DNA of 64,000 nt from NCBI GenBank assembly GCA_025558095.1, contig JAIVFI010000004.1, positions 62,001 through 126,000 on the forward strand, read 5' to 3'. The notes beneath the pieces are model-generated. The model saw nothing but the letters and a program-made list of their open reading frames with translations. It was not told where the DNA came from and did not search any database. This DNA comes from Hyaloraphidium curvatum. Lineage: Eukaryota > Monoblepharomycota > Hyaloraphidiomycetes > Hyaloraphidiales > Hyaloraphidiaceae. The translations under genes and the position numbers were made by a program. Shown here piece by piece: positions 1 through 64,000 of this stretch. Within the stretch, counting starts at the first letter, position 1, and each line of letters opens with the position of its first letter.

Positions 1-585
1 CGTGGCGTGGTCGTCGACCGTCGTCATCGTGGTTACCTCGAGAATGGGTTCGTGCCCAAAGACACCACACTTGCACGAGCCCTGGACATCGGGAAAACCT
101 CGACCGACATCGTCATCCGCCGCGTGGGCGCTCGTTCTGACCTCGTCGACGTCACCGTTGTTACCCCCAGCGTCACGGCCTCGCGCTCGACGGACTCCCG
201 CAACGAGACCTCGCTCCTGCGCCGCGCTGTTCAGAAGAAGGCGACGGCCCTTGCCAACCAGTTCTACGTTCCCGATCCCCCCGTGCACAACCTCGTTTGG
301 TTTGCGGTCTCGACCTTCGGCCGCCTGCACGACGTGGCGGACGAACAGCTCCGTGTTTGGTCTCGAGAGATCTCTCCCCCGCGCACCAAATCCGACGGCA
401 AAGACTGGGATGTCGATGGTCTCATGGCCCGCCAGACCGGCCGTCTGCGCGCCGTTGTTCAGCGGGGGCGCGTACTGGGTTGCCAACAGCTTATGAACAG
501 GTTCAAGGAAGCCTGTACCCGGCAGCTCGGCGGACATCTAACCCCTCCCCTCTTCCCCGAATTCAATGTATATGGCGTGACGTGA
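1..585 (+). pseudogene. C-terminal fragment of a non-LTR-type reverse transcriptase ORF
   Basis: The reading frame is already open at the window edge and ends at 583-585. It shows the layout seen after the RT domain in many fungal and oomycete LINE-like polyproteins: a DIVI...VDVTVV strand pair, a basic KKATALANQFY helix, the phrase STFGRLHDVA, and near the end LMARQTGRLRAVVQRGR, which resembles the usual RQLSVALQRGNA tail. That region is usually considered a restriction-like or RNase-associated C-terminal domain. No RT catalytic core is inside the window, so completeness cannot be judged; I call it a fragment because nothing else of an element follows it. The alternative is an unrelated host protein. 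The assignment rests on motif memory only. Confidence 0.45.
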
Positions 586-988
586 TGTATCGGGGTTGGG
601 GGGCGCTCAGCGCCTGTGATAGAGATCTGATCGCCAATGCACAGCGCTGCCTCACGCAAGATGCAGCCAAGCAGGAAGACCAGGGATAGAAGAATTGGTT
701 AGGACCGCTTCGATCCCGAGGTAGGCTTCGCAAAGAGCCCAGCACTACGCACCGCGAGAAGCCTGACCACGAAACACGCGCAACATTGAGCTCAACGTCA
801 ATTGCGAATCCGATCGTCAGCTGATGAATTCCTTCGATGCCCTGGCACAAGCCTTCAATGATCTGGCTGGAGATTTGCAGTGGATGGTTATTTTTTGACA
901 CTTGTTGGGTGTTTTGTGAGCCCGGGATTGGGTCGAGTGACGTGTCGCTTGTTCCGACCAAGTACCTTTCGGAGGAACCGCCACCGAA
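586..988. other. intergenic, nothing recognised
   Basis: This stretch lies between the RT fragment and the Cys-pair gene. It has no convincing ORF on either strand and no poly(A) tail, target-site duplication or repeat that would mark the 3' end of the retroelement. Confidence 0.5.
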
Positions 989-1738
989 ATGCCCCGCGAG
1001 TTGCTGCTGCTCCGCTACCGCATCTACGAAGCGACCACCGGCGGCTACCTCAGCTTCGAGGCGTTCCCGCTCCCGCTCCAAGCCTGGCAGGAGTCCGAAG
1101 CCGCCGGCCGCGCGACGGACGGACTGTTCTCCCCCGCGGCCGATTGGGAGCAGTCTCTGCTCGGTGCAAGGGCGTGGCAGTGTTCCGTTTGCCAGGCCCC
1201 CGCCGAGCTTTCGGAGCGCGGCAACAGCATCAGGGAGGCCACGGTCGAGAACGACCTGCCCAGTCCCTCTGCGGAAGGCATCGTGCTGGTCGAGCGGTAT
1301 CCCACGTGCGGTGCCGAAGCTTGCAAGCATGCTGCTGCCCGGGAAGCGAAGGCCAGGATCGATACCGTGTTTGCCGAGGAGGCTTTCGTGCTGCCGGAGG
1401 TCCGGCTCGCCATCCGCCCGGCGCTCGGGCAGCCTTTGCACCAAATCGACCAATCGAGGGGCTTTTTCCTCGATGTTCCTGCGCGGGAGATCACCGTCGA
1501 GCGCTTGGTGGAGGGGCTGGGTGCCGAGACCCATCGTTGGTCGCGCAGGGCGATCGTGGAAGCCGGGGACAAGTGCGCGGCCTGCGGAGCCAAGTGCAAA
1601 GGTTTCGCGACCGAGATAAAGCCGTTGGTTCCGGGGGAAGCTCTTGTGATCGTGCCCGTCTTGGTGACCGCCGTGCCGACCTGCGGTGCGAAGGACTGCG
1701 TCGAGAGGATTGATGCGGTGGGCTTCAACGACGACTGA
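989..1738 (+). CDS. hypothetical protein with two copies of a Cys-pair (putative zinc-binding) module
   Basis: This is an intronless 249-aa protein of no family I recognise. It contains the same cysteine layout twice. Copy 1 has WQCSVCQAPAE followed later by YPTCGAEACK; copy 2 has DKCAACGAKCKG followed by VPTCGAKDCVERI. Each half therefore has a CxxC pair and, 50-60 residues on, a C-x4-C pair next to a hydrophobic VLVERY/VIVPVLV strand, and each ends in a similar E/A-R-I-D-x-V segment. The pattern is what a tandemly duplicated zinc-ribbon or treble-clef fold would give. I chose the ATG at 989 because it precedes the first conserved block. Binding of metal and function are inference only. Confidence 0.6.
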   Translation: MPRELLLLRYRIYEATTGGYLSFEAFPLPLQAWQESEAAGRATDGLFSPAADWEQSLLGARAWQCSVCQAPAELSERGNSIREATVENDLPSPSAEGIVLVERYPTCGAEACKHAAAREAKARIDTVFAEEAFVLPEVRLAIRPALGQPLHQIDQSRGFFLDVPAREITVERLVEGLGAETHRWSRRAIVEAGDKCAACGAKCKGFATEIKPLVPGEALVIVPVLVTAVPTCGAKDCVERIDAVGFNDD

Positions 1739-1788
1739 AAGAGCAGCAAGATGACTTGCGCTATCAGCTTGTACATCTGTACGTGTAG

Positions 1789-2832
1789 CTAGACTTGCTT
1801 CTTCACGCTTCCTCCGACCGCCGCGGAGGCGAACGCCTTCCTGCTCTCCTCCCCCGACGCCAGCCTCTCCCTGACCTCGGCCTCCCTGGCCTCGTCCTCC
1901 GCGACGAACCTGTCGTCGAACGTCGTCGCGAGCTCCTTCAGCCCCCTGATCGCCCCCACCGACCTCGCCCTGCCGTCCTCGTCCCTCGCATACTTCAGCA
2001 GGAACTCGGTGCCGTGCTCGAGCGCCGTCTTACCCGGCGCCGCCTTCTCGTCCGCCAACCCGATCGCCACGGCCTCCTCGGGCCCGATCAATGGGCTCTG
2101 CCCGTACGCCCGCATGAACCGGCCCCTGCTCCGGCCCAGCAGCCTGAACACCTTGCTCCCGCCCTCCCACGCGGTGGCCAGCCCCATGCGGACCTGCACG
2201 AAGCGGAACTTGGTCGTGTCGGCGGCGACCCGGTGGTCCATGTGGGCTGCAATCTCCGTGCCGCCCCCAAGAGTATAACCGTCCAGCGCGGCGAGGCTGA
2301 CCAGCGGGAGCCGGCGCAGGCGGTGCAAGGTGCGCGTGATGAGCGCCGTGATCAAACCGCGGAGGTCTGCGGCTCCGGCTCCGGCGGGGACGCCGGTAAG
2401 ATCAAATCCCGCGCAGAAGGTGTTGCCCTGGCCGGCCACGAGCACGGCAACGAGGGAGCGGCCCGGTTCCTCCGCCGCGGAGCCCTGGGCGCAGATGGAC
2501 TCCAGGCGGTCCACGGCGTCGGCGAGTTCGGCGGCCATCTTGCCGCTGATCGCGTTGCGCTTTGCCGGCTGCGAGAGCTGCAGCAGCGCGATGCCCGGTG
2601 CGTGAGACAGATTGAGCGCAACGGTGCCGCCGCCGATCCCGCGGATACGCTCGCGGAGGTCGGCAGCGGGGTCCGAGGAGGACGCGCAGGGGGCGGCGCG
2701 GGGAGACGCGTGGGGGACATTCGAAGGCCGCGCGGCAAGGTGCGACGCGAGAAGCGCGAGCCGGGCACGTCCAGCGCCCGCTCCGGTCGTCTTGCAGATC
2801 ATTTCCTTCTGAGGCATGACAAGAGAGTCCAA
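1789..2832 (-). CDS. ECHDC1: enoyl-CoA hydratase/isomerase-fold protein, ethylmalonyl-CoA decarboxylase (ECHDC1) type
   Basis: This is a crotonase-fold protein, up to 347 aa. The core begins IGGGTVALNLSH and LLQLSQPAKRNAISGKM, followed by the first oxyanion-hole strand NTFCAGFDL and the second, DGYTLGGGTEIAAH. The downstream phrase KFRFVQVRMGLATAWEGGS follows animal ECHDC1 (ethylmalonyl-CoA decarboxylase, a metabolite-proofreading enzyme that removes aberrant ethylmalonyl-CoA) more closely than generic hydratases. Three in-frame Mets (residues 1, 6 and 11) lie before an Arg/Ala-rich leader; the third gives the best mitochondrial-type start, but I cannot decide. It is transcribed in the same direction as the ECHDC3-like gene about 100 bp upstream. 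The family is secure; the ECHDC1 subtype is likely. No intron is needed. Confidence 0.75.
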   Translation of the reverse strand: MDSLVMPQKEMICKTTGAGAGRARLALLASHLAARPSNVPHASPRAAPCASSSDPAADLRERIRGIGGGTVALNLSHAPGIALLQLSQPAKRNAISGKMAAELADAVDRLESICAQGSAAEEPGRSLVAVLVAGQGNTFCAGFDLTGVPAGAGAADLRGLITALITRTLHRLRRLPLVSLAALDGYTLGGGTEIAAHMDHRVAADTTKFRFVQVRMGLATAWEGGSKVFRLLGRSRGRFMRAYGQSPLIGPEEAVAIGLADEKAAPGKTALEHGTEFLLKYARDEDGRARSVGAIRGLKELATTFDDRFVAEDEAREAEVRERLASGEESRKAFASAAVGGSVKKQV

Positions 2833-2937
2833 ATCTCCGTGCGCGCTGTTGCAGGTGGGACGGTGTTTGAGGTGGACGCGTCCCTTTGACAGAGTGAAGA
2901 TTCCCGACTCTCTTCCTTCGATTCTTGCTGCAGCAGA

Positions 2938-3987
2938 TCACTTCCATACAGGCTTCCGCTTCTCGAGCCACGCCCTCTGTCCCTCCTTCGAATCGTCCAG
3001 CTCCCGGATCTCCACCATCACCCGGGCCGCCAGCGCCAGGGCCTCCTCGAGCGGGAGCTCGCGCTGCCTGTGGAACGCCCACTTGCCCACAAAAGTCGTC
3101 TGCCCGCTCCTCGAGCCGACCGACTCCGCCATCTGCTCCGCGTAGAGGTGGGGATCTTCGCCGTCAGGGACCACCTCGGAGATCAGGCCTATGTCCAGCG
3201 CCTGCTCGGCCGAGACGGGCTGCGCGGTAGCGAGCATCCGGAAAATCCGGGCCGGGGAAACGAGCCGCGACGGCGGTACCGACGGCAGGGTGCAGAATCC
3301 GCCGAGGTTGACCCCGGGAAATTGGAACCTCGCGTTGTTCGAAGCCAGTGTCACGTCAGAGGAAGCGAAAATCCCGAGACCACCCGCGGTCACGAGCCCG
3401 TCCGCAACGGCGATGACCGGCTGCGGCAGCCTCCTCAGCGCCAGCGTGATGTCGGCGCAGGTCCTGAAGATATCCGCGCGGTGCTCCCTGGTCGCTGCAG
3501 CCAGTTCACGGAGGTCGTGCCCCGACGACCACACGCGCTTGGCAGGTTCCTGGTCCCCATAATTGGCGCGCAGCAACACGCAGCGGATGGAAGTGTTCGC
3601 CCCGGACCGATCCAGCGACCCGGGAAGGTCGTCCAGGTCTACCCAGTTGTCCCGATAGGTCCACTCCGGGTTCACGGCGGCGATGCAGGCCCCGAGGTGC
3701 CGCAGGGTGCGAAGGGAAAGCGCGTTGCGCGTCGCGGGGGAGTCCAGGGTGACGGTCGCGACCCGCTTGGCGCGATCGATGCGGAGGGTGACGGGGGGCG
3801 GGCCCGAGTCGCTGCCGGTCAATGGGTTCGAAACGGCCTCCAAGCCGGGCGTGCCACGCGTGGCAGCGCTGCAAGAGAAAGCACGCGTGGTGGCGGGCAG
3901 CAAATGCCGGAGAAGGTTCGAAGAAGGCTTCATTTCGGTGTACGTCCTCCGGGTATTTGTACTGGCGTCGCGATCGGCCACCGCCAT
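2938..3987 (-). CDS. ECHDC3: enoyl-CoA hydratase domain-containing protein 3 (ECHDC3)-like, probably mitochondrial
   Basis: This is a single-exon crotonase-fold protein. Diagnostic stretches are PATRNALSLRTLRHL, VWSSGHDLRELA (first oxyanion loop), VIAVADGLVTAGGLGIFAS, the PGVNLGGFCTLPSV segment and the C-terminal EGQRAWLEKRKPVWK, all of which follow ECHDC3 rather than canonical ECHS1. Met19 (3933) starts a presequence-like MKPSSNLLRHLLPATTRAF, so translation from there with mitochondrial import is plausible; Met1 is also in frame. There is an insertion of about 25 residues after the first beta strand compared with the animal protein. It neighbours an ECHDC1-like gene in the same orientation. 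The exact substrate is unknown; in animals ECHDC3 is linked to fatty-acid and insulin-related metabolism. Confidence 0.78.
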   Translation of the reverse strand: MAVADRDASTNTRRTYTEMKPSSNLLRHLLPATTRAFSCSAATRGTPGLEAVSNPLTGSDSGPPPVTLRIDRAKRVATVTLDSPATRNALSLRTLRHLGACIAAVNPEWTYRDNWVDLDDLPGSLDRSGANTSIRCVLLRANYGDQEPAKRVWSSGHDLRELAAATREHRADIFRTCADITLALRRLPQPVIAVADGLVTAGGLGIFASSDVTLASNNARFQFPGVNLGGFCTLPSVPPSRLVSPARIFRMLATAQPVSAEQALDIGLISEVVPDGEDPHLYAEQMAESVGSRSGQTTFVGKWAFHRQRELPLEEALALAARVMVEIRELDDSKEGQRAWLEKRKPVWK

Positions 3988-4121
3988 CTCTCGCAGGGTA
4001 AGTCGCCTCGAACCGGGTCCGATGAAGCGACTGAAACTGCTCTACAATGAGAGATACACAATTGCTGTACTAGAGACAGGAATCCAGAGAAAGACTCCAG
4101 CAGACCCCGACGAAGCCTTTT

Positions 4122-6893
4122 TCACCTGACAAGCACCTCCTCCACATACTTCATGCTCGGATCGGCCTTCCACAGCGTCACCAGCGCGTCCGCGCACCCG
4201 GCCGCCGTGCGCAGATGGTTCCCGATCCGCCTGAGCAGGGCCACGTGGTGCTGGAACCTGACGACGCACTCGCGCGCGCGACAGCGGACAAACTCGGGCA
4301 CCTGAGCCGGCGGGGCGGCGGAGGATCCCGGGGCGGGGTCGGCGGGGACGAAGGAGAGGCCGGGAAAGAGCGGGTCGGCGGCCTTGGAGGAGACCGAAAC
4401 CGCATCGTCGTCCGCGTCCCCCTCGCCCCCCTTCTCCGCCGCCGCGATGCAAGCCATGGCCAGGTCGCGCAGCGCGGAATGGTTCGAGATGTCCCTCGTC
4501 GAGTAGTGCAGCGACGCCCCCGTGCGGCCGTCCCCGCGGGCAAGCGCGACCAGCTGCCGCAGCTCCTCGAGCCAGATCGAGGCGGTGTAGTACAGCCCCG
4601 TGACCAGGTTCGCCGGCGGCGCGAGGTACGGGAACCAGCCTGCCGACTGCGGCCCCGGCCCGCTCCCGCCGCCGGCCCAGCGCAGCTCCACCGCCAGCGC
4701 GAGGTCCGTGATTCGGCGGGCGCACTGCAGCGCGGATCCGTAGTCGTCCGAATCCACCCACCGCACCTCGTCCGTCACGCACCGCAGGGAATGCATCTCA
4801 GGCCCGCGGACGACGAAAAGCGCGCAGTGGTAGAGCCACAGGAGCACCGCCCACTCGACGTCGAACGTGCCCGCGGCGAAATTCTCCCTCCCCCCTTCGG
4901 CGAACCTGACGAACCGCACCGCGCCCAGCCCGTCCCTCCATTCGCGGTCGGCGGCATCGTTCCCCGGCTCCGACGGCGGCCTCGACCCGATCGTGCGCTC
5001 GTCGAGCTGCCGCACCGCGGCGGGCACGCGCTGCCAGTACTGCGTGCGAAGCTCGTCCTCCAGCGCCGCGATCCGCACCAGGAACTCCTCATGGGAAACG
5101 ATGCCGCCCTTGAACCTGCGCATGGTGGAGTATACTGCGCGCTGGATCCGCGCGAGCATCAAAAAGAGCGGGCGGCGGTCTCCCTCCGCAAACGACGTGG
5201 GTATGGCGCGGAGGGCCGGCGAGCAGGGCGCGAGCGAGACGAGCCTCGAGGGCGGGTTAATCCGCTGCGGTAGCAGGATGGCGGGGGTGTTGCTCCCCGC
5301 CATGAACCACGCGTAGTCGTTGCAGGGCAGGTCCGCCGCCACGTCCTCCTCCACGATCGCGGCGGGCGCGCCCATCCCCGACACGAAGATCGAGTCCTGG
5401 GCGAACAGCCGCCAGAATGTGCGCCGGCGCTCCTCGTTGCTGATCCACTCGTCCGCCGTCGCCGGGCCGCCGTGGCCCACCTGCACCGGGTCAGCCTGCA
5501 GCCCCAGCCTGCGCGCGAGGGCGAGCGCGACCCCGTGCAGCTGGTGCGCCTTCATGAACTCGCCCTGCTCGACCATGTGCTCCACGCACCACGACATCGC
5601 GATCACCGTCCCCACGTTGCCGTTTCCCGAGAGGACGACGTCGGGGAGGAGCAGCATCACGCGGTCGAGGAAGGCGCGGACGACCGAGCGCGGCCGGAGG
5701 GTGAGCCGCGAGGCGCGGAGGAGGAGCGCGTTCAGGAGGAAGGGGTCGATGCCCGAGGGCGGGGTGGCAGAGAGGTAGGTGAGGAAGTGCGGCAGGTGGA
5801 GGTCGAAGGACGAGGGTTCGATGGTGCGGACCGCGTCGAGGAGGATGGAAGAGAGGTCGGGGTCCGCGGGGAGGGGAGCCAGGGCGTCGAATGGGCCGAG
5901 CTGGCGCGGCACCGGGTTGAAGAAATCGGGCACCCCCGCATCGTGCCCCGCAAAGCTTCCGGCCCAGTGCGCCATGCCCTGCACCAGGGCCGGGATGGGC
6001 GGCGCAGCGGGCTGCACGACCATGTGCGGGGCCGGCAGGGGAAGGGCGACCGTCTGAAGTCCCGCTCCGGTCCAGTCCGGCATGGGGAGGCCTTCAGAGT
6101 CCACGGTCAGAATCTGGCTGCCCGACGTCGTCGAAAGTTGCGCGCTGCTTAGGTACGGGCTGCCCAGCTGGGCCGAGTAGAGGGTCGAAGACGAGCTGCC
6201 GTTGAAATGCTCCTCGAGGCCCGTCGCCATGGTCTGAAGGGACGAGCTGCGGACCGTCCTCGACGCCGCGGTGGGAGACATGGGCAGAGCAGCCATCCTC
6301 ATCCGACCCAAGGCAAAGTCCGATGGCAGGGCGATCTGGATCCCGCCCGATGCTGACCGCACCACCTCGGGCAAGGCAAGGTGGGGCGACTGCGGCCCGC
6401 CGGCGACCTGCCCGCCGTATCCGCCGGCACCCAGCACAAAGAGGGCCGAGGCTGCGTTTGCGGATTCGGCCCTCCGCATCGGCAGCATGGGCTCGTCGAG
6501 GAAGGCCGCCCCGAGTCCGTCCATATCGATGTTGCCCACTTTCGGCGTAACGGAGCCCGAACGGGAGCTTTTCGGGCCGACAGTGACCGGCAACTCCGAA
6601 AGGTTGCTCCGAATAGCCTCCAGCGTCGGCGGGTTCCTGACCAGGCGCTCCCGCACCGGCCCTGAAGGGCGGTTCCTTGGCCGCTTGGGCTTCGTCCCGT
6701 CCTCCGGTTGTTCCAGTTTGACTCTCCCCTTGGGACCCCGCTTCTGCAGCACGGTGGGATAGACGCACTGCAGGCCTTTTTCGGCACAGCGCTCGCAGGT
6801 CGGGCGGTGGCCCGAGCATCGCGAATGGAGGTCGCGGCAGTGGTCGCACCTGGGGCGTGCCGGGCCGCTAGAATCGCGCCGGAAAGTGCGCAT
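4122..6893 (-). CDS. fungal Zn(2)-Cys(6) binuclear cluster transcription factor
   Basis: This is a 923-aa protein read without introns. Residues 16-43 form a perfect C-x2-C-x6-C-x6-C-x2-C-x6-C cluster (C16, C19, C26, C33, C36, C43) followed by the basic linker KRGPKGRVK. A long low-complexity segment leads to a fungal-specific middle homology region (roughly 380-650) with the typical VIAMSWCVEHMV and EERRRTFWRLFAQDS phrases. This class is essentially fungal and acts in the nucleus. The ATG at 6893 lies close to the cluster. A 5' exon is also possible: the frame 6868-7389 carries a GTGAGG donor and a TTCTAG acceptor only 45 nt apart that would join just before the cluster. Targets are unknown; it is the only DNA-binding regulator near the fatty-acid and channel genes. 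Confidence 0.85.
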   Translation of the reverse strand: MRTFRRDSSGPARPRCDHCRDLHSRCSGHRPTCERCAEKGLQCVYPTVLQKRGPKGRVKLEQPEDGTKPKRPRNRPSGPVRERLVRNPPTLEAIRSNLSELPVTVGPKSSRSGSVTPKVGNIDMDGLGAAFLDEPMLPMRRAESANAASALFVLGAGGYGGQVAGGPQSPHLALPEVVRSASGGIQIALPSDFALGRMRMAALPMSPTAASRTVRSSSLQTMATGLEEHFNGSSSSTLYSAQLGSPYLSSAQLSTTSGSQILTVDSEGLPMPDWTGAGLQTVALPLPAPHMVVQPAAPPIPALVQGMAHWAGSFAGHDAGVPDFFNPVPRQLGPFDALAPLPADPDLSSILLDAVRTIEPSSFDLHLPHFLTYLSATPPSGIDPFLLNALLLRASRLTLRPRSVVRAFLDRVMLLLPDVVLSGNGNVGTVIAMSWCVEHMVEQGEFMKAHQLHGVALALARRLGLQADPVQVGHGGPATADEWISNEERRRTFWRLFAQDSIFVSGMGAPAAIVEEDVAADLPCNDYAWFMAGSNTPAILLPQRINPPSRLVSLAPCSPALRAIPTSFAEGDRRPLFLMLARIQRAVYSTMRRFKGGIVSHEEFLVRIAALEDELRTQYWQRVPAAVRQLDERTIGSRPPSEPGNDAADREWRDGLGAVRFVRFAEGGRENFAAGTFDVEWAVLLWLYHCALFVVRGPEMHSLRCVTDEVRWVDSDDYGSALQCARRITDLALAVELRWAGGGSGPGPQSAGWFPYLAPPANLVTGLYYTASIWLEELRQLVALARGDGRTGASLHYSTRDISNHSALRDLAMACIAAAEKGGEGDADDDAVSVSSKAADPLFPGLSFVPADPAPGSSAAPPAQVPEFVRCRARECVVRFQHHVALLRRIGNHLRTAAGCADALVTLWKADPSMKYVEEVLVR

Positions 6894-7945
6894 CGCGGCT
6901 CACCCACCTCACGGTAATGTATTTGCGCACCTTGCCGTTGGCGTGCGTCTGCACCGCGGGGTGCGGACCTTCGCTCGCCGGCGGCGCGCCGACCGCAGCC
7001 ACAAAACCCCCCGGCTGCGGCCCGGCGCCGGGGAGGACGCCCAGCGCCGCCATGCGATCGGCCTGCGCGCGCTCCGCCGCCCCGTCCGCCGGAAAAGCCT
7101 CCGCCGGCGACGCTGCCGGTTCCCGCCCCTTTGCTCGCGGCCGCCCCGCGTCGGGCACGAACGCCTCCGCCGGCCCGAGCGGCTGGAAAACCCCACCGCC
7201 GACCGCCTGCAGAGCGTGCTGCACCGCTTCGCCGGCGCCGGACGCAACGGGCGGCACGGTTGAGTTGCAGGTGTGGCCGCGCTGGAGCGGGGAACGTTCG
7301 CGGGTCCACACGGAACATCCTCCGGGCCTCGTCCGCGGATTTACCACCAAGTACACTTCGGATCGCGTGTCGCAACTGTCGCCGTCCACAGCATTCTAGT
7401 CTGTTCTGAATGCCTGATTAGGAGATTGGTTCGCCGAACCCGGGCTCGTTCATCGGCGAGAGCTCGCTTATGGTGAAGGTGGACGTGGCTTCCTCGACGC
7501 AAACAATTCAGATCGCGGTTGCTCGTCACGTCGAAAAGGAGTAATCGAGTAGCTGAGAGGAATTGCTCCACCGATTCCGTACTACTTAGTTTCACTCATC
7601 AAAGGCTTTGTTCGCGCGGAACGACATATTGTCTTCAATCGAACGACAGGGCTTTTTTCTTTACTACAGATACGCTCCTGGGAATGCAGTCCTTCCTTTA
7701 ATCCTTCCTGGCCTCGCGCTGACAATCGGCACCTGTGCCAGCACCTCGCGATCCCGCAGCGCGAACACCGGCTCAACTTCATCTCGCCCTGCTGCTAACC
7801 GCACCGATCGCAGCTGTCAACACGGGACACACATCGGCGGTATGAGATCGGACCAGCAGAAAGCGGTATGGTGGTGCCGCCGGGAAAGGAATCCGAACCA
7901 TCAACCAGCGCCACGCGTGCACGTGGCATCGTCCCATAATGAGCG
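6894..7945. other. upstream region of the Zn2Cys6 gene; possible 5' exon, otherwise nothing recognised
   Basis: Positions 6894-7389 are GC-rich and open on the minus strand, so they may hold the transcription factor leader or an untranslated first exon. Positions 7390-7945 are less GC-rich and have only short overlapping ORFs with no family resemblance. They form the 3' side of the ligand-gated channel gene. Confidence 0.4.
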
Positions 7946-9073
7946 TCACTGCTTGGGCAAAACGATGTCGCCCGGCAGCACGGCGTACCGCGCCTGCTTC
8001 CCCGCCGCCTCGTCCTTGAGCTCCTCCCAGGGCTGCGAAAACCCGTCCGCGAGGGCCGTGTTCACGATCTGCACGTGGAAAGCGATCCAGCAGACGAGCA
8101 AGCCGATCGCCGAGGCTCGGTCCACGGGGACCCTCCGCGCGGGCGCCAGCAGGTGCCCGAGCACGGTCTGGAGGACAACCAGGAGCAGGGCAAAGTACGA
8201 CACGAAAAAGTACTTGTCCAGGAGCGTGAGGGCCGGGGTTTTGGGGATCTCGCTGGCAACGACAAATTTGAAGGTCACGAGCGTCAGGAGGAGCGTGAGA
8301 ATGATCGACATGCGGCCGCCGACGTCCTCGCAGCCCATGAGGAACGCGATCGGCGACAGGCAGACGATGAGGAAGACGATGAGCACGATGTTGTAGAGGA
8401 AGTAGCGCCACTGCCGCTCCACGCGCAGCGACACCGTGATCCTCAGCTCGTCCGACTGGCCGGCCGCGACGGAGGTGCCCACGATCGGGCTGATGGCGCT
8501 CCATCCGGCGACCGAGGGCGAGCACGTGAAGCTCGCCATGCTCCTCCAGTCGTGCTTGTCCGGCACGTAGTTCGGGGCCTCAGAAACTGCTCGGAACTCC
8601 TTGGTCTTCAGGCAGATTCGGATGGTCAGAAACTGCCGGTCAAACGGGAACCGATCCAGCTCGAGCTCCTCGTACAGCACGGCCTTGAAGTGGATCATCT
8701 CGCTGACGACACTGTTGCGGACGCGGAACACGGGCGGTCCGAAGAGCGAGAACTCGACCGCGTTCTCGAACACGGCGTCAGGATCCACCGGCTGGTTCGC
8801 GCCATCGTCGTCGGGCGATTCGAACTTGGCGTCCTCCCAGAAAAAGTTCAGATATCCGGAGATTGCAAATTGCTGCGCGACGGGGTCGATGGATTCGAGG
8901 CGGCAGTTCAGCGAGAACCAGACGTCGGTCCTCTTCCCGAACGTGGCCGTTGGTGTCGGCAGCTCCTCGGACGAGGCCGCGCGCGTCAAGTCCCCCGATG
9001 CAGTGCCGTCCACGACACGAGTGCCGCGGAATCGAAGCTGGGCATCCGGTTCTGCGATGGCGATGGCGCTCAT
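7946..9073 (-). CDS. pentameric ligand-gated ion channel (Pro-loop / Cys-loop receptor family) subunit
   Basis: This is a 375-aa protein with the full pLGIC layout. It has a beta-rich N-terminal domain (about 50-220), the Pro-loop LDRFPFDRQFL at 139-149, then four hydrophobic segments: M1 224-246, M2 about 254-273, M3 287-310 and M4 320-342. Both Cys-loop cysteines are absent, as in prokaryotic and many protist members. Numbering M2 from R254 as 0', the pore lines up as S2', T6', L9' and T13', with the invariant 9' leucine gate, and the M2-M3 loop reads EIPKTP, very close to the bacterial LPKT. There is no acidic residue at -1', so cation selectivity is not supported. An unusual lysine sits at 15'. 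I see no clear signal peptide, which is odd for an extracellular N-terminus. Ligand and membrane are unknown. Confidence 0.88.
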   Translation of the reverse strand: MSAIAIAEPDAQLRFRGTRVVDGTASGDLTRAASSEELPTPTATFGKRTDVWFSLNCRLESIDPVAQQFAISGYLNFFWEDAKFESPDDDGANQPVDPDAVFENAVEFSLFGPPVFRVRNSVVSEMIHFKAVLYEELELDRFPFDRQFLTIRICLKTKEFRAVSEAPNYVPDKHDWRSMASFTCSPSVAGWSAISPIVGTSVAAGQSDELRITVSLRVERQWRYFLYNIVLIVFLIVCLSPIAFLMGCEDVGGRMSIILTLLLTLVTFKFVVASEIPKTPALTLLDKYFFVSYFALLLVVLQTVLGHLLAPARRVPVDRASAIGLLVCWIAFHVQIVNTALADGFSQPWEELKDEAAGKQARYAVLPGDIVLPKQ

Positions 9074-9249
9074 TTTGCGATGTGGTTTTGGAGGTGGCGC
9101 GCCCCGGGCGGTGCTCGGCGGCGACGAAACGCGTGAACAGGTGACTCCACAAAACGTGTATTCACTCGACGTCGGTGCTACTGGTCTGCGATCGTCCTAC
9201 AAAACAAACTCGCACATGGCGGGCGTTTTCCGGGCCGGCGACGCGCCGA

Positions 9250-11428
9250 TCAAATTTTAGCCTGCATGATCTGGTCCTGGCCGAAGAGCTCCTCCTTGAT
9301 CCTGATGTGAGGAGCCTTCTTGGAGGCGACCTGCGAATAAGAAAGAGATTAGAACGAAAAGAGCACGGAGAATAGGGCTGCAACGCACCTTCTCGATGTC
9401 GGCGATGGTGACGCCGCGGGCCTCTGCAAACGCGCACAACAAGTCAGCCACCACACCCTCGCCACGGCGCATCGAATCAACTAACCAACGGCGGGGTTGT
9501 AGCCGAAGCGCTCCTTCCAGGTCGGGGGAGCGGGGGCGGGGCCGAAGGCCTTCTTGTACAGCGTGCAAACAACAACGCCGCCGAGACCGACCTAGAAAAG
9601 GATCGTAGAATAAGTAGCAAGCGACAAACGAACGATCGACAAGCCCACGTTGTGCTGCAGGGCAAGCTTCGCTCCTTCAACCTGACGAGGGCCCGCCCAG
9701 CCGCGGAGCTGCCAAGAAAGCTCACAACACTCGTAGTGAATTCCGTGTCAGTCCTCCTCTCCCTGAAGTCCGAGCACAAGTCCCACCTGAGCCAGACCGG
9801 TGGCACCGAGCGGGTGCCCCTTGGAGATCAGCCCGCCCGAGCCGTTGATGACCTGGGTGCGCTTGGGGTTCATCCCGGGCTCGCGGACCTTGGGGTGGTG
9901 GCCGGCGCCGGACTTGACCCAGTCGCTCGCCTTGCCGGGCTCGCAGAGCTCGAGGGCGTCGATGGTGATGAGCTCGTTGCCTGAGAAGCAGTCGTGCAGC
10001 TCGATCACGTCAACGTCCGAGGCCTTGATGCCGGCCTCGGCGTAGACCTGCTTGATGGCCTTGCGGGTCATGTCGGCGCCCTGCGGTGGCGTGCAGGTGA
10101 GCTTCCTTGTCCAGCACGAGCAAAACCCAACCATTCAAAACGCACCGCAATCTCCTCCAGGCTCTTGGCGTTGCCTCCGACGGCGAACGGCTTGCCCGAG
10201 TCGGTGGCCATGGCCTGGGCCACGATCTCGACGGCCTGGGCCTCGAGGCCGTGGGCCTTGACGAAGTCCTCGGAGCACACCACGGCGGCGGCTGAGCCGC
10301 ACGAGGGGGGCGAGCAGTGCAGCAGGGTGGCGTTCTTGTAGATCGGGCGGGCCTTGCGAACGTCCTCGAGCGACGAGTGGTGGCGGAACTGTGCGTCGTC
10401 AAGAAAAAGACGGAGACGTTAGCAACGGCTACGGCACGTCCACCACCGCTGTCCACGCACCTGCGAGTAGGGGTTCAGCTGCGAGTGGTTGTGGTTCTTC
10501 GACGCGATGTAGTCCATCGCGGCGTCGTCCTGGCCGTTCTTCTCGCAGTACTCGAGGGCCGCGTTGGTGAAGATCTGCGGGTTCCTGGGCGCCGACGTGA
10601 AGGGCGCGAGCTCGTTCATGATCACTGGGGTGGGGGATCGGCGTCAGTCCCTCTTTCATGCCGTGAGGGGGATGGCGCTGCTCACCCATCTGCTGGTCCA
10701 TGGTCGGGGTGCGCTCGGGGAAGTTGCCCTTGAGGGGACCGGGGTTCATCTTCTCGAAGCCGACAGCGAGGGCGCCTGTGCGCGCAAACAATCATCTTGT
10801 TAGCAAGCAATCGCAACAAGCCGGCCGAGGCACGCACAGTCGTAGAGCCCGCCGGCGACGGCCTGCCGGGCGAGCAGCAGCGCGGTCGAGCCGGTGGCGC
10901 AGGCGTTGGTCGTGTTGATGATGGGGATCTGGGTCGTGCCAAGCTGGTACAGGGCGCGCTGGCCGTAGCACGAGTCGCCGTAGACGTAACCGGCGGTCGC
11001 TGCGGGCGGATGCGCGTCAGACAGTGGAAGCGGAACGAGACGCGGGGAAGTGCCCACCGAACTCGATGTCATCAAAGTTGATGTTGGCGTCGGTGAGGGC
11101 CTTGGTCGCGGCCTCGACGGCGTACTCGGTGTAGTCCTTCTTGGGCTTCAGGCCGGGCTTGTCGAAGGTGGTCTACCAAAGCGAAAGGATGAAGCCTGGC
11201 GGCGACCTGTGGAAAGATACCCAAGCTCACCACTGGAAGGAGAAAGCGTGGTAAGCGACATGAAACATACCCTGGCGACCGCTGAAACTCACTTCCGACC
11301 CCGACGACTGTAGATCCGGGCGAGGGTGGCGGGCGGCGACAGAGGGCATCGGTCAGCCAATTGTCCACCATTAAACGCCTCGAAACAACGCAATACGCAC
11401 CGTAAACCTTCCTGCCGTTCTTGGGCAT
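9250..11428 (-). CDS. SCP2: SCP2-type (sterol carrier protein X-like) 3-ketoacyl-CoA thiolase, peroxisomal
   Basis: I rebuilt 13 exons: 11401-11428, 11293-11307, 11231-11232, 11058-11172, 10838-10999, 10686-10775, 10461-10624, 10146-10388, 9787-10080, 9649-9708, 9486-9591, 9389-9423 and 9250-9330. They sum to 1395 nt, a 464-aa protein. It begins [18 protein letters not shown], with the acyl-accepting Cys at residue 87 in [11 protein letters not shown] and the catalytic His in [14 protein letters not shown], then LQHNVGLGG. This is the thiolase half of SCPx; the SCP2 lipid-transfer domain is absent. It would cleave 3-ketoacyl-CoA, typically branched or very long chain, in peroxisomal beta-oxidation. 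The C-terminus AKI is a known fungal PTS1 variant. The third exon, 2 nt long, is needed for frame and for the conserved GVGMT. All introns are 45-65 nt. Confidence 0.9.
11231..11232 (-). other. 2-nt microexon (TG) of the SCP2-type thiolase
   Basis: On the minus strand, CCTTCCAG is followed by TG and then GTGAGC, so two consecutive introns flank a dinucleotide. Including it makes the 13-exon coding sequence divisible by three and restores the family motif VGVGMT; leaving it out shifts everything downstream. A nested two-step splice is the alternative. Confidence 0.65.
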
Positions 11429-11884
11429 CTTGTCGGGTTCCTGGGGAAGCGAAACGGGTGAGCACCTCCGCGCGGTGGCCAATCCCTGGGGCGTTGCGGC
11501 CACCGCCGACGGAACCCCGACGGCGACCGCCATCCGCCTTCCGAGCAACGCCAAATGCGGGGAAAGCACGCCGGAGCGGCCACATATGCCCCGGGGCGCG
11601 TCGTTCAGCGCGTTCGGCCGATGGGAAACACCGGGCCGAAAAGCGTCCCCCACGCCCGGGGAGATGCCCAGGCGCCCGGGAAGCCCGCCGGCGCTTCGCA
11701 GCCGATGCCAAAAACGCACCTCGGTGTGCTTACGGCGCCGCGAGTCGGTGGTGGCTGCGGGATGTCGTGTCCGCGGATGAATCGATCGCGCCGAGCGAGC
11801 CCTCCCGCCTCCACCTCCGGCGGACCGTGCGGAAACCGGCGACGCAAACATTGTTGCTCCACATCCTGTCTCATCGCAGAAGCC
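11429..11884. promoter_or_regulatory. divergent intergenic region between thiolase and a membrane-protein gene
   Basis: This 456-bp spacer separates two outward-facing starts (ATG at 11428 minus, ATG at 11885 plus), so both promoters must lie here. I see no recognisable operator or TATA element, and only shadow ORFs run across it. Confidence 0.4.
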
Positions 11885-12620
11885 ATGGCGTCCGTTCCGC
11901 CCCTGACGCGGGCCGAGATCGCGTTCGGCTTCGTGGAGCCCCTGCTCACGCTCCTCGGCGCCGCCTCCCTCGTCGTCCGCCCCGGAAACTATGTCGCGGA
12001 CTCGATGTACCCCGTGAAGCTGCCCAAGAAGGCCGCGGCAGACGAAGTGGACGGCTTTGAGATCGAAGCCCTCAATCGGAGCAGGGCTTTGGCCCTCGTG
12101 GCGCGCTATTCCGGTGAGGAGGAGCTCCGTATCTTGGAATATCCGATGTTTGACACCTTGTCTTCCCCTCTCGGTACCGACGCCCTGTCAAACTTCTTTC
12201 GACTCGCCTTCGGATTCCGCCTAATTATACCGCCTCATCACCGTGACGACGCTAGGATTCCTGATGGCACCGTTTTCCGCGATGCTCTATCTCGTCTGGG
12301 CACATCCCACACTCCGCACCAACCTTGCGCCTGCTAAACTTTTCGAGATCCGGAAGCTCTCGTTCGTGCCGATCATCCTCTCGGAGGTCGCCATCATCGG
12401 ACAGACCATCCAGGTCGGACTCGCGCGGTACCGCGAAGTGGCGGCCGCGATCGCGGAGGAAGAGCCGGCGACGCCCGTGGAGCCCCCCAGCAAAGCGGCT
12501 CCGAAGAAGGTGCCGTCGTCGAGGTTCAGGTGGAACGAGGGCGCGATCGCGACGCACGTGGGCTTCATGAGCGCCCTGATCGCGCTGCGCGTCGCGTACA
12601 TACGCGGCTGGTTCAAGTGA
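11885..12620 (+). CDS. hypothetical four-helix membrane protein
   Basis: Two exons, 11885-12113 and 12256-12620, join in phase to a 197-aa protein. The junction is G|GTGAGG...GCTAG|GA, giving RYSGFLMAP. The intron (142 nt) is longer than its neighbours, so an extra small exon inside it cannot be excluded. Hydrophobic stretches occur around VEPLLTLLGAASLVV, LMAPFSAMLYLVW, LSFVPIILSEVAIIGQTI and HVGFMSALIALRVAYI, with a short charged loop rich in Pro/Lys before the last. It resembles uncharacterised fungal multi-pass proteins but I cannot name the family. No transporter or enzyme motif is visible. It lies divergently from the peroxisomal thiolase and 145 bp before the nocturnin-like gene on the same strand. 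Confidence 0.6.
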
Positions 12621-12765
12621 GGGTTTTGTTTCTGTTTCGAGATAGATTTAGCTAGCTAGAGTCAACTAATGCGAGTAGAGCGGGCCGACACTATGAAGAG
12701 CGTCCGGGCCAGAGGTTGATTGTCGCCCACCGTCTCCCGAGTCCTTCCCCACGACCAGAAGCGTA

Positions 12766-13821
12766 ATGGCCAACAGGGCGTGGCTACATCCCCCTGGATC
12801 GACTTCCGATGGCCCACCAGAGGCCGATTCCTCGCTGCGGCTCCGCGTTCTGCAGTGGAACATCCTCGCGGACGGCCTCGCGCAGCACGGCAGCTTCGCG
12901 TTCTTCGAACCCCCTGGAACCTCCGAACGCGCCGAATCCGACCGCTCCGGGGCCAGGAACGCGTCGGATGATACCGACGAATGGAATCCGTTGCGGAAGT
13001 ACCCAGCAAAGCTCCTGGAGTGGCCGCACCGCGGCCCTCTCGTAGTTTACGGGCTATTGACGGACCCACCTGCCGACTTCCTAGCACTAATGGAGGTCAA
13101 CCAGTTCCCGTACATGCAAGACGCGCTCTCTCCACACGGCTACGAGGGCGTTTTTCGGCCGAAACCCCACGCCGCGGCCGGGGATTTCGGGTTCGCCCCC
13201 GACGGCGTGGCCCTGTTCTGGAACGCGCGGCGCTGGGAGGCCGAAGCGACGGGCTCGCGGAACTTTGACGGCGGAAACGCGAATCAGCTCCTCCTCCACG
13301 GCATTTTCAGGGAGAAGGGGGGGTCCGCGAGGGTGTTGGTCGCGGGAACTCACTTCAAGGCGAAGACCGGGGCAGCGAACGACGCGACCCGGCTGCGGCA
13401 CGCCCGCGAAACGTTGGCGATTCTGTCGGAGCTCTCTGCCCAGCATCCGGGAATGCCAGTGGTTCTTGCCGGGGACCTGAACACGGCTCCGGATTCCGAG
13501 GCTGTGCGGACGCTTGGGGAGGTCTTTGACCCTGTCGCGCCGTTCGCGGAGGACTCCAACGGCTACTGGACGACCTGGAAGTCGCGGACCAAGGACGGTG
13601 GCGGCTACGAGCACGTGAAGCGGACAATCGACTACATCCTTCTGAGTAGCTCGGATCGGCTAGCTGGGAGGTCCGACCCGGGGACCGGCACGTGGACCGT
13701 GGTGGACAGATGGATTCCGCTGGACGAGCAGGCGATCGGGGAAAGGGGCTTGCCGTGCGATTGGTACCCGAGCGACCACATTGGTTGCTGCGCGGACTTG
13801 ACTTTCGGGCGGCAGCCTTGA
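12766..13821 (+). CDS. NOCT: nocturnin-like EEP-family phosphatase/nuclease
   Basis: This is a single-exon 351-aa member of the endonuclease-exonuclease-phosphatase (CCR4/Angel/nocturnin) superfamily. It begins RVLQWNILADGL, followed by the metal-binding Glu in LMEVNQF, a GYEGVFRPKPH stretch, GPDG-like APDGVALFWN, THFKAKTG, the GDLNTAP motif, TTWKSRTK, the IDYIL motif, and finally YPSDHIGCCADL carrying the catalytic Asp-His. The order and spacing, including RTK-x-IDYIL and EQAIGERGLP before the last motif, match nocturnin best. Animal nocturnin removes the 2'-phosphate of NADP(H); other EEP members are poly(A) nucleases, so substrate is open. The N-terminus is short and Pro/Ser-rich, with no clear targeting signal. 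It ends 90 bp from the convergent ankyrin-kinase gene. Confidence 0.8.
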   Translation: MANRAWLHPPGSTSDGPPEADSSLRLRVLQWNILADGLAQHGSFAFFEPPGTSERAESDRSGARNASDDTDEWNPLRKYPAKLLEWPHRGPLVVYGLLTDPPADFLALMEVNQFPYMQDALSPHGYEGVFRPKPHAAAGDFGFAPDGVALFWNARRWEAEATGSRNFDGGNANQLLLHGIFREKGGSARVLVAGTHFKAKTGAANDATRLRHARETLAILSELSAQHPGMPVVLAGDLNTAPDSEAVRTLGEVFDPVAPFAEDSNGYWTTWKSRTKDGGGYEHVKRTIDYILLSSSDRLAGRSDPGTGTWTVVDRWIPLDEQAIGERGLPCDWYPSDHIGCCADLTFGRQP

Positions 13822-13911
13822 CGAAGGATTAAGTACATTCAACGGTTGCAGTACAAAGCATTGACCAATTTAATGGTACAGGCGAAGTCACGCGAAAGCG
13901 ATACTCGTTCT

Positions 13912-16225
13912 TCACCGATCCGACCACTGCGCGCTGTAGACGGCTGTTTTCGGATCTTCCTTCAGCCACGGCTCCATCCGCTCGCGGATCTCAAAGAACA
14001 TAGGCCGTTTCGATCGCTCCTGGTGCCAGCAGTCTTCGATGAGCTGCCAGTGTCTCTCATCCACGGCGACGCTGTTCGGACGAGGCGGTCGCACGCCGTT
14101 AACGACAGCGTTCATGACCTGCAGGGCGCGACATGTCAGTGGTCTTTCTTCCGCCCTCCGTCGATGCTCTACCAACCTGCAGGGCCGAGCCGCCCCTAAA
14201 GGGAATCTTGCCTTGGCTGACGACCTCGTACAGCATCATAGCGAAGGCGTAGACATCTGCGCCTCTTCCCATGATGCCTGAGATGGGCGGCTCGGTCAAT
14301 TCAAGCGATCGTCTCCTCAATCTGGACTCTACCTTCGTACACTTCGGGCGCCATGTACCCGTGCGTACCGCCGTACCCATTTCCTGCGACGGTGGTCACC
14401 CGCTGCCGTACTTTTGACATGCCGAAGTCGGTGATCTTGGCGATGCCGTTGTCTTGATTGGGCGTGCGGGTCAGAGGAGCCAAAGTCAACGTTCCCGTTG
14501 TCCTTACCAATCAGGACGTTTGGAGGTTTGAGGTCAAGATGGACTCTAGAGATGGCAACGTCAGCATGGGTCAGCGCTTCTAAAACCCGGATCACGAACA
14601 TGTTGTTGCTGTGGAGGAAGGTCATCCCGTGCGTGACGTGGACCAGATATTTGAGACCGGTGGACAGACTCCACTTGAGCTTCGTCAAGCTCTCGCGCAT
14701 GTTGCCGTCGACCGCCAGCTCAGAAACCATCATCGGCGGATCTTCGCAAAAGGCCATGAGGGGAAGAACTGGAAGTGGGAGTGAGGATGCTAGCCCGCGA
14801 CAAACTCGACAGACAACGCACTATTCTTCTGCACAAGCCCGTCCCAGACGGCGATCTCGGCCGCGAAATCCTTCATCGCCTTCGGGTTCGCGTCCTTCAG
14901 GACCTTGATTGCGACACGGTTGTACTTCTTGAACGTTCCAGAATAAACGACCCCGAATCCACCCTCCCCCAGGGGTTTCTTGGTCTTGTCATAGTCGATG
15001 TCACTGGCCGAAACGCGAAGCTTGGAAATGACTGCAGCAGGAGTCATCCGCTCGGGCAGTTTCTCGTCCTCATCCGAGCCAAAGGATCTGCCGCTGACGT
15101 CCGGAACACTATTACCGTCGGAACCAGTGCTGGCAGACATCCTTTTGGACACGTTGTCCTCAGCGATCTTGGCCCACTTGCTCTTCCGGGACTCTGCTGC
15201 AGTCACGATCGGGGTCGACACAGCAGCGGTGGAGGAGGTGGTGGCCGTGTTTGCCTCCGCAAGTCGCCGGAACCTGCTCGTTTTCTGGCTTTCTCCGCTC
15301 AACGTCCGCTCCGTGGCGATCGACACCGGGGTGTAGGGAGATCGCGGCGAACTTCCTTCGCCGAGACTGCTGGTGGAAGCCGATTTCGAGCTCAGGTTCC
15401 GTGGCGGGACATTAAAGCCGTTGATGCCTGGTGAAGGCGACGCGGCAACGGGAGAGTTCTGCATTGGTGGGAGGGAGGCAGCACGATCTGCAACGCTGGC
15501 GGCAGTTCGTGGAGGGGGCGGAGAGAAAGGAGGCGGAGAGAGAGGAGGGGAGAGAGGCATCCGTAGAGGCGCGTGTCCAGGAGTATGATCCGGCTCGCGC
15601 TCCAAAGTCAGCTGCCGCATCATCTGCGGGAGTCGCGAGTCCTCGTGTGGCACCCCGGTCCCGAACTTGAGCATCCGGTTCACGGCATCCTCGACGAGCT
15701 TCCGTGTGGCCGCGTTCCCGGCTTGGCTCGGAGGCTTTCCCCGCAGGCTCGGAATCGTCGGGTTAACGAGCTCCCCGTGCGAAAGGAGGAGCTCGATGGT
15801 GGACGTCCGGTTGTACCAGCAAGCTAGCCAGAATCCCGTTCTGGTTGGTGAGGCGAGTCAATGTGGCGCCATCTGACTGCGTTCCGCAGATGACATAACC
15901 TTCCGAGATAGTTGCGCTTGTCGAAGTTCGTCCTGCCGTCCTTCAGGAGCAGCTCCACGACGGGGGAGTGTCCCTCTTGGCACGCCAACATGAACGCGTT
16001 CTCCCCATTGTCGTTGGTGACGTTGACGTCCACGCGAGCGTCGCCCAGCAGCAGCAAGACGATGTCGAGGCGGGCCTTTTCGGCCGCGACCATCAGGCCG
16101 CTCCGGTCCGAGACCTGGTTCGGGTCGAATGAGGGATCCGCAAGGAAGTGCCTCGCTTCGGCCAGGTTGCCCTCGCGGCACGCAATCCTAAACTTGGAGC
16201 CCTTCGTGAAGCCCAGCTCGTTCAT
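13912..16225 (-). CDS. ankyrin-repeat protein kinase (TKL-like)
   Basis: Seven exons (15900-16225, 14822-15840, 14600-14768, 14508-14545, 14333-14452, 14177-14277, 13912-14118) sum to 1980 nt and give 659 aa. The N-terminal 150 residues are ankyrin repeats (GENAFMLACQEGHSPVVELLL and a second at TSTIELLLSHGE). A Pro/Ser-rich linker leads to the kinase: GEGGFGVVYSG loop, VAIKVL lysine, NILPLMAFCED hinge approach, HLDLKPPNVLI catalytic loop, DFGMSK, YMAPEVYEG, ADVYAFAMMLYEVVSQG and CWHQERSKRP. The family is TKL/mixed-lineage-like. The catalytic Asp is kept but the HRD arginine is Leu, so activation-loop control may differ. It is probably cytosolic and scaffold-linked through the ankyrins. The start is fixed by the ankyrin frame at the ATG 16223-16225. 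Confidence 0.88.
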
Positions 16226-16431
16226 TTTCGCGGGAATCTGTCGTTCTGAAGTCGAGATTCCGAGACTTTATGTGCCCTTCGGGGGCCTTTGCGCCGGTCA
16301 CAGTTTTTTTGCCTGTGGCTGGGGCCGACGCCATCGCGCGCCATGTCGAAGCCAAATTGAACCCCCTTCCTGGCACCCTTTCCTGCTCCAACTCAGTTCG
16401 GGCGCCCCTCCTCTGTGCCTCCGATTGCACC

Positions 16432-17721
16432 ATGATCCTAGCCATTGTCGCCCTGGCGCTTGCGAGCACGATTCTCGGCGCCGAAGCAGGTCCCTTGATC
16501 CCCCGTCAGAATCTGGGGAACGCAGCTATCTCCGCTCCTTCTTTCTGTGAGTGCCTGTCAGGTCCTGTGCTTGCTTGTCGACGTTCGCGGACCGCCTGCC
16601 GGCCCTCCTGGCGCTCGTAACCCCCCGCGCCGTCGTCCCGGGGTCGATCAGTGGATACTGATCAACTCTCCGCAGGCACCTACTCCAACGCCGACAAGGA
16701 CTTCTTCGTGGCCGCTCGCACCGCCGACGGAAACGGCGTCGGATGCCTTGGGGAGGTCGTGAACAGCGGAAAGTGCGGCTGGTTCCGGGACGACAAGTGC
16801 CAGGGCGTCAAGACGCAAGAACCAACGGCGGTGCCGCGAATCATCGCCGTCGTCTGCCCTTCGACCGGAGGCCCCGGCTGGTGTGAGGATGCTCGCGCCG
16901 CGATCGCTCAAGGCAACGGCGTCCGGTACCCGGTTCCGCGTTCTTCTTTGCCTCCGGTTGAGTGCACCAAGTCCGACTTTGACAACGGCTATCTCATGGC
17001 TTCATCGAGCTCGGTCCCGCGCTCCGCTGCCGGTGGCTTCCTAAACGGTTGCCTCGGAGGAGGAGTGGATTCGGACGGAAGGTGCTCGTGGTACAAGGAC
17101 AGCGGCTGCAGCCAGCTCACCAACGATTCGACCACGCCCATCGCCAACGTCATCGGACAATACTGCTTCGAAGAGGGGCAGGAATCGTACTCCACGTCCC
17201 CGCGCTGGTGCCTCAACGTCAACAGGGCCATCGCGGACGGGCCGCCTCCGCCGCCCGGTCTTTCCATCGGCGCCATCATCGGGATCGTGGTCGGAGTCGT
17301 GGCCTTGATCGGAATCGTGGCCGGTTTCTTCCTTTGGCGCCGGTACAAGAAACGGACGGTTGCGCAGCTCGACCAGGAGGCGGAGGCTGCCAAGAGGTCG
17401 AACACCGCGGCCGCCGAGATGAAGAAAGCCCCCACAACCGCTGCGGCCGAAGCCGACTGGAGCGTCAACCCCATGATGCCGCCCGCTCCAGGTCTGGGGA
17501 ACACTTCATCTCCTGTGCCGTCGATGCAGGTGGACAGCCCACCGCCCCCGTACGTGCAGAACGTGCCTGTTACGGCGGCAGCAGCCTCTGTTCGCCAGCC
17601 AGCGAGGTCAAGGTGCTATCTGCACTTCAAGCCCACGGACACTCGCTGCGACCGCGAAGCTCGCTTCATCCTTACCTTCGATTCCGAAGCCATGAAGTTT
17701 TGTGGTGAACACGTGAGCTAG
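16432..17721 (+). CDS. single-pass (type I) membrane protein with duplicated Cys-rich ectodomain
   Basis: Exons 16432-16546 and 16676-17721 join to 386 aa. Residues 1-20 are a signal peptide (MILAIVALALASTILGAEAG). The ectodomain holds two copies of a module of about 90 residues: each starts C-T, has a GCLGE/GCLGG turn, a CGWFRDDKC / CSWYKDSGC pair, then VC / YC and a WC before an A-R/N-x-A-I-A helix. A transmembrane helix follows (IGAIIGIVVGVVALIGIV), then stop-transfer RRYKKR. The cytoplasmic tail is Ala/Pro-rich and ends in a compact Cys/His cluster: CYLHF...RCDRE...FCGEHV. The splice choice is supported because it restores the first Cys-Thr of module 1. The layout resembles a cell-surface sensor, but the family is unknown to me. 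It is divergent from the kinase gene 206 bp away. Confidence 0.75.
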
Positions 17722-18006
17722 CGCGCGCGCCACGAGATTGATCGCCGCTGACTCTACACCGCCGTTACCAGTGCCATTGGTGCGGCCGGAAGCCGGCCAC
17801 CCGAGACGGAAAGAGCCTACCTTTCTGCGCCGATCACGCTCCCATCGCCCACACAGGCTTTACCCTTTACGATGACGAAGCCGACGGCGAGAGAGTGGAC
17901 GACGTCCCGATCGATGCCAACAGCCCGATCGTTCGGATCTGATCCATGCCAACGGCATTGTTAGAATGTGTCTCGCGCCTCGTGTCGTGATAGGAACTGT
18001 ATTGAG

Positions 18007-19701
18007 CTATTTTGAAGACCGCCCGATCGCCGCGAGCTGCTCCCCCGCCCCCGGCGAGCTCTTCCACGGCTCCATCCCCAGCCTGTACCCCGTCCCCCGC
18101 AGCGCGACCAAAAGCAGCCCCAGGTACGCCGCCACGTTGACCGCCGCCAGTATCGTCCACAGCCACCCAGGCCCCACGGCCGCCTGCAGCGGCGCGACGA
18201 CCAGCGGCCCGATCCCCGCGAGGGTGTACCGCAGCACGTTTGCGCTGGCGATGATGGACGACGCCGAGCCGGGGAAGATCTGGATGAGGAAGGCGCTGCT
18301 GGCGGTCGAGAAGCCCATGATGCCGATGCCGAGCACGACGGCGCCCGCGGCCGAGGCGGGCCAGCCGGTGGCGAATGCCAGGGTCCAGCCGAGGAGCAGG
18401 CTGCCGGCGACGAGCACGAAGATGGCGGGGATCGTGGCACGGAGGCGGTCCTCGGGGACGATGACGCCGCCGCGGCGCTGCTTCCACAGGCGGTACGTCC
18501 GGTCCGAATAACGCCCCGAGGCGTAGGTGCCGGCAAGCATGCCGACGCCGGCGGTGAGCTGCACGAACCCGGCTTGGGCCGTCGAAAAGCCGTCTGCGTG
18601 CCGTCAGGGCCGTCAGCAAACACATCCACTGGGCACTAAGCAGCACTCACAGATGGTGGGAAAATCCCGTGGAATAGTAACGCTCATCGTGTACAGCTCC
18701 ATGAACGACAGGGCCATCACCAGCACGTTCGATATCACAAACGGGTATCTGTTGTACCCCAAGCTGACCAGCGGCCGCAGCAGCGCATCGCGGGCCCGCG
18801 TCCGGCCCTTCTTGGCCCCGGTCTCGGGCAGGAAAACCGCCGAGGGCACGAACCACGCCAGCCCCAGCGCGGCGGCAAACACGAAGCAGTACCTCCACGA
18901 CGACGCCTCGGTTATCAGCCCTCCAAAGGCCGGGCCGATGGTCGTCCCGGTCGTGAAGCCGAGGTAGAAGATTCCCAAGGCGTTGCTCAGCTGTCCGCCT
19001 CCGTACAGGTCGGCGATCGTCCCCGACCCGGTCGAGAGGGCGGCGCTGGCTGCGGCCTGCTGCACGATCCTCACCACGAAAAAGACGGCGATGTTGGGGA
19101 CAAAGTACCCCGCGGCGGAGGCGAGAACAAAGATGGGCCCGGCGACGAGGAAGGTCCTGCGGCGGCCGAGGGTGTCGGAGAGGGCGGACCACAGCAGCGG
19201 AACGATGCCGTTGACGGCCGTGGCGACGGCGACGGAGGCATTGACGGCCTGCTGGGAGGTCGAGAGGTCCGCCTGGACGAGAGGGAGGGCGGGAAGGAGA
19301 ACGGTGGAGGATGTGTTGCCGACGAAGCCCCACAGGGTCAGGAGGGCCAGGATTCCGGCCTTGCGCGTCCGCGAGTACTCCGTCTGCGGTAGTTCCGGCG
19401 GCGTTTCGGGGGTTTCCTTCGATTCGGAGGCCCTGCCATTGGCAGAGGTCGCTCCGTTGGCAAGGGAGAGGACTTCCGAATGTCCGTCTGTCCGCTCGCC
19501 GAATCCCGGCTCAGAGATACCGGAATCTCGTCCAGGAGCACTCGCACGACGCAAAACCTCGGAGTCCGCGTCCGTTGGTCCCTCCTTCCCCGGGTGCGAA
19601 TGGGCTGCCGCTCCGGCGTCTCCCACGTCCCCGCACGCCGTCGTCCCCGAGAGCGCGCTCGAAAGGCTGCCGTCGGGTTCTGCGTCCGCAGAGTCGTGCA
19701 T
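18007..19701 (-). CDS. MFS transporter, DHA1 (drug:H+ antiporter)-like
   Basis: Exons 18651-19701 and 18007-18593 join (I|Y GFSTAQAGFVQL) to 545 aa. A hydrophilic Ser/Glu-rich N-terminus of about 110 residues precedes twelve predicted helices. The loop 2-3 signature SDTLGRRR and the helix-5 motif C GTTIGPAFGG are both present, as is the loop 8-9 repeat YSDRTYRLWKQRRGG. These mark a DHA1-type 12-TM exporter, normally in the plasma membrane or vacuole and driven by proton exchange. It shares its loop 8-9 organisation (VPEDRLRA) with the transporter at 21.1-23.4 kb, so the two are paralogs. Substrate is not predictable from sequence. Confidence 0.85.
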
Positions 19702-19792
19702 GTCATTCTTCGGCCGAGTGGAGGACCGGATCCGGTGTGCCCTCGGCTCGGGGGACTGGTCTGGTGCGGACCGGCCAGATGCCAGACACCGA

Positions 19793-20932
19793 CTAGGAGA
19801 TCCGACACTCCACCTCCAGCATGACTCGAAGTAGTAGCTTCATTACGTCCTTTCCAATAACGTATACCCTCCGATTCAGTCTATCGCCTAGGCCACGCGG
19901 TTCGCCTGGCAGGACAAGCTCCGTCAGCCCAGGGACCCCCGGGCACACCGGCAGCCGGAAACCCACCGGGTGGATCTTGATCTCGTTCAAGCCCGCGCCC
20001 TGCACGCCGACCACCTCGAGCGGCTTGCCGTCGGGTCCGATGGCCTTGATCACGCCCTCGTTCATCTCCACCTTGGAGCCCTGGGGGACCTGCACGACGA
20101 CGTTGGGGGCCATCTTGAGGCGGAGGTCGTGGAGCTGCGGGGCGCGAATGTTCGCGGGGCAAGCAGAGGAAGTGGGCGGGGCGGGGCGGATGAAGGCGGG
20201 CGGATGATGGGAGCGGCACCGACACGGTCGCGTGAAGGGCGGATGGTCAGATAGGGCATCGGGGTAGCGGCCCGGCACGGCCCACGCACCGGGCATCCCC
20301 TGCACATCAGGCACAGCAGCAGCGTGCTCAGCAGCAGCATCAGGATGGCCGAGAGCACGATGAGCGCAATCTCCCAGGAGGCCAGGCCGGTGCTCGAGGG
20401 GGTGAAGTACGCGCCGACAAAGGCGGGCGCGATGGGGCACAGCGCGGGGAAGCGCAGACGGCAGCCGGTGGGGTTGCAGTCGCCCTCGTTGGCGACGGTC
20501 AGGATGACGGTGCGGAGGTCGCTGCCGCACGCGGCCTGGGAGGTCTGGTTGGTCTGCGCGGGGAAAGGGTCAGCGCCTCTGTCGCCCCGCCATCTCCCCG
20601 CGATCGTACGGGGCAGCACGTGCACGTCTGTCGGCGCGGAGGCGGTGCGAATCGCGGATCGAGAGGTTAAGGGCGGGGGCGGAAGCGGTCAGCGAGGGAC
20701 CATCCGTGCGGCGGCCGCACCCACGCAGGTGGCGGCCTTCCACTGGCCCTGCGGTGCGAAACGGCACCGTGCGGAGCGGGCGGCGGCGGGATGCGGCGCG
20801 GGGCGGGTGCGAAGGCGGGCGGTTAGAGGGGAGGGGGACCGCGGGCGGCGCGCGCACCTGCGCGTCGGCGCCGGTCGCGGAGAGCACGACGAGCGCCGCG
20901 GCGAGCAGCATAATCAGCGTGGGGCCCCGCAT
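19793..20932 (-). CDS. hypothetical small type I membrane protein with Cys-rich ectodomain
   Basis: Exons 20858-20932, 20290-20553 and 19793-20134 sum to 681 nt (226 aa). Residues 1-25 are a signal peptide ending ATGADAQ at the first splice site. A short ectodomain has CGSDLRTVILTVANEGDCNP and two further Cys before a transmembrane helix (EIALIVLSAILMLLLSTLLL), followed directly by CLMCRGCP and a cytoplasmic part of about 100 residues rich in Val/Gly (NVVVQVPQGSKVEMNEG, KAIGPDGKPLEVVGVQ). I recognise no family. The start Met (20930-20932) was picked because it gives the signal peptide; longer in-frame starts exist. It sits between two MFS transporters on the same strand, which may be coincidence. 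Confidence 0.55.
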
Positions 20933-21139
20933 CGCGGCGAGGGGCGGCGCGGGCGTGTGGGGCAGCGGCCGGGGAGGAAGCGGGACGGGAATCCGCACGG
21001 TTGGCTGGACCCTGACCTCGAACCAGTCCCCCGAGCAAGTCGTGGGCAGCCGAGCACCGACATCAGTTACGGCCGTCTAGTTGAAGAATCTATGGCCCCG
21101 ACAACGGGCCCATCGCCCATCGGCCAAAGAGTCGGCCGA

Positions 21140-23386
21140 TCACTTCTCCTCTGCGGCAGCCACGGCCGCCTCCGCCGCCGCCGCGTCCCCCGCGGACCTC
21201 CCCCTCCCCACCGTCCTCGACAACCACCCCGTCCCCCTCGTCTTCTCTACCGCCGCGAGCTGCTTCCCCGCGTTGGCGTTCTCCGACCACGGCTTGCGGG
21301 AGACCCGCGCCCGGGTGCCGAAGACGACGACGTAGGCGATGCCGAGGGCAAAGATGGAGGCCAGGCCGGCGAGGAGGGTGTAGAAACCGCCGGGGCCCAT
21401 GGTGGCGTAGCCGGGGGCGGCGATGAGGGGGGCGATCGAGCCCATCTGCGTGCGCGGAAAGCGTCAGCAAAGGCGTTAAGAGCGCGCAATGCATGGAACT
21501 CACGATGAACCGCGTACAGTTACTCATAGCTGTAATACTGGACGCCTCGAAGTAAAACACGTCGATCATGTACGTCCCGATCGTAGCACCGACGATCATC
21601 TGTCCATCTGCGATGGGAAAACGCAACCAGTCAGCGCCGATTCTCCTCAGGGAGGCGACGGCTACCCACATCCGGTGAAGATCATCCCCAGCGCCGGCAC
21701 CGGCCACGGCAGCTGGCTCTGCACCGCCCACCCGTACAGCAGCAGCCCGGTGACGTTGCACACCATGCCCACCGTCGCCGAGCGCAGCCTGTCCTCCTGG
21801 ACGTAGACGCCCCGGCGGGACTTCCACCCGTTCACGGCGCGGTCCGTCATCCACCCGCCGAAGACGGAGCCGAACATCATCCCGAAGCCGAGGGACATCT
21901 GCACGAAGCCGACGGCGGCGGCGTTGAAGCCGTAGAGGCGGGAGAAGTCGCGGGGAACGGTGGCGGGGTACGTGTAGAAGGCTGGAGGGAACGGTGAGCA
22001 CGGCGATCGGCAAGGACAGATGATGCAGCCCACCCATGAAGCTGATGGATGAGTAGACGGTGGGGAATGCGACGAACGAGTAGCGGATGTAGTAGAACGC
22101 CCGCAGCGGGTTCGGCCGCGCCTTCTTCTTCGGGTCTCCCCGCAGCGTCTCGGGAATGAGGAAGAAGGTGCTGCGAAGCAGAGGCGGGTGAGCGACCGTA
22201 GCAACCGGAACATGCGGCCCGAGAAACCCACAGGGCAAAGACGGACATCGACAGCCCGCACCCGACGATGAATATGTACCTCCACCCCAGCGTCTGCGTC
22301 ACCGCCCCGCCGATGATGGGAGCCACCACCGGCCCGATCAGCGACCCCAGCATGTACAGCCCCATGGCCCTCCCCCGCTCCTCCTTGCGGTAGATGTCCA
22401 CGATGCACCCCGAGCACACTGCCAGGCCGGCGCCGGCTCCCCCCGTACTAACGATGCGCATGGCAAGGAAGACGCCGATGTTGGGGGAGAAGAAGCAGCC
22501 GATGTTGCCGGCGGCGTTGATGATCTGGCTGACCAGCAAAACCCAGCGGCGGCCGTACAGGTCGGCGAGGGGGGACCAGAAGACGGGCATGATGCCGAGG
22601 GAGAGGATGCCGACGGCTGCAAGCGAGAGAGAGAGAGGAAGAAACGAGAAAAGATAGAAAGGAGGAAGAAGGGAGGTAGGACAGGAAGTCAGGATCCGAA
22701 AACCGACTCGGCACGCAACGAAACCCACTCAGGGTGAGGTTGGCCATAACGTCCGAAACCCCGAACTCGGCCTGCATCTTGGTGAGCGCCGGCGAAAAGA
22801 CCGAGCCCGTAAGAGCGCCCAGGACGCCCGTCAGCCCGCAGACGGAGATGATTGCCGTCTTCCACCCCTTGCTGTACATGTCGTACCGGGTCCACGGCGG
22901 CCGCGCCGTGGCGCTCTTGTTGGAGGCCACGGAGATGACGGATTTCCGCCGCGGGGGAGGAGCCGGCTTGCCGTCCAGGAGGATGTTGCCCTCGGCGTCG
23001 AACTCGGGCACGACCCCGCGCTTCGGGTTCGTGACATCCGGGCCGAGGGTGAAGTAGCGCAGAAAGGCGCCGAAGGGGCCCTTCATGTTGAGGAGCGGGT
23101 GGGACAGGTAGGGGTATTCCTCGAAGACGGTGTCGGGATCCTTCTTCGCCTGCGGCTCGGCGGAGGCGAACGAATCCTCGACGCCGACCTTGAGGCCGTC
23201 GTCCTTGTCTTTGCCAATCTCGGAGGGCGACGACGGGGCGTCCGTCGTCTCGGATCCCGCGTGGTCGTCGTCCGCCGGCGCTGCCCCGAAGGGCCGCAGC
23301 CCGTCGGGCGCAACCACCGCGGGGGACGGCGCGGGGTCCCCGGCCTGCGGGCGGTCCGTCATCTCCAAATCCGATACGCTGCCCAT
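21140..23386 (-). CDS. MFS transporter, DHA1-like, with long cytosolic N-terminus
   Basis: Six exons (22729-23386, 22232-22616, 22034-22170, 21670-21981, 21504-21607, 21140-21445) sum to 1902 nt, 633 aa. The first 180 residues are acidic and low complexity. Transmembrane 2-3 carries the MFS signature SPLADLYGRRW, helix 5 has GSLIGPVVAPIIGG, and FLIPETLRGDPKK marks the central cytosolic loop. The second half repeats the pattern (GGWMTDRAVNGWKSRRG, VQEDRLRSATVG) seen in the paralog 1.4 kb downstream. All five splice joins restore transporter motifs, for example FALTFFLIPETL. The gene probably encodes a plasma-membrane proton-coupled exporter. Substrate is unknown. The start at 23384-23386 gives MGSVSDLEM; an upstream in-frame Met exists. 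Confidence 0.85.
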
Positions 23387-23599
23387 GGCGGGGCGGAGGC
23401 CGTGGTGTGATTGCGGGCTAACGGGAGAAGTTGTGCCCCAGGCGGTCCACCGGGTGGCAAGGAGGTTCAAGCGAGGTGGCCAATCGATTCACTGTGGCTT
23501 GCCAAGTTCCGCCAGCCGCATGCGGCAGCGAGGATATCGTAAGCGCCTCTTCTACAGCTGGCAGAGCTGAATTTGTAGCGCCCAGGTGATCGCGCACCA

Positions 23600-24892
23600 T
23601 CAAGCGCCTCCTACTCCGAACGAAGCCACCTTCTTCTCCAACCACTGCTCGACGGCCGGGATCCAGTTCCACCTCCTGTAATCCTTCGTCGGCTGATCGA
23701 ACGACCTCACGTGCCGCAGCAGCCTCTCCGCCATCTCCTGGCCCCCCGACTCCACCAGGGGCCCGAGCTGGTGCATGGACGTGCGGATCCCAAACACCAC
23801 CGCTCCCGTGACGGGCAGCCTGACGAACGTCTGCGCCTCGGTGCGCGCAAACACCCTCTCTCCCGCGTTGTCGGCATCGACGGGAGCGACCTTGGAGATG
23901 CCCTGCTCCTCCTCGTGCCTGAGCTCGCGGTGCATGTCCGAAAAGTCGACGAAGGTGCAGTTCCATCGCCGGCTGGGCGAGTCAACCTTGAGCGTCTTGA
24001 AGAAACGTTCCATGTGCGGCATGAGCGGCGGCGAGTTGGGCACCGACTTGTGGATCTTGCGCAGCGATCCCGGGACGGCGTTGTGGAGCAGCGGCCCCGG
24101 GAACGAGAAGCAGTTGATCGACGCGGTCACGAGGTATTCCTCGTCGTCGCCGTCGTAAAAGTCCGGCACCTTTGCCGGGGCGGCAAACCCGAGCTCGCGG
24201 AGGCGCCCGCGCCGCTCGAGGATGGCAAAATCCTCGACGGCGCACTGCCCGAGGATCTCCAGGCAATGCTCGGATCCCTCGGCCTGTGGATCCCAGGTCC
24301 ATTCCCGCGGCTCGAGGGGAACTCCCGGCGAGGGGACGAACTTGAGCAGGCCCGCCGCCTCGTTGCGGAAGAGCCCGGGATAGCGCACAGACAGGAAGCC
24401 GGTGACGGCGTTCAGCAGCTCCCTAACCGCTTCGTCGCGTCCTGGGACCCAAGCGACGCACCGCTGCCGCTTCTCCGGGTCCGCGAGGAGCCTCAGCCGT
24501 TCCGACATCTGGAACGGGTACGTCGAGTCCACCACGAGCCACTCGGCGGGCTCCAGGCGCGAAAGCGACATTCGGGGGCGGTACACGTCGTTGCCGGCCT
24601 TGACGTAGATGACGGGCGGGCTCGGCGTGGTCAGCGGAGAGGCGACGGCGCTCGGCGGGATCGCGAACGGCCGGTCCGGGTCCGCTTCCTCCACCGGGGT
24701 CCAGCGAATCGGCGCCGGGGGCACATCCTGTTTCGCAGCAGCGCCGTTGCCGTTCGCTTTATCCCTCGCTTTGTCCTCGTCGCCGTCCTTTAGCGTAAAC
24801 GCGGACGAGTTGACGAACGCCCACATTCCCGCCAGCGCGGTGCCGACCACCGCGACGCCGGCGAGGACCTGCACCGGCAACGGTCGAGACAT
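23600..24892 (-). CDS. DUF3445 / heme-dependent oxidative N-demethylase (HODM)-like protein with N-terminal anchor
   Basis: This is a single-exon 430-aa protein. The phrases YRPRMSLSRLEPAEWLVVDS, VTGFLSVRYPGLF and, near the C-terminus, FARTEAQTFVRLPVTGAVVF followed by IRT match my memory of the DUF3445 family, whose studied members are heme-dependent oxidative N-demethylases of secondary amines. Residues 5-25 form a hydrophobic segment (LPVQVLAGVAVVGTALAGMW), so this version is probably membrane-anchored, which bacterial enzymes are not. There are fungal DUF3445 proteins with such anchors. The heme ligand cannot be assigned by eye. It stands alone between the MFS and tetraspanin genes. The alternative is a catalytically divergent relative. 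Confidence 0.65.
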   Translation of the reverse strand: MSRPLPVQVLAGVAVVGTALAGMWAFVNSSAFTLKDGDEDKARDKANGNGAAAKQDVPPAPIRWTPVEEADPDRPFAIPPSAVASPLTTPSPPVIYVKAGNDVYRPRMSLSRLEPAEWLVVDSTYPFQMSERLRLLADPEKRQRCVAWVPGRDEAVRELLNAVTGFLSVRYPGLFRNEAAGLLKFVPSPGVPLEPREWTWDPQAEGSEHCLEILGQCAVEDFAILERRGRLRELGFAAPAKVPDFYDGDDEEYLVTASINCFSFPGPLLHNAVPGSLRKIHKSVPNSPPLMPHMERFFKTLKVDSPSRRWNCTFVDFSDMHRELRHEEEQGISKVAPVDADNAGERVFARTEAQTFVRLPVTGAVVFGIRTSMHQLGPLVESGGQEMAERLLRHVRSFDQPTKDYRRWNWIPAVEQWLEKKVASFGVGGA

Positions 24893-25243
24893 CTCGTTGC
24901 TGTCAACGATTGAGCTCTTATGCTGTGAGCTTCAGAGCGTTCAGTTCCGTTCCGTCGGCGCGTGGCCTGCCCGATCTCCCGATCAGTCACCCGCATCGCC
25001 GATGACGCATCCCCGGCGATAGACCACCGAAAGGCGTCGATGGACTGCAGCAAATGGCATACGGATGATGTGCCGACGGGCCCTGCTTCGACATAATCCA
25101 CCTTGATTAAACCCTACATGGAGAAATGCCAAGCATACCGACTCCAAAGCTCCACTTGACAACTCGATCTCTCCCCTCCCTTAACACTCCACTCAGCCAC
25201 ACCAACGCGCCAGCGCGGAGGCCGAAATGCTCGTACTCCGTGC
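24893..25243. other. intergenic, promoter side of the DUF3445 gene
   Basis: This spacer of 351 bp holds the DUF3445 gene promoter and the 3' end of the tetraspanin-like gene. No motif, RNA gene or repeat is visible. Confidence 0.4.
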
Positions 25244-26391
25244 TTAGGCCTTGACGGCCGGGTCCTCCATGTAGACGGTCTGGGGGGCGCGGGCACGCCT
25301 GTTCATGTCGTCGATGATGTCGTTCTTGACGAGGCAGGTGATGATGAGGAGGATGAGCTGGGAAACGGGATGTTTAGCAGAGTGATGAGCAAGGCATGGT
25401 GTGAAGAGGACTCACGATGACGGCAAAGACGACCCAGATGACGATCAGGGCGATGGTCGAGAAGCGGTTGTAGATGTCCACGAGGATGTCGCCGCAGCCC
25501 TGGGTCGTGGGCGTGTCGTCAAAGCCGAGGCAGTTGTTCTGAAAAGCAAGAAACGGATCAGCAAGATGGTTGCGGTGCTTGCAGGAGCCTCCTGAACCCA
25601 CGGTCTTCTCGAACTGCTGCCTCGTGTCCGCGGGGGTGTTGTTCCACGCCTGCTGGAGCAGACCGCGGGGGTCGTTCTTGTAGGCAACGTAGGCCCAGGT
25701 GAAGAAACCGGCCAGGGCGGCCGAAAGGACGAGGCAGATGACGACGAAGACGATGTAGCAGTTGAGGGCGGCGGTGTTGTTTTGGCAGATGCCGACGAAG
25801 CCGACGATGGCGGTGATGAGGCAAATCACACCCAGGGCGATCAAGCTGGCGACTGTGAGGAGAGGGTTCCTTAGCCACTGGTCCGAGCCTCCGCAAATGT
25901 CCCCGGGTCCGAGCGGCGCGGAACTGAACGTCGGCAACAGAGAGCCAACAGCGCAATAAAGTGGCACCTTCCAGAAGGTGCCAGTTCACAGCAGCCGCGG
26001 CCTCCCGACCGGGCAGTCGTCCAGGCGATCCGCTGAACCCAGAGGACACTCCACCGAAGTCGCCGGTACTCACACACAGCAAGCGCCGTCGTGCTCTCCT
26101 TGTAGAGCCCCTGAGCGAAGCCGTAACTAGTCGGAGGACACGAGAAAGAGCAACAGAAGGCAGTGCGGTGGGACAAACACGGCGGCCGTCAGCGTGTCCC
26201 CCGAAACGGAAGGAAGCGTCCACTCACGCGCCGATGGCGATGCAGATGACACCGATGGCAAGAATGAGAACTGTTCACGTCGCCGGCCGGTCCCAGAACG
26301 TCAGCTCGCGGTTTCGGCATCCGCGGGCGGCAAGGTGCCCACGGGAGAAAATGGCGAGGGCAGTCTTGCCCAGGGCGGCGCAGAAGCCCAT
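25244..26391 (-). CDS. tetraspanin-like four-TM protein
   Basis: The exons are 26343-26391, 26228-26270, about 26074-26126, 25602 to about 25923, 25416-25538 and 25244-25357. TM1 is split by an intron (AIFS|LLILAIGVICIAIG). TM2 is LLTVASLIALGVICLITAIVG, TM3 is NCYIVFVVICLVLSAALAGFF, and TM4 is STIALIVIWVVFAVI|LILLI. A large loop between TM3 and TM4 contains NNCLGFDD and QGCGDIL, a reduced version of the tetraspanin CCG pattern. The junction between exons 3 and 4 is ambiguous: two models, 233 aa (acceptor before 25923, donor GTGTGA) and 223 aa (acceptor before 25888, donor GTGAGT), both stay in frame. Tetraspanins organise membrane microdomains; the role here is unknown. Confidence 0.7.
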
Positions 26392-26700
26392 GGCGGCGGA
26401 CGGCGGCGGGCGAGGGGGTGTGGAGGCAAAAGAAAAACTAGGCCGGAGAGGTGCTCGCTGCGCAGCCGGGCGCGGGAAGCGGGGAGGTCCGACGAGCTGA
26501 GGAGAAGGGGTTCAATCGGTCGCCGGCGCGCCCCCATTTGGGCGGCTGGATCGCCAGGGTCCAAAGGCCAAAACCAGAACAGCAGCTGCTTCGGCTCCAT
26601 CCAGTAGCAATACAGATGAAGAAAGTGTCCACGGCAAGCTCCATCCACGCCGGCCGGGTCCGGTGCCTACGCTCGGTCCCCACTTCTATCTCGCCTTTCG

Positions 26701-27417
26701 TCACCGATCGTCGCTCTCCTCCAGAAACCCCTCCTCAGGAACGGTGAAATCGTAGTAGAACATGATGGCATCCACATACTCCTCCCCGTTGGTCCCGTCG
26801 TTCTTTTTCAGGCGTCCGACGCCGGGAATTCGCCCCCTCTCGGTGAAGCCCAGGTTGCGCCAAAGGGTGACGCTGCCCACGTTGTTGGCAAACACGAGGT
26901 TGAACACCGAGGCGCGGTAGCCCAGCAGCGGGGCCAGTTTGATGAACATCCGGCCCATCAGGGTCCCAACGCCGAGCTTCCGGAAGTCTTTGTTGGTGAG
27001 AAAGCCCCCGTTGCAGACGTGCGAACATCTAGGGACACAGATGCCGTTGAGAAACGCGCAAGTCGCGTCGAAAAGTCTTTCTCACCGCCCAGGGTAGTTG
27101 GGTTTGATGTAGAACGCGCCCAAGACGGTGTTCCCGTCCTTGGTCACGGCGAACGCGTCGTGCGACAAAAAGTAGGCCAGGAAGGGCACCTCGTCCAGCT
27201 CCAACTCCTGTGGATAACTGTTTCCCATCCGGATTTCGTGGTTGAGCATTTCTCGAATGGTGGCCAGAACCTCGGGCGGGGACTGCCGCGTGACGCGTTC
27301 CACCACGACCTCTGCGCCCGACGCGAGCTTCGTGCGGTGCGGGAGCATTTTCGCGAGCGCATCGCCATTGGCGGATGCCGCGGCAGGCCTGGCGATGTCT
27401 CCGTACGCGGAAGACAT
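26701..27417 (-). CDS. GNAT-family N-acetyltransferase
   Basis: Exons 27086-27417 and 26701-27028 join at PGR|CSHVCNGGF to give 219 aa. The acetyl-CoA site is RKLGVGTLMGRMF, preceded by the beta4 segment LGAFYIKPNYPGRCSH and followed by the beta5-alpha4 region VFNLVFANNVGSVTLWRNLG and FTERGRIPG, a very typical GNAT C-terminus. The closest resemblance I can recall is to fungal acetyltransferases around Mpr1 (acetylation of toxic proline analogues) and related small-molecule enzymes, but substrate is not determinable. Its start is 133 bp from the divergent secreted-protein gene, so the two share a compact promoter region. Confidence 0.85.
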
Positions 27418-27549
27418 GGTTGTTTGGTGGCCAATGTTGATGCGGGGCTTGCAGCTGCCGCACGCTCGATCATCGGTCGTTTTCTTCCTGCAGCTGTACT
27501 CAGCGGCCCTTTCCCCTCCTCCTCCTTTCTCGCTCTTGTCACTACCGCC

Positions 27550-28233
27550 ATGTCTTTCCTCCGCCTGGCCCTGGCCCTCTGCGCCGCCATCCTGCTCCTC
27601 GCCTGCGCGGCGACCGCCGCCCCCGCCCGCCTGTACGAGCGCCAGATGCAGTCCCCCGGCACGTGCAGCGGCTTCCCCGTGCGCAACCGGACGGACGAGT
27701 ACTACGTCCTCTGCACCGTCGGCTCGGACCGCAAGGCCAAGGGGACGTTCGTGGTCGGGAGCACGGATTTGACGCTCGAGGTTCGTCGGGGCGCTCGGCG
27801 CGCCGGACCGCCTTACCGAACCGTCCCTCTCCTCGTCGAACAGGTGATTCCGGAGGCTGTGGCCAGGAACATGTCCAAGTTCATCGCCTACTCCACCAAC
27901 GGCGGCTGGGACGGCGACTACGGTCCGTTTCGCCTCCTCTCCCGTCTTCGATCAGCGCCTCACCCTCGCTCGCACCACAGGATCCGGCAAGGGCACCGTT
28001 GTCCGCATCACCATCCGCAACGCGACCCCCACCGTCGAGCGCGCCGAGGTGTCGACCAACAACGTCGGCGCCTCGGTGACCCCGGCGTGGTTCTACGACG
28101 ATGCGATCGACAAGTTCGTCGTGTACAACCTGGCGTACCCCGTCAGCGGGATCTTCTCGGTCGACGTGAGTCCTCGGCTCTTCGCTACCGCGGGAAAGTG
28201 CTGATCGATCCCCGTCAGATGTTCTACGCTTGA
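27550..28233 (+). CDS. small secreted protein, unknown family
   Basis: Four exons (27550-27780, 27844-27922, 27981-28165, 28219-28233) sum to 510 nt, 169 aa. Residues 1-24 are a signal peptide (MSFLRLALALCAAILLLACA). The mature part has one Cys pair (GTCSGF...YVLCTV) and a beta-rich C-terminal half (TVVRITIRNATPTVERAEVS, AWFYDDAIDKFVVYNLAYPV). The last exon codes only MFYA and stop; reading through instead would give VSPRLFATAGKC. I find no enzyme motif. Secretion or a cell-wall role is the inference. Confidence 0.6.
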   Translation: MSFLRLALALCAAILLLACAATAAPARLYERQMQSPGTCSGFPVRNRTDEYYVLCTVGSDRKAKGTFVVGSTDLTLEVRRGARRAGPPYRTVPLLVEQVIPEAVARNMSKFIAYSTNGGWDGDYGPFRLLSRLRSAPHPRSHHRIRQGHRCPHHHPQRDPHRRARRGVDQQRRRLGDPGVVLRRCDRQVRRVQPGVPRQRDLLGRRESSALRYRGKVLIDPRQMFYA

Positions 28234-28459
28234 ACGATCAAGATGGAACGACGATCTCGCCAACAAGACTCAAATGAAGGCGCAAAGGAAGGACCAACGG
28301 ATGAGAAAGCAAGATGCGGCATCGATACATGGTGAAATAGACGCGCGAGATTGCGGTTCGAGCTTCTTACACGAGCTATATCGGATAACGTTAGCGGCCC
28401 AGGTCCCATTGGCTTTTTCCCTCTCCCACGCAGAGGCTGTACAGCAGTCCTTCGTCGGA

Positions 28460-30498
28460 TCACGCGGCGTCCTGTGCGGTTGCGGTGTTAGCAACCCGGG
28501 CAGGGGAAGCGGGCCGCGGTCCACCCACGGTGTACTGCGCCCAGCCGTAGCTCTTCTCCACCGCCACGTTCCAGATCTTGTACAGCCTGTCCCGCTCTGC
28601 CAAACGGGCATCAGGCCCCCCGCACCGCCCCACCGCAAACGACGGGACGACCCACCGGCCTCCTTCATCCTCGGCACGAAGTGCTCCACGTCCTCGGCGA
28701 ACTTTGCCGACACCTCCTCGGGCCCGGCCCACACCCCGACGGCGAGCCCGGCCGCGAGCGCCGCACCGAGCGCGGTGGTCTCGCGCATGAGCGGCCGCTC
28801 GACGGTGATGTTGACAAAGTCCGAGAGGATGCGGACCATCTGCTGCGAGTTGCTGAGGCCGCCGTCGACCTTGAGGATCGTGAGGGGGCTGCCGGAGGAG
28901 GCGTTCATGGCGTCGAGGATCTGCACGGTGCGGCGGGTGAGCATGGGTGCCGGAAGACGGGAAGAGGGGGACGTACGGCGCGGGTCTGGAAGCAGATTGC
29001 CTCGAGCGTGGCGCGGAGCACGTGCCCCCGCGTGGTGAACTGCGTGAGCCCCAGCACCGTCCCGCGGGCGTCTTCACGCCAGTACGGCGCAAACAAGCCG
29101 CCAAACGCCGGGACGAAGTACACCCCCCCGTTGCTCGTCGTCGCGTCGACCAGGCCGTCGACCTCCTTGGCCTCGTCGATGAGCCGGAGGTTGTTCTTCC
29201 ACCAGTTGATGGCCGAGCCGGCGGCGGAGATGGAGCCCTCGAGGGCGTAGAAGGCGGGGGCTTTGGGGGAGAGCTGGAAGCCGACGGTGGTGAGCAGACC
29301 GTTGTCGGAATAGACTGGCTTGGTCCCCGTGTTGTAGAGCATGAAGCTGGGTCGCGGACGGCGTCAGCCCCAGCCATCGACGTCGGCGGCGGGAGGCAAC
29401 CCACCATCCGGTGCCGTAGGTGCTCTTTGCGCTCCCCGGCTCCCAGCACCTCTGCCCCACCAGGGCCGCCTGCTGGTCTCCCAAGCACCCCGAGATCGGC
29501 ACCCCCTTGAGCGGCCCGTCCGCCATCGTCCCGTACACCTCGCTCGACGACGCGATGCGGGGCAGGCACTCCATCGGCACCCCGAAGAAGTCGCAGAGCT
29601 CCTTGTCCCACTGGAGGGTGTTGAGGTCCATGAGCATCGTGCGCGAGGCGTTGGAGACGTCCGTGACGTGGACGTTGTCGGTGAGCTTGAAGATGAGCCA
29701 CGAGTCGATGGTGCCGAAGAAGAGGCGCTTGGTGTCGGCGGCGGTGCGGACGGGCTTGACCTGGCGGCGAAGGTTGCGGATCAGAAGAGGAAGGGGAGCG
29801 CGCGGCACCCGCGACCGACATTGTCAAACAGCCACTTGAGCTTGACCCCCGAAAAGTAGGTCGAGAAGGGCAGCCCGCACTTCTTGGCAAAGTGCTCCCG
29901 GTCCCCGCCCGCCTTGGCGATGAGCTCCTTGACCACGTCCGCGGTGCGCGAATCGTGCCACACGATCGCGTTGTGCAGCGGCAGCCCGTAGTCCTTGTCC
30001 CACACGACGGTCGTCTCGCGCTGGTTGGTGATGCCGACGGCCACGACGTCCTTGGCGGTCAGGCCGTACTTTTCCTCGACCTGCTCCATGCACTCCTTGA
30101 TGCAGTTGTTGACCGACTCCAGGATGGCGATGGGGTTGTGCTCGGCCCATCCTGCCTTGGGGTAGATCTGCTCGAAGGTCTGCTGGGCGACGCCGACGAC
30201 CTTGCCGAGGGCGTCGAACAGGATGAAGCGCGAGGACGAGGTGCCCTGGTCGATGGAGCCGATGAACGGGGGGGTGAAGCCGTGGGCGACCTTGGCGTCG
30301 CCGGGGGCGTCGCTGGACACGACCTGTAATGGAGAAACCCGGAAAAGAGGCGCGAATGGCCGGAGGGGAGGGGCAACCGGAGTCAGGGACCACCCCGGGG
30401 GACACGGCGAATCGCGGCGGGCCCACGTGGAGGTTCGGGTGGCCCGGCGTGGGCGCCCTCGCGGGCACCTCCAGCGTCGCGTGGCCGTTGGCTGCCAT
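28460..30498 (-). CDS. GUT1: glycerol kinase
   Basis: Seven exons (30427-30498, 29820-30323, 29405-29760, 28977-29346, 28656-28920, 28529-28596, 28460-28471) sum to 1647 nt, 548 aa. It is an FGGY-family kinase with [16 protein letters not shown] at the phosphate-binding loop, [15 protein letters not shown], the FGGY signature segment around [26 protein letters not shown] and the ATP-site [16 protein letters not shown]. It converts glycerol to glycerol-3-phosphate with ATP. The intron placing CFMLYNTG is confirmed because it restores the family's TYGTGCFML. The final 12-nt exon (DAA-stop) is inferred from a GTGGGT donor and CTAAC branch-like site; read-through would add about 18 residues. It is transcribed divergently from the aquaglyceroporin gene. 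Confidence 0.92.
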
Positions 30499-30767
30499 GT
30501 TTTCTTGTCTGTCGGGGGTTGTCTGCCTGCGTGGGTGGCAGTCGGGGGTTCCGGGGAGCGGTGAGCCCGCGCTCGCGGGCGGCGGGGGGCCGCGCACCGT
30601 CGGATGCGGCCGTCTGCGGCGATTGCAACTGCGCAGAGGAGCGATTCGGTGCCGCCGGCGGGTGCGGCAAGTCGGAGCTCGAGCGGGGACGGAGACACCC
30701 GTGGGCCCTTAACGCGAACCCCGATTCCGTCCCCCGTCGGACTCCGAACAACTGAGCGCAGGACACA
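30499..30767. promoter_or_regulatory. bidirectional promoter of the glycerol kinase/aquaglyceroporin pair with a 10-bp direct repeat
   Basis: The 269 bp between the two ATGs contains GTCGGGGGTT twice, at 30511-30520 and 30541-30550, exactly 30 bp apart (near three helical turns), and a near inverted copy AACCCCGA at 30717-30724. Repeated sites in a shared promoter could bind a common regulator. This is visible in sequence; function is inference. Confidence 0.4.
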
Positions 30768-32402
30768 ATGTCGTCCGCCGATGGCGCAAAGGTCGAGGCG
30801 GTGCCGATGCCGCTGGAGGGCGCAAAGGACAGCACGGCGGTGGCCGTGCCGACGACGCTGGCACCAAAGGCCTCCCGCACCGCGACGTCGACGGCGGAGA
30901 CACGCGGGGGCACCGCAGCCGCCTTTGGTGGGCTCGTCCGCTCTAGAAGCCGCCTCCGTGGCCTGATGGTTCGCCAGCCGTCAATGACCTCGCCGACGAG
31001 CAGCTGGAGATGTCGGAGCGGCTGGGCAGGCACAACGTCGGTCGGTGGCCCCTCGCCTGCCCGGAGAAGCTCCGAAACTGACACTTTCCGCCTCTTGCAC
31101 CTCGCAGTCAACCAATGTTTGTGTCCCCGCGTCCGCAACCCCCCGCCCCGGCCCGCCCCTGACCGCCCCCCGCGCCAGACGGAGACAAGGACCAGGTCAG
31201 GGAGATCCTCCAACACCCCCAGAGGGTCCCCACCCGCACCCCCACCATCGGCGCCCTCGAGCTCCCCCCCGCCACGGAGATCGTCCCCAAGCCGAGGACC
31301 TACCTCGCCAAGTTCAAGTACGCCATCGCGCCCTGGAAGGACCTCATCGCCGAGTTCTTCGGCACCATGGTCCTGATCATCTTCGGGTGCGGCGTGGTGT
31401 CGGTGGTCGTGCTCAGCGGCGGCGCCAACGGGGACTCGAACACAATCTACTGGGCCTGGGGGTGGGCAGTGATGATGGGCATCCTCGTTTCCGGTGGTTA
31501 CTCGGTACGTGCCTCTGTCTTGAAGCGGATGGCAGCCTGCCGATCCCATGCTTCGTTTTCCAGGGTGCCCACCTCAACCCCGCTGTCACGCTCTCGCTCT
31601 TTGTCTGGCGCGGCTTCCCCGCCCGCAAGGTCGTCCCGTACTGGGGCGCGCAGCTCCTCGGCGCCTTCACCGGCGCCGCTGTCGTCTACTGGTGAGCTAC
31701 CGGACCGGCCCACCGGGTCTTCCGGGCGGCGCTAACCGCGATGCCGTCGATCCCGCGCTGTAGGAACTATTACCCGGCGTTCGTCCACTTCAATGGCGTC
31801 ACCAACGGCGGGGCCTTCGTCGTCAACGGCTTCCAGACGGGCACGCAGGTCCCCACCGCCGGCGTCTTCGCCACCTGTCTGCCCACCCCTTGCCCTCTCC
31901 CGATCGGGAGCTGATCCCGATCCCGCCCCGCAGACCCGGCCGACTTCATCAACAACGGCAACGCCTTCGTCTCGGAGATGATCGGCACCGCCCTCCTCCT
32001 CTTCGTCATCTTCGCCACCGGCGACGCCAAGAACGCCGCGCCCACCGCTTGTGCGTCCCCCCTCCGCCCGCCCGTGCCTTCCGCTGACGTGTTTGGCAGA
32101 CGGCGCGCTGGCCGTCGGCGCCCTCATCATGGCCCTCGGCATGTCGTGGGGCTGGCTCACGGGCTACGCTTTGAACCCCGCGCGCGACTTCGGCCCCCGC
32201 GCGTTTTCCGCCATCGTCTTTGGTCCCAAAGTGTTCCAGGCCTACGGGTACTACTTCTGGGTGAGCCTTGCTTCCCGCCCCCCGCGTCAGGACGGTGCTG
32301 ATTGGATGGGCACAGGTGCCGGTGGTCGGACCGCTGGTCGGCGCGGTGGTCGGCGGCGGGCTGTACGAGATCTTCCTCATGTCCGAGGCCGACGAAGCGT
32401 GA
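30768..32402 (+). CDS. aquaglyceroporin (MIP family)
   Basis: Nine exons (30768-30927, 30978-31036, 31108-31120, 31179-31504, 31564-31691, 31764-31876, 31934-32050, 32100-32260, 32316-32402) sum to 1164 nt, 387 aa. After a hydrophilic N-terminus of about 125 residues come six helices with two NPA loops: GAHLNPAV at about 191 and LNPARD at about 331. The Asp after the second NPA is the hallmark of glycerol-conducting GlpF-type channels. A 13-nt exon (31108-31120) is needed for phase; a single longer intron with a GTCGGT donor is the other option. It likely imports glycerol at the plasma membrane, feeding the divergent kinase. Confidence 0.9.
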
Positions 32403-32498
32403 CCCGCGCCTCCTCCCGAAAAAAGCACCGGCACCGGGCCTTCATGTACCAATCATTATGTAAGCAGGTCTATTTCGCAATGCACGGGGACAGACGGG

Positions 32499-33741
32499 CT
32501 AGCTGGCTTCGAGGTTCTTGGGCTTGGGGGGTTTCGGAGGGGGGAGGTCCTTCTTGGTGGTCGGGGAGGGGGGAGGGTCCGAGGCGGTGCCCGAGACGGG
32601 GTCGGCAGGGGGTGCGGCGGCGGCGGGAGGTGTGGTGGCAGCAGGAGGCGAGGGGGTTTCCGATGCCGGGGTGTCCTTTGGTGCGGCGTCGTCCGTAACG
32701 TCCTTTGGCTCCGCTGCGGGCTCGTCGTCCGCCGGCGGTTTGTCCTCCTTGGCCGGGTCGTCCTCCTCCACCGGCTTCTCGTCCTTCGATGGCCTCTCCT
32801 CTTTCGCCGGCTCCGGTTTCGCCGCAGGAGCCTTCGGCGGCGCGGGTTTCTCGTCCGAGTCGCGGACGACGGCCGACGACGCGCCCCCCGCCGCCGCCTT
32901 GGCCTCGGCCGCCACGAACCCCTTCTCGTAGTCCGCGCCGACCTTGAACATCTGCCGGTAGTGCGGGATACCTGGATCGCGGGAGCATCAGGCGCCGGGC
33001 CGCCGCCGCATGGCAGGGAGAGACCCACAGTAGAACCGCCACTGCCCTTCGACGACGATCGACGCGAACCGGCTCGGCGTGAGCGCCGTGGTGCACTCTG
33101 GCAGCCAGCACTCGAAGCACGCCTTGTGCAGCACCCTCCCCCCGTCCACGCCCACGCGGTCGGCGGGGAACACGTCCTTGCCGCAGCGCCAGCACGGCAC
33201 TATCGCGGCGGTCTTGGAGTCGATCGCGAACGGGTCCTTCTCGACCTCCACGGCCGCGTTGCCGCGGTCGCTCACGACGATGTCCAGCGCGGTGTCCTCG
33301 CTGTCGTCCAGGAGGAACACGGGCACGCCGTCCGAGGACCCCTGCAGGAGGTGCGCCCCTTCGTAGTCCACGATCCCCTGGCGCCGCGCCGTGCGGCAGG
33401 TCGACGAAACCGCCTGCATGTCGTCCTGCACGGCATCGAACAGCGCGCCGAACGCGACGCACAGCTTGCCCGGGTGCTTGGAATCCGCCGGCGCGGGCGC
33501 GCCGAGCTGCCGGATCCATTTCTGCCACGCCGCCGCGTCAGCGCGCGCGAATCGCGCCCGCGGAGGCACCCGGTCCCACCTTGAGCTTCATCACTTCGTT
33601 GCCGATGAACTGCTTGCCGCTCTCGACGCGGCCCTGCACCTCCTCCTCCTGCTTGTCGAGCTCGGTCTGGTACCGCGACTTCATCTGCTCCGCCCACGCG
33701 TCGCCGAGCGAGCGCTTGCCGCCCGACGTGGCGGCGTCCAT
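32499..33741 (-). CDS. LIM-domain protein with disordered C-terminus
   Basis: Exons 33580-33741, 33029-33521 and 32499-32971 sum to 1128 nt, 375 aa. A coiled, charged N-terminus ([19 protein letters not shown]) precedes a globular part of about 105 residues with no recognised fold, then one LIM domain starting at C164/C167 (CWRCGKDVF), with [12 protein letters not shown] and ending RFYC|IPHY across an intron, which confirms the splice. The last 120 residues are Pro/Lys/Asp-rich and disordered. LIM proteins usually tether actin or signalling complexes in the cytoplasm. The globular segment before the LIM is what sets this protein apart; I cannot name it. Confidence 0.75.
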
Positions 33742-34124
33742 GGCGGGAGGAACGGCGGTGCCTTCGGGTTCCTGCGGTGGGAGATTGTGGGTGGGTGTCC
33801 TGCCTTCGCCGATGCGGGACCGGGGCGGCGCGTTCTGCCCTTCGCCCACTCACACGGACTGACGGCTAAACTCAATCGCTGGTGAAGAAGGAGTATTGTA
33901 CATGTATGTTAGGCAGAGCCCGATGCACATTTCCATGTCGATCAACACTTGGCCCGTGCTCCGCCGAGGACGACCGGCGAAACCGCATGACGGCATACAC
34001 CTGTCAAAGGACACAAACATGGATTCCCAAACGAAAGATACATCAATGGGCGGTGTCGCCCCATAATTATGCGATAGGGATGCTCGGCCACCCTGATCCC
34101 ACACGGGCACTTCCGGGCGCCTCT
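33742..34124. other. intergenic, nothing recognised
   Basis: This is the 383-bp gap between the start of the LIM gene and the stop of the intronless Cys/His gene on the same strand. No ORF with family resemblance, RNA gene or repeat is seen. Confidence 0.4.
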
Positions 34125-35624
34125 TCACGGGTACAGATCGAAGTCCGGCTCCGAGTCCGCCGGCACCTCCACCGGGGCCATCAGCGCCGCGAAGTAGCCT
34201 TGGATCGCGTCCTCCGGCATGTCGGGGGGGATGAGGCAATGCCAGAGGTCGGGATCGTACCCGGGCAGCGGGGCCGGGAACGCGGCGGGGGATCCCGGCG
34301 GGGCGTCGGGGAGGGGTGCACGGTCGGGCGGCGGGGAGATGGGGGCCGCCTGGTGCGCCGTTCGGAGGAGCGGCTGCACTTCCCCATAGGCCATCGCCTC
34401 CCAGGAGCGGGTGGCGTACTTGGGATGAGGGGCGAAGAACGCGGGCGGGAAGGGCGCCGGGAGGCCCGCGTCGGGGATCAGCGCGAAGCCGACGTCCAGG
34501 TCGTGCGGCGGCAAGGCAAGGGCTGCGTGTTGCGAGAGGATGTTGTCGAGAGCGCGCTGTAGGTCTTCCTGGGTGACGATATCCTCGCCCTGGGGTTGCT
34601 TGCGCACCGGCTCGGGCAGGGCCGCCGGGCCCGGCTGCCCGAGGGCATCCAGGAAGGCACGGAAGGCCCCGGCGCCGGCAAAGTCGAGGCCACAGGCCTG
34701 GGGGGCGGTGGGGGCGAAGAGAGCGGGGAAGCCAGGGGCCGGACTCTTGTCGAAGTTCGCATCGTCCGGTCCGGCGAGGCCTTCGACCTTGATGTGCACG
34801 TTCTCGTCGTAGCCGTGCATCGCCTCGTCTGACTGGTCGGCGTCGTTGGCCTCCAGTGCATCGGCGTCAAAGGGGTCGGCCTCGAAGGCATCCTCATGCC
34901 CCTTGTTTGCCTCGGCCTCCTTCCCCTGCGCAAACACCCCCACCAGGGGCTCCATCTTCCTCCTGTGCTCCTTACCCTTGGCATGGGTCGCGAAGCAGTT
35001 CTTTGTCGTGTGCAGGGTACCGCAGGCGAAGCACCTGAAGTGCTTCCTCGCGCAGTGCGCCTCGCCCATCAGGTGCGAGTAGACGTTGTGCGACGTATCG
35101 CATTCTCCCCTTCCGAGGAGGTGGAACCCCCGCCGGGAGAGCGAGGGATCGGCGGGGCGGCACTTGCGGCAGACCAGGGGCTCCTCCGCCTGCACTGCAA
35201 AGGGACAGCGGTACCCCTGCAGCCTGCCGTGCCCTGCGACGGGGCACCGGCCCTCGTGGTGCATGGTTTCCATGTGTGCGGGGATGTAGTGCCCGATCAG
35301 CGCGCATTCGCGCATGTCGTGGGGCTCGGGGCCGAGCACCGCGCGGCCGGCGCGGTCGGCGCGGAGCACGGTGCGCACGGCGCGGGGTCTGGCCGCTCCG
35401 CCGCGCCCGCCGCGGTCCGGCACGGCGAGCACGTCGATGGGCGGCCTCCGCCCACATTCGGCGAGGGCGGCGGCACAGCCGCGGCAGCCGTTGGCGGCGA
35501 GGCACCGCGGCGGGTCGGCGGCGGCGGCGGGCGCGGCGGCGGCACGGCGGCGGCGGGGGGGCATCTGCGGCCCGGGGCGGGCGGGCGGTGAGTCGCGCAA
35601 TGCGGGCGGCGTGTCACCGGGCAC
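34125..35624 (-). CDS. gene C: intronless member of the Cys/His (C2H2-finger) family of this locus
   Basis: This uninterrupted 499-aa frame resembles genes A and B at 54.5-60.4 kb. In order it has NGCRGCAAALAEC (like DCCKKAMRKCAEQ in B), ECALIGHYIPAHM (like CELVKHYAQDHM), Cys pairs GRCPVAGHGRLQGYRCPF and LVCRKC, then a C2H2-type finger RCFACGTLHTTKNCFATH ending KEH (C-x2-C-x12-H-x5-H), which matches the B finger CVACGTLHSTTSTYDAH. The C-terminal 230 residues are acidic then Pro-rich and probably disordered. It lacks introns while A and B have five and nine. DNA or RNA binding is possible but unproven. The start is the first Met of the frame; Met21 is an alternative. Confidence 0.65.
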   Translation of the reverse strand: MPGDTPPALRDSPPARPGPQMPPRRRRAAAAPAAAADPPRCLAANGCRGCAAALAECGRRPPIDVLAVPDRGGRGGAARPRAVRTVLRADRAGRAVLGPEPHDMRECALIGHYIPAHMETMHHEGRCPVAGHGRLQGYRCPFAVQAEEPLVCRKCRPADPSLSRRGFHLLGRGECDTSHNVYSHLMGEAHCARKHFRCFACGTLHTTKNCFATHAKGKEHRRKMEPLVGVFAQGKEAEANKGHEDAFEADPFDADALEANDADQSDEAMHGYDENVHIKVEGLAGPDDANFDKSPAPGFPALFAPTAPQACGLDFAGAGAFRAFLDALGQPGPAALPEPVRKQPQGEDIVTQEDLQRALDNILSQHAALALPPHDLDVGFALIPDAGLPAPFPPAFFAPHPKYATRSWEAMAYGEVQPLLRTAHQAAPISPPPDRAPLPDAPPGSPAAFPAPLPGYDPDLWHCLIPPDMPEDAIQGYFAALMAPVEVPADSEPDFDLYP

Positions 35625-36583
35625 CTACGGCTTCGGCGGATGGCGCGACGAGCGTGGATGGGTGTGCTGTGAAGGGCTCCTCAGACCTCTCAACGGCGGG
35701 GGTCAGCCACCGAACTGAGGGTGCTGAGCGAACTGGCTTCCTATGATCAATCTCGACTTCACGGGATGCTGCAAGCAAGAAACCAAGTCCTACGCTCAGT
35801 GACCGTCATGCGGGCCCGATTCGGCACCGGATGCGTTCGCCCTCCTGCCTCATCGCCAACTGCCCGCCGGATCGGGCTCGATCAGCTCGCTCCCGGCTGG
35901 GGCTATCCGCCCACTGCTCCACCGCTGATCTTCCTGCACCATCTAGGTCCATCAAACCAACGGGGGAAAAGAGAGACAAACCGGATGCCAGCGGGCGGGC
36001 GAAATGACCCTGCATGGAGCAGGTTCGATCAACTCGCGCGGGCCGCTGCCTTGCTGGATGCGGAGCATACAACACTTCCGTGGCTTACGTTGCCGTCACA
36101 GTAAGCCCGTTCGTCACTTTTGAAGCGCTCCTAGCGTCGCGGACAGGACCTCGGCACAGATGCTTCAAAGGCTCCGTCCGCCCGCCCGCCCCACCGCCAT
36201 CCGCCGCCAACAACACCGTCCCGCTGCTCCGCGAGGGATAAATCATGCCGGATATCGCAGTGGTGGTCCCCGGACGCGAGGTCTACGCTCCGTTCTCCGG
36301 CCGAACCCGGTGGGATTGGAAGTTGGAGGTGGCATAGCTCTTTATCTCCAGCCGTTCGTGGCTCTTCGGCCCGCTGGGTGCATCCACTCGCGCTGCGCAT
36401 CCGCCGCCCGCCTGCAAGCTGGTCCACAGGTTTGTCGAGCATGCCGTCGCACCCGTGCGGGATGTCCCGCCTTCGGGGTCGTAATCGCTGGCCGCTTCTG
36501 CATCCCTCGGAACCGAACCGGGGCATCGCCGCGGGTCCCACGGCGGGCTGGTTGCCGCTCACGTCTTCCGGCTTCCCCCGCCC
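35625..36583. other. intergenic, nothing recognised
   Basis: This is 959 bp between gene C (minus) and the NeuD-like gene (plus). Several ORFs cross it, but all read as shadows with biased composition. I saw no copy of the upstream block shared by genes A and B. Confidence 0.4.
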
Positions 36584-37360
36584 ATGGCCGCCGGCGCCTC
36601 TTCCGCCGCGGTCACCATTTTCCGCTGCGGCGGCGCGCACGCGGCGTGCGTCCTCGACGCGCTGCAGGCCGCGGGGTCGCTTCCGCCGGGGTCGCCTTTC
36701 GCCGTGTGGGACGACGGCGACGCGCCGCTGCACCGGGCGTTCGCGGGGTGGCAGCGGCTCCGCACGGCGCGCGAGGCGCGGGACTTTGTGGGCAGCAGGG
36801 AGGCGCGCGTGTTCGTCTGCGCCGGGGCGCCGCGCGTGCGGGAGAGGCTCGGCGCCGAGGCCGCGGCGGAGCTGGGCGGGGCTGCCGCTTCCCTGCGGTT
36901 CCCCCCCGCCGTCCACCCGACCGCCCACATCTCTCCCTCGGCAACCGTCGGCGAGGGGACCTTCGTCGGCCCCCGCGCCATCGTGCACGCCTGGGCAGAG
37001 GTCGGCCGGTTCTGCCTCGTGAACACGGCGGCGCTCGTCAGCCACGACGTGCAGGTCGGGGACTTTGCCAGCGTCGGCCCGTGCGCCGTGCTCTGCGGGG
37101 GTTCGGTGCTGGGGAGGCTGGCGTCGGTGGGCGCAAACGCGGCCGTGAGGGACAGGGCCGTCGTCGCCGAGGGGGCCACGGTGGGGATGCAGGCGGGCGT
37201 CGTGCAGTCGATCGAGGTGGAAGGGTCGACGCACGTCGGGGTGCCGGCGAAGATGGTCGGCGACGGCAAGCGGGGCGGGGCTGAGGCGCGGGACGGGGTC
37301 TCGGGTTGCGTTCCCAAGGCGCACGCGGTGGTTCTCGACAACCGGAAACTGCAAATGTAA
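36584..37360 (+). CDS. NeuD/PglD-like sugar O-acyltransferase (left-handed beta-helix)
   Basis: This is a single-exon 258-aa protein. The N-terminal 100 residues resemble the PglD_N/NeuD Rossmann-like part, although the glycine-rich loop is reduced to FRCGGAHA. From about residue 110 it is a hexapeptide-repeat helix: VHPTAHISPSATVGEGTFVG, IVHAWAEVGRFCLVNTAA, VSHDVQVGDFASVGP, and a C-terminal VGVPAKMVG cap. The catalytic His of this family is expected in VSHDVQVGDF. Bacterial NeuD and PglD acetylate sialic acid or UDP-amino sugars for surface glycans. No partner sugar genes are nearby. Typical of bacteria, so horizontal origin is possible; no intron is present, in keeping with that. Confidence 0.72.
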   Translation: MAAGASSAAVTIFRCGGAHAACVLDALQAAGSLPPGSPFAVWDDGDAPLHRAFAGWQRLRTAREARDFVGSREARVFVCAGAPRVRERLGAEAAAELGGAAASLRFPPAVHPTAHISPSATVGEGTFVGPRAIVHAWAEVGRFCLVNTAALVSHDVQVGDFASVGPCAVLCGGSVLGRLASVGANAAVRDRAVVAEGATVGMQAGVVQSIEVEGSTHVGVPAKMVGDGKRGGAEARDGVSGCVPKAHAVVLDNRKLQM

Positions 37361-37428
37361 TCGCCTCGAAGCCGTAGAGATATATGTTGGATGCTCGCTG
37401 AACACAACTGGCTGTCCAATCCCGCGGA

Positions 37429-38569
37429 TCAGGGCGTTCCCCCGTTGACCCCGTCGGCGTTCGCGTTGGCTCCGGCAAGAAGTGCCTGCTTGATTGTGGC
37501 GACCGCTTCCTTGAAGTTCCCCGGCGTGCTCCCGCGCGAGACATAATCCTCCAGCTCCATCTCCTTGGGGTACTTGCGCGCCTCGCCGCGTTCCCCGCTG
37601 ACGACCAACGCGGTGCCCCTGCATTCCTCGTCCTCGAAGAGCCTGATGATCCCTTCGACCATCTTTTCCATGGGCGTGAATCCGCCCAGCACGGGGAGCG
37701 CCAAGGCCCACAGGGGGTTCTTGGCCACCTCCTCGGGGGTGTTGCCGTCGCCCATCTTGGAGAAAATCGACGTGAAGACGACGCCGGGGCAGACGACTCC
37801 CGTCCGGATGTTGGAGCGGTCCATTCCCGCGGCCCAGGCACGGCTTTCCAGGTCCCCCTGCAAGGTCGAGCAGAACTGGATGATCCCCGCCTTGGCGGCG
37901 TGGTCTACATGCGGAACGTTCACATCCAATCGGGCGCTTCCGTGGCGGCAGCGAGTACCCACATGAGTACCAGGACGGCGCAAAGGCATGGTAGACCCCG
38001 TGCAGGCCGGCCGCCGAGGAGTTGGCGACAAAGACCCCCGGTGTCCCCTCGCGCAGCCAGTGGTTGACCGCGGCCTTGGCGAGCATCATGGTGCCCAGGA
38101 GGTTGTCGTTGACCATGCTGATGCTCGTTTCGTCTGGGCCGTCGAGGAACGACTCCTCGTTGTTGTACCCGGCGTTGGCAAACACGATCTCGCAGCTGCC
38201 GAACGCGTCGACCGCCGCCTTGAACGACGCCTTGCACGAGGCAAGGTCGGCGAGATCCTGCCCGGCCGGTCGTCAGCCTGCCCCCGCGGCAGTGGCCGCC
38301 CGCACGCGACGCACCATCCTGACGAACCCGGCCCTGCCCTCCCCGTGCTCGGCCGCGAGCCGCGCCAGCACCTCTGCGGCGAGCTTCTCGTTGCGGTTGG
38401 CGATCATGACGCGGCAGCCCCTGGAGAGGAGCTCCTCGACGACCGCGAGGCCGATGCCCTGCGCGGGGGAACGGCGGCGTCGGTGCCTGGGACCGCGGAA
38501 ACCGGCAGGCGCGCGTACCTCCGACCCTCCGGTCACCAGCGCGACCTTGCCCTCGACGCCGAAGACCAT
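37429..38569 (-). CDS. short-chain dehydrogenase/reductase
   Basis: Exons 38519-38569, 38315-38458, 37963-38257 and 37429-37904 sum to 966 nt, 321 aa. The cofactor motif is restored by splicing as VALVTGGSEGIG (TGxxxGIG). RVMIANRNEK suggests NADP preference, IVFANAG is the NNAG-equivalent, and VFVANSSAAG carries the catalytic Ser. The catalytic Tyr-Lys pair appears as YHAAK only when the last intron (GTGGGT...TGTAG) is removed, a strong check on the model. A C-terminal extension of about 60 residues follows. It is an oxidoreductase of unknown substrate, probably soluble. Its stop is close to the NeuD-like gene's stop (convergent). Confidence 0.88.
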
Positions 38570-38886
38570 CGTCGTGCGCTGCGGAGCGTTCGTTCGGGGC
38601 GGACGTGGGGAGACACTGGAGATTCCAAGGAATGTTCCGCCGCCGCCACGCACGCCCAGAACGCCCCGACCCTTCACAAACACGACCTTAGCTAGCCCGT
38701 AACAGATCCGGCACGCATTGAAAACAACAAGAAGCGTGGAGTACACGCGCGCCGAATCGAACAGCAGCACGAACGATGCATTGCCAAACCACCTCGCGGA
38801 TCACCAGGCGCTGGCACCTTACTTTTGCCCCGGCCCGGCCGCGCTCCTTGGAAGCGGGGGGCGAGTTCTTGGGCTCCTCCTCCGCC
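38570..38886. other. intergenic between the SDR and secreted-kinase genes
   Basis: These 317 bp hold the SDR promoter and the 3' region of the kinase gene. No motif or RNA gene is visible. Confidence 0.4.
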
Positions 38887-41146
38887 TCACTCGTTGTCCT
38901 CCGACTCTACGTCCCACCTGTTGCCGCTTTTTGGCAAGACCTTGGTCGACGGAGCGTCGTCGTCGTCGACGCTGCTGCTCCCGCCGTCCTCCCCGCTGTC
39001 CTCCCCACTGTCCTCCCCGCTGTCCTCCCCGATGTCTTCCCCACCAGAGTCCTCCCCGCTGTCCTCCCCACCAGAGTCCTCCCCGCTGTCCGAGCCGACC
39101 GAGAGGATCTTCCAGTTCGCCGCTGCCTGGTTCAGCTTGTTGACCGCGTTCCGGCGCGTCAGCACCAGCGCCTGCGGCACCCGCGGGTCGAACTTTGCGT
39201 CGGGATCCGCCTTGGGCTGCGCCATCTGCTGCTCCAGCACCTTTGCCAGGGGCCCCTCGTTCCCGCCGCCCTCGCCCATGTCCACGTAGTTCTCGAAGTC
39301 GTCTGCCTCGGCGTCCACGAGCGAATCGAGGAACGTGAGCACCGAGTCGAGGCGCCGGCGCTGCGGGAGCGGTTTCGCGCCACCCGGGGGGATGACGGCG
39401 AAACCGGCCGACTCCTTGCTGTCGTAGAGGGCCGTTGCGACGCCGGTCTTTATCACGTCTTCGATTCTGATCCCGGCCTTGGCAAAGAATGGGAGGGCGA
39501 GGATCTTGGTCGGGCCCGCGAGCCGGCGCTTGGGGTCCACGACGAGGAGCTTGGACAGGAGGTCCTTGAGGTCGGTCTGGTCGGCGTCCGGTACGTTGGA
39601 TTTCGCCATGATCTCCTCGAGGTAGGAAAAGTCGGGGACCCCGTTGTTGGCGCCAAAGTTGGGCACGTATACCGACGACCTGGCGGCAAAAAGGTCATTA
39701 GGGCGGTTCGGTGGCCCGATCGGGAGCGGCCCCACGGTCCCTTGTTTGGGAACGGTCCTTTGCTCTGGGCCATGGCGCCCAAGGGCGTGAACATGTCGTA
39801 AAAGGTCATGCCGAGCGCCCAGTAGTCGGCTGCCTTGCCGTAGATGGCCTGGTCCTTTTTGTCCACGACTGATTTCTTGAAAAGGTCGATGAACGGGGGT
39901 ATCCTGGCCCGGACGACGTCACGGCACTTGAGCAGCTCCTTGACCGTCAGCACCAGGTGCTTGGGCTTGATCTTGCCGATGCGCAGCTTGTTGTTCTTGA
40001 GCTTGTTCCTCTTGTCGAGCCGCGCTTTCTCAACCTCCTCCTGAAACCATGCGGCGATTGTCTGCTGGATGAGCGTCGCGAAATCGGCTCCGAGCAAGAG
40101 CTCGGGCGCGCGATACGCCTTGTTTTGCATCATCGGGTTGTTGGGGTTCCCGGTCGCCTTCTGGAAGACGGCATCTGCGGCTCTAAAACTGAACTGCTTC
40201 TTGAGCCCTTCGTCCAGGCCGAGGTCATAGGTGCTGAGAATGGCGTCGACGACCGAGGCGGGGTCGCTCTTGATGGCCAGGCCGAAATCCGCTAACCTCA
40301 CGTTGCCGTCGGCACCCACCAGGTACTGCGCCGCTTTGATGTCCCTGTGCAGGTACCCGGCCGAGTGCAGCGTGGCGAGCGCGACCACCATCTGCGCGCA
40401 GACCATCCTGACATCCTTGGTGGGGGTCAGGGAGCCCTTATATTGCTTGTCGATGACGTCCTGGACCGTCCCTTGTAGCGCCTTGCTCATGAAAATTCGG
40501 ACCTTGGCACCGATGATTGTTCCGCCCTCGTTGCGCACTGTGGGCTCCGTGATGACCGAGCCGAGGTAGCGGACCATCTTGCCGGGAGTCAGTCAGGTCA
40601 AGGAGGCACGAGCGGTAGACCACTCACAAACGGCATCCCGTTGACGGCGTCCATCACGTCGATCTCGTCCTTGAACGCCTCGAGCTCATAGTTCCAATCC
40701 GGTTCGGCCTCCTTCATGACGATCGCGCCGCCGCCGGCCTTGGCCGTGGCCGTGAACACCTTGCTGCTGGTGGTTCCAGCCAGGAACTCAAAGTCCCAGT
40801 GCATGTCCTGCTTGTCCAGACTGCCGGCGAGCAGCGCCGGCTTGAGTACGGGCACGTCGTCGCGCGTCAGCAGGTCCTTGCCCGCGACGCGGTCGAGGAG
40901 CGCCCGGAACCTCTTGTCCTCGGCGGCCGCGGTCGCGGGGGCGGGCATGTCCGGCGCCGCCTTGCCGGGCCGGGCAAGCTTGCGGGCGGGGGGGGCGTTG
41001 TCCAAGCTGCCCGAGTCCGGCTTGGGCTTTGGCCTGCGCCTCGGGCCGGGCTCCATCGCCGTGGCCCATCCGGCAAGGACGAGCAGAAGCAGCAACAGCA
41101 GCCCAGTGCGAGCGGCCCCCGCGCGGCGGATCATGGCGCAATGCAC
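38887..41146 (-). CDS. protein kinase with signal peptide and acidic repeat tail
   Basis: Exons 40628-41146, 39736-40577 and 38887-39679 sum to 2154 nt, 717 aa. The N-terminus is a strong signal peptide (MIRRAGAARTGLLLLLLLVL). A kinase-like domain follows: the N-lobe has SKVFTATAKAGGGAIVMKEA in place of the classical GxGxxG and VAIK; the C-lobe has LHRDIKAAQYLVG, LADFGLAIK and KAYRAPELLLG, then a long insertion (about 60 residues, Lys/Arg-rich) before DYWALGMTFYDMF. The tail carries SGEDSGGEDSGEDSGG-type repeats and a DDDD run. Catalytic Lys (VMKEA), HRD Asp and DFG Asp are all present, so activity is plausible. Secretory-pathway location is inferred from the signal peptide. Met5 (41134) is an equally good start. 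Confidence 0.78.
38976..39090 (-). repeat. short tandem repeat coding the Ser-Gly-Glu-Asp tail of the secreted kinase
   Basis: Imperfect units of 9-12 nt (plus strand: TCCTCCCCGCTG and TCCTCCCCACCAGAG variants) repeat about ten times and encode the GEDS/GGEDS stretch. Such tracts change length easily by slippage while keeping frame. Confidence 0.7.
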
Positions 41147-41427
41147 GCGAGAGATGAAATCGACGGCTGTTCGACGGGTCCACGACCCGACACAGCCCCG
41201 CGCGAGACCGAATGCCAGCTACAATCACAAAGCCGTTCCGGCGGCCACGAAAAGCCGAGATGGTCGTATATTCCTTGCGCCCGCTTCCGAATGCCACATT
41301 TCACCGTAGGGATCGCTCAACGGACTTCCGCAGCGCAGTTAGAGTCAGTGCCAGTTCGCGCACCAATGTAGAGTCACAGCGGTGCCAGCTACGAGATCCC
41401 AGTTCGGGCCGCCCCCGCGCACCACGA

Positions 41428-42446
41428 TCAGAGCAAACCACCTGCCGGCGCCGGCCTCGCCCTCTGGTTGTACAACATCTTTGCCAGCCTGTCCTTCTCC
41501 TCCTGGCTCAGGTTCGCCGGGTCCGGCGGCGGCGAGCTCGGCGCCACCGCCATCCCCTTCTGCACGCTCGCCCTGGCCTCCATCTCCCGCTGCCACCGCG
41601 CAAAGTACGGGAACTCGGCGATGTCCTGCCCCTGCAGCTTCCACGAGGCGGTCCAGGGGTAGCACGCGAAATCGGCGACCGAGATCTCGTCCCCCGCGAT
41701 GAAGCGCCGGTCGAAGAGGCGGTTGTTGAGCACCCCGTAGAGCCGGTTGACCTCGTCGGTGAAGCGCGTGACGGCGTAGCTCTGGTCGCCTTTGGTGTCG
41801 CCCAGCCGGCGGAAGTGCCCGCACTCGCCCGTCTTGGGCCCCTGGTTCGACTGCTGCCACACCACCCACTCGATCACCTCGTACTTTTTGGCCAGCGGGG
41901 TCGAGGGGAGCAGCGGGCTGTTGTGCTTCTCGGCGAGGTAGAGCATGATGGCGCCGCTCTCGAAGATGGCCACGGGGGGGCCGCCGCCGAGGGGCTCGTT
42001 GTCCACCAGCACGGGCTGTTGCGCGTCGATTGGGTCAGCGCCGGGCCCACGCGCGGGGCGGACCGCACGGCGTGGCCCACCATCCTGTGGTTCGGGTTCA
42101 TCTTGAGAAACTCGGGCGTGAACTGGTCCCCGCGCATGATGTTGCAGTCGACGACGTTGTACTTGATCCCCATCTCCTCGAGCAGGATGGTGACCTTCGA
42201 ACGGCAGAGGGAGGGCGGATCAGCTACCGACGCATGCCGGCCTTGGCCCGAGAACCGACCTTCTTGCCGTTGGGCGTCGGCCTGCGCGGAGCAACGCGTC
42301 AGGAACACGAAGAAGACAGCCCTGGAGCGCGGACCACGAACCAGTAGTGCAAATCGTACGCCGCTTTCGCCTGGGAGACACGCGCGCGGGGTGGCCGTCA
42401 GCGGGCGTCCGCCGCGCGCCCGGGCCACCGAACGCACCTGGGACAT
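41428..42446 (-). CDS. glutathione S-transferase, Ure2/YfcG-like
   Basis: Five exons (42438-42446, 42342-42370, 42260-42281, 42081-42194, 41428-42015) sum to 762 nt, 253 aa. The first three are only 9, 29 and 22 nt and together restore DLHYWPTPNGKKVTILLEE, the thioredoxin-like N-terminus of Ure2-type GSTs with the conserved Asn of TPNGKK. Then come NPNHRMPVLVD and the glutathione-contact FESGAIMLYLAEK. The alpha-helical C-domain has ISVADFACYPW and FPYFARW. Such enzymes conjugate or reduce disulfide and peroxide substrates in the cytosol. Divergent from a P450 gene 528 bp away, which suggests a shared detoxification role. Confidence 0.9.
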
Positions 42447-42974
42447 CTCGGCGGTGCAAATCAGAGGAGGCGAGGTTGTTTCTCGAGCCGATGGGCGGTT
42501 GTTGGCGTTGGCGTGCGGCCGTCGGATTATGAAAGGATCGCGCGATCACGAAACTGTGCGGCCAATCTGCCGCGGCGACCCCGAACTTTCCGCACCTCGA
42601 GAAGAGCGGACAAGTCTTCAACCTCCAGCTCTACGTCCGATTCGTCGGATGCGAATCCGACGGGAGCTCGGCGCGATGGATCGCGGAAGCAACCACCCGC
42701 CTCGCTCGCGGATCCAGTGTCGCACCCGTCCTCTTCATCACAGACGCGACGAATCAAACTCCTCCAGGGAACTTGCTTCAAAGGAACTGGGCATCCGACC
42801 CCGGTCGGGGATTGGGCTAACGAGGCTCGCCGGACCGGGTCCGACCGAGTCACAGACGCGACCCGCAATCACCGGCGCGTTCCCCCCAACCGGAGCCTCC
42901 GAATCGCGTCTGTTCGCGTGCAAACGCGCGAATCTCGTGCCACCGTCATCCCTCCCCCTCCCCCGCGCGCCGCG
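42447..42974. promoter_or_regulatory. divergent intergenic region between GST and P450 genes
   Basis: These 528 bp separate the two outward starts. The plus frame is open across much of it but has no P450 resemblance upstream of 42975. No specific response element could be assigned by eye. Confidence 0.35.
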
Positions 42975-44539
42975 ATGGGCCCCCTCGCCGCCGCCGCCCT
43001 CCTCGCCCTCGCGCTCTACCTGTACTTCTGGCTCCTCCCCCTGCTCCGCTCCGACTTCCCCGCCGTCTCGGGCGCGTGGAACCCCTTTGCCCGCGTGTCG
43101 GAGCAGCTCGGCAAGCGGCGGTTCGCCAAGCTCTGCCGGGAGCACGCGCGCAAGGGCGGCGTGCTCCGCGTCGCCCCGGGCACCCTCTCCGTGGCCGACC
43201 CCGCGCTCGTCGCGCGCATCGCTAAAACCCTGGACCTGCCCAAACCCGCGATGATCTACTCGAACCTGGTGCCGCCGACGTTCCGGGAGCGCAGCGTGCT
43301 GGACACGCTGGAGGACGCGCCGCACAGGATGCAGAGGAAGCTCCTGTCGCATTCGTTTTCGGTGCGGTACCTCTCGAACCTGGAGCCGCAGATGCTTGCC
43401 GTGTGGCACGATCTGAGGCGCGCGCTCGACGGGGAGATGGCCAGCTCCCCGGACCGGAGCGCAAGGGTGGACCTGGTGGCCATCATGCAGGCGTTCGCCG
43501 CGGACGTGATCGGGCTGACGGCGTTCGGGCGCTCGCTGGGATCCATCGGCGGGAGGCACCCGTTCGTGGAGGAGATGAACAGGTCGATGAAGTGGACCGC
43601 GCTGTTCGTCATCTTCCCGTTCCTGCGCAAGCGCTACCAATGGTTCCCCGTGAAGAGGACGTTCGAGTACCAGCGCGAGTTCACCGAGTCGCTCGTCGAG
43701 GCGCGCGAGAGAGAGATGGCCTCGCGCCCCGACGACGTCCCCGCCGACATCTTGAAATCGCTCATCTCGGCGCAGGACGAGGAATCGAAGTACAAGCTCA
43801 GCCGGGAGCAGGTCATGTCCAACGCCCTCGTCTTCATGGGCGCCGGCAGCGACACCACGGCGCACACGATGACTTGGGCTCTGTTCGCGCTGACGCAGCA
43901 CCGCTCGTTTTTGGAAAGGCTGAGGGCGGAGCTGGACCCGCTCGCGGGGGCGGGCGGGACGATCCCGCTGGCGGAGCTCAAGGGCGCGCGGAACCTGTCG
44001 AACCTGATCAACGAGACGCTGAGGATGTACCCCGTCGCCGGGGCCGGCCTGCTGGCGCGGGAGGTGCCCCCCGAGGGCTTCGCCATCGAGCACGGCGGGC
44101 GCACGGTCGAGGTGCCGCCGGGGACGTGGATCGAAATCGCCATGTATGCGCTGCTCCGGTCGCCCGCCCTGTGGAACAGGGCGGACGAGTTCTGGCCGGA
44201 CAGGTGGGATGCCGGGGACGGGAAGGAGGGGGACGGGCCGCTGGATTGCAACAGGGCGGCGTTCGCGCCGTTCATGCAGGGGTCGAGGGACTGCATCGGC
44301 AAGGTGGGCGTCCCGGGTGCTGCTGGGAAGGCGGAGCTGACGGTGCCGCCTTGGCGTCGCGGCAGAACTTTGCGGTCCAGGAGATGCGCGTGCTTCTGGC
44401 GCACTTTGTCACGCGGTACGAGTTCGAGCTGCTCTGCGATCCCAGGGAGGTGGTGCCCGAGGACAACCTGGTCCTCACGGTGAAGGGGTGTTCCTCGCCG
44501 ATGCGGGTGTGGCGGCGCGGGGCTGCCGGGCGGGTGTGA
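42975..44539 (+). CDS. cytochrome P450 monooxygenase
   Basis: Exons 42975-44303 and 44366-44539 sum to 1503 nt, 500 aa. An N-terminal anchor (LAAAALLALALYLYFWLLPL) places it on the ER membrane. The I-helix has MGAGSDTTAHTMTW (AGxDTT), the K-helix NETLR gives ExxR, the PERF region reads FWPDRW, and the heme loop FMQGSRDCIGK has its Cys ligand at 440, right before the intron. The second exon supplies the terminal helix and beta region (NFAVQEMRVLLAHFVTRYEF). It is a class II microsomal P450 that oxidises a hydrophobic substrate with electrons from a CPR; the exact CYP family is not assignable by eye. It faces a GST gene. Confidence 0.92.
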
Positions 44540-44709
44540 GGACCCCGGGGCGGATGGACCCCGGACGGGGATGCTTTAACACCGTGCATGGTATCATGGC
44601 AGTTGCTGGCCGTAGGACGGTGCGGGTTAGTCATTGGAGGCGAAGTTTCTCCGACGGGGTCCCGACCGGCGACCGGCCCGCAGCGGCCCGCGTTGCCGCC
44701 GCAAACACC

Positions 44710-45612
44710 ATGTCAGCGCCGTCCCCCGAGCCCGGCGCCGGCCCGCGGCCGCCATCGGCGGCACCGGCCGGCCCGTCGGACGAGGCGCTCTCGTTCCTGG
44801 CCGAGTACACGGGCCTCACGCTGCCCGAGTGCCGCGCCCGCGCCCTCGCCGTCCGCGACTCCGCGGTCTCGCAGAATCTCCACGTCTACCGCTGCGTCGC
44901 GGAGCTCATGTTCCTCACGGCGCGCGTCGCACGGCACCCGAAATATTCCGACGCGATGGCGGCCCTGGATGCCGACCCCGCCGCGCGGTGGCTCGAGGTC
45001 GGCTGCGCCTTCGGCGCCGACGTGCGCAAGCTGGTGCTGGACGGCTGGCCGGCCGCGCAGGTGCACTGCCTGGACGTGACCCGCGGGTACTGGGACCTCG
45101 GCTTGCGGCTGTTTGGGGACGCGGGCACGCTGGCGTGCCCCACGGCGTTCGGCAACATCCTCGAGGACGCGTTCTTCCCGCCCTCGCCGCCGCCCGGGTT
45201 CGCGGACCCGCTGCCGAGGAGGGCGTTCGCCGTCGTCTCGGTGGCGGCCGTCTTGCACGTGCTGGCCAAGGAGGACGTCGAGGGCCTGCTGTCCCGCATT
45301 TTCGAGCACTTGATGGCCCCCGGCGGCCTGCTCCTCGGCTCCTGCGTCGGCACGGCGGTCGAGGACGGCCAGTCGTGGTGGGAAACCCCCGACGGCACGG
45401 GCCGGCCGCGGTTCCTGCACTCGGGGGCCTCGCTGCGGCGCCTGCTGGAGAAGGTCGGCTACGTGGATGTGGAGGTGGGCCAGCACGTGCGGCCGGACAG
45501 GGCGATGCTGCGCTCCGAGGGTCCGAGGGAGGTGCAGCCGGGGACCAGGGAGGCCGAGGCGCTGGCCAACGACAACCTGCGGTACCTGGTGTTTTCGGCG
45601 AGGAAGCCCTGA
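44710..45612 (+). CDS. SAM-dependent class I methyltransferase
   Basis: This is a single-exon 300-aa protein. Motif I is WLEVGCAFGADVRKL, the following acidic strand is VHCLDVTRGYWDLG, the post-I region leads to FAVVSVAAVLHVLAKED (motif II-like), and the motif III area is HLMAPGGLLLGSC. The start ATG 44710 follows an upstream open stretch without further resemblance. It resembles the fungal methyltransferase group often found near secondary-metabolite genes, but no backbone enzyme is present here. The target (protein or small molecule) is unknown. It lies 170 bp downstream of the P450 on the same strand, so the two might act on one pathway. Confidence 0.8.
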   Translation: MSAPSPEPGAGPRPPSAAPAGPSDEALSFLAEYTGLTLPECRARALAVRDSAVSQNLHVYRCVAELMFLTARVARHPKYSDAMAALDADPAARWLEVGCAFGADVRKLVLDGWPAAQVHCLDVTRGYWDLGLRLFGDAGTLACPTAFGNILEDAFFPPSPPPGFADPLPRRAFAVVSVAAVLHVLAKEDVEGLLSRIFEHLMAPGGLLLGSCVGTAVEDGQSWWETPDGTGRPRFLHSGASLRRLLEKVGYVDVEVGQHVRPDRAMLRSEGPREVQPGTREAEALANDNLRYLVFSARKP

Positions 45613-46008
45613 GGGGGCGGCGGCTCGGACCTGGTTCGGCAGGACACTTTCTCTCACTTACGTAGTGCCTCTCGTAATGTTTGTTGTGGTGGAACCGCCG
45701 CAGGACGGGTACTTGGGCGGGGAACGCGATAGAACGGATAGATCGGTCGAGCGCAAAGGAAGGTCGGAGACGCGATCGCGCTTCAACACGTGCCGTCCAC
45801 ATGCACAGATGTCAAGCCCAAGCTGGCGGCGGACCAGCGGGCGATCGGCTCGCGAGGTTGCTCCGAGGCGCGAAGCGGAAGTGGACGTCGTCGAGCGTGA
45901 TCTGGACCATTTGCAGCTCGTCCGTGGGCTCCGACGCCGCTCCGGGTGCGACAAACAAAGGATGCATAGGGTCGCCTGTAGCGAAGAAAGAAATCTTCCA
46001 ATTCGAGA
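45613..46008. other. intergenic; contains copy 1 of a short dispersed element
   Basis: This holds the methyltransferase terminator side. The minus frame 45812-46012 (SEPTDELQMVQITLDDVHFRF) looks protein-like but I could not splice it to the next gene in frame. It includes the repeat at 45941-45971. Confidence 0.35.
45941..45971. repeat. dispersed ~31-nt element, copy 1
   Basis: The core GACAAACAAAG followed by G and ATGCATAGG is shared with 47981-48012, with a matching TCCGGG flank on the 5' side. About 28 of 31 positions agree. Confidence 0.5.
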
Positions 46009-46349
46009 TCACGAGACTAGATCAGGGTTCGGCAAGGCGAGGAATTTCAGTGCCCTCTCTCGCACTTCTTGGTAGAGCGGGCCGCCTCCCGCTTCCATGC
46101 TCCACTGGCTCCCGTGAAGCTTCAAGTCGCAACCCGCCAGCCTCTGCTCCGCGTCTGCGGGCTCCTCGCTCCCGTCCATCGGGGGAACCGGCAACGAACC
46201 ATGACCTCGCGCCGACCCGAGAACGTTGGAGCCTCGCCGGACAGGACGCCACTGTTCGCCTCGTCTTCGGCGTCAAGCACGTCCTTGACGGCCCGGTAGA
46301 AGCAAGCTGGGCGCACGAGATATTCCATTTTGGCGCGTGTCTCCGCCAT
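46009..46349 (-). CDS. possible small protein, unknown
   Basis: Exons 46200-46349 and 46009-46143 join in phase (GTTCGT...GAGCAG) to 94 aa beginning MAETRAKMEYLVRPACFYRA and containing DVLDAEDEANSGVLSG and ALKFLALPNPDLV. Codon use and acidity look real, but the frame downstream (45812-46011) also looks coding and could not be connected, so this may be a broken or mis-modelled gene. No family was recognised. Confidence 0.35.
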
Positions 46350-47137
46350 GAGAGGATGGGTTGGCCGCTTCGGGCAGGGTAGTGGAGGGTGTTGATGTTG
46401 GCTGTCGTGGCGGGGCAACACGACAAGCTACGAGTCGCTCCGTTAGCGTACCAGGATACGATTCCGAAACGGCTGGTTTCCGAATCGGTGGATCGGGCAA
46501 GAGGGGACCCTCGGGCGTCCCCGGTCCACGGATCCCCCTTGACTTCCCTAGCCGTCGCACGATGCTGCGCCCGAAGTATGTGCGACGCCTGCTTCCCCTG
46601 GCTCCGCCACCTGCCGCAGCACCCGTCCTGTCACGGCCCGACGATCCGCGGCACAGATCCCGCACGTCGCCGAGCGAGTCACTCGGCACATATCCCATCG
46701 CCGACTGAGTCACCCGGCCATCCGTCTGCTCCATGCTGTGGAGCACCCCGTCCTTGCCGCGGGGATCTGCACCTGAGTTCCCTGACCTACGCCGCCTGCG
46801 CGCAATTCCGCAACTCCTCAGCGGCTCGGTCCCTGGGCCGCACCATCTTGGGGGCATCTTGATCAGTCATTCGTGGAAGAGACCAGGTCGGGCCAAGGTG
46901 CGCAAATCTCGCATCCTGGGACCACCGGTCCCTCCTTGCCGTAAATCACAGAAACGTTCGCCGCCACGTCCGTCCTGCTGCGGGTCCAAATGCATCTGCC
47001 GAATGCATCTGACGAGGTTGCTTCCGAATGAGGCAAGAGGGGATCTAGTGTCCCTCGATCCCTCAAAATCGAACTCTCCCCGACGCCTCCCAATCCCCCA
47101 ACCTGTTCTCCAGGCTGCCCCCCGTGCCCACACCACT
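46350..47137. other. intergenic, nothing recognised
   Basis: This 788-bp stretch upstream of the secreted-protein gene has only overlapping short ORFs on both strands. No repeat or RNA gene was identified. Confidence 0.4.
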
Positions 47138-47946
47138 ATGTCGCGCCCGGTGTACACCGCGCTGCTTTCCCTGCTTGCCGCCGTGATCCTCCTTGTTGCC
47201 GGGGCCGCCGCGGCGCCCGGAGGGAAGGCCCCCGTCGTCTTCAAGCGCTCCTGCGGGGAGTGCGACAGTGCCGCCTTCTGGTACGCCACGGTTGAGCTGC
47301 TTGCCCGCGATGCCGCTGACCACCTTGCCGCCCGTGCCGCTGCTACCGCGCCTCACTCGCCGGCCACCCCCCTTCCGTTCCGCCTTCCCGCCCGGCGCTT
47401 CCGCCCGCGGCCGGGGATCCAGCGAGTTCGCCTACCCCAATGCCCCCGAAGGTCACGTCGCATGCGTCGGCCACGCCGACAGCCAGCACCTCTACAGGCG
47501 CTACGAAGCCTCCAAGCAGGCCACCCTGACGATGGTGGCCCTCAACAACGGCGGCCAGTTCTCGACGTCCGCCCAAGCGAAGTCCCTCGCCACCACCCTC
47601 ACGATCTTCAACCCCGGCGACGGGGACATGACCGTCACCGCCATCTCCATCGGCCCCCAGTCGGGCACCGCGAGCTGGGACATCGCCGCCCCGACGCCCA
47701 CGGGGGTGATCACCGCCGGCGGCGACGCGCTGCTGACCGCGTACGCGACCTACGTGACCGACTCGCAGGGGACCCTCACGCCCGTCGCGACGTTCACGGT
47801 GCTCGCCACCAACGCCGCGGGGGACCTTCCCGTCACGCCCACCGCGTTCTCGTTCACGGCCACGGCGACGCTGACGTACGTGGTGGGTGCATTATCCCGG
47901 GCTGCAAACCAACGGGGGGCTGACCTGCTCCCCTTTGCAGACTTGA
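47138..47946 (+). CDS. secreted protein, unknown family
   Basis: Exons 47138-47280, 47423-47882 and 47941-47946 sum to 609 nt, 202 aa. Residues 1-26 are a signal peptide (SRPVYTALLSLLAAVILLVAG). A Cys group near the N-terminus reads RSCGECDSAAFC once the first intron is removed, and GHVACVGH follows. The rest is Thr/Ala-rich beta sequence (TLTIFNPGDGDMTVTAISIG, FTVLATNAAGDLPVTP), suggesting an extracellular beta-sandwich. The last exon is six bases (T-stop) after a GTGGGT donor; reading through would add an unlikely tail. First-intron length is 142 nt, longer than usual here. The function is unknown; it could be a cell-wall protein. Confidence 0.55.
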
Positions 47947-47980
47947 TGCGACCGTGCGCGGATTCTCCATGCGAGACCAC

Positions 47981-48012
47981 TCCGGGGCGCGACAAACAAA
48001 GCATGCATAGGA
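47981..48012. repeat. dispersed ~31-nt element, copy 2
   Basis: Matches 45941-45971: TCCGGGGCGC flank, GACAAACAAAG, a single C/G change, then ATGCATAGG. It lies in the 3' gap between two convergent genes. Confidence 0.5.
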
Positions 48013-48063
48013 TATCGTGGCTACATGCAGGGAATTGGATATCGTCCGACGACCGGGTCCCCT

Positions 48064-48803
48064 TTACTCTCCCCTGACTCCCCTTGCGGCCTCGGCGCCC
48101 GCGCCGACGCCCAGCGTCCCCACCGGCCTCCACACCCCGTCCCTGTCCACCTCCGTCGGATCCCCGCGGCGGGGTCCGACGGCGTCCTTGGCGGCCCAGT
48201 CGTCTGCGAGGATGGAAAGCGGGGAGGGAGGGCGACGCATGGGGTGCAGGGGTGTTTCGGATGCGTCGATGGGCCAGGTGTCGGGCGTGCCCTCGGGGAA
48301 TGCGATGAGGGAGGTCCAGTCGAAGTCGGCGGAAATAGGCTGGCCATCGGAGGAAGGAGCTGGCAGCGGGAGCGGTTCCGCGGGTGAGCGCAACGTCCTT
48401 CGCACCGGACCATGGCGGCACACCCACGGAAAGAGACGGAGCCATCGGCGGCGAGCTCCAGCAACACCTTATAGAGCGTGCCAAGCCAGGCCGGCGGGCC
48501 GGAGCTGTCCGCCGGAGCAGCGGGCTCTGCGGGGGGCTGCGCGGGCCTGGGCGGTGCGCCGGTTGTCAAGCGCGGGCTGCGCCGTCCCTCAGCGTGCGGC
48601 GCGCCGGCGGCCCCGATGGGCGGCGCGAGCGACGCGCGCAGCGGCTCGGAGAAGCGCGGGCCGCCGCGGGCCTGCGGCGGCGCGGGGGGCGGCGCGGGGG
48701 ACGCTGCGGGACCGCGGCACCGTCAGCAGCCGGCCACGGGGCTCCTGCCGCGCTGCGATGCGGCGCCGCGCGGCAGCCGGCGGATCTCACCGGCAGCGTG
48801 CAT
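48064..48803 (-). CDS. hypothetical protein, Pro/Ala-rich N-terminus
   Basis: Exons 48791-48803 (13 nt), 48428-48703 and 48064-48359 sum to 585 nt, 194 aa. The frame stays open only with these joins. The N-terminal half is Pro/Ala-rich (ASPAPPPAPPQARGGPRFSE). The middle has WLGTLYKVLLELAADGSVSF, and the C-terminal half is ISADFDWTSLIAFPEGTPDT and PLSILADDWAAKDAVG, with several Trp and acidic residues. No family was recognised and no signal peptide or membrane helix is seen. The 13-nt first exon is the least certain part. It is convergent with the secreted-protein gene. Confidence 0.5.
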
Positions 48804-49447
48804 CTCGGCTGCTGCCGGCGTTGGGGCGGCGGGCGGCTGATGGGGGAGCGGGGGTGCGAACGCAAGGTAGACAGGGAAAGGTTGGCCAGGCACCGCAGCC
48901 AGGCGGCGCGCGCGCTGACCCACTCGTCTCGGGCCTAACTCGTAATTCGCTAACCTAGGTTAACCCACTCTCAGGTACCCGACTGCGGCGCGTTTCATGG
49001 ACGTACCCGGATGGCCGGCTTTTGTAGTCGATGTCAGCGCAAGCGTGGGCGGCGCGAGGTGGGCGACAAGCAAACCCTGCCTGTCTCAGGAACGGAGTGT
49101 CGGCAGCGGACTGCTTCACCATGGGCTCACGGACAACTGGCTACGGGCTTTTCTCGTCTACATGGAGGGCGTCTTCTACCGGCCGGGGCTGGTGCACTGG
49201 TGTTCAGACTGTTCAGACAGCAGACGCTGTCCAGGCACTGTCCAGACACTGCCGTCGATCAAACGACGATCAAACGGCACGATGCCTGCCTGGGATTTAT
49301 CGCTATCTTTGGTCGTATCCAGCTAGGCCCGGGTTTGTCCGTGCGGGTCCGCGTGGGCGAGGGCGTCCAATCCCCAACATCGTCTACTCATAGCCAACGA
49401 GTCCACCATGCCTCAGACGTCGTCGTCGCGAGATCTACTGCGCCCGT
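48804..49447. other. intergenic with short imperfect tandem repeats
   Basis: This holds a cluster of TTCAGAC / CTGTCCAG(A/G)CACTG units around 49200-49255. No gene was recognised. Confidence 0.35.
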
Positions 49448-50011
49448 TCACGACAGTCCCGGAATCAAGCCCAGCTCGTCCACCCGGTAGTACCTGCTCA
49501 GATTCTCCGGCTCCAACAGCCGCACCTCCTGGTCCAGATGCCGCATCAGCGCCGGTCCGAACGAGTCCATGACCTCCTTGAGCTCCGACAGCCGCAGCTC
49601 CCTCTCCCCTTTCCGGCAGGCCTCGAGCAGCGCCTTCATTCTGTCCATCCCCGCGTGGATCTCGCCGTGCTGCGCCGTGAGCACCCCGGCACTCGAAAAC
49701 TCCGGGATCCGCCGCGCGAGAGCGGGGAAGACGTAGTATTCCTCGATGTCGTGGTGTCCCTCGAGGTTCTCGAGGAACCCCAGGCCCGCGGAGAGGAACT
49801 CGCGGATCGACACGCCGGGCGGCCGCGAGCCCGCGGTGCACGCGCCGTGGAGGTAGGCCCACGTGCGGCGGAAGTGCTCGTGGAACATGTCCATCTTGCG
49901 GGCCACGCGCGTGTACTGCTGCCGCTCGGCGGGCGTCAGCGCGGGGGGTTCCTTGGGGTCGGGCGCGGTCGTGGGGGGCTGGGCGGCCGCGGCGGGCTGC
50001 GCGGCGTCCAT
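49448..50011 (-). CDS. hemerythrin-like (HHE) domain protein
   Basis: A single exon gives about 187 aa from Met at 50009-50011 (an in-frame Met 102 nt upstream is possible). The four-helix di-iron pattern is visible: His in DMFHEHFRRTWAYLH, the pair HH-x2-EE in LEGHHDIEEYYVFPAL, a further His in TAQHGEIHAGMDRMK and H-x3-E in LMRHLDQEVRLLE. These are the ligand positions of hemerythrin/HHE proteins, which bind oxygen or sense redox and iron state. A Pro/Ala-rich N-terminal segment of about 30 residues precedes helix 1. There is no signal peptide, so it is probably cytosolic. It lies next to a hybrid histidine kinase, but there is no proof of a link. Confidence 0.82.
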   Translation of the reverse strand: MDAAQPAAAAQPPTTAPDPKEPPALTPAERQQYTRVARKMDMFHEHFRRTWAYLHGACTAGSRPPGVSIREFLSAGLGFLENLEGHHDIEEYYVFPALARRIPEFSSAGVLTAQHGEIHAGMDRMKALLEACRKGERELRLSELKEVMDSFGPALMRHLDQEVRLLEPENLSRYYRVDELGLIPGLS

Positions 50012-50339
50012 CGGTTTACTGCGATGGAGCGGAGCAAGCGGAGAGCAGGATAGGAAGGGTTTAAAGGCGATTCCGGGGCGGAGCGGGGGGCCTTTGAGGA
50101 CGTTTCGGAACATCGGAAAATCGGCCGATCCTTCACCTCAACCCTCGACACTCGAACCCGCCAGAAACGACCAGAAGAATCGCTAACCTGCACATATGCA
50201 GCGGGGTCAGCTTTGCTTGGGAGGATGTTCTGGGACTCGGTCGCAATCCCACGTTGTGCGGCCAACGAATACCCTACTCCATACCGTGAATCAGATGCAC
50301 AGCACATCCACCCATGCACTTCTCCCTCCTCCCAGCGCC
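50012..50339. other. intergenic between hemerythrin-like and histidine-kinase genes
   Basis: This spacer of 328 bp is the promoter side of the hemerythrin-like gene and the 3' end of the kinase gene. No motif was recognised. Confidence 0.35.
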
Positions 50340-52994
50340 TCACACCAGCGGCACCCCTCCCCCGGGCGGCCCCCCCTGCCCGTCCGAAGAGGCCCAGCTC
50401 CTCCCGCTCCTGTCGCTCGCCAAGCTGAGCGCCGACACGTCCGCCATGACCGCGTACCGCCGCATCATGCCGAACTTTTCGATCGCGGCGTACAGATCGC
50501 GGGCGCGGACGGGCTTGGCGACGTGCGCGTCCATGCCCGCCGCGAAGCAGTTCTGGCGGTCGTCGAGCATCGCGTTGGCGCTGCCCGGAAGGGGACCGGG
50601 GTCAGGAGGGCGAGGGGGAAACCGATGGGCGACCCACGTCAAGGCGATGATGGCGGGCTGCTCGGCGGGCTGTAGCTCGTGCCGGATCATCCTCGTCGCC
50701 TCCAACCCGTCGAGCACCTGCAACGAATGTCAGCCTCCGCGGAGCTCCCCATCAACAAAGCACGACCCACCGGCATCTGCACGTCCATCAGCACCACGTC
50801 GAACGGGTTCCTGTGCCTCCTCTCCAGCACCATCCTCACAGCCTCCTCCCCGTCCCGCGCCGTCGCCACGTGCTCCCCCTCCGCGTATCCCTCCTTCGAG
50901 AGCAGCTTGACCACCAGCCGCTGGTTGACCGTGTTGTCCTCCACCACGAGGATCTGCACGGGGAGCTTCCGCGCCAGGGGCTCCGCCGTCGGCGCGACGA
51001 TGGCCGGGGCGTCGGCGGGGGAGGGTAGGATCGAGCGGGGCTGCGCACCCGGGTCCGCGACGGGGGGCACGGGCCCGTCGCCATCGGGCACCAAGGAAAA
51101 CAGCTGCTCGTTGGCGCGGTCCATGTCGCGGTACCGGTCCGCGCCCTTGTTCCGCCGGGGGTGGTTCCCCAGCAGGCTCGCGTGCCTCGTGACCTCGTTG
51201 CCCCCGCCGCCGTTCTGTTCCTTCCTTCGCTCCCCGGACGCCGAACCCTCGGTGTTGCGCGCGCGCCGGGGCTTGCCCCTCTTGACACGCCGCACGTGGC
51301 TGCTCAGCGGGCCTTCCTCGATCGGCACGCTGAAAATGTCCTCCGGGGAGTAGTCCACCTCGAACCAGAAGGTGCACCCGAGCCCCTCGCCCTCCGAGTC
51401 GACCCCGATCCGGCCGCCCAGCAGCCCCACCAGGCGGCGGGAGATGAACAGCCCCAGCCCCGTGCCGCCAAACTGCCGCGCGTAGGACGGGTCCCCCGGC
51501 GAAAACTCCTTGAACAGCAGGGGGAGCTTGTCCCGCGCCAGGCCGATCCCCGTGTCGGCGACGGAGATCCGCAGGGTGTGCGATTTCGGCGAGTCCGACG
51601 GGCCGAGGGCGAGGCTCGAGCGGCGGCGGCCGCCGGGGATCGGCGGCGCGGTGCCCGCCGGCTGCTGCTCCCCTCGGAGGAACGCCTGCACCGCGATGGA
51701 GATGGTCCCCCCCGCGGGCGTGAACTTCTTGGCGTTGGTCAGGAGGTTGTGCAGCACCTGCGCCAGGCGGAGCTCGTCCGAGACGACCATCTCGGGGACC
51801 TCGGCCGAGCCGGGGCGGTCCGCGCTCGGGGGCAGAACCTCGGCGCGGAGGTCGATGCCCAGTTCGCGGGCGCGGGAGTAGTGCACCGCGTGGACGGTGG
51901 CGAGGAACTCGCGGGGGTGGAAGGGGGCGAGCTGGACGTCCATCTTGCCGGCTTCGATCTTGGAGACGTCTGATTGGGGCGGGGGTCAGCAGAGAGGCGG
52001 GGTGGGGCGGCACGGGAGAGCTACCGATGAGATCGTTGATGATGTTAGTCAGGCTGTCTCCCGCGTTGCGGATCATTAGCGCCCAGCTCTGTTCCTCCTC
52101 CGTTAGGCCCTCGGCGTCCTCGAGCAGTCGCGAGAAGCCGATGATGGCAGTCAGCGGCGTTCGTAGCTCGTGGCTGACAAAGGAACCATCAGTTGCTGTC
52201 CAAAAGCGTGACGTCGGCCAACAGAGTCACCTGATGGTGGCCACGAAGGTCGTCTTTGCCCTGTTCGCCGCCTCGGCGGCGTCCAGCGCCGCCTTGAGCT
52301 GCCGTGCCGAGTCGTGCTCAGCCCGCGACGCCGTGCTTGTGATGCAGAACCTAGCCGTCCCCCGCGGCACCTCGCCATCGTCGTCCCCGGGTGCCGACAC
52401 GCACCGGATCACCACGTCCGGGCGCACGGGCGGCTCGGGGGCGCCGGGCAGGTTGGGCGCCTGGAAGCGCACCGTCGCGCCCGAGGTGGCCAGCTTCGCG
52501 GCCTCGAAGAACTGCGCCCGCTGCTCGCGGAACACGCGGTACAGCGGGTTGCGGCGGGCCACGGGGCCCCCGGCGGCGAGGTCGCGCTTCGCCGCGCCGG
52601 GGGTCATGAGCGCCGCGCCCGCCGAAGTCTGCCGCGGCAGGTCGAAGTAGCCGCCCGTCTTGGAGGAGTCCGATGCCCGCGGCGTCGTGCTGGGCGTCGC
52701 CGGCGACACCGCCGCCGCGAGCAGCGCGCCCATCTCCGCCAGTCCGGCCGCGTTCACCTCCGCCACGGCAAACTCGTCGTCCTCGGGGTCCTCCGCGTCC
52801 GATGCGCCCGATCCGCCCTCCGCCAGCCTCGCCTTATAGAGGCTGCCCGGCGTCCAGTCGACGACGGCCTGCGCCGTCGCCGCCGACTCGAAGAAAAACC
52901 GGTGCCGCTCGCCCTCCCGCCGCAGCCGCGCGATTTCGGCGTCCTTGGTACGCAGCTCGGCGAGCAGCGCCGCCACGGCGTCGGCCGCCGCCAT
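50340..52994 (-). CDS. cytosolic hybrid histidine kinase with C-terminal receiver
   Basis: Five exons (52231-52994, 52025-52173, 50771-51969, 50638-50717, 50340-50580) sum to 2433 nt, 810 aa. A coiled coil (residues 12-35) is followed by a PAS-like region to about 230. Phosphoacceptor H256 lies in SHELRTPLTAIIGF, created by a splice. Then N box LAQVLHNLLTNAKKF, G1 DTGIGL, F box FKEFSPGD and G2 GGTGLGLFIS. The receiver begins ILVVEDNTVNQRLV, with Asp700 in VLMDVQMP, Thr in IALTANAM and Lys in HVAKPVR. All key residues are kept, so phosphorelay to an Hpt partner is expected. No transmembrane helix was found. The input signal is unknown. Confidence 0.92.
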
Positions 52995-53413
52995 GGGGCA
53001 CCGCCGGGCCGATATGACGCGATGTGCTGCGGCGTCTCGTCGACCGCCGGACGCTGCTCGCGTCCCAAACACCCCGGGCGGCCACCCGGAAACGGGGTCC
53101 GTATGACGATCGACAATGTGCCGGTGACGATAGGAGGGAATTGGGAGAGATTCGCATGGAATGCGGCCGTTCTGGTTGACGGATGAATCAGCGATCGCGT
53201 GTCGACCTCGGGCTCTGATCCGACGCTAATCCCGCCGAATCGAGCCAATCGTTGCTTGCAACATATTCTGAACTGCTTCCCGCTTCATTCGGTGCCGGTG
53301 TGGCCCCCACAAGGCAGTCCCGGGTGTCGAGCGGCGCGCCTGCGCCCCTCGCCCTGCTCGGTCCTGGCTCCAAACACGTCCCGCGTTCCCGTTCGCCCCT
53401 CCCCTTTCCCGCG
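52995..53413. promoter_or_regulatory. divergent region between histidine kinase and ZFAND1-like genes
   Basis: About 420 bp separates outward-facing starts and is likely to hold both promoters. No specific element could be named. Confidence 0.35.
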
Positions 53414-54223
53414 ATGGAACTCCCCACCCTCGGCGCACACTGCTCCCTCCCCTCCTGCACCGCCCTGGACTTCCTCCCCTTCCCGTGCCCGAAATGCCCC
53501 GGCGCGTTCTGCCCCGCGCACAGGCACTACGCGTCGCACGCGTGCCCCGGGGACCCGGACCGCGTGGTTTCCGCGGAGGACGCGCAGAAGGGGGAGAGCG
53601 AGAAGGCGGCCTGCGGGAGGGAGGGGTGCGGCGTGCGGGAGGTCCGGACGCTCCTGTCGACGTGTGCCGGGTGCGGGGGCGCGTACTGCCTCGCGCACAG
53701 GCACGCGGCGGACCATGCCTGCGCTTCATTGGGGGACCGGGAGAGGGAAAAGGAGAAGAAAAAGGAGGAGGCGAAGGATTTCGTGGGGAAGCACATGGGG
53801 ACCGCCTTGGGGAAGCCGGCCGCGACGACCTCCGCTGCCCCCGCCAAGCCGCCCCCGAAACCGAAGAAGCTCAACCTGCAGATCGAGATCATGAAGCTCA
53901 AGCAGCGGGCCAAGGGCGACCCCGCCGTCCCCATGGAGTCGCGCGTCTACCTGACGGTCCGCATGCCCAAGGAGGCCGGCGGCGCGGACGAGCCGTGCTT
54001 CTTCCACCGCGACTGGACCGTCGGCCGGATCGTCGACCTGCTGGCCAAGCAGGGCAAGGTGGCGAACCGGAACAACGTATCTTCGGATCCGGGGGACCTG
54101 CTGGCCCTGTTCTCGGCGGAGGGGGCGAGGTTCGACACCGCGAGGACGCTCGGGGAGCTGGCGGCGGAGGGCGCGGCGAGCGGGTCGAGGGTGGTGTTCG
54201 AACGGGGCCCGTACGAGCCTTGA
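53414..54223 (+). CDS. ZFAND1: AN1-type zinc finger protein, ZFAND1/Cuz1-like
   Basis: This is a single-exon 269-aa protein. Two AN1 fingers are visible: HCSLPSC...CPKCPGAFCPAHRHYASHAC and ACGREGCG...TCAGCGGAYCLAHRHAADHAC, with the full set of Cys and His. A Lys/Glu-rich linker leads to a ubiquitin-like C-terminal part (RVYLTVRMPKEAG, FFHRDWTVGRIVDLLAKQ). This two-AN1 plus UBL arrangement is that of ZFAND1 in animals and Cuz1 in yeast, which brings Cdc48/p97 and the proteasome to arsenite-induced stress granules. The start ATG 53414 immediately precedes the first finger. The role in proteotoxic stress is inferred from the family. Confidence 0.85.
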   Translation: MELPTLGAHCSLPSCTALDFLPFPCPKCPGAFCPAHRHYASHACPGDPDRVVSAEDAQKGESEKAACGREGCGVREVRTLLSTCAGCGGAYCLAHRHAADHACASLGDREREKEKKKEEAKDFVGKHMGTALGKPAATTSAAPAKPPPKPKKLNLQIEIMKLKQRAKGDPAVPMESRVYLTVRMPKEAGGADEPCFFHRDWTVGRIVDLLAKQGKVANRNNVSSDPGDLLALFSAEGARFDTARTLGELAAEGAASGSRVVFERGPYEP

Positions 54224-54504
54224 AGAGCAGCAGATGCACGTCTGCGGAGTATTCCAAATCCTGGACAACGCCGTCCCGTTCTCCCTTCAGTTTTCCGTCC
54301 GCCGGCGACTTCACCACAGCAAACAGTGGACGGAGCGCCACGTTACGGTCCAGAAGATTGTCCGGGCGGTCGCCCCATCCCTCGGAGCTTCCTCGCCGAG
54401 CCGGCGGCATAAACAGCGTTCCGGTATTGCACACGACGCGATATGTTACATAGAGATAATCCAACCTGCATATGTACAGCGCGTCCCTCCGCCGGCATCC
54501 ACAC

Positions 54505-56467
54505 CTACTCCGACTCGTTCCCCCCATCCTCGTCGGCACCCGCCTCGGGTGCCACCCACCAGGCCGCCCGGACGTCGCGGGGGTCCGTCGGCGGGGAAAT
54601 GTCGGCGAGCGCCACGGTGTGCGGCGGGAACGCCATGAACGCGAACTCGGCGAGGCCGGCGAGCAGGGGCCCCGGCGTGAGGCCGTCGAGAGGCGGCGCA
54701 TCGTGCCCCGTGGTCTGCTCGTGCGCGTCGGCGTCGGGAAAGTGGTGCTCGCGCTCCTTGCTCTTGGCCGAGGCGGTGACCGGCGCCGGAATGTCGTCGG
54801 CCTCCTCCATCAACTCGGCGGGCTCCATCTCGGGAGAGTTGCAGAGGGTGGAGGAGCCGCTCCTGGGGGCTGCTCGGAATCATATGTCAGCAAGTCGACC
54901 GCCATTCGCGCGCAAGGGACATACGGGGGGAAGGCAGGCGGCTCGGTCCTCCGGCATTGGCCCATTCCGCAGCCTCCCGCATCAAGGCAAAGGCGTAGCT
55001 GTCGTCTTCAGCGTCGGGGCCGGGACCGATCTCGGCTGCTTTGCGCGGAGGATCAGGTACTTCCGAGGGGAAGCAGACAGGAACCGACCTCGACCTTCGC
55101 CGCCCTCCATGTCCCCGTCCTCGGACTCGTCCTCGGTGTACTCCACCACCTCGTCGTCGGGGCAGGTTGATGCGAGGGGCGCTGCATGGCGCGGAATCAG
55201 CGGTTCGCGAGGCAGGAGCGCGCCCGAGATTTAGTACCTGCCGGAGGCTGGCGGCCATCTCGCCTTAGGATCCAGTCGGCATAGGCAGCTCCCCAGTCCG
55301 CCTCGTCCACTGCGCGGCGAAAGACCGGCCAGCCTCGTTCCGCACTTGGGGCAGTGCCCGCCGTCGTAGTGCCTGGAGTGGGACGGCGTCCGTCAGACGG
55401 CGCGGGGCGGAGAGCGGAAAGGCAGATCCCACATCCTCTTCATGTGCTCCTTGTCGATGTGCTTGACCAGCTTGCACACCCTGCCGAGGTCCTTGGGCTG
55501 AAGCTCCTCGGTGACGAGGTCGGTGGACCATCCGAGGGCGTCCGGCTTGATGAACGTCACAATGTAGGTCTTGCCGGGGACGCGATCTTTGGCGCAGGTG
55601 CCGGCCTTCTGCTTGGGGCCGGCCTTTCGGCCGCGGTCCTTGCTGCCGGCCTGCGTCCTGCCACCCGTTCCCTCCGCGGCCGTCTCGCGGATCCTGATCA
55701 CGTCCGGCCGGCTCTGCCGGGCGCACGCGCGCTTGGCCTCCTCGCAGCAGTCCATATCGTGCTGGGGGCACTCTGCGCGGGTTGGCTCGGGCTGCGGAGC
55801 CGGGGCGGTGGCTGCGCGAGCCTTGCTGCTTTTGGCGCGCTTGCTGGGCTTCTTGGAGGTCGGAGGGTCGTCGGCATGGCGCTTGGCGGGTCGCTTGGCC
55901 TGCTCTGGCAGGGCCGGGACGGCCTGCGGTGCGGGGGCCGGCTTGGAGCCCACGCGGGCGCTGCGGCGCGTCTCGGCGGCAGGCTGGGCCGCAGCAGGAT
56001 CGGGGGGCTGCCGGAAGCCGAATTCGGCTGCCGAATGCTGGGCGGGTGGGTGGGCACCGTCGCCGTGGCCGGTCACGTGGCCTGCGGGGCCGCGGGGGTC
56101 GGCAGCGGCCGGAAGAGACGCCGACGACGCGGGAGGGCGACCGGTGGCCCGAGCAGGCGGGGATATGGCGGGTCCTGTGTGGCAGGGAGGTCAGCACGCG
56201 TGCCGGGGCAGCGCGGGGGGCACGGGGGCACCTTGCTGCACAGTGGCAAACGGCAGCGCCGGTCCATCGGGGGCATCGGGCGGGGCGCCGAGCGCGGCAG
56301 TCGCTGCCGGGTTGCCATCGGCCGGCGGAGGGGGAGGAGCGGGGCCATCGTCGGGGGGGTGCGTCGGCGGTCCCAATACTGTGGAACAGGCCCAGGCGGG
56401 CGAGCGTCAGCACACGCGTGGCGATGCTGCCGCCGGAAATCCCACCGGCCCTTGCTTTCTTGGCCAT
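54505..56467 (-). CDS. gene A: Cys/His-rich protein of a locus-specific family, lacking the C2H2 finger
   Basis: Six exons (56416-56467, 56232-56378, 55433-56174, 55238-55372, 54925-55181, 54505-54869) sum to 1698 nt, 565 aa. Order: MAKKARAGG start, Pro/Ala-rich region, DCCEEAKRACARQ, KTYIVTFIKP, VCKLVKHIDKEHMKRM, then HYDGGHCPKCGTRLAG after a splice. In gene B a C2H2 finger follows; here that part is gone and the frame runs instead through a Gly/Arg-rich stretch (GGGVHRGRVRGRGHGG) before rejoining the B frame at EDDSYAFALMREAAEWANAG. The DNA of the Gly/Arg part encodes, in another frame, an acidic EYTEDESEDGD like B. The first intron is only 37 nt. The locus may be functional or decaying; no function is known. 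Confidence 0.55.
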
Positions 56468-57370
56468 AATGAAAAGGCTTGGAGGCGTCGCTCGATGGCG
56501 GCGGCGGCGGGTGCAGCGGGGCTGCCGGGGAGACCGGCGCTCGGGTTCGCGGGCGGGCGCGGCCTGATGCGCGGCGGCGGCGGGCAGACGGCGCCGGCGC
56601 CGAACGGATCTCGCTGCGCCGGGGCTATGTACCGCGGGGGAGGGGGAGGGAAGGCCTGCCGGCGGCGGGGGGTCGCGGGAAGGGGCTCGAGGTGTGGGAT
56701 TGGTTTGGCGGCGACCTGCCGCAAGTTGAACCGCAAGGTTGAAGGTCGGCCGACCGCTGACCAGACCGATCGACCAACCGACCGCTCCAAGCCAACAAGG
56801 TGATCCCGATCCCGAGCGGAGACCGCGGAATGGCAGCACAGCAAAGAAGTGTTCCGATCCCGGGGTCTGCCCGCTGCCTCGTTCCTGCCCGCCGAAGTCA
56901 CAATGTCGCTCCGTCCTTTGTAGTTGATTGCCCAACCCATAGATGCCGAGCCGACCCGCTTCGCCCGTGGGATCCTGCGAGCGTCGATGGTGGTGAGAAG
57001 GAGTGGGCAGGATGCCGGGTCCGCGTGTTTTGTCCCCGTGCCATTGCTGCGGAAAGGCAAGGTCCGACTCCTCGTGCCCCGGCAGATGCCATCAGAAGTC
57101 CGCATCGGACGAGGTAGCAGCTGGACCTGTCCGAAAGAAAGCCGGCCGCTATGTTCCCAGGGGTTGTTGAGAAAGCGGAAGCCGGGCCGAGTCGTTGGTG
57201 CGGCGCCGCCCGGTGGGCGTCCTGGAGTTCGCCCGCGCAAGCGCACCATCGCGCGCTCCGGGAGGGCGAGATAGCAATCGGCGTCCGTAGACGTCCACTT
57301 CAATAGGCGAACCGAGCACAGGGTCTCAACCCGACCAGGGAAGGGGTCGCAAAGGTCCCTGTGACGACTA
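56468..57370. repeat. upstream block of gene A, homologous to 60364-61240 (copy 1)
   Basis: From AATGAAAAGGCT next to the start codon to about 57350, long stretches line up with the region upstream of gene B, for example AGAAGTCCGCATCGGA, CGAACCGAGCACAG and GGGGTCGCAAAGG versus GGGGTCTCAAAAGG. Indels interrupt the match, and the ORFs inside do not keep one frame, so this looks like promoter and leader DNA duplicated with the gene. Nothing else was recognised up to 57527. Confidence 0.65.
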
Positions 57371-57527
57371 CTTGACCTTCGATGCGATGTTACTGTGATG
57401 CAGATGACAAACATTGTTCAGACATATTCGTTGCATGGCAGATATCAGACGCATATTTACACCAGGAGACCTCGGCAGGCGGATGTCCACGGCCGCACTC
57501 CGACTCCGACTCCGACAGCCCCGCGGC

Positions 57528-60363
57528 CTAGTCGAAGAACAAATACTCCATCCAGTCCTCCTCCGAGCCCGCGTCTCCGTGAGGCAGAACGGGCTCCGCG
57601 TCGGCCTGCCCGAAGGCAGGCTCGCCCGGCACCGGGCCGGGGCGAGGGTTATGACCGGGCTCTTGGGGGGGCACGTCGCGCTCGTTGAAAGGAGGCGCGT
57701 CGTACCCCGTGGCTTGCTCGTTCGGCTCGGCGTCGGAAAGGGGTTCCGCGCGCCCCTTGCCCTTGGCCGAGGTGGCGCGGGGCGCTGGGGGTTCGTCCGT
57801 GTCGGCAAGGCGCGAGTAGCGGAGGATCGAGGAGGAGTTGGTCGGCCCTGTTCGGAAGAATGCGTCAGCATGTCGACCGGAGCCCGCGCAAGAGTGCGGG
57901 ACATACGGGGCAAAGCCGGGCGGCTGGGCCCTCCGACGGCAGTCGATCCCGCGAGCGCCAGGCTGAGAGCGCGGCTTGGAGCTGCGCGGAAAGGCCTGGT
58001 CAACGAGTCTCCCGTCACCAGCGGGAAGGAACGCACTGAGCGAAGGCGGGTCGGCATCGCCGGTATCGCCCATCGGTGCGGGGGCCGAGGGCGGGTCGTA
58101 GAGGGTCGAGGAGCCAGTGCTCGGGGCTGCGCGGGACAGGTCGGAGCGGATCGGTCGGAGCTCGGCTGGTCGCCGGCGGGCGAACGCACCGGGGGAGTAC
58201 AGGCCGCTGGGTCCGCAGTTGTCGGCGAGCTGAGCGGCCTCCAGGGCGACTGCCATGTCGAATGTGAGCTCCATCTTGTTTTGGAAGGCCAAAGGGTAGT
58301 CCCCTGTACCGAGGGCAGGTCAAGCCGATTGCGGGCGATCGAGGCGGCGAAGGGCTCACCTGGCCACTCGTGGCCGTTGTTCGCTTCCTCCCGATCCTTG
58401 ATGGCGAGATCTCCAATGAACGCCCTCTCTTCCGCGTCCTCGTCCTCGGAGAACTCGATCACTTCGAGGATCCGCAACCCGTCGGGCGCGGGGTGGCAGC
58501 CACGGAAGCTGACGTCTCTGTCGGGAGAGTGTTCGCCTGTTTGCCGCGGGGTCAGGTGCGCCCAGGGTGAGCGGCGAGCGACGGACCTCGCCCGACCTCG
58601 CCTTCTTCCCCGTCCTCGTCCTCGTCCTCGGTGAACTCCATCACCTCAGGCTCGTGCCTTGCGACGGGCTTGCGGCCCGCTTTGGGGCCGGGCCGGGCCT
58701 TGCTCGCCATTCCGGGTGTCCCGGCGTCGAAAATATCCGTCGTATCCACGATACCGGGCGGGAACAAGGCGCGGGAAACGGGGTTGGGGACGATTGGCGC
58801 TGCGCGGCGAGAAATCAGCGGATCGTGCGGAAAGACGGCGCGCGGACCGTGCCTGCGGCAGCCTGGCGGCTGTTGCGGCGCTGGATCCACAGGTGGTAAG
58901 CAAGCCCGCGGTCTTCCTCGTCGACTGCTCGGCGAAAGATCAGTTCGACCCAAAGGGTAAGCGGGCTGCCCACCTTCCCCTTCCGCGACCGGCAGCCCGC
59001 AGTTCCGCCGTAACCACACGGGCATCTGCGTGACCTCTTCCTTGTGCATCTTGGTGCTCGTGTGCGCGTCGTACGTGCTCGTCGTCGAGTGGAGCGTCCC
59101 GCAGGCGACGCACCTGAGGTGGCCGCCGCCGGCCGAGTGGCAGTGGTAGCCTGCCAGGTGCTGCCGCACGTCGTGCATCGAGTCGACCTCGCCGCGGCCC
59201 TGTGTGTCCCCGGCGGGTACGACGCCGTCGGCTTTGCGGCAGTCGGGGCACGGTGCCGGGTCCGCCGAGGGGGTGGCGAAGGAGCAGAAATGGCCGCCCA
59301 GCTTCTTGCCGCACCTGGGGAAGCGCGGCGGACCCACATGCCCGGCATGTTCATGTGATCCTGCGCGTAGTGCTTGACCAGCTCGCACGGGATGTGGTTC
59401 GTCGGGATTCTCTCGGTGGTGACGCCGGTATGCCACTCGCGGGCGTGCCGGGGGGTGAACTGCACGAAGGAGGTGGTCCCGGGGACCCGCGGCGCGCGTC
59501 GGGCGCCGGCCGCCCGGTCGTGCCCGCCGGCCCGCGCTTTGCTCCTTGTGCCGCCCACGCTGCCGTCCGCGCGGACCCTAATTACCTCGACGCGCTCCTG
59601 CTCGGCGCACTTGCGCATGGCCTTCTTGCAGCAGTCAGGCCCGTCCTTGGGGCAACGCCCGGGGGCCAGCACGGGGTTCGGAGCGGGGGCGGTCTTGGCC
59701 TTCTTGGCGCGCTCGTCGGGCTTCTCGGAGGCTGGAAGTTCGTCGGCACGGCGCTTGGCGGGGCGCTCGGCCTGCTCGGGCAGGGCAGGGACGGCCTTGA
59801 GCGTGACGGCCGGCTCGAGGGCGGCGGGGGCGGGCTTGGTGCCCACACGGGCAATACGGCGCGTCCCGGTGGCAACATGAGTCGCAGCAGCGTCGAGAGG
59901 TTGCCCGAAGCCGAATGCGGGGGCTGAATGGGGAGCGAGGGCGTGCTCGCCCTCGCGATGGCCGGCCACGTGGGCTGTGGGGCCTTGGGTGTCGGCAGCG
60001 GCCGGAAAACCCGCAGACGACGCGGCTGGGTGACCGGCAGGCCCAATGACGGGCGTAGGCGGGGATACGGCGCGCCCTGCGGGGCCGGGAGGTCAGAACG
60101 TGCCGGGGGAGTCTGGGAGGCACAGGGCCACCTTCATCAACAGCGGTGGCCTGCTGCACCGGGCCATCGAGGCCATCGGGCGGGGTTCCGTGCGCCGCGG
60201 GGAAGGCCGGGTCGACATCGGCCGCCGGAGGGGCACGAGGGGTGCCATCGTGCGGGGGGTGCGGCGACCGACCGACTCCTGCGCGAACACGGCGGGGCAA
60301 TTCCGGCGCGCTCCCGACGACTCCGCCGGAGCGAATCCCACCGGCAATAGCTTTCTTGGTCAT
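57528..60363 (-). CDS. gene B: Cys/His-rich C2H2-finger protein, tandem paralog of gene A
   Basis: Ten exons (60132-60363, 59338-60076, 58974-59314, 58853-58924, 58587-58799, 58360-58536, 58190-58303, 58019-58126, 57907-57981, 57528-57847) sum to 2391 nt, 796 aa. MTKKAIAGG start; DCCKKAMRKCAEQ; TTSFVQFTPRH; CELVKHYAQDHMNM; CGKKLGGHFCSF; CPDCRK; C2H2 finger CVACGTLHSTTSTYDAH to KMH; acidic EVMEFTEDEDEDGEE and a second acidic copy LEVIEFSEDEDAEE; a repeated AL...GGPS..P segment; EDWMEYLFFD end. Two features are odd: a 23-nt gap (59315-59337) must be removed to keep frame, and the intron after 58853 starts GCACGG instead of GT. The long consistent frame argues for a working gene. Function unknown; nucleic-acid binding is possible. 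Confidence 0.6.
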
Positions 60364-61240
60364 AATGAAAAGGCTCTCAGGCGTCCGCTCGATGGCCGCG
60401 GCGGCGGGTGCCGCGGGGCAGCTGGGCGACGGGCAGCGAGCTCGGCAGAGGGCGCGGCCTGATGCGGGCCGGCGGCGGTCAGCGAGCGCCCGGGCCGAAC
60501 GGATCCCGCTACCGTGGGTCCACATACCGCGGGGGAGGGGCAGGGGAGACCTGCCGGCTGCGGGGCGTGCGGGAAAGGAAGCTGATTGGTTTCGAAAGAT
60601 CTCTCAAGGTTGGCCACCGCTAACTCGACACCACAAACCGTCGTCGACCGAAGGCCGGCGCTCCAAAGACGGAAAACGGCATCCCGATAGCAGATGAACA
60701 GAATAGCTGCACATTACAGTACTCTTCCGATCCGCGGCCTGGCCGCTGCCTCTTGCCTGCGCGTCCAGCTTACGCATCCGGTCGTTGGCATAAGTCGAGT
60801 AGCACTGCCAAATGGACCTCGTTGCTCTGAATTCCAGCGAATTCCAGCGAGAATTGATGATCGCGGGCGAGATTCGGCATGCTGCCGGGTCCCGGTATAC
60901 GTGCCCGCGCCGTTGCCGTAGGAAGGTCGGACTTGCGCCCGGCCAAACGAAATAGTTAGAAGTCCGCATCGGAAGAGGTAGCAGCGGGCCCGTCCGGTAG
61001 AAAGCCGGCTGCGATGTCCCCAGGGGTCGTTGAGAAGGCGGGTCGAAGTCGTTGGAGGAGACAGCCGCCGCCGGCTTGTGTTCGTCCACGCAACCGCACC
61101 TGTGCGTGCTCCGGGAAAGCGAGAAAATTCTCGGCGTACGACGACGCCAACTTCAAAACGCGAACCGAGCACAGCGTCTCAACCCCGAGCAGGAAAGGGG
61201 TCTCAAAAGGTCTGTGTGACTGACTTTCTGCTGCGCCGCC
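60364..61240. repeat. upstream block of gene B, homologous to 56468-57370 (copy 2)
   Basis: This shares AATGAAAAGGCT, the CCGCTCGATGGC and TACCGCGGGGGAGGGG runs, AGAAGTCCGCATCGGA and CGAACCGAGCACAG with copy 1. It also serves as the divergent upstream region of the LRR gene starting at 61344, so this copy may drive two genes. Confidence 0.65.
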
Positions 61241-61343
61241 GCGCTGAAAGGTTGACATTCTCGTCCTACCCGGCCGGCAGCAGATCTCCGCTGCATACTG
61301 GAGTCTTTCCTCGCCGTTTTGGAACCGAGCCCGCGCCGCCGCA

Positions 61344-64000
61344 ATGGAGGACCCGCCCTTGCGGCCGGCGACGCCGCCGCGCACCCCGCCGCAGCCCACG
61401 ACCTCGAACGAATCCCTCGCCGACCCGGGTCCCGCGCCCGCCGAACCGGCGCAATTCCCCGGTTTGGGAACGGGGCGGCCCCGCGACCAAATCCCGGAGC
61501 ACGATTCCCGCGTCGAGGCACCGATGGAGCTGGCCCTGCCCCGTAGCGGCGACCAAGGACCGCTGGCAGCCGACTATTCGAACACGGACTACTGGCGCAG
61601 CAGGCTCGCGGGACAGACACACCTACACGCGACAAAGGAGTTTATCGGGGACAGCGACAGCGTGATCCGCGCGCTCTCGGAGGCGTTGAAGGGGAACACG
61701 ATGCTGAGGTCCTTGCTCCTGCCCCGGAATAACATCGGGCCCGAGGGCGCTCGTCAGCTTGCGGAGGCCCTGAAGTGGAATTCAGTGCTTAAAGACCTGG
61801 ACCTGAGCGGAAACTCCATCGGGGACGTCGGCGCCACTGCGCTCGCAGAACTTTTGAAGGGGAACACGGCGCTGTTTTCCTTGGGCCTGGCGGCGAACTC
61901 CATCGGGCCCGAGGGCGCTCGCGCACTTGCCGAGGCGCTGAAGGGGAAGTCGGTGCTCAGGTCCCTGACCCTGTCCCAGAACTCCATCGGGCACGAGGGC
62001 GCGGGCGCGCTTGCCGAGGCGCTGAAGGGTAACTCCGTGCTCGAGAAACTGGACCTGCACGGAAACTCCATCGGCGACGACTGCGCCAGCGCGCTCGCAG
62101 ACCTTCTGAACCGGAACAAGGGGCCACCGAAAAGACTGCGCTCGGCCCGCCAGCAGTCCTCCGGTGGGTGGCATCCCGGATGCGTCGTGTGAGGCCATTA
62201 GCGAGTGCTTGATAACCTCCGCCGCCGCAGAGGACTCGTCAGGCTCGCCCGCCTCGGGGTTCCCGCCGCCCGACGAGCCGCAGTACGCCGTCTACCTCAT
62301 CTCGGCGGGCGGCCGCCCCGGCTTCGGCCGCGTGCACCGTTCGCTGCCCGCAGTCACCGCAGACACATGGCCCGCCGTGCACGCGGTGCTCGCTGCCTCG
62401 CGCCAGCCGGGCTGGCCGACCGACCTCACCGCCCTCCTGGAGAAGCTGCCGTCGTGCTGCTTCTACAAGTGCGCGCCGCACGTGCTGCTCTTTGCGCCCG
62501 CAGGTGGCGAGGGCCAGCTGCGCTTCGTGTCGGTCTTCTGCCACCCTGGCCTGCACGAGGGCGTGCCCGACGGCAACATGAGCAAAGGGCCCGCGGGCAA
62601 TTACACCCGCCACCGTAACTGCACGCCCGACAAGTGCGCGTGGGACCGCCGCCCCAACGTACGCACCGATCCGTCCGCCGCGTCCGCGATCGCGCGCTGA
62701 TGCACCATCCTTACGCAGGACCCGCAGCTGCTCAGGGTCGTGCCCCCCGCCAGGACCCGGACCAAGAACCCCTCACGCGCGCGGGACCGCCGCGCCCGCC
62801 GGCGCGACGACGACGACAGCGACTACGACGGCCGCAACGGCCCGCACCTCCTCGACGTGTACGCCGCCCGCACGGGCAGCTCTTTGTTCCCCAGCCCGAC
62901 CAGCCCCGCCAACCCCGTCGGGTACCACGCCTCGGGGGATCTCGCCGCCTCGCCGCACCCTTTCTCGACCTACCCCACCGCGGCACCCAGCCCCCCGAGC
63001 GCAGGCCACGGCCACTTCGGCTACGATCGCAACCTTCAGCACCCGGCCACCGCCCCGTATCCCGCGCGGGATGCCGGGCGACTGAAGAGCTCTGCCCAAG
63101 GCGATGGCGCGGCGGCAGCGGCCACCTACGAGGTCGACCCCCAGTACACCGACTCGGTCGAATCCGCCGTCGGCTCGGCCCCTGCGCCCGCGGTCCCGCC
63201 CCTGCCGCCCCCCGTGCCACCGCAATTCAACGGCTCGCGAACGTGGCGCCCCCGCGGCGAGAACGCGGGGCACGATTCCCGCGTCGACGCGGCGTTCGCG
63301 CTGGGCCCGCTGGGCCGGCCGCCGGAGGGGTGGGGCTTCGTGTACTTTGCCGAGAGGACGACAATGGTGCCGCACATCGTCAGGGAGCACGCGGGGAACG
63401 TGGATGATCCGGAGAGGGTGAGGCTGACCTGCGGGAGGTGCGGGAAGCAGTACCTAGGTGGGTGGGCCGCGGCGTCGCCTGATCCTCTGGAGATCTGACG
63501 AACTTCCTGCCCGTCATTTTCCTGGTTTGGACGTACTTTGGATGCAGGCGAGCTCAAGGGGAGCACTTTCATGAAGGACCACAGCACGCCGGGGACGTGC
63601 TTCAACATGGTCCCGCGGACGCGCAAGCGTAGGCGTCCCGCGGATCCCTCCTCTGCGTCTTTGCCCGCGCCCGGCGGACCGAGGACGCCCACACCGGAGG
63701 CCACCGAATCCCGCCGCATTCGCACCGGCTTTTCGGAGGGCTTCGGGGACGTCGGGCGCGACGCCATGGGGATGGCGAAGTCGGGGAGTGCGCGCGGCAG
63801 GGAGAAGCCCGAGTCTTTGCCCAGTTCGGATTTGGAACACCTGCTGACCCTGCCGGAGCGATCCGAGAGCCGGACGTGGCCCGCGAACCTCGCCGTCGAG
63901 CCGCTCGACCCGGCCGGAAGGGAGGGCCTGCCCGCGTTCCTGAGCCCGCCGCTTCCGCCGGACAACAACATTCACCTGCACCGCCTGCTGGAGCTCTCAC
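61344..64000 (+). CDS. gene D: RI-type leucine-rich-repeat protein fused to a Cys/His module (3' end beyond window)
   Basis: Exons 61344-62163, 62231-62658, 62719-63457 and 63548 to the window end. Residues 1-100 are Pro-rich. About 118-257 are five 28-residue ribonuclease-inhibitor-type LRRs (NSVLKDLDLSGNSIGDVGAT, LAEALKG), as in NLRC3-like proteins. A GTGGGT donor at 62164 and GCCGCAG acceptor join the LRR in frame (QSS|EDSSGSPASG) to a second region: CAPHVLLFAP, VFCHPGLHEG, NCTPDKCAWD, a Pro-rich linker, then GWGFVYFAERTTMVPHIVRE and LTCGRCGKQYLG, which parallel HIDKEHM...CPKCGTRLAG of gene A, and MVPRTRKRRRP. A short motif HDSRV(E/D)A occurs twice (residue 53 and before the H/C module). 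The frame is open to position 64000, so the protein is longer. No NACHT or NB-ARC is seen. Confidence 0.65.

Follow-up and report, generated by a model that had tools for sequence, protein, structure and literature searches.

In animals, fast neurotransmitter receptors belong to the pentameric ligand-gated ion channels (pLGICs). The parts of the 2016 survey by Jaiteh et al. (PMC4795631) available to us describe most protist pLGICs as having a loop without cysteines (Cys-less) and detect pLGICs in no Fungi; 'signal peptide' and 'inverted' occur nowhere in its main text. Cys-less pLGICs in diatoms are discussed in the accessible part of a further paper (PMC11085791). In the literature searched on fungi, chytrids and Hyaloraphidium, mostly outside subscription journals and available in part, we found no report of a fungal pLGIC.

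A pLGIC subunit gene of Hyaloraphidium curvatum and its relatives

The window analyzed here is a stretch of 64,000 nucleotides, bases 62001-126000 of a 957-kb contig, from the genome of Hyaloraphidium curvatum (31.9 Mb, 55 contigs), which taxonomy places in Fungi, Monoblepharomycota. On its minus strand at 7946..9073, we found the complete coding sequence (375 aa, ATG start, no intron) that the original prediction had described as a pLGIC subunit. Because the DNA is GC-rich, length by itself is not decisive for coding status: when positions 7001-10200 were shuffled 2000 times by mononucleotide, the longest ATG-started ORF had a median of 145 aa, a 99th percentile of 281 aa and a maximum of 523 aa. 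The frame is more than chance because its product (the query) matches the profile PF02932 (Neur_chan_memb; 30.2 bits, cut-off 28.1, E 7e-7), has GLIC as its nearest PDB relative by phmmer (E 7e-15), has nine relatives at 31-52% identity among the 12 matches of a protein search that include the query itself, and yields an AlphaFold-type monomer model with the pLGIC fold, N-terminal immunoglobulin-like β-sandwich ligand domain included. The ligand-domain profile PF02931 gave only 12.1 bits vs a cut-off of 26, so this domain rests on phmmer and the structure model. Of the checks proposed with the original prediction, the predicted structure and the membrane-domain profile agree with it, and the ligand-domain profile stays below its cut-off. 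The evidence supports a pLGIC subunit encoded by a fungal genome, and we are fairly confident that it is a Cys-less (Pro-loop) subunit of H. curvatum belonging to a distinct clade, here clade C.

The protein, all of whose features lie on the minus strand, starts with a disordered tail (residues 1-45, 8939..9073; pLDDT about 30) that by hydropathy has no signal-peptide-like stretch and contains LRFR (9026-9037). The ligand-binding β-sandwich (residues 46-220, 8414..8938) carries the acidic loop DDDGANQP (residues 88-95, 8789..8812), a possible Ca2+ or ligand loop, and the Pro-loop FPFD (residues 142-145, 8639..8650), which has the conserved Pro-x-Asp and no flanking Cys pair; the positions of the disulfide pair of animal Cys-loop receptors, read by eye, hold Glu and Leu. 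From the model and alignment, M1 spans about residues 222-244 (8342..8410) with R220 just before it, and the pore helix M2 spans residues 251-273 (8255..8323), with the clade-invariant K269 at 15' (8267-8269). The M2-M3 loop IPKTP (residues 276-280, 8234..8248) leads to M3 (residues 284-308, 8150..8224) and M4 (residues 311-341, 8051..8143), both placed by the model, and the C-terminal tail (7949..8050) holds WEELKDE (8009-8029). The modeled helices (222-238 with 242-245, 251-273, 284-308 and 311-341) agree with hydropathy on four transmembrane (TM) segments. The Pro-loop, four TM segments, IPKTP loop and missing loop cysteines are thus as originally predicted.

The next recognized genes are, 1 kb off on one side, a Zn2Cys6/Fungal_trans transcription factor of 923 aa assigned from its Pfam domains (4122..6893, minus strand) and, on the other, a thiolase gene on the same strand. 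The 3' part of the latter (9250..10134, stop 9250-9252; domain match in 9748-10134, introns inferred by eye) lies upstream of the query across a 176-nt gap (9074..9249). Elsewhere in the window, an ORF at 23600-24892 (minus strand) has a HODM_asu-like (haem-dependent oxidative N-demethylase) domain.

The closest homologues, at 47-52% identity, are P0002-P0006 and P0008 (jgi, ena and lgn records and one EukProt entry); P0010, a second EukProt entry, has 31% identity. The ligand-domain motif D(D/N)GEN, which takes the form DDGAN in the query, is present in P0002, P0003, P0006, P0007 and P0009 and missing from P0004, P0005, P0008, P0010 and P0012, where the sequence of P0008 does not cover that region. 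Likewise, the C-tail motif W..MKDE (WEELKDE in the query) is found in P0002-P0005 and P0007, and is missing from P0008, P0010, P0012 and the odd, apparently unspliced tail of P0006; the tail of P0005 is Asn-rich. P0007 also has an extra hydrophobic segment ahead of its ligand domain (residues 48-75), with basic residues C-terminal to it. A second protein search, with alignment A1, added nothing new, and the P0005 and P0006 tails in A1 may have wasted words. Three protein searches, in which the best 8000 candidates by shared words were scored, gave no homologue in other named fungi.

The pLGIC that the original prediction placed in a fungal genome is no lone oddity: the claim stands, with the refinement that the query belongs to a set of at least 16 pLGIC loci, spread over eleven contigs and falling into three groups. 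Clade C is represented in H. curvatum by the query only, as a genome search with it returned itself and loci of groups A and B. Group A has nine loci (four on contig C6, two on C37, two on C1 and one on C39), and wherever the gene model is complete, the protein opens with a signal-peptide-like stretch. The -1' residue of the group is Glu, or Asp in the divergent C6 gene, and after M4 come a fifth hydrophobic segment and then a tail, which is 129-188 residues long in five proteins and 337 residues long in P0018. The AlphaFold model of P0015 has five consecutive helices (276-299, 305-327, 338-365, 370-397 and 405-442), predicted with moderate confidence (the chain averages a pLDDT of 60.6; 11 alignment rows including two truncated gene models); a fifth TM helix would place the C-terminus in the cytosol. 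Group B has six loci (C27, C13, C16, C15, C12 and C31; L022, L023 and L052-L055). The C27 locus reaches just 16.8 bits with PF02931 and E 4e-11 by phmmer to pLGIC structures, the C15 locus has no Pfam match at E 0.01, and the C13 match crosses two stops, taken for introns.

Group A includes loci L009-L013 and the H. curvatum proteins P0013-P0015, P0017, P0019 and P0020. These six proteins, from among the 11 that a protein search with one paralogue retrieved, carry the NCBI name 'neurotransmitter-gated ion-channel ligand-binding domain-containing protein', which shows that group A is already annotated automatically. Three pairs of its genes are head-to-head (C1 280871/281366, C6 862723/863186 and C37 166945/167840), with 495, 463 and 895 nt between matches, respectively, and C6 has one tandem pair; the paired genes look as if they encoded heteromer subunits under common control regions.

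Orientation of the ligand domain

Sequence comparison suggests, at about even odds, that clade C consists of inside-out receptors, in which the pLGIC fold would be inverted and a cytosolic ligand domain would sense an intracellular signal. Four lines point this way: the signal peptide, cysteines, sequons and charge. The best 11-residue Kyte-Doolittle mean in the first 40 residues is 0.79 for the query and -0.03 to 1.49 for P0002, P0006, P0007, P0009, P0010 (a complete ORF per its source label) and P0012, vs 2.22-2.70 for seven group A proteins (including P0016) and 2.51-2.91 for five group B genes, whose starts we chose. Upstream of the query, there is an in-frame TAG at 9197-9199, and the only other ATG in the 176-nt gap (9215-9217) opens a six-codon frame, MCEFVL-stop; hence, no ATG-started signal-peptide exon fits the gap. 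Judged from hydropathy and upstream DNA, the query thus appears to lack the exporting signal peptide of a conventional topology, in keeping with the original prediction that none was visible.

The COPI coat, which is cytosolic, recognizes Arg-x-Arg signals. The LRFR of the query N-tail recurs as LRHR in P0002 and LRNR in P0009, SRMR lies elsewhere in P0012, and P0006, P0007 and P0010 have no counterpart.

Cysteine makes up 2.35% of the ligand domain in clade C vs 0.08% in groups A and B (p 2e-5), and there is no difference in M1-M3 (1.27% vs 1.34%, p 0.62). The ligand-domain cysteines of the clade are spread over 19 alignment columns; the best kept, C154, occurs in 7 of 9 rows, the next in 4 of 9, and C154 has no equally kept partner in the clade alignment. 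Sequons are absent from 6 of 9 clade rows, whereas all 13 group A and B rows have at least one; among the 11 other rows, four also lack them, namely GLIC, its relative L025, P0011 and GlyR.

In a positive-inside test, the charge score (that of the far side less that of the ligand side) falls below zero in 7 of the 8 clade rows that could be scored and above zero in all 15 scorable rows outside the clade, with loop windows of unequal length (5 to 27 residues after M4) and, in group A, a post-M4 window partly on the fifth helix. The query, at +1, is the sole exception in the clade. Nine of the 24 non-clade rows (A_P0016, A_P0020, A_C6div+, B_C15, B_C16, B_C12, x_P0022, GLIC and GlyRa1), and likewise C_P0006, were omitted as a loop is missing from the piece used; of these nine, eight score positive, and GlyRa1 scores -2 since its piece stops before the M3-M4 loop. 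In P0007, the basic residues beside segment 48-75 are on the ligand-domain side, which again would fit a ligand domain in the cytosol.

Several observations weigh against an inverted fold. The tests are not independent, since seven of the nine clade rows are closely related to one another, and the members found on short contigs are gene calls that may begin at the wrong place. GlyR and the octopus nAChR have 5 and 2 ligand-domain cysteines, respectively, which form disulfides, and neither domain is cytosolic. Moreover, there are 2 sequons in each of P0005 and P0006, a single Cys and a single sequon in P0012, and the hydrophobic segment at 48-75 in P0007.

It is also quite possible that the query is an ordinary pLGIC with its ligand domain outside, in which M1 or an unannotated exon farther upstream translocates the N-terminal domain with no cleavable signal peptide near the ATG. 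The normal predicted fold is consistent with this, as are the charge score of the query, which has the sign of the 15 scorable non-clade rows, and both R0' and the M3-M4 loop ARRVPVDR, which suit an inside position. However, the 176-nt gap leaves no place for an ATG-started signal-peptide exon, the cysteine, sequon and charge patterns of the clade argue the other way, and it would be unusual for a folded domain of ~175 residues to be translocated with no signal peptide.

If clade C is inside-out, M1 could serve as the insertion signal with no signal peptide, so that the ligand domain would stay in the cytosol. Such a channel, in the plasma or an internal membrane, would read a cytosolic ligand, for which Ca2+ at the acidic loop is our leading but weak guess. 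Of the original suggestions, an intracellular-membrane channel may be right, and a zoospore channel is doubtful because H. curvatum is not known to form flagella.

Pore, gating and origin

The predicted M2 positions S2', T6', L9', T13' and K15' check out in the query, which also has R0'. K15' occurs in all 9 clade rows vs 0 of 24 others; position 15' points away from the pore, to the M2/M3 pocket used by anaesthetics and lipids. The lack of a -1' glutamate holds for the query, which has Gly, and not for the clade, in which 6 of 9 rows keep Asp or Glu and 3 of 9, including the query, have Gly. From these residues, the clade C pore likely passes cations; we are unsure of cation selectivity in the query because of its Gly at -1'.

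The query keeps the coupling residues D145 (Pro-loop), R220 (pre-M1) and P277 (M2-M3); in alignment A3 (15 rows), R220 is invariant and P277 is found in at least 90% of rows. We infer that the channel would be a pentamer around an M2-lined pore, and that ligand binding in the β-sandwich would shift the Pro-loop against both the pre-M1 Arg and the loop between M2 and M3, opening the L9' gate to current.

The query is unlikely to be a degenerate, non-conducting relic or an accessory subunit. It has lost the -1' acid, and FENA replaces the loop A WTPD of group A, as such a reading would have it; however, the frame is intact, D145, R220 and P277 are retained, and a FENA-like loop is common to the close relatives, so it is not decay of the query copy.

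In our main tree (33 rows, LG+C20+F+G4, 314 columns), support was 97/97 for clade C (9 rows), 99/98 for group A (8 rows) and 100/99 for group B (5 rows), and group B joined, at 100/99, four pLGICs from cyanobacteria, the phylum to which an Aphanocapsa MAG belongs. With three long branches removed, these values became 100/100 for C, 100/99 for A and 100/100 for B with the four. AU tests rejected a single clade of A, B and C (p 0.0005; 0.0001 without the long branches), B with C (p 0.006) and A with B (p 0.001). A with C was not rejected (p 0.25), and is an unsupported pair (37/36) in the smaller tree. Group A with the seven clade C rows other than P0010 and P0012 was rejected (p 0.0003), which shows only that P0010 and P0012 go with the rest of clade C. 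Few sequences were available for comparison: five cyanobacterial loci (L025, L029, L032, L040 and L047) plus GLIC, two metazoan rows and three unplaced ones (P0011, P0021 and P0022). The 2016 survey (PMC4795631), in the part available, finds eukaryotic pLGICs monophyletic; since a grouping of A, B, C and GlyR was rejected (p 8e-5), group B would be an exception.

In the cyanobacterial sample, PF02932 matched 24 of 194 genomes, 2 of them above the cut-off. In 16 of these 24, the match begins no earlier than profile position 60 and the frame is about 510 aa long; these 16, of which two (L028 and L030) were inspected, were taken as another family. L026, L027 and L035 were left out, as they have no single frame with the Pro-loop pattern.

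The original prediction also raised an acquired gene. Read as a recent horizontal transfer of the query from a bacterium, this is decidedly improbable, even though its nearest PDB relative by phmmer is the bacterial GLIC, group B of the same genome clusters with cyanobacteria, and pLGICs are patchy, with lateral transfer invoked in the available part of the 2016 survey (PMC4795631). Two short close-relative peptide patterns per scan, taken from alignment A4 and open to being missed by distant relatives, found no relatives of the query among 96 pattern matches in genome contigs or 43 in viral contigs. Furthermore, two EukProt entries are among the nearest homologues, and the GC3 of the query (0.878) is like that of five window neighbors (0.787-0.885). 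An old transfer, or one between eukaryotes, is possible for the query; the bacterial-type group of H. curvatum, by its place in the tree, is group B.

Contamination, by a protist or an animal, or a mis-assembled segment is very unlikely, although fungi are reported without pLGICs in PMC4795631, because the 957-kb contig carries fungal genes with a fungal regulator near the query, Zn_clus matches number 96 across the genome (at E 0.001), the GC3 is host-like, and at least 15 more pLGIC loci lie on ten other contigs, six of them matching NCBI-named H. curvatum proteins.

Comparison with known systems

With three groups that together hold at least 16 loci, a fungus now alters the known distribution of pLGICs, and group B would bring bacterial-type pLGICs into a eukaryote. 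H. curvatum is also a nerve-free system for asking what pLGICs do. If the clade C ligand domain is cytosolic, a fold generally taken as outward-facing would have been flipped in evolution.

Within H. curvatum, group A differs from the query in its signal-peptide-like start, its Glu or Asp at -1', its predicted fifth TM helix and its long C-tail, and group B in its signal-peptide-like start and its clustering with cyanobacterial sequences. Unlike the metazoan GluCl, GABA-A and GlyR receptors, the query has no Cys-loop pair, WxPD loop A or signal-peptide-like start, and its M3-M4 loop is short. The Cys-less protist pLGICs of Jaiteh et al. (2016, PMC4795631) resemble the query in being eukaryotic pLGICs that lack the loop cysteines. 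With GLIC, the proton-gated channel of Gloeobacter, and other Cys-less Pro-loop receptors, the query shares the β-sandwich, the P-x-D Pro-loop and the pre-M1 Arg, as well as four TM helices, a short M3-M4 loop and a PKTP M2-M3 loop, at about 22% identity. Unlike them, the query has no signal-peptide-like start, and it has K15', a 45-residue disordered N-tail, a W..(M/L)KDE C-tail and a Cys-rich ligand domain.
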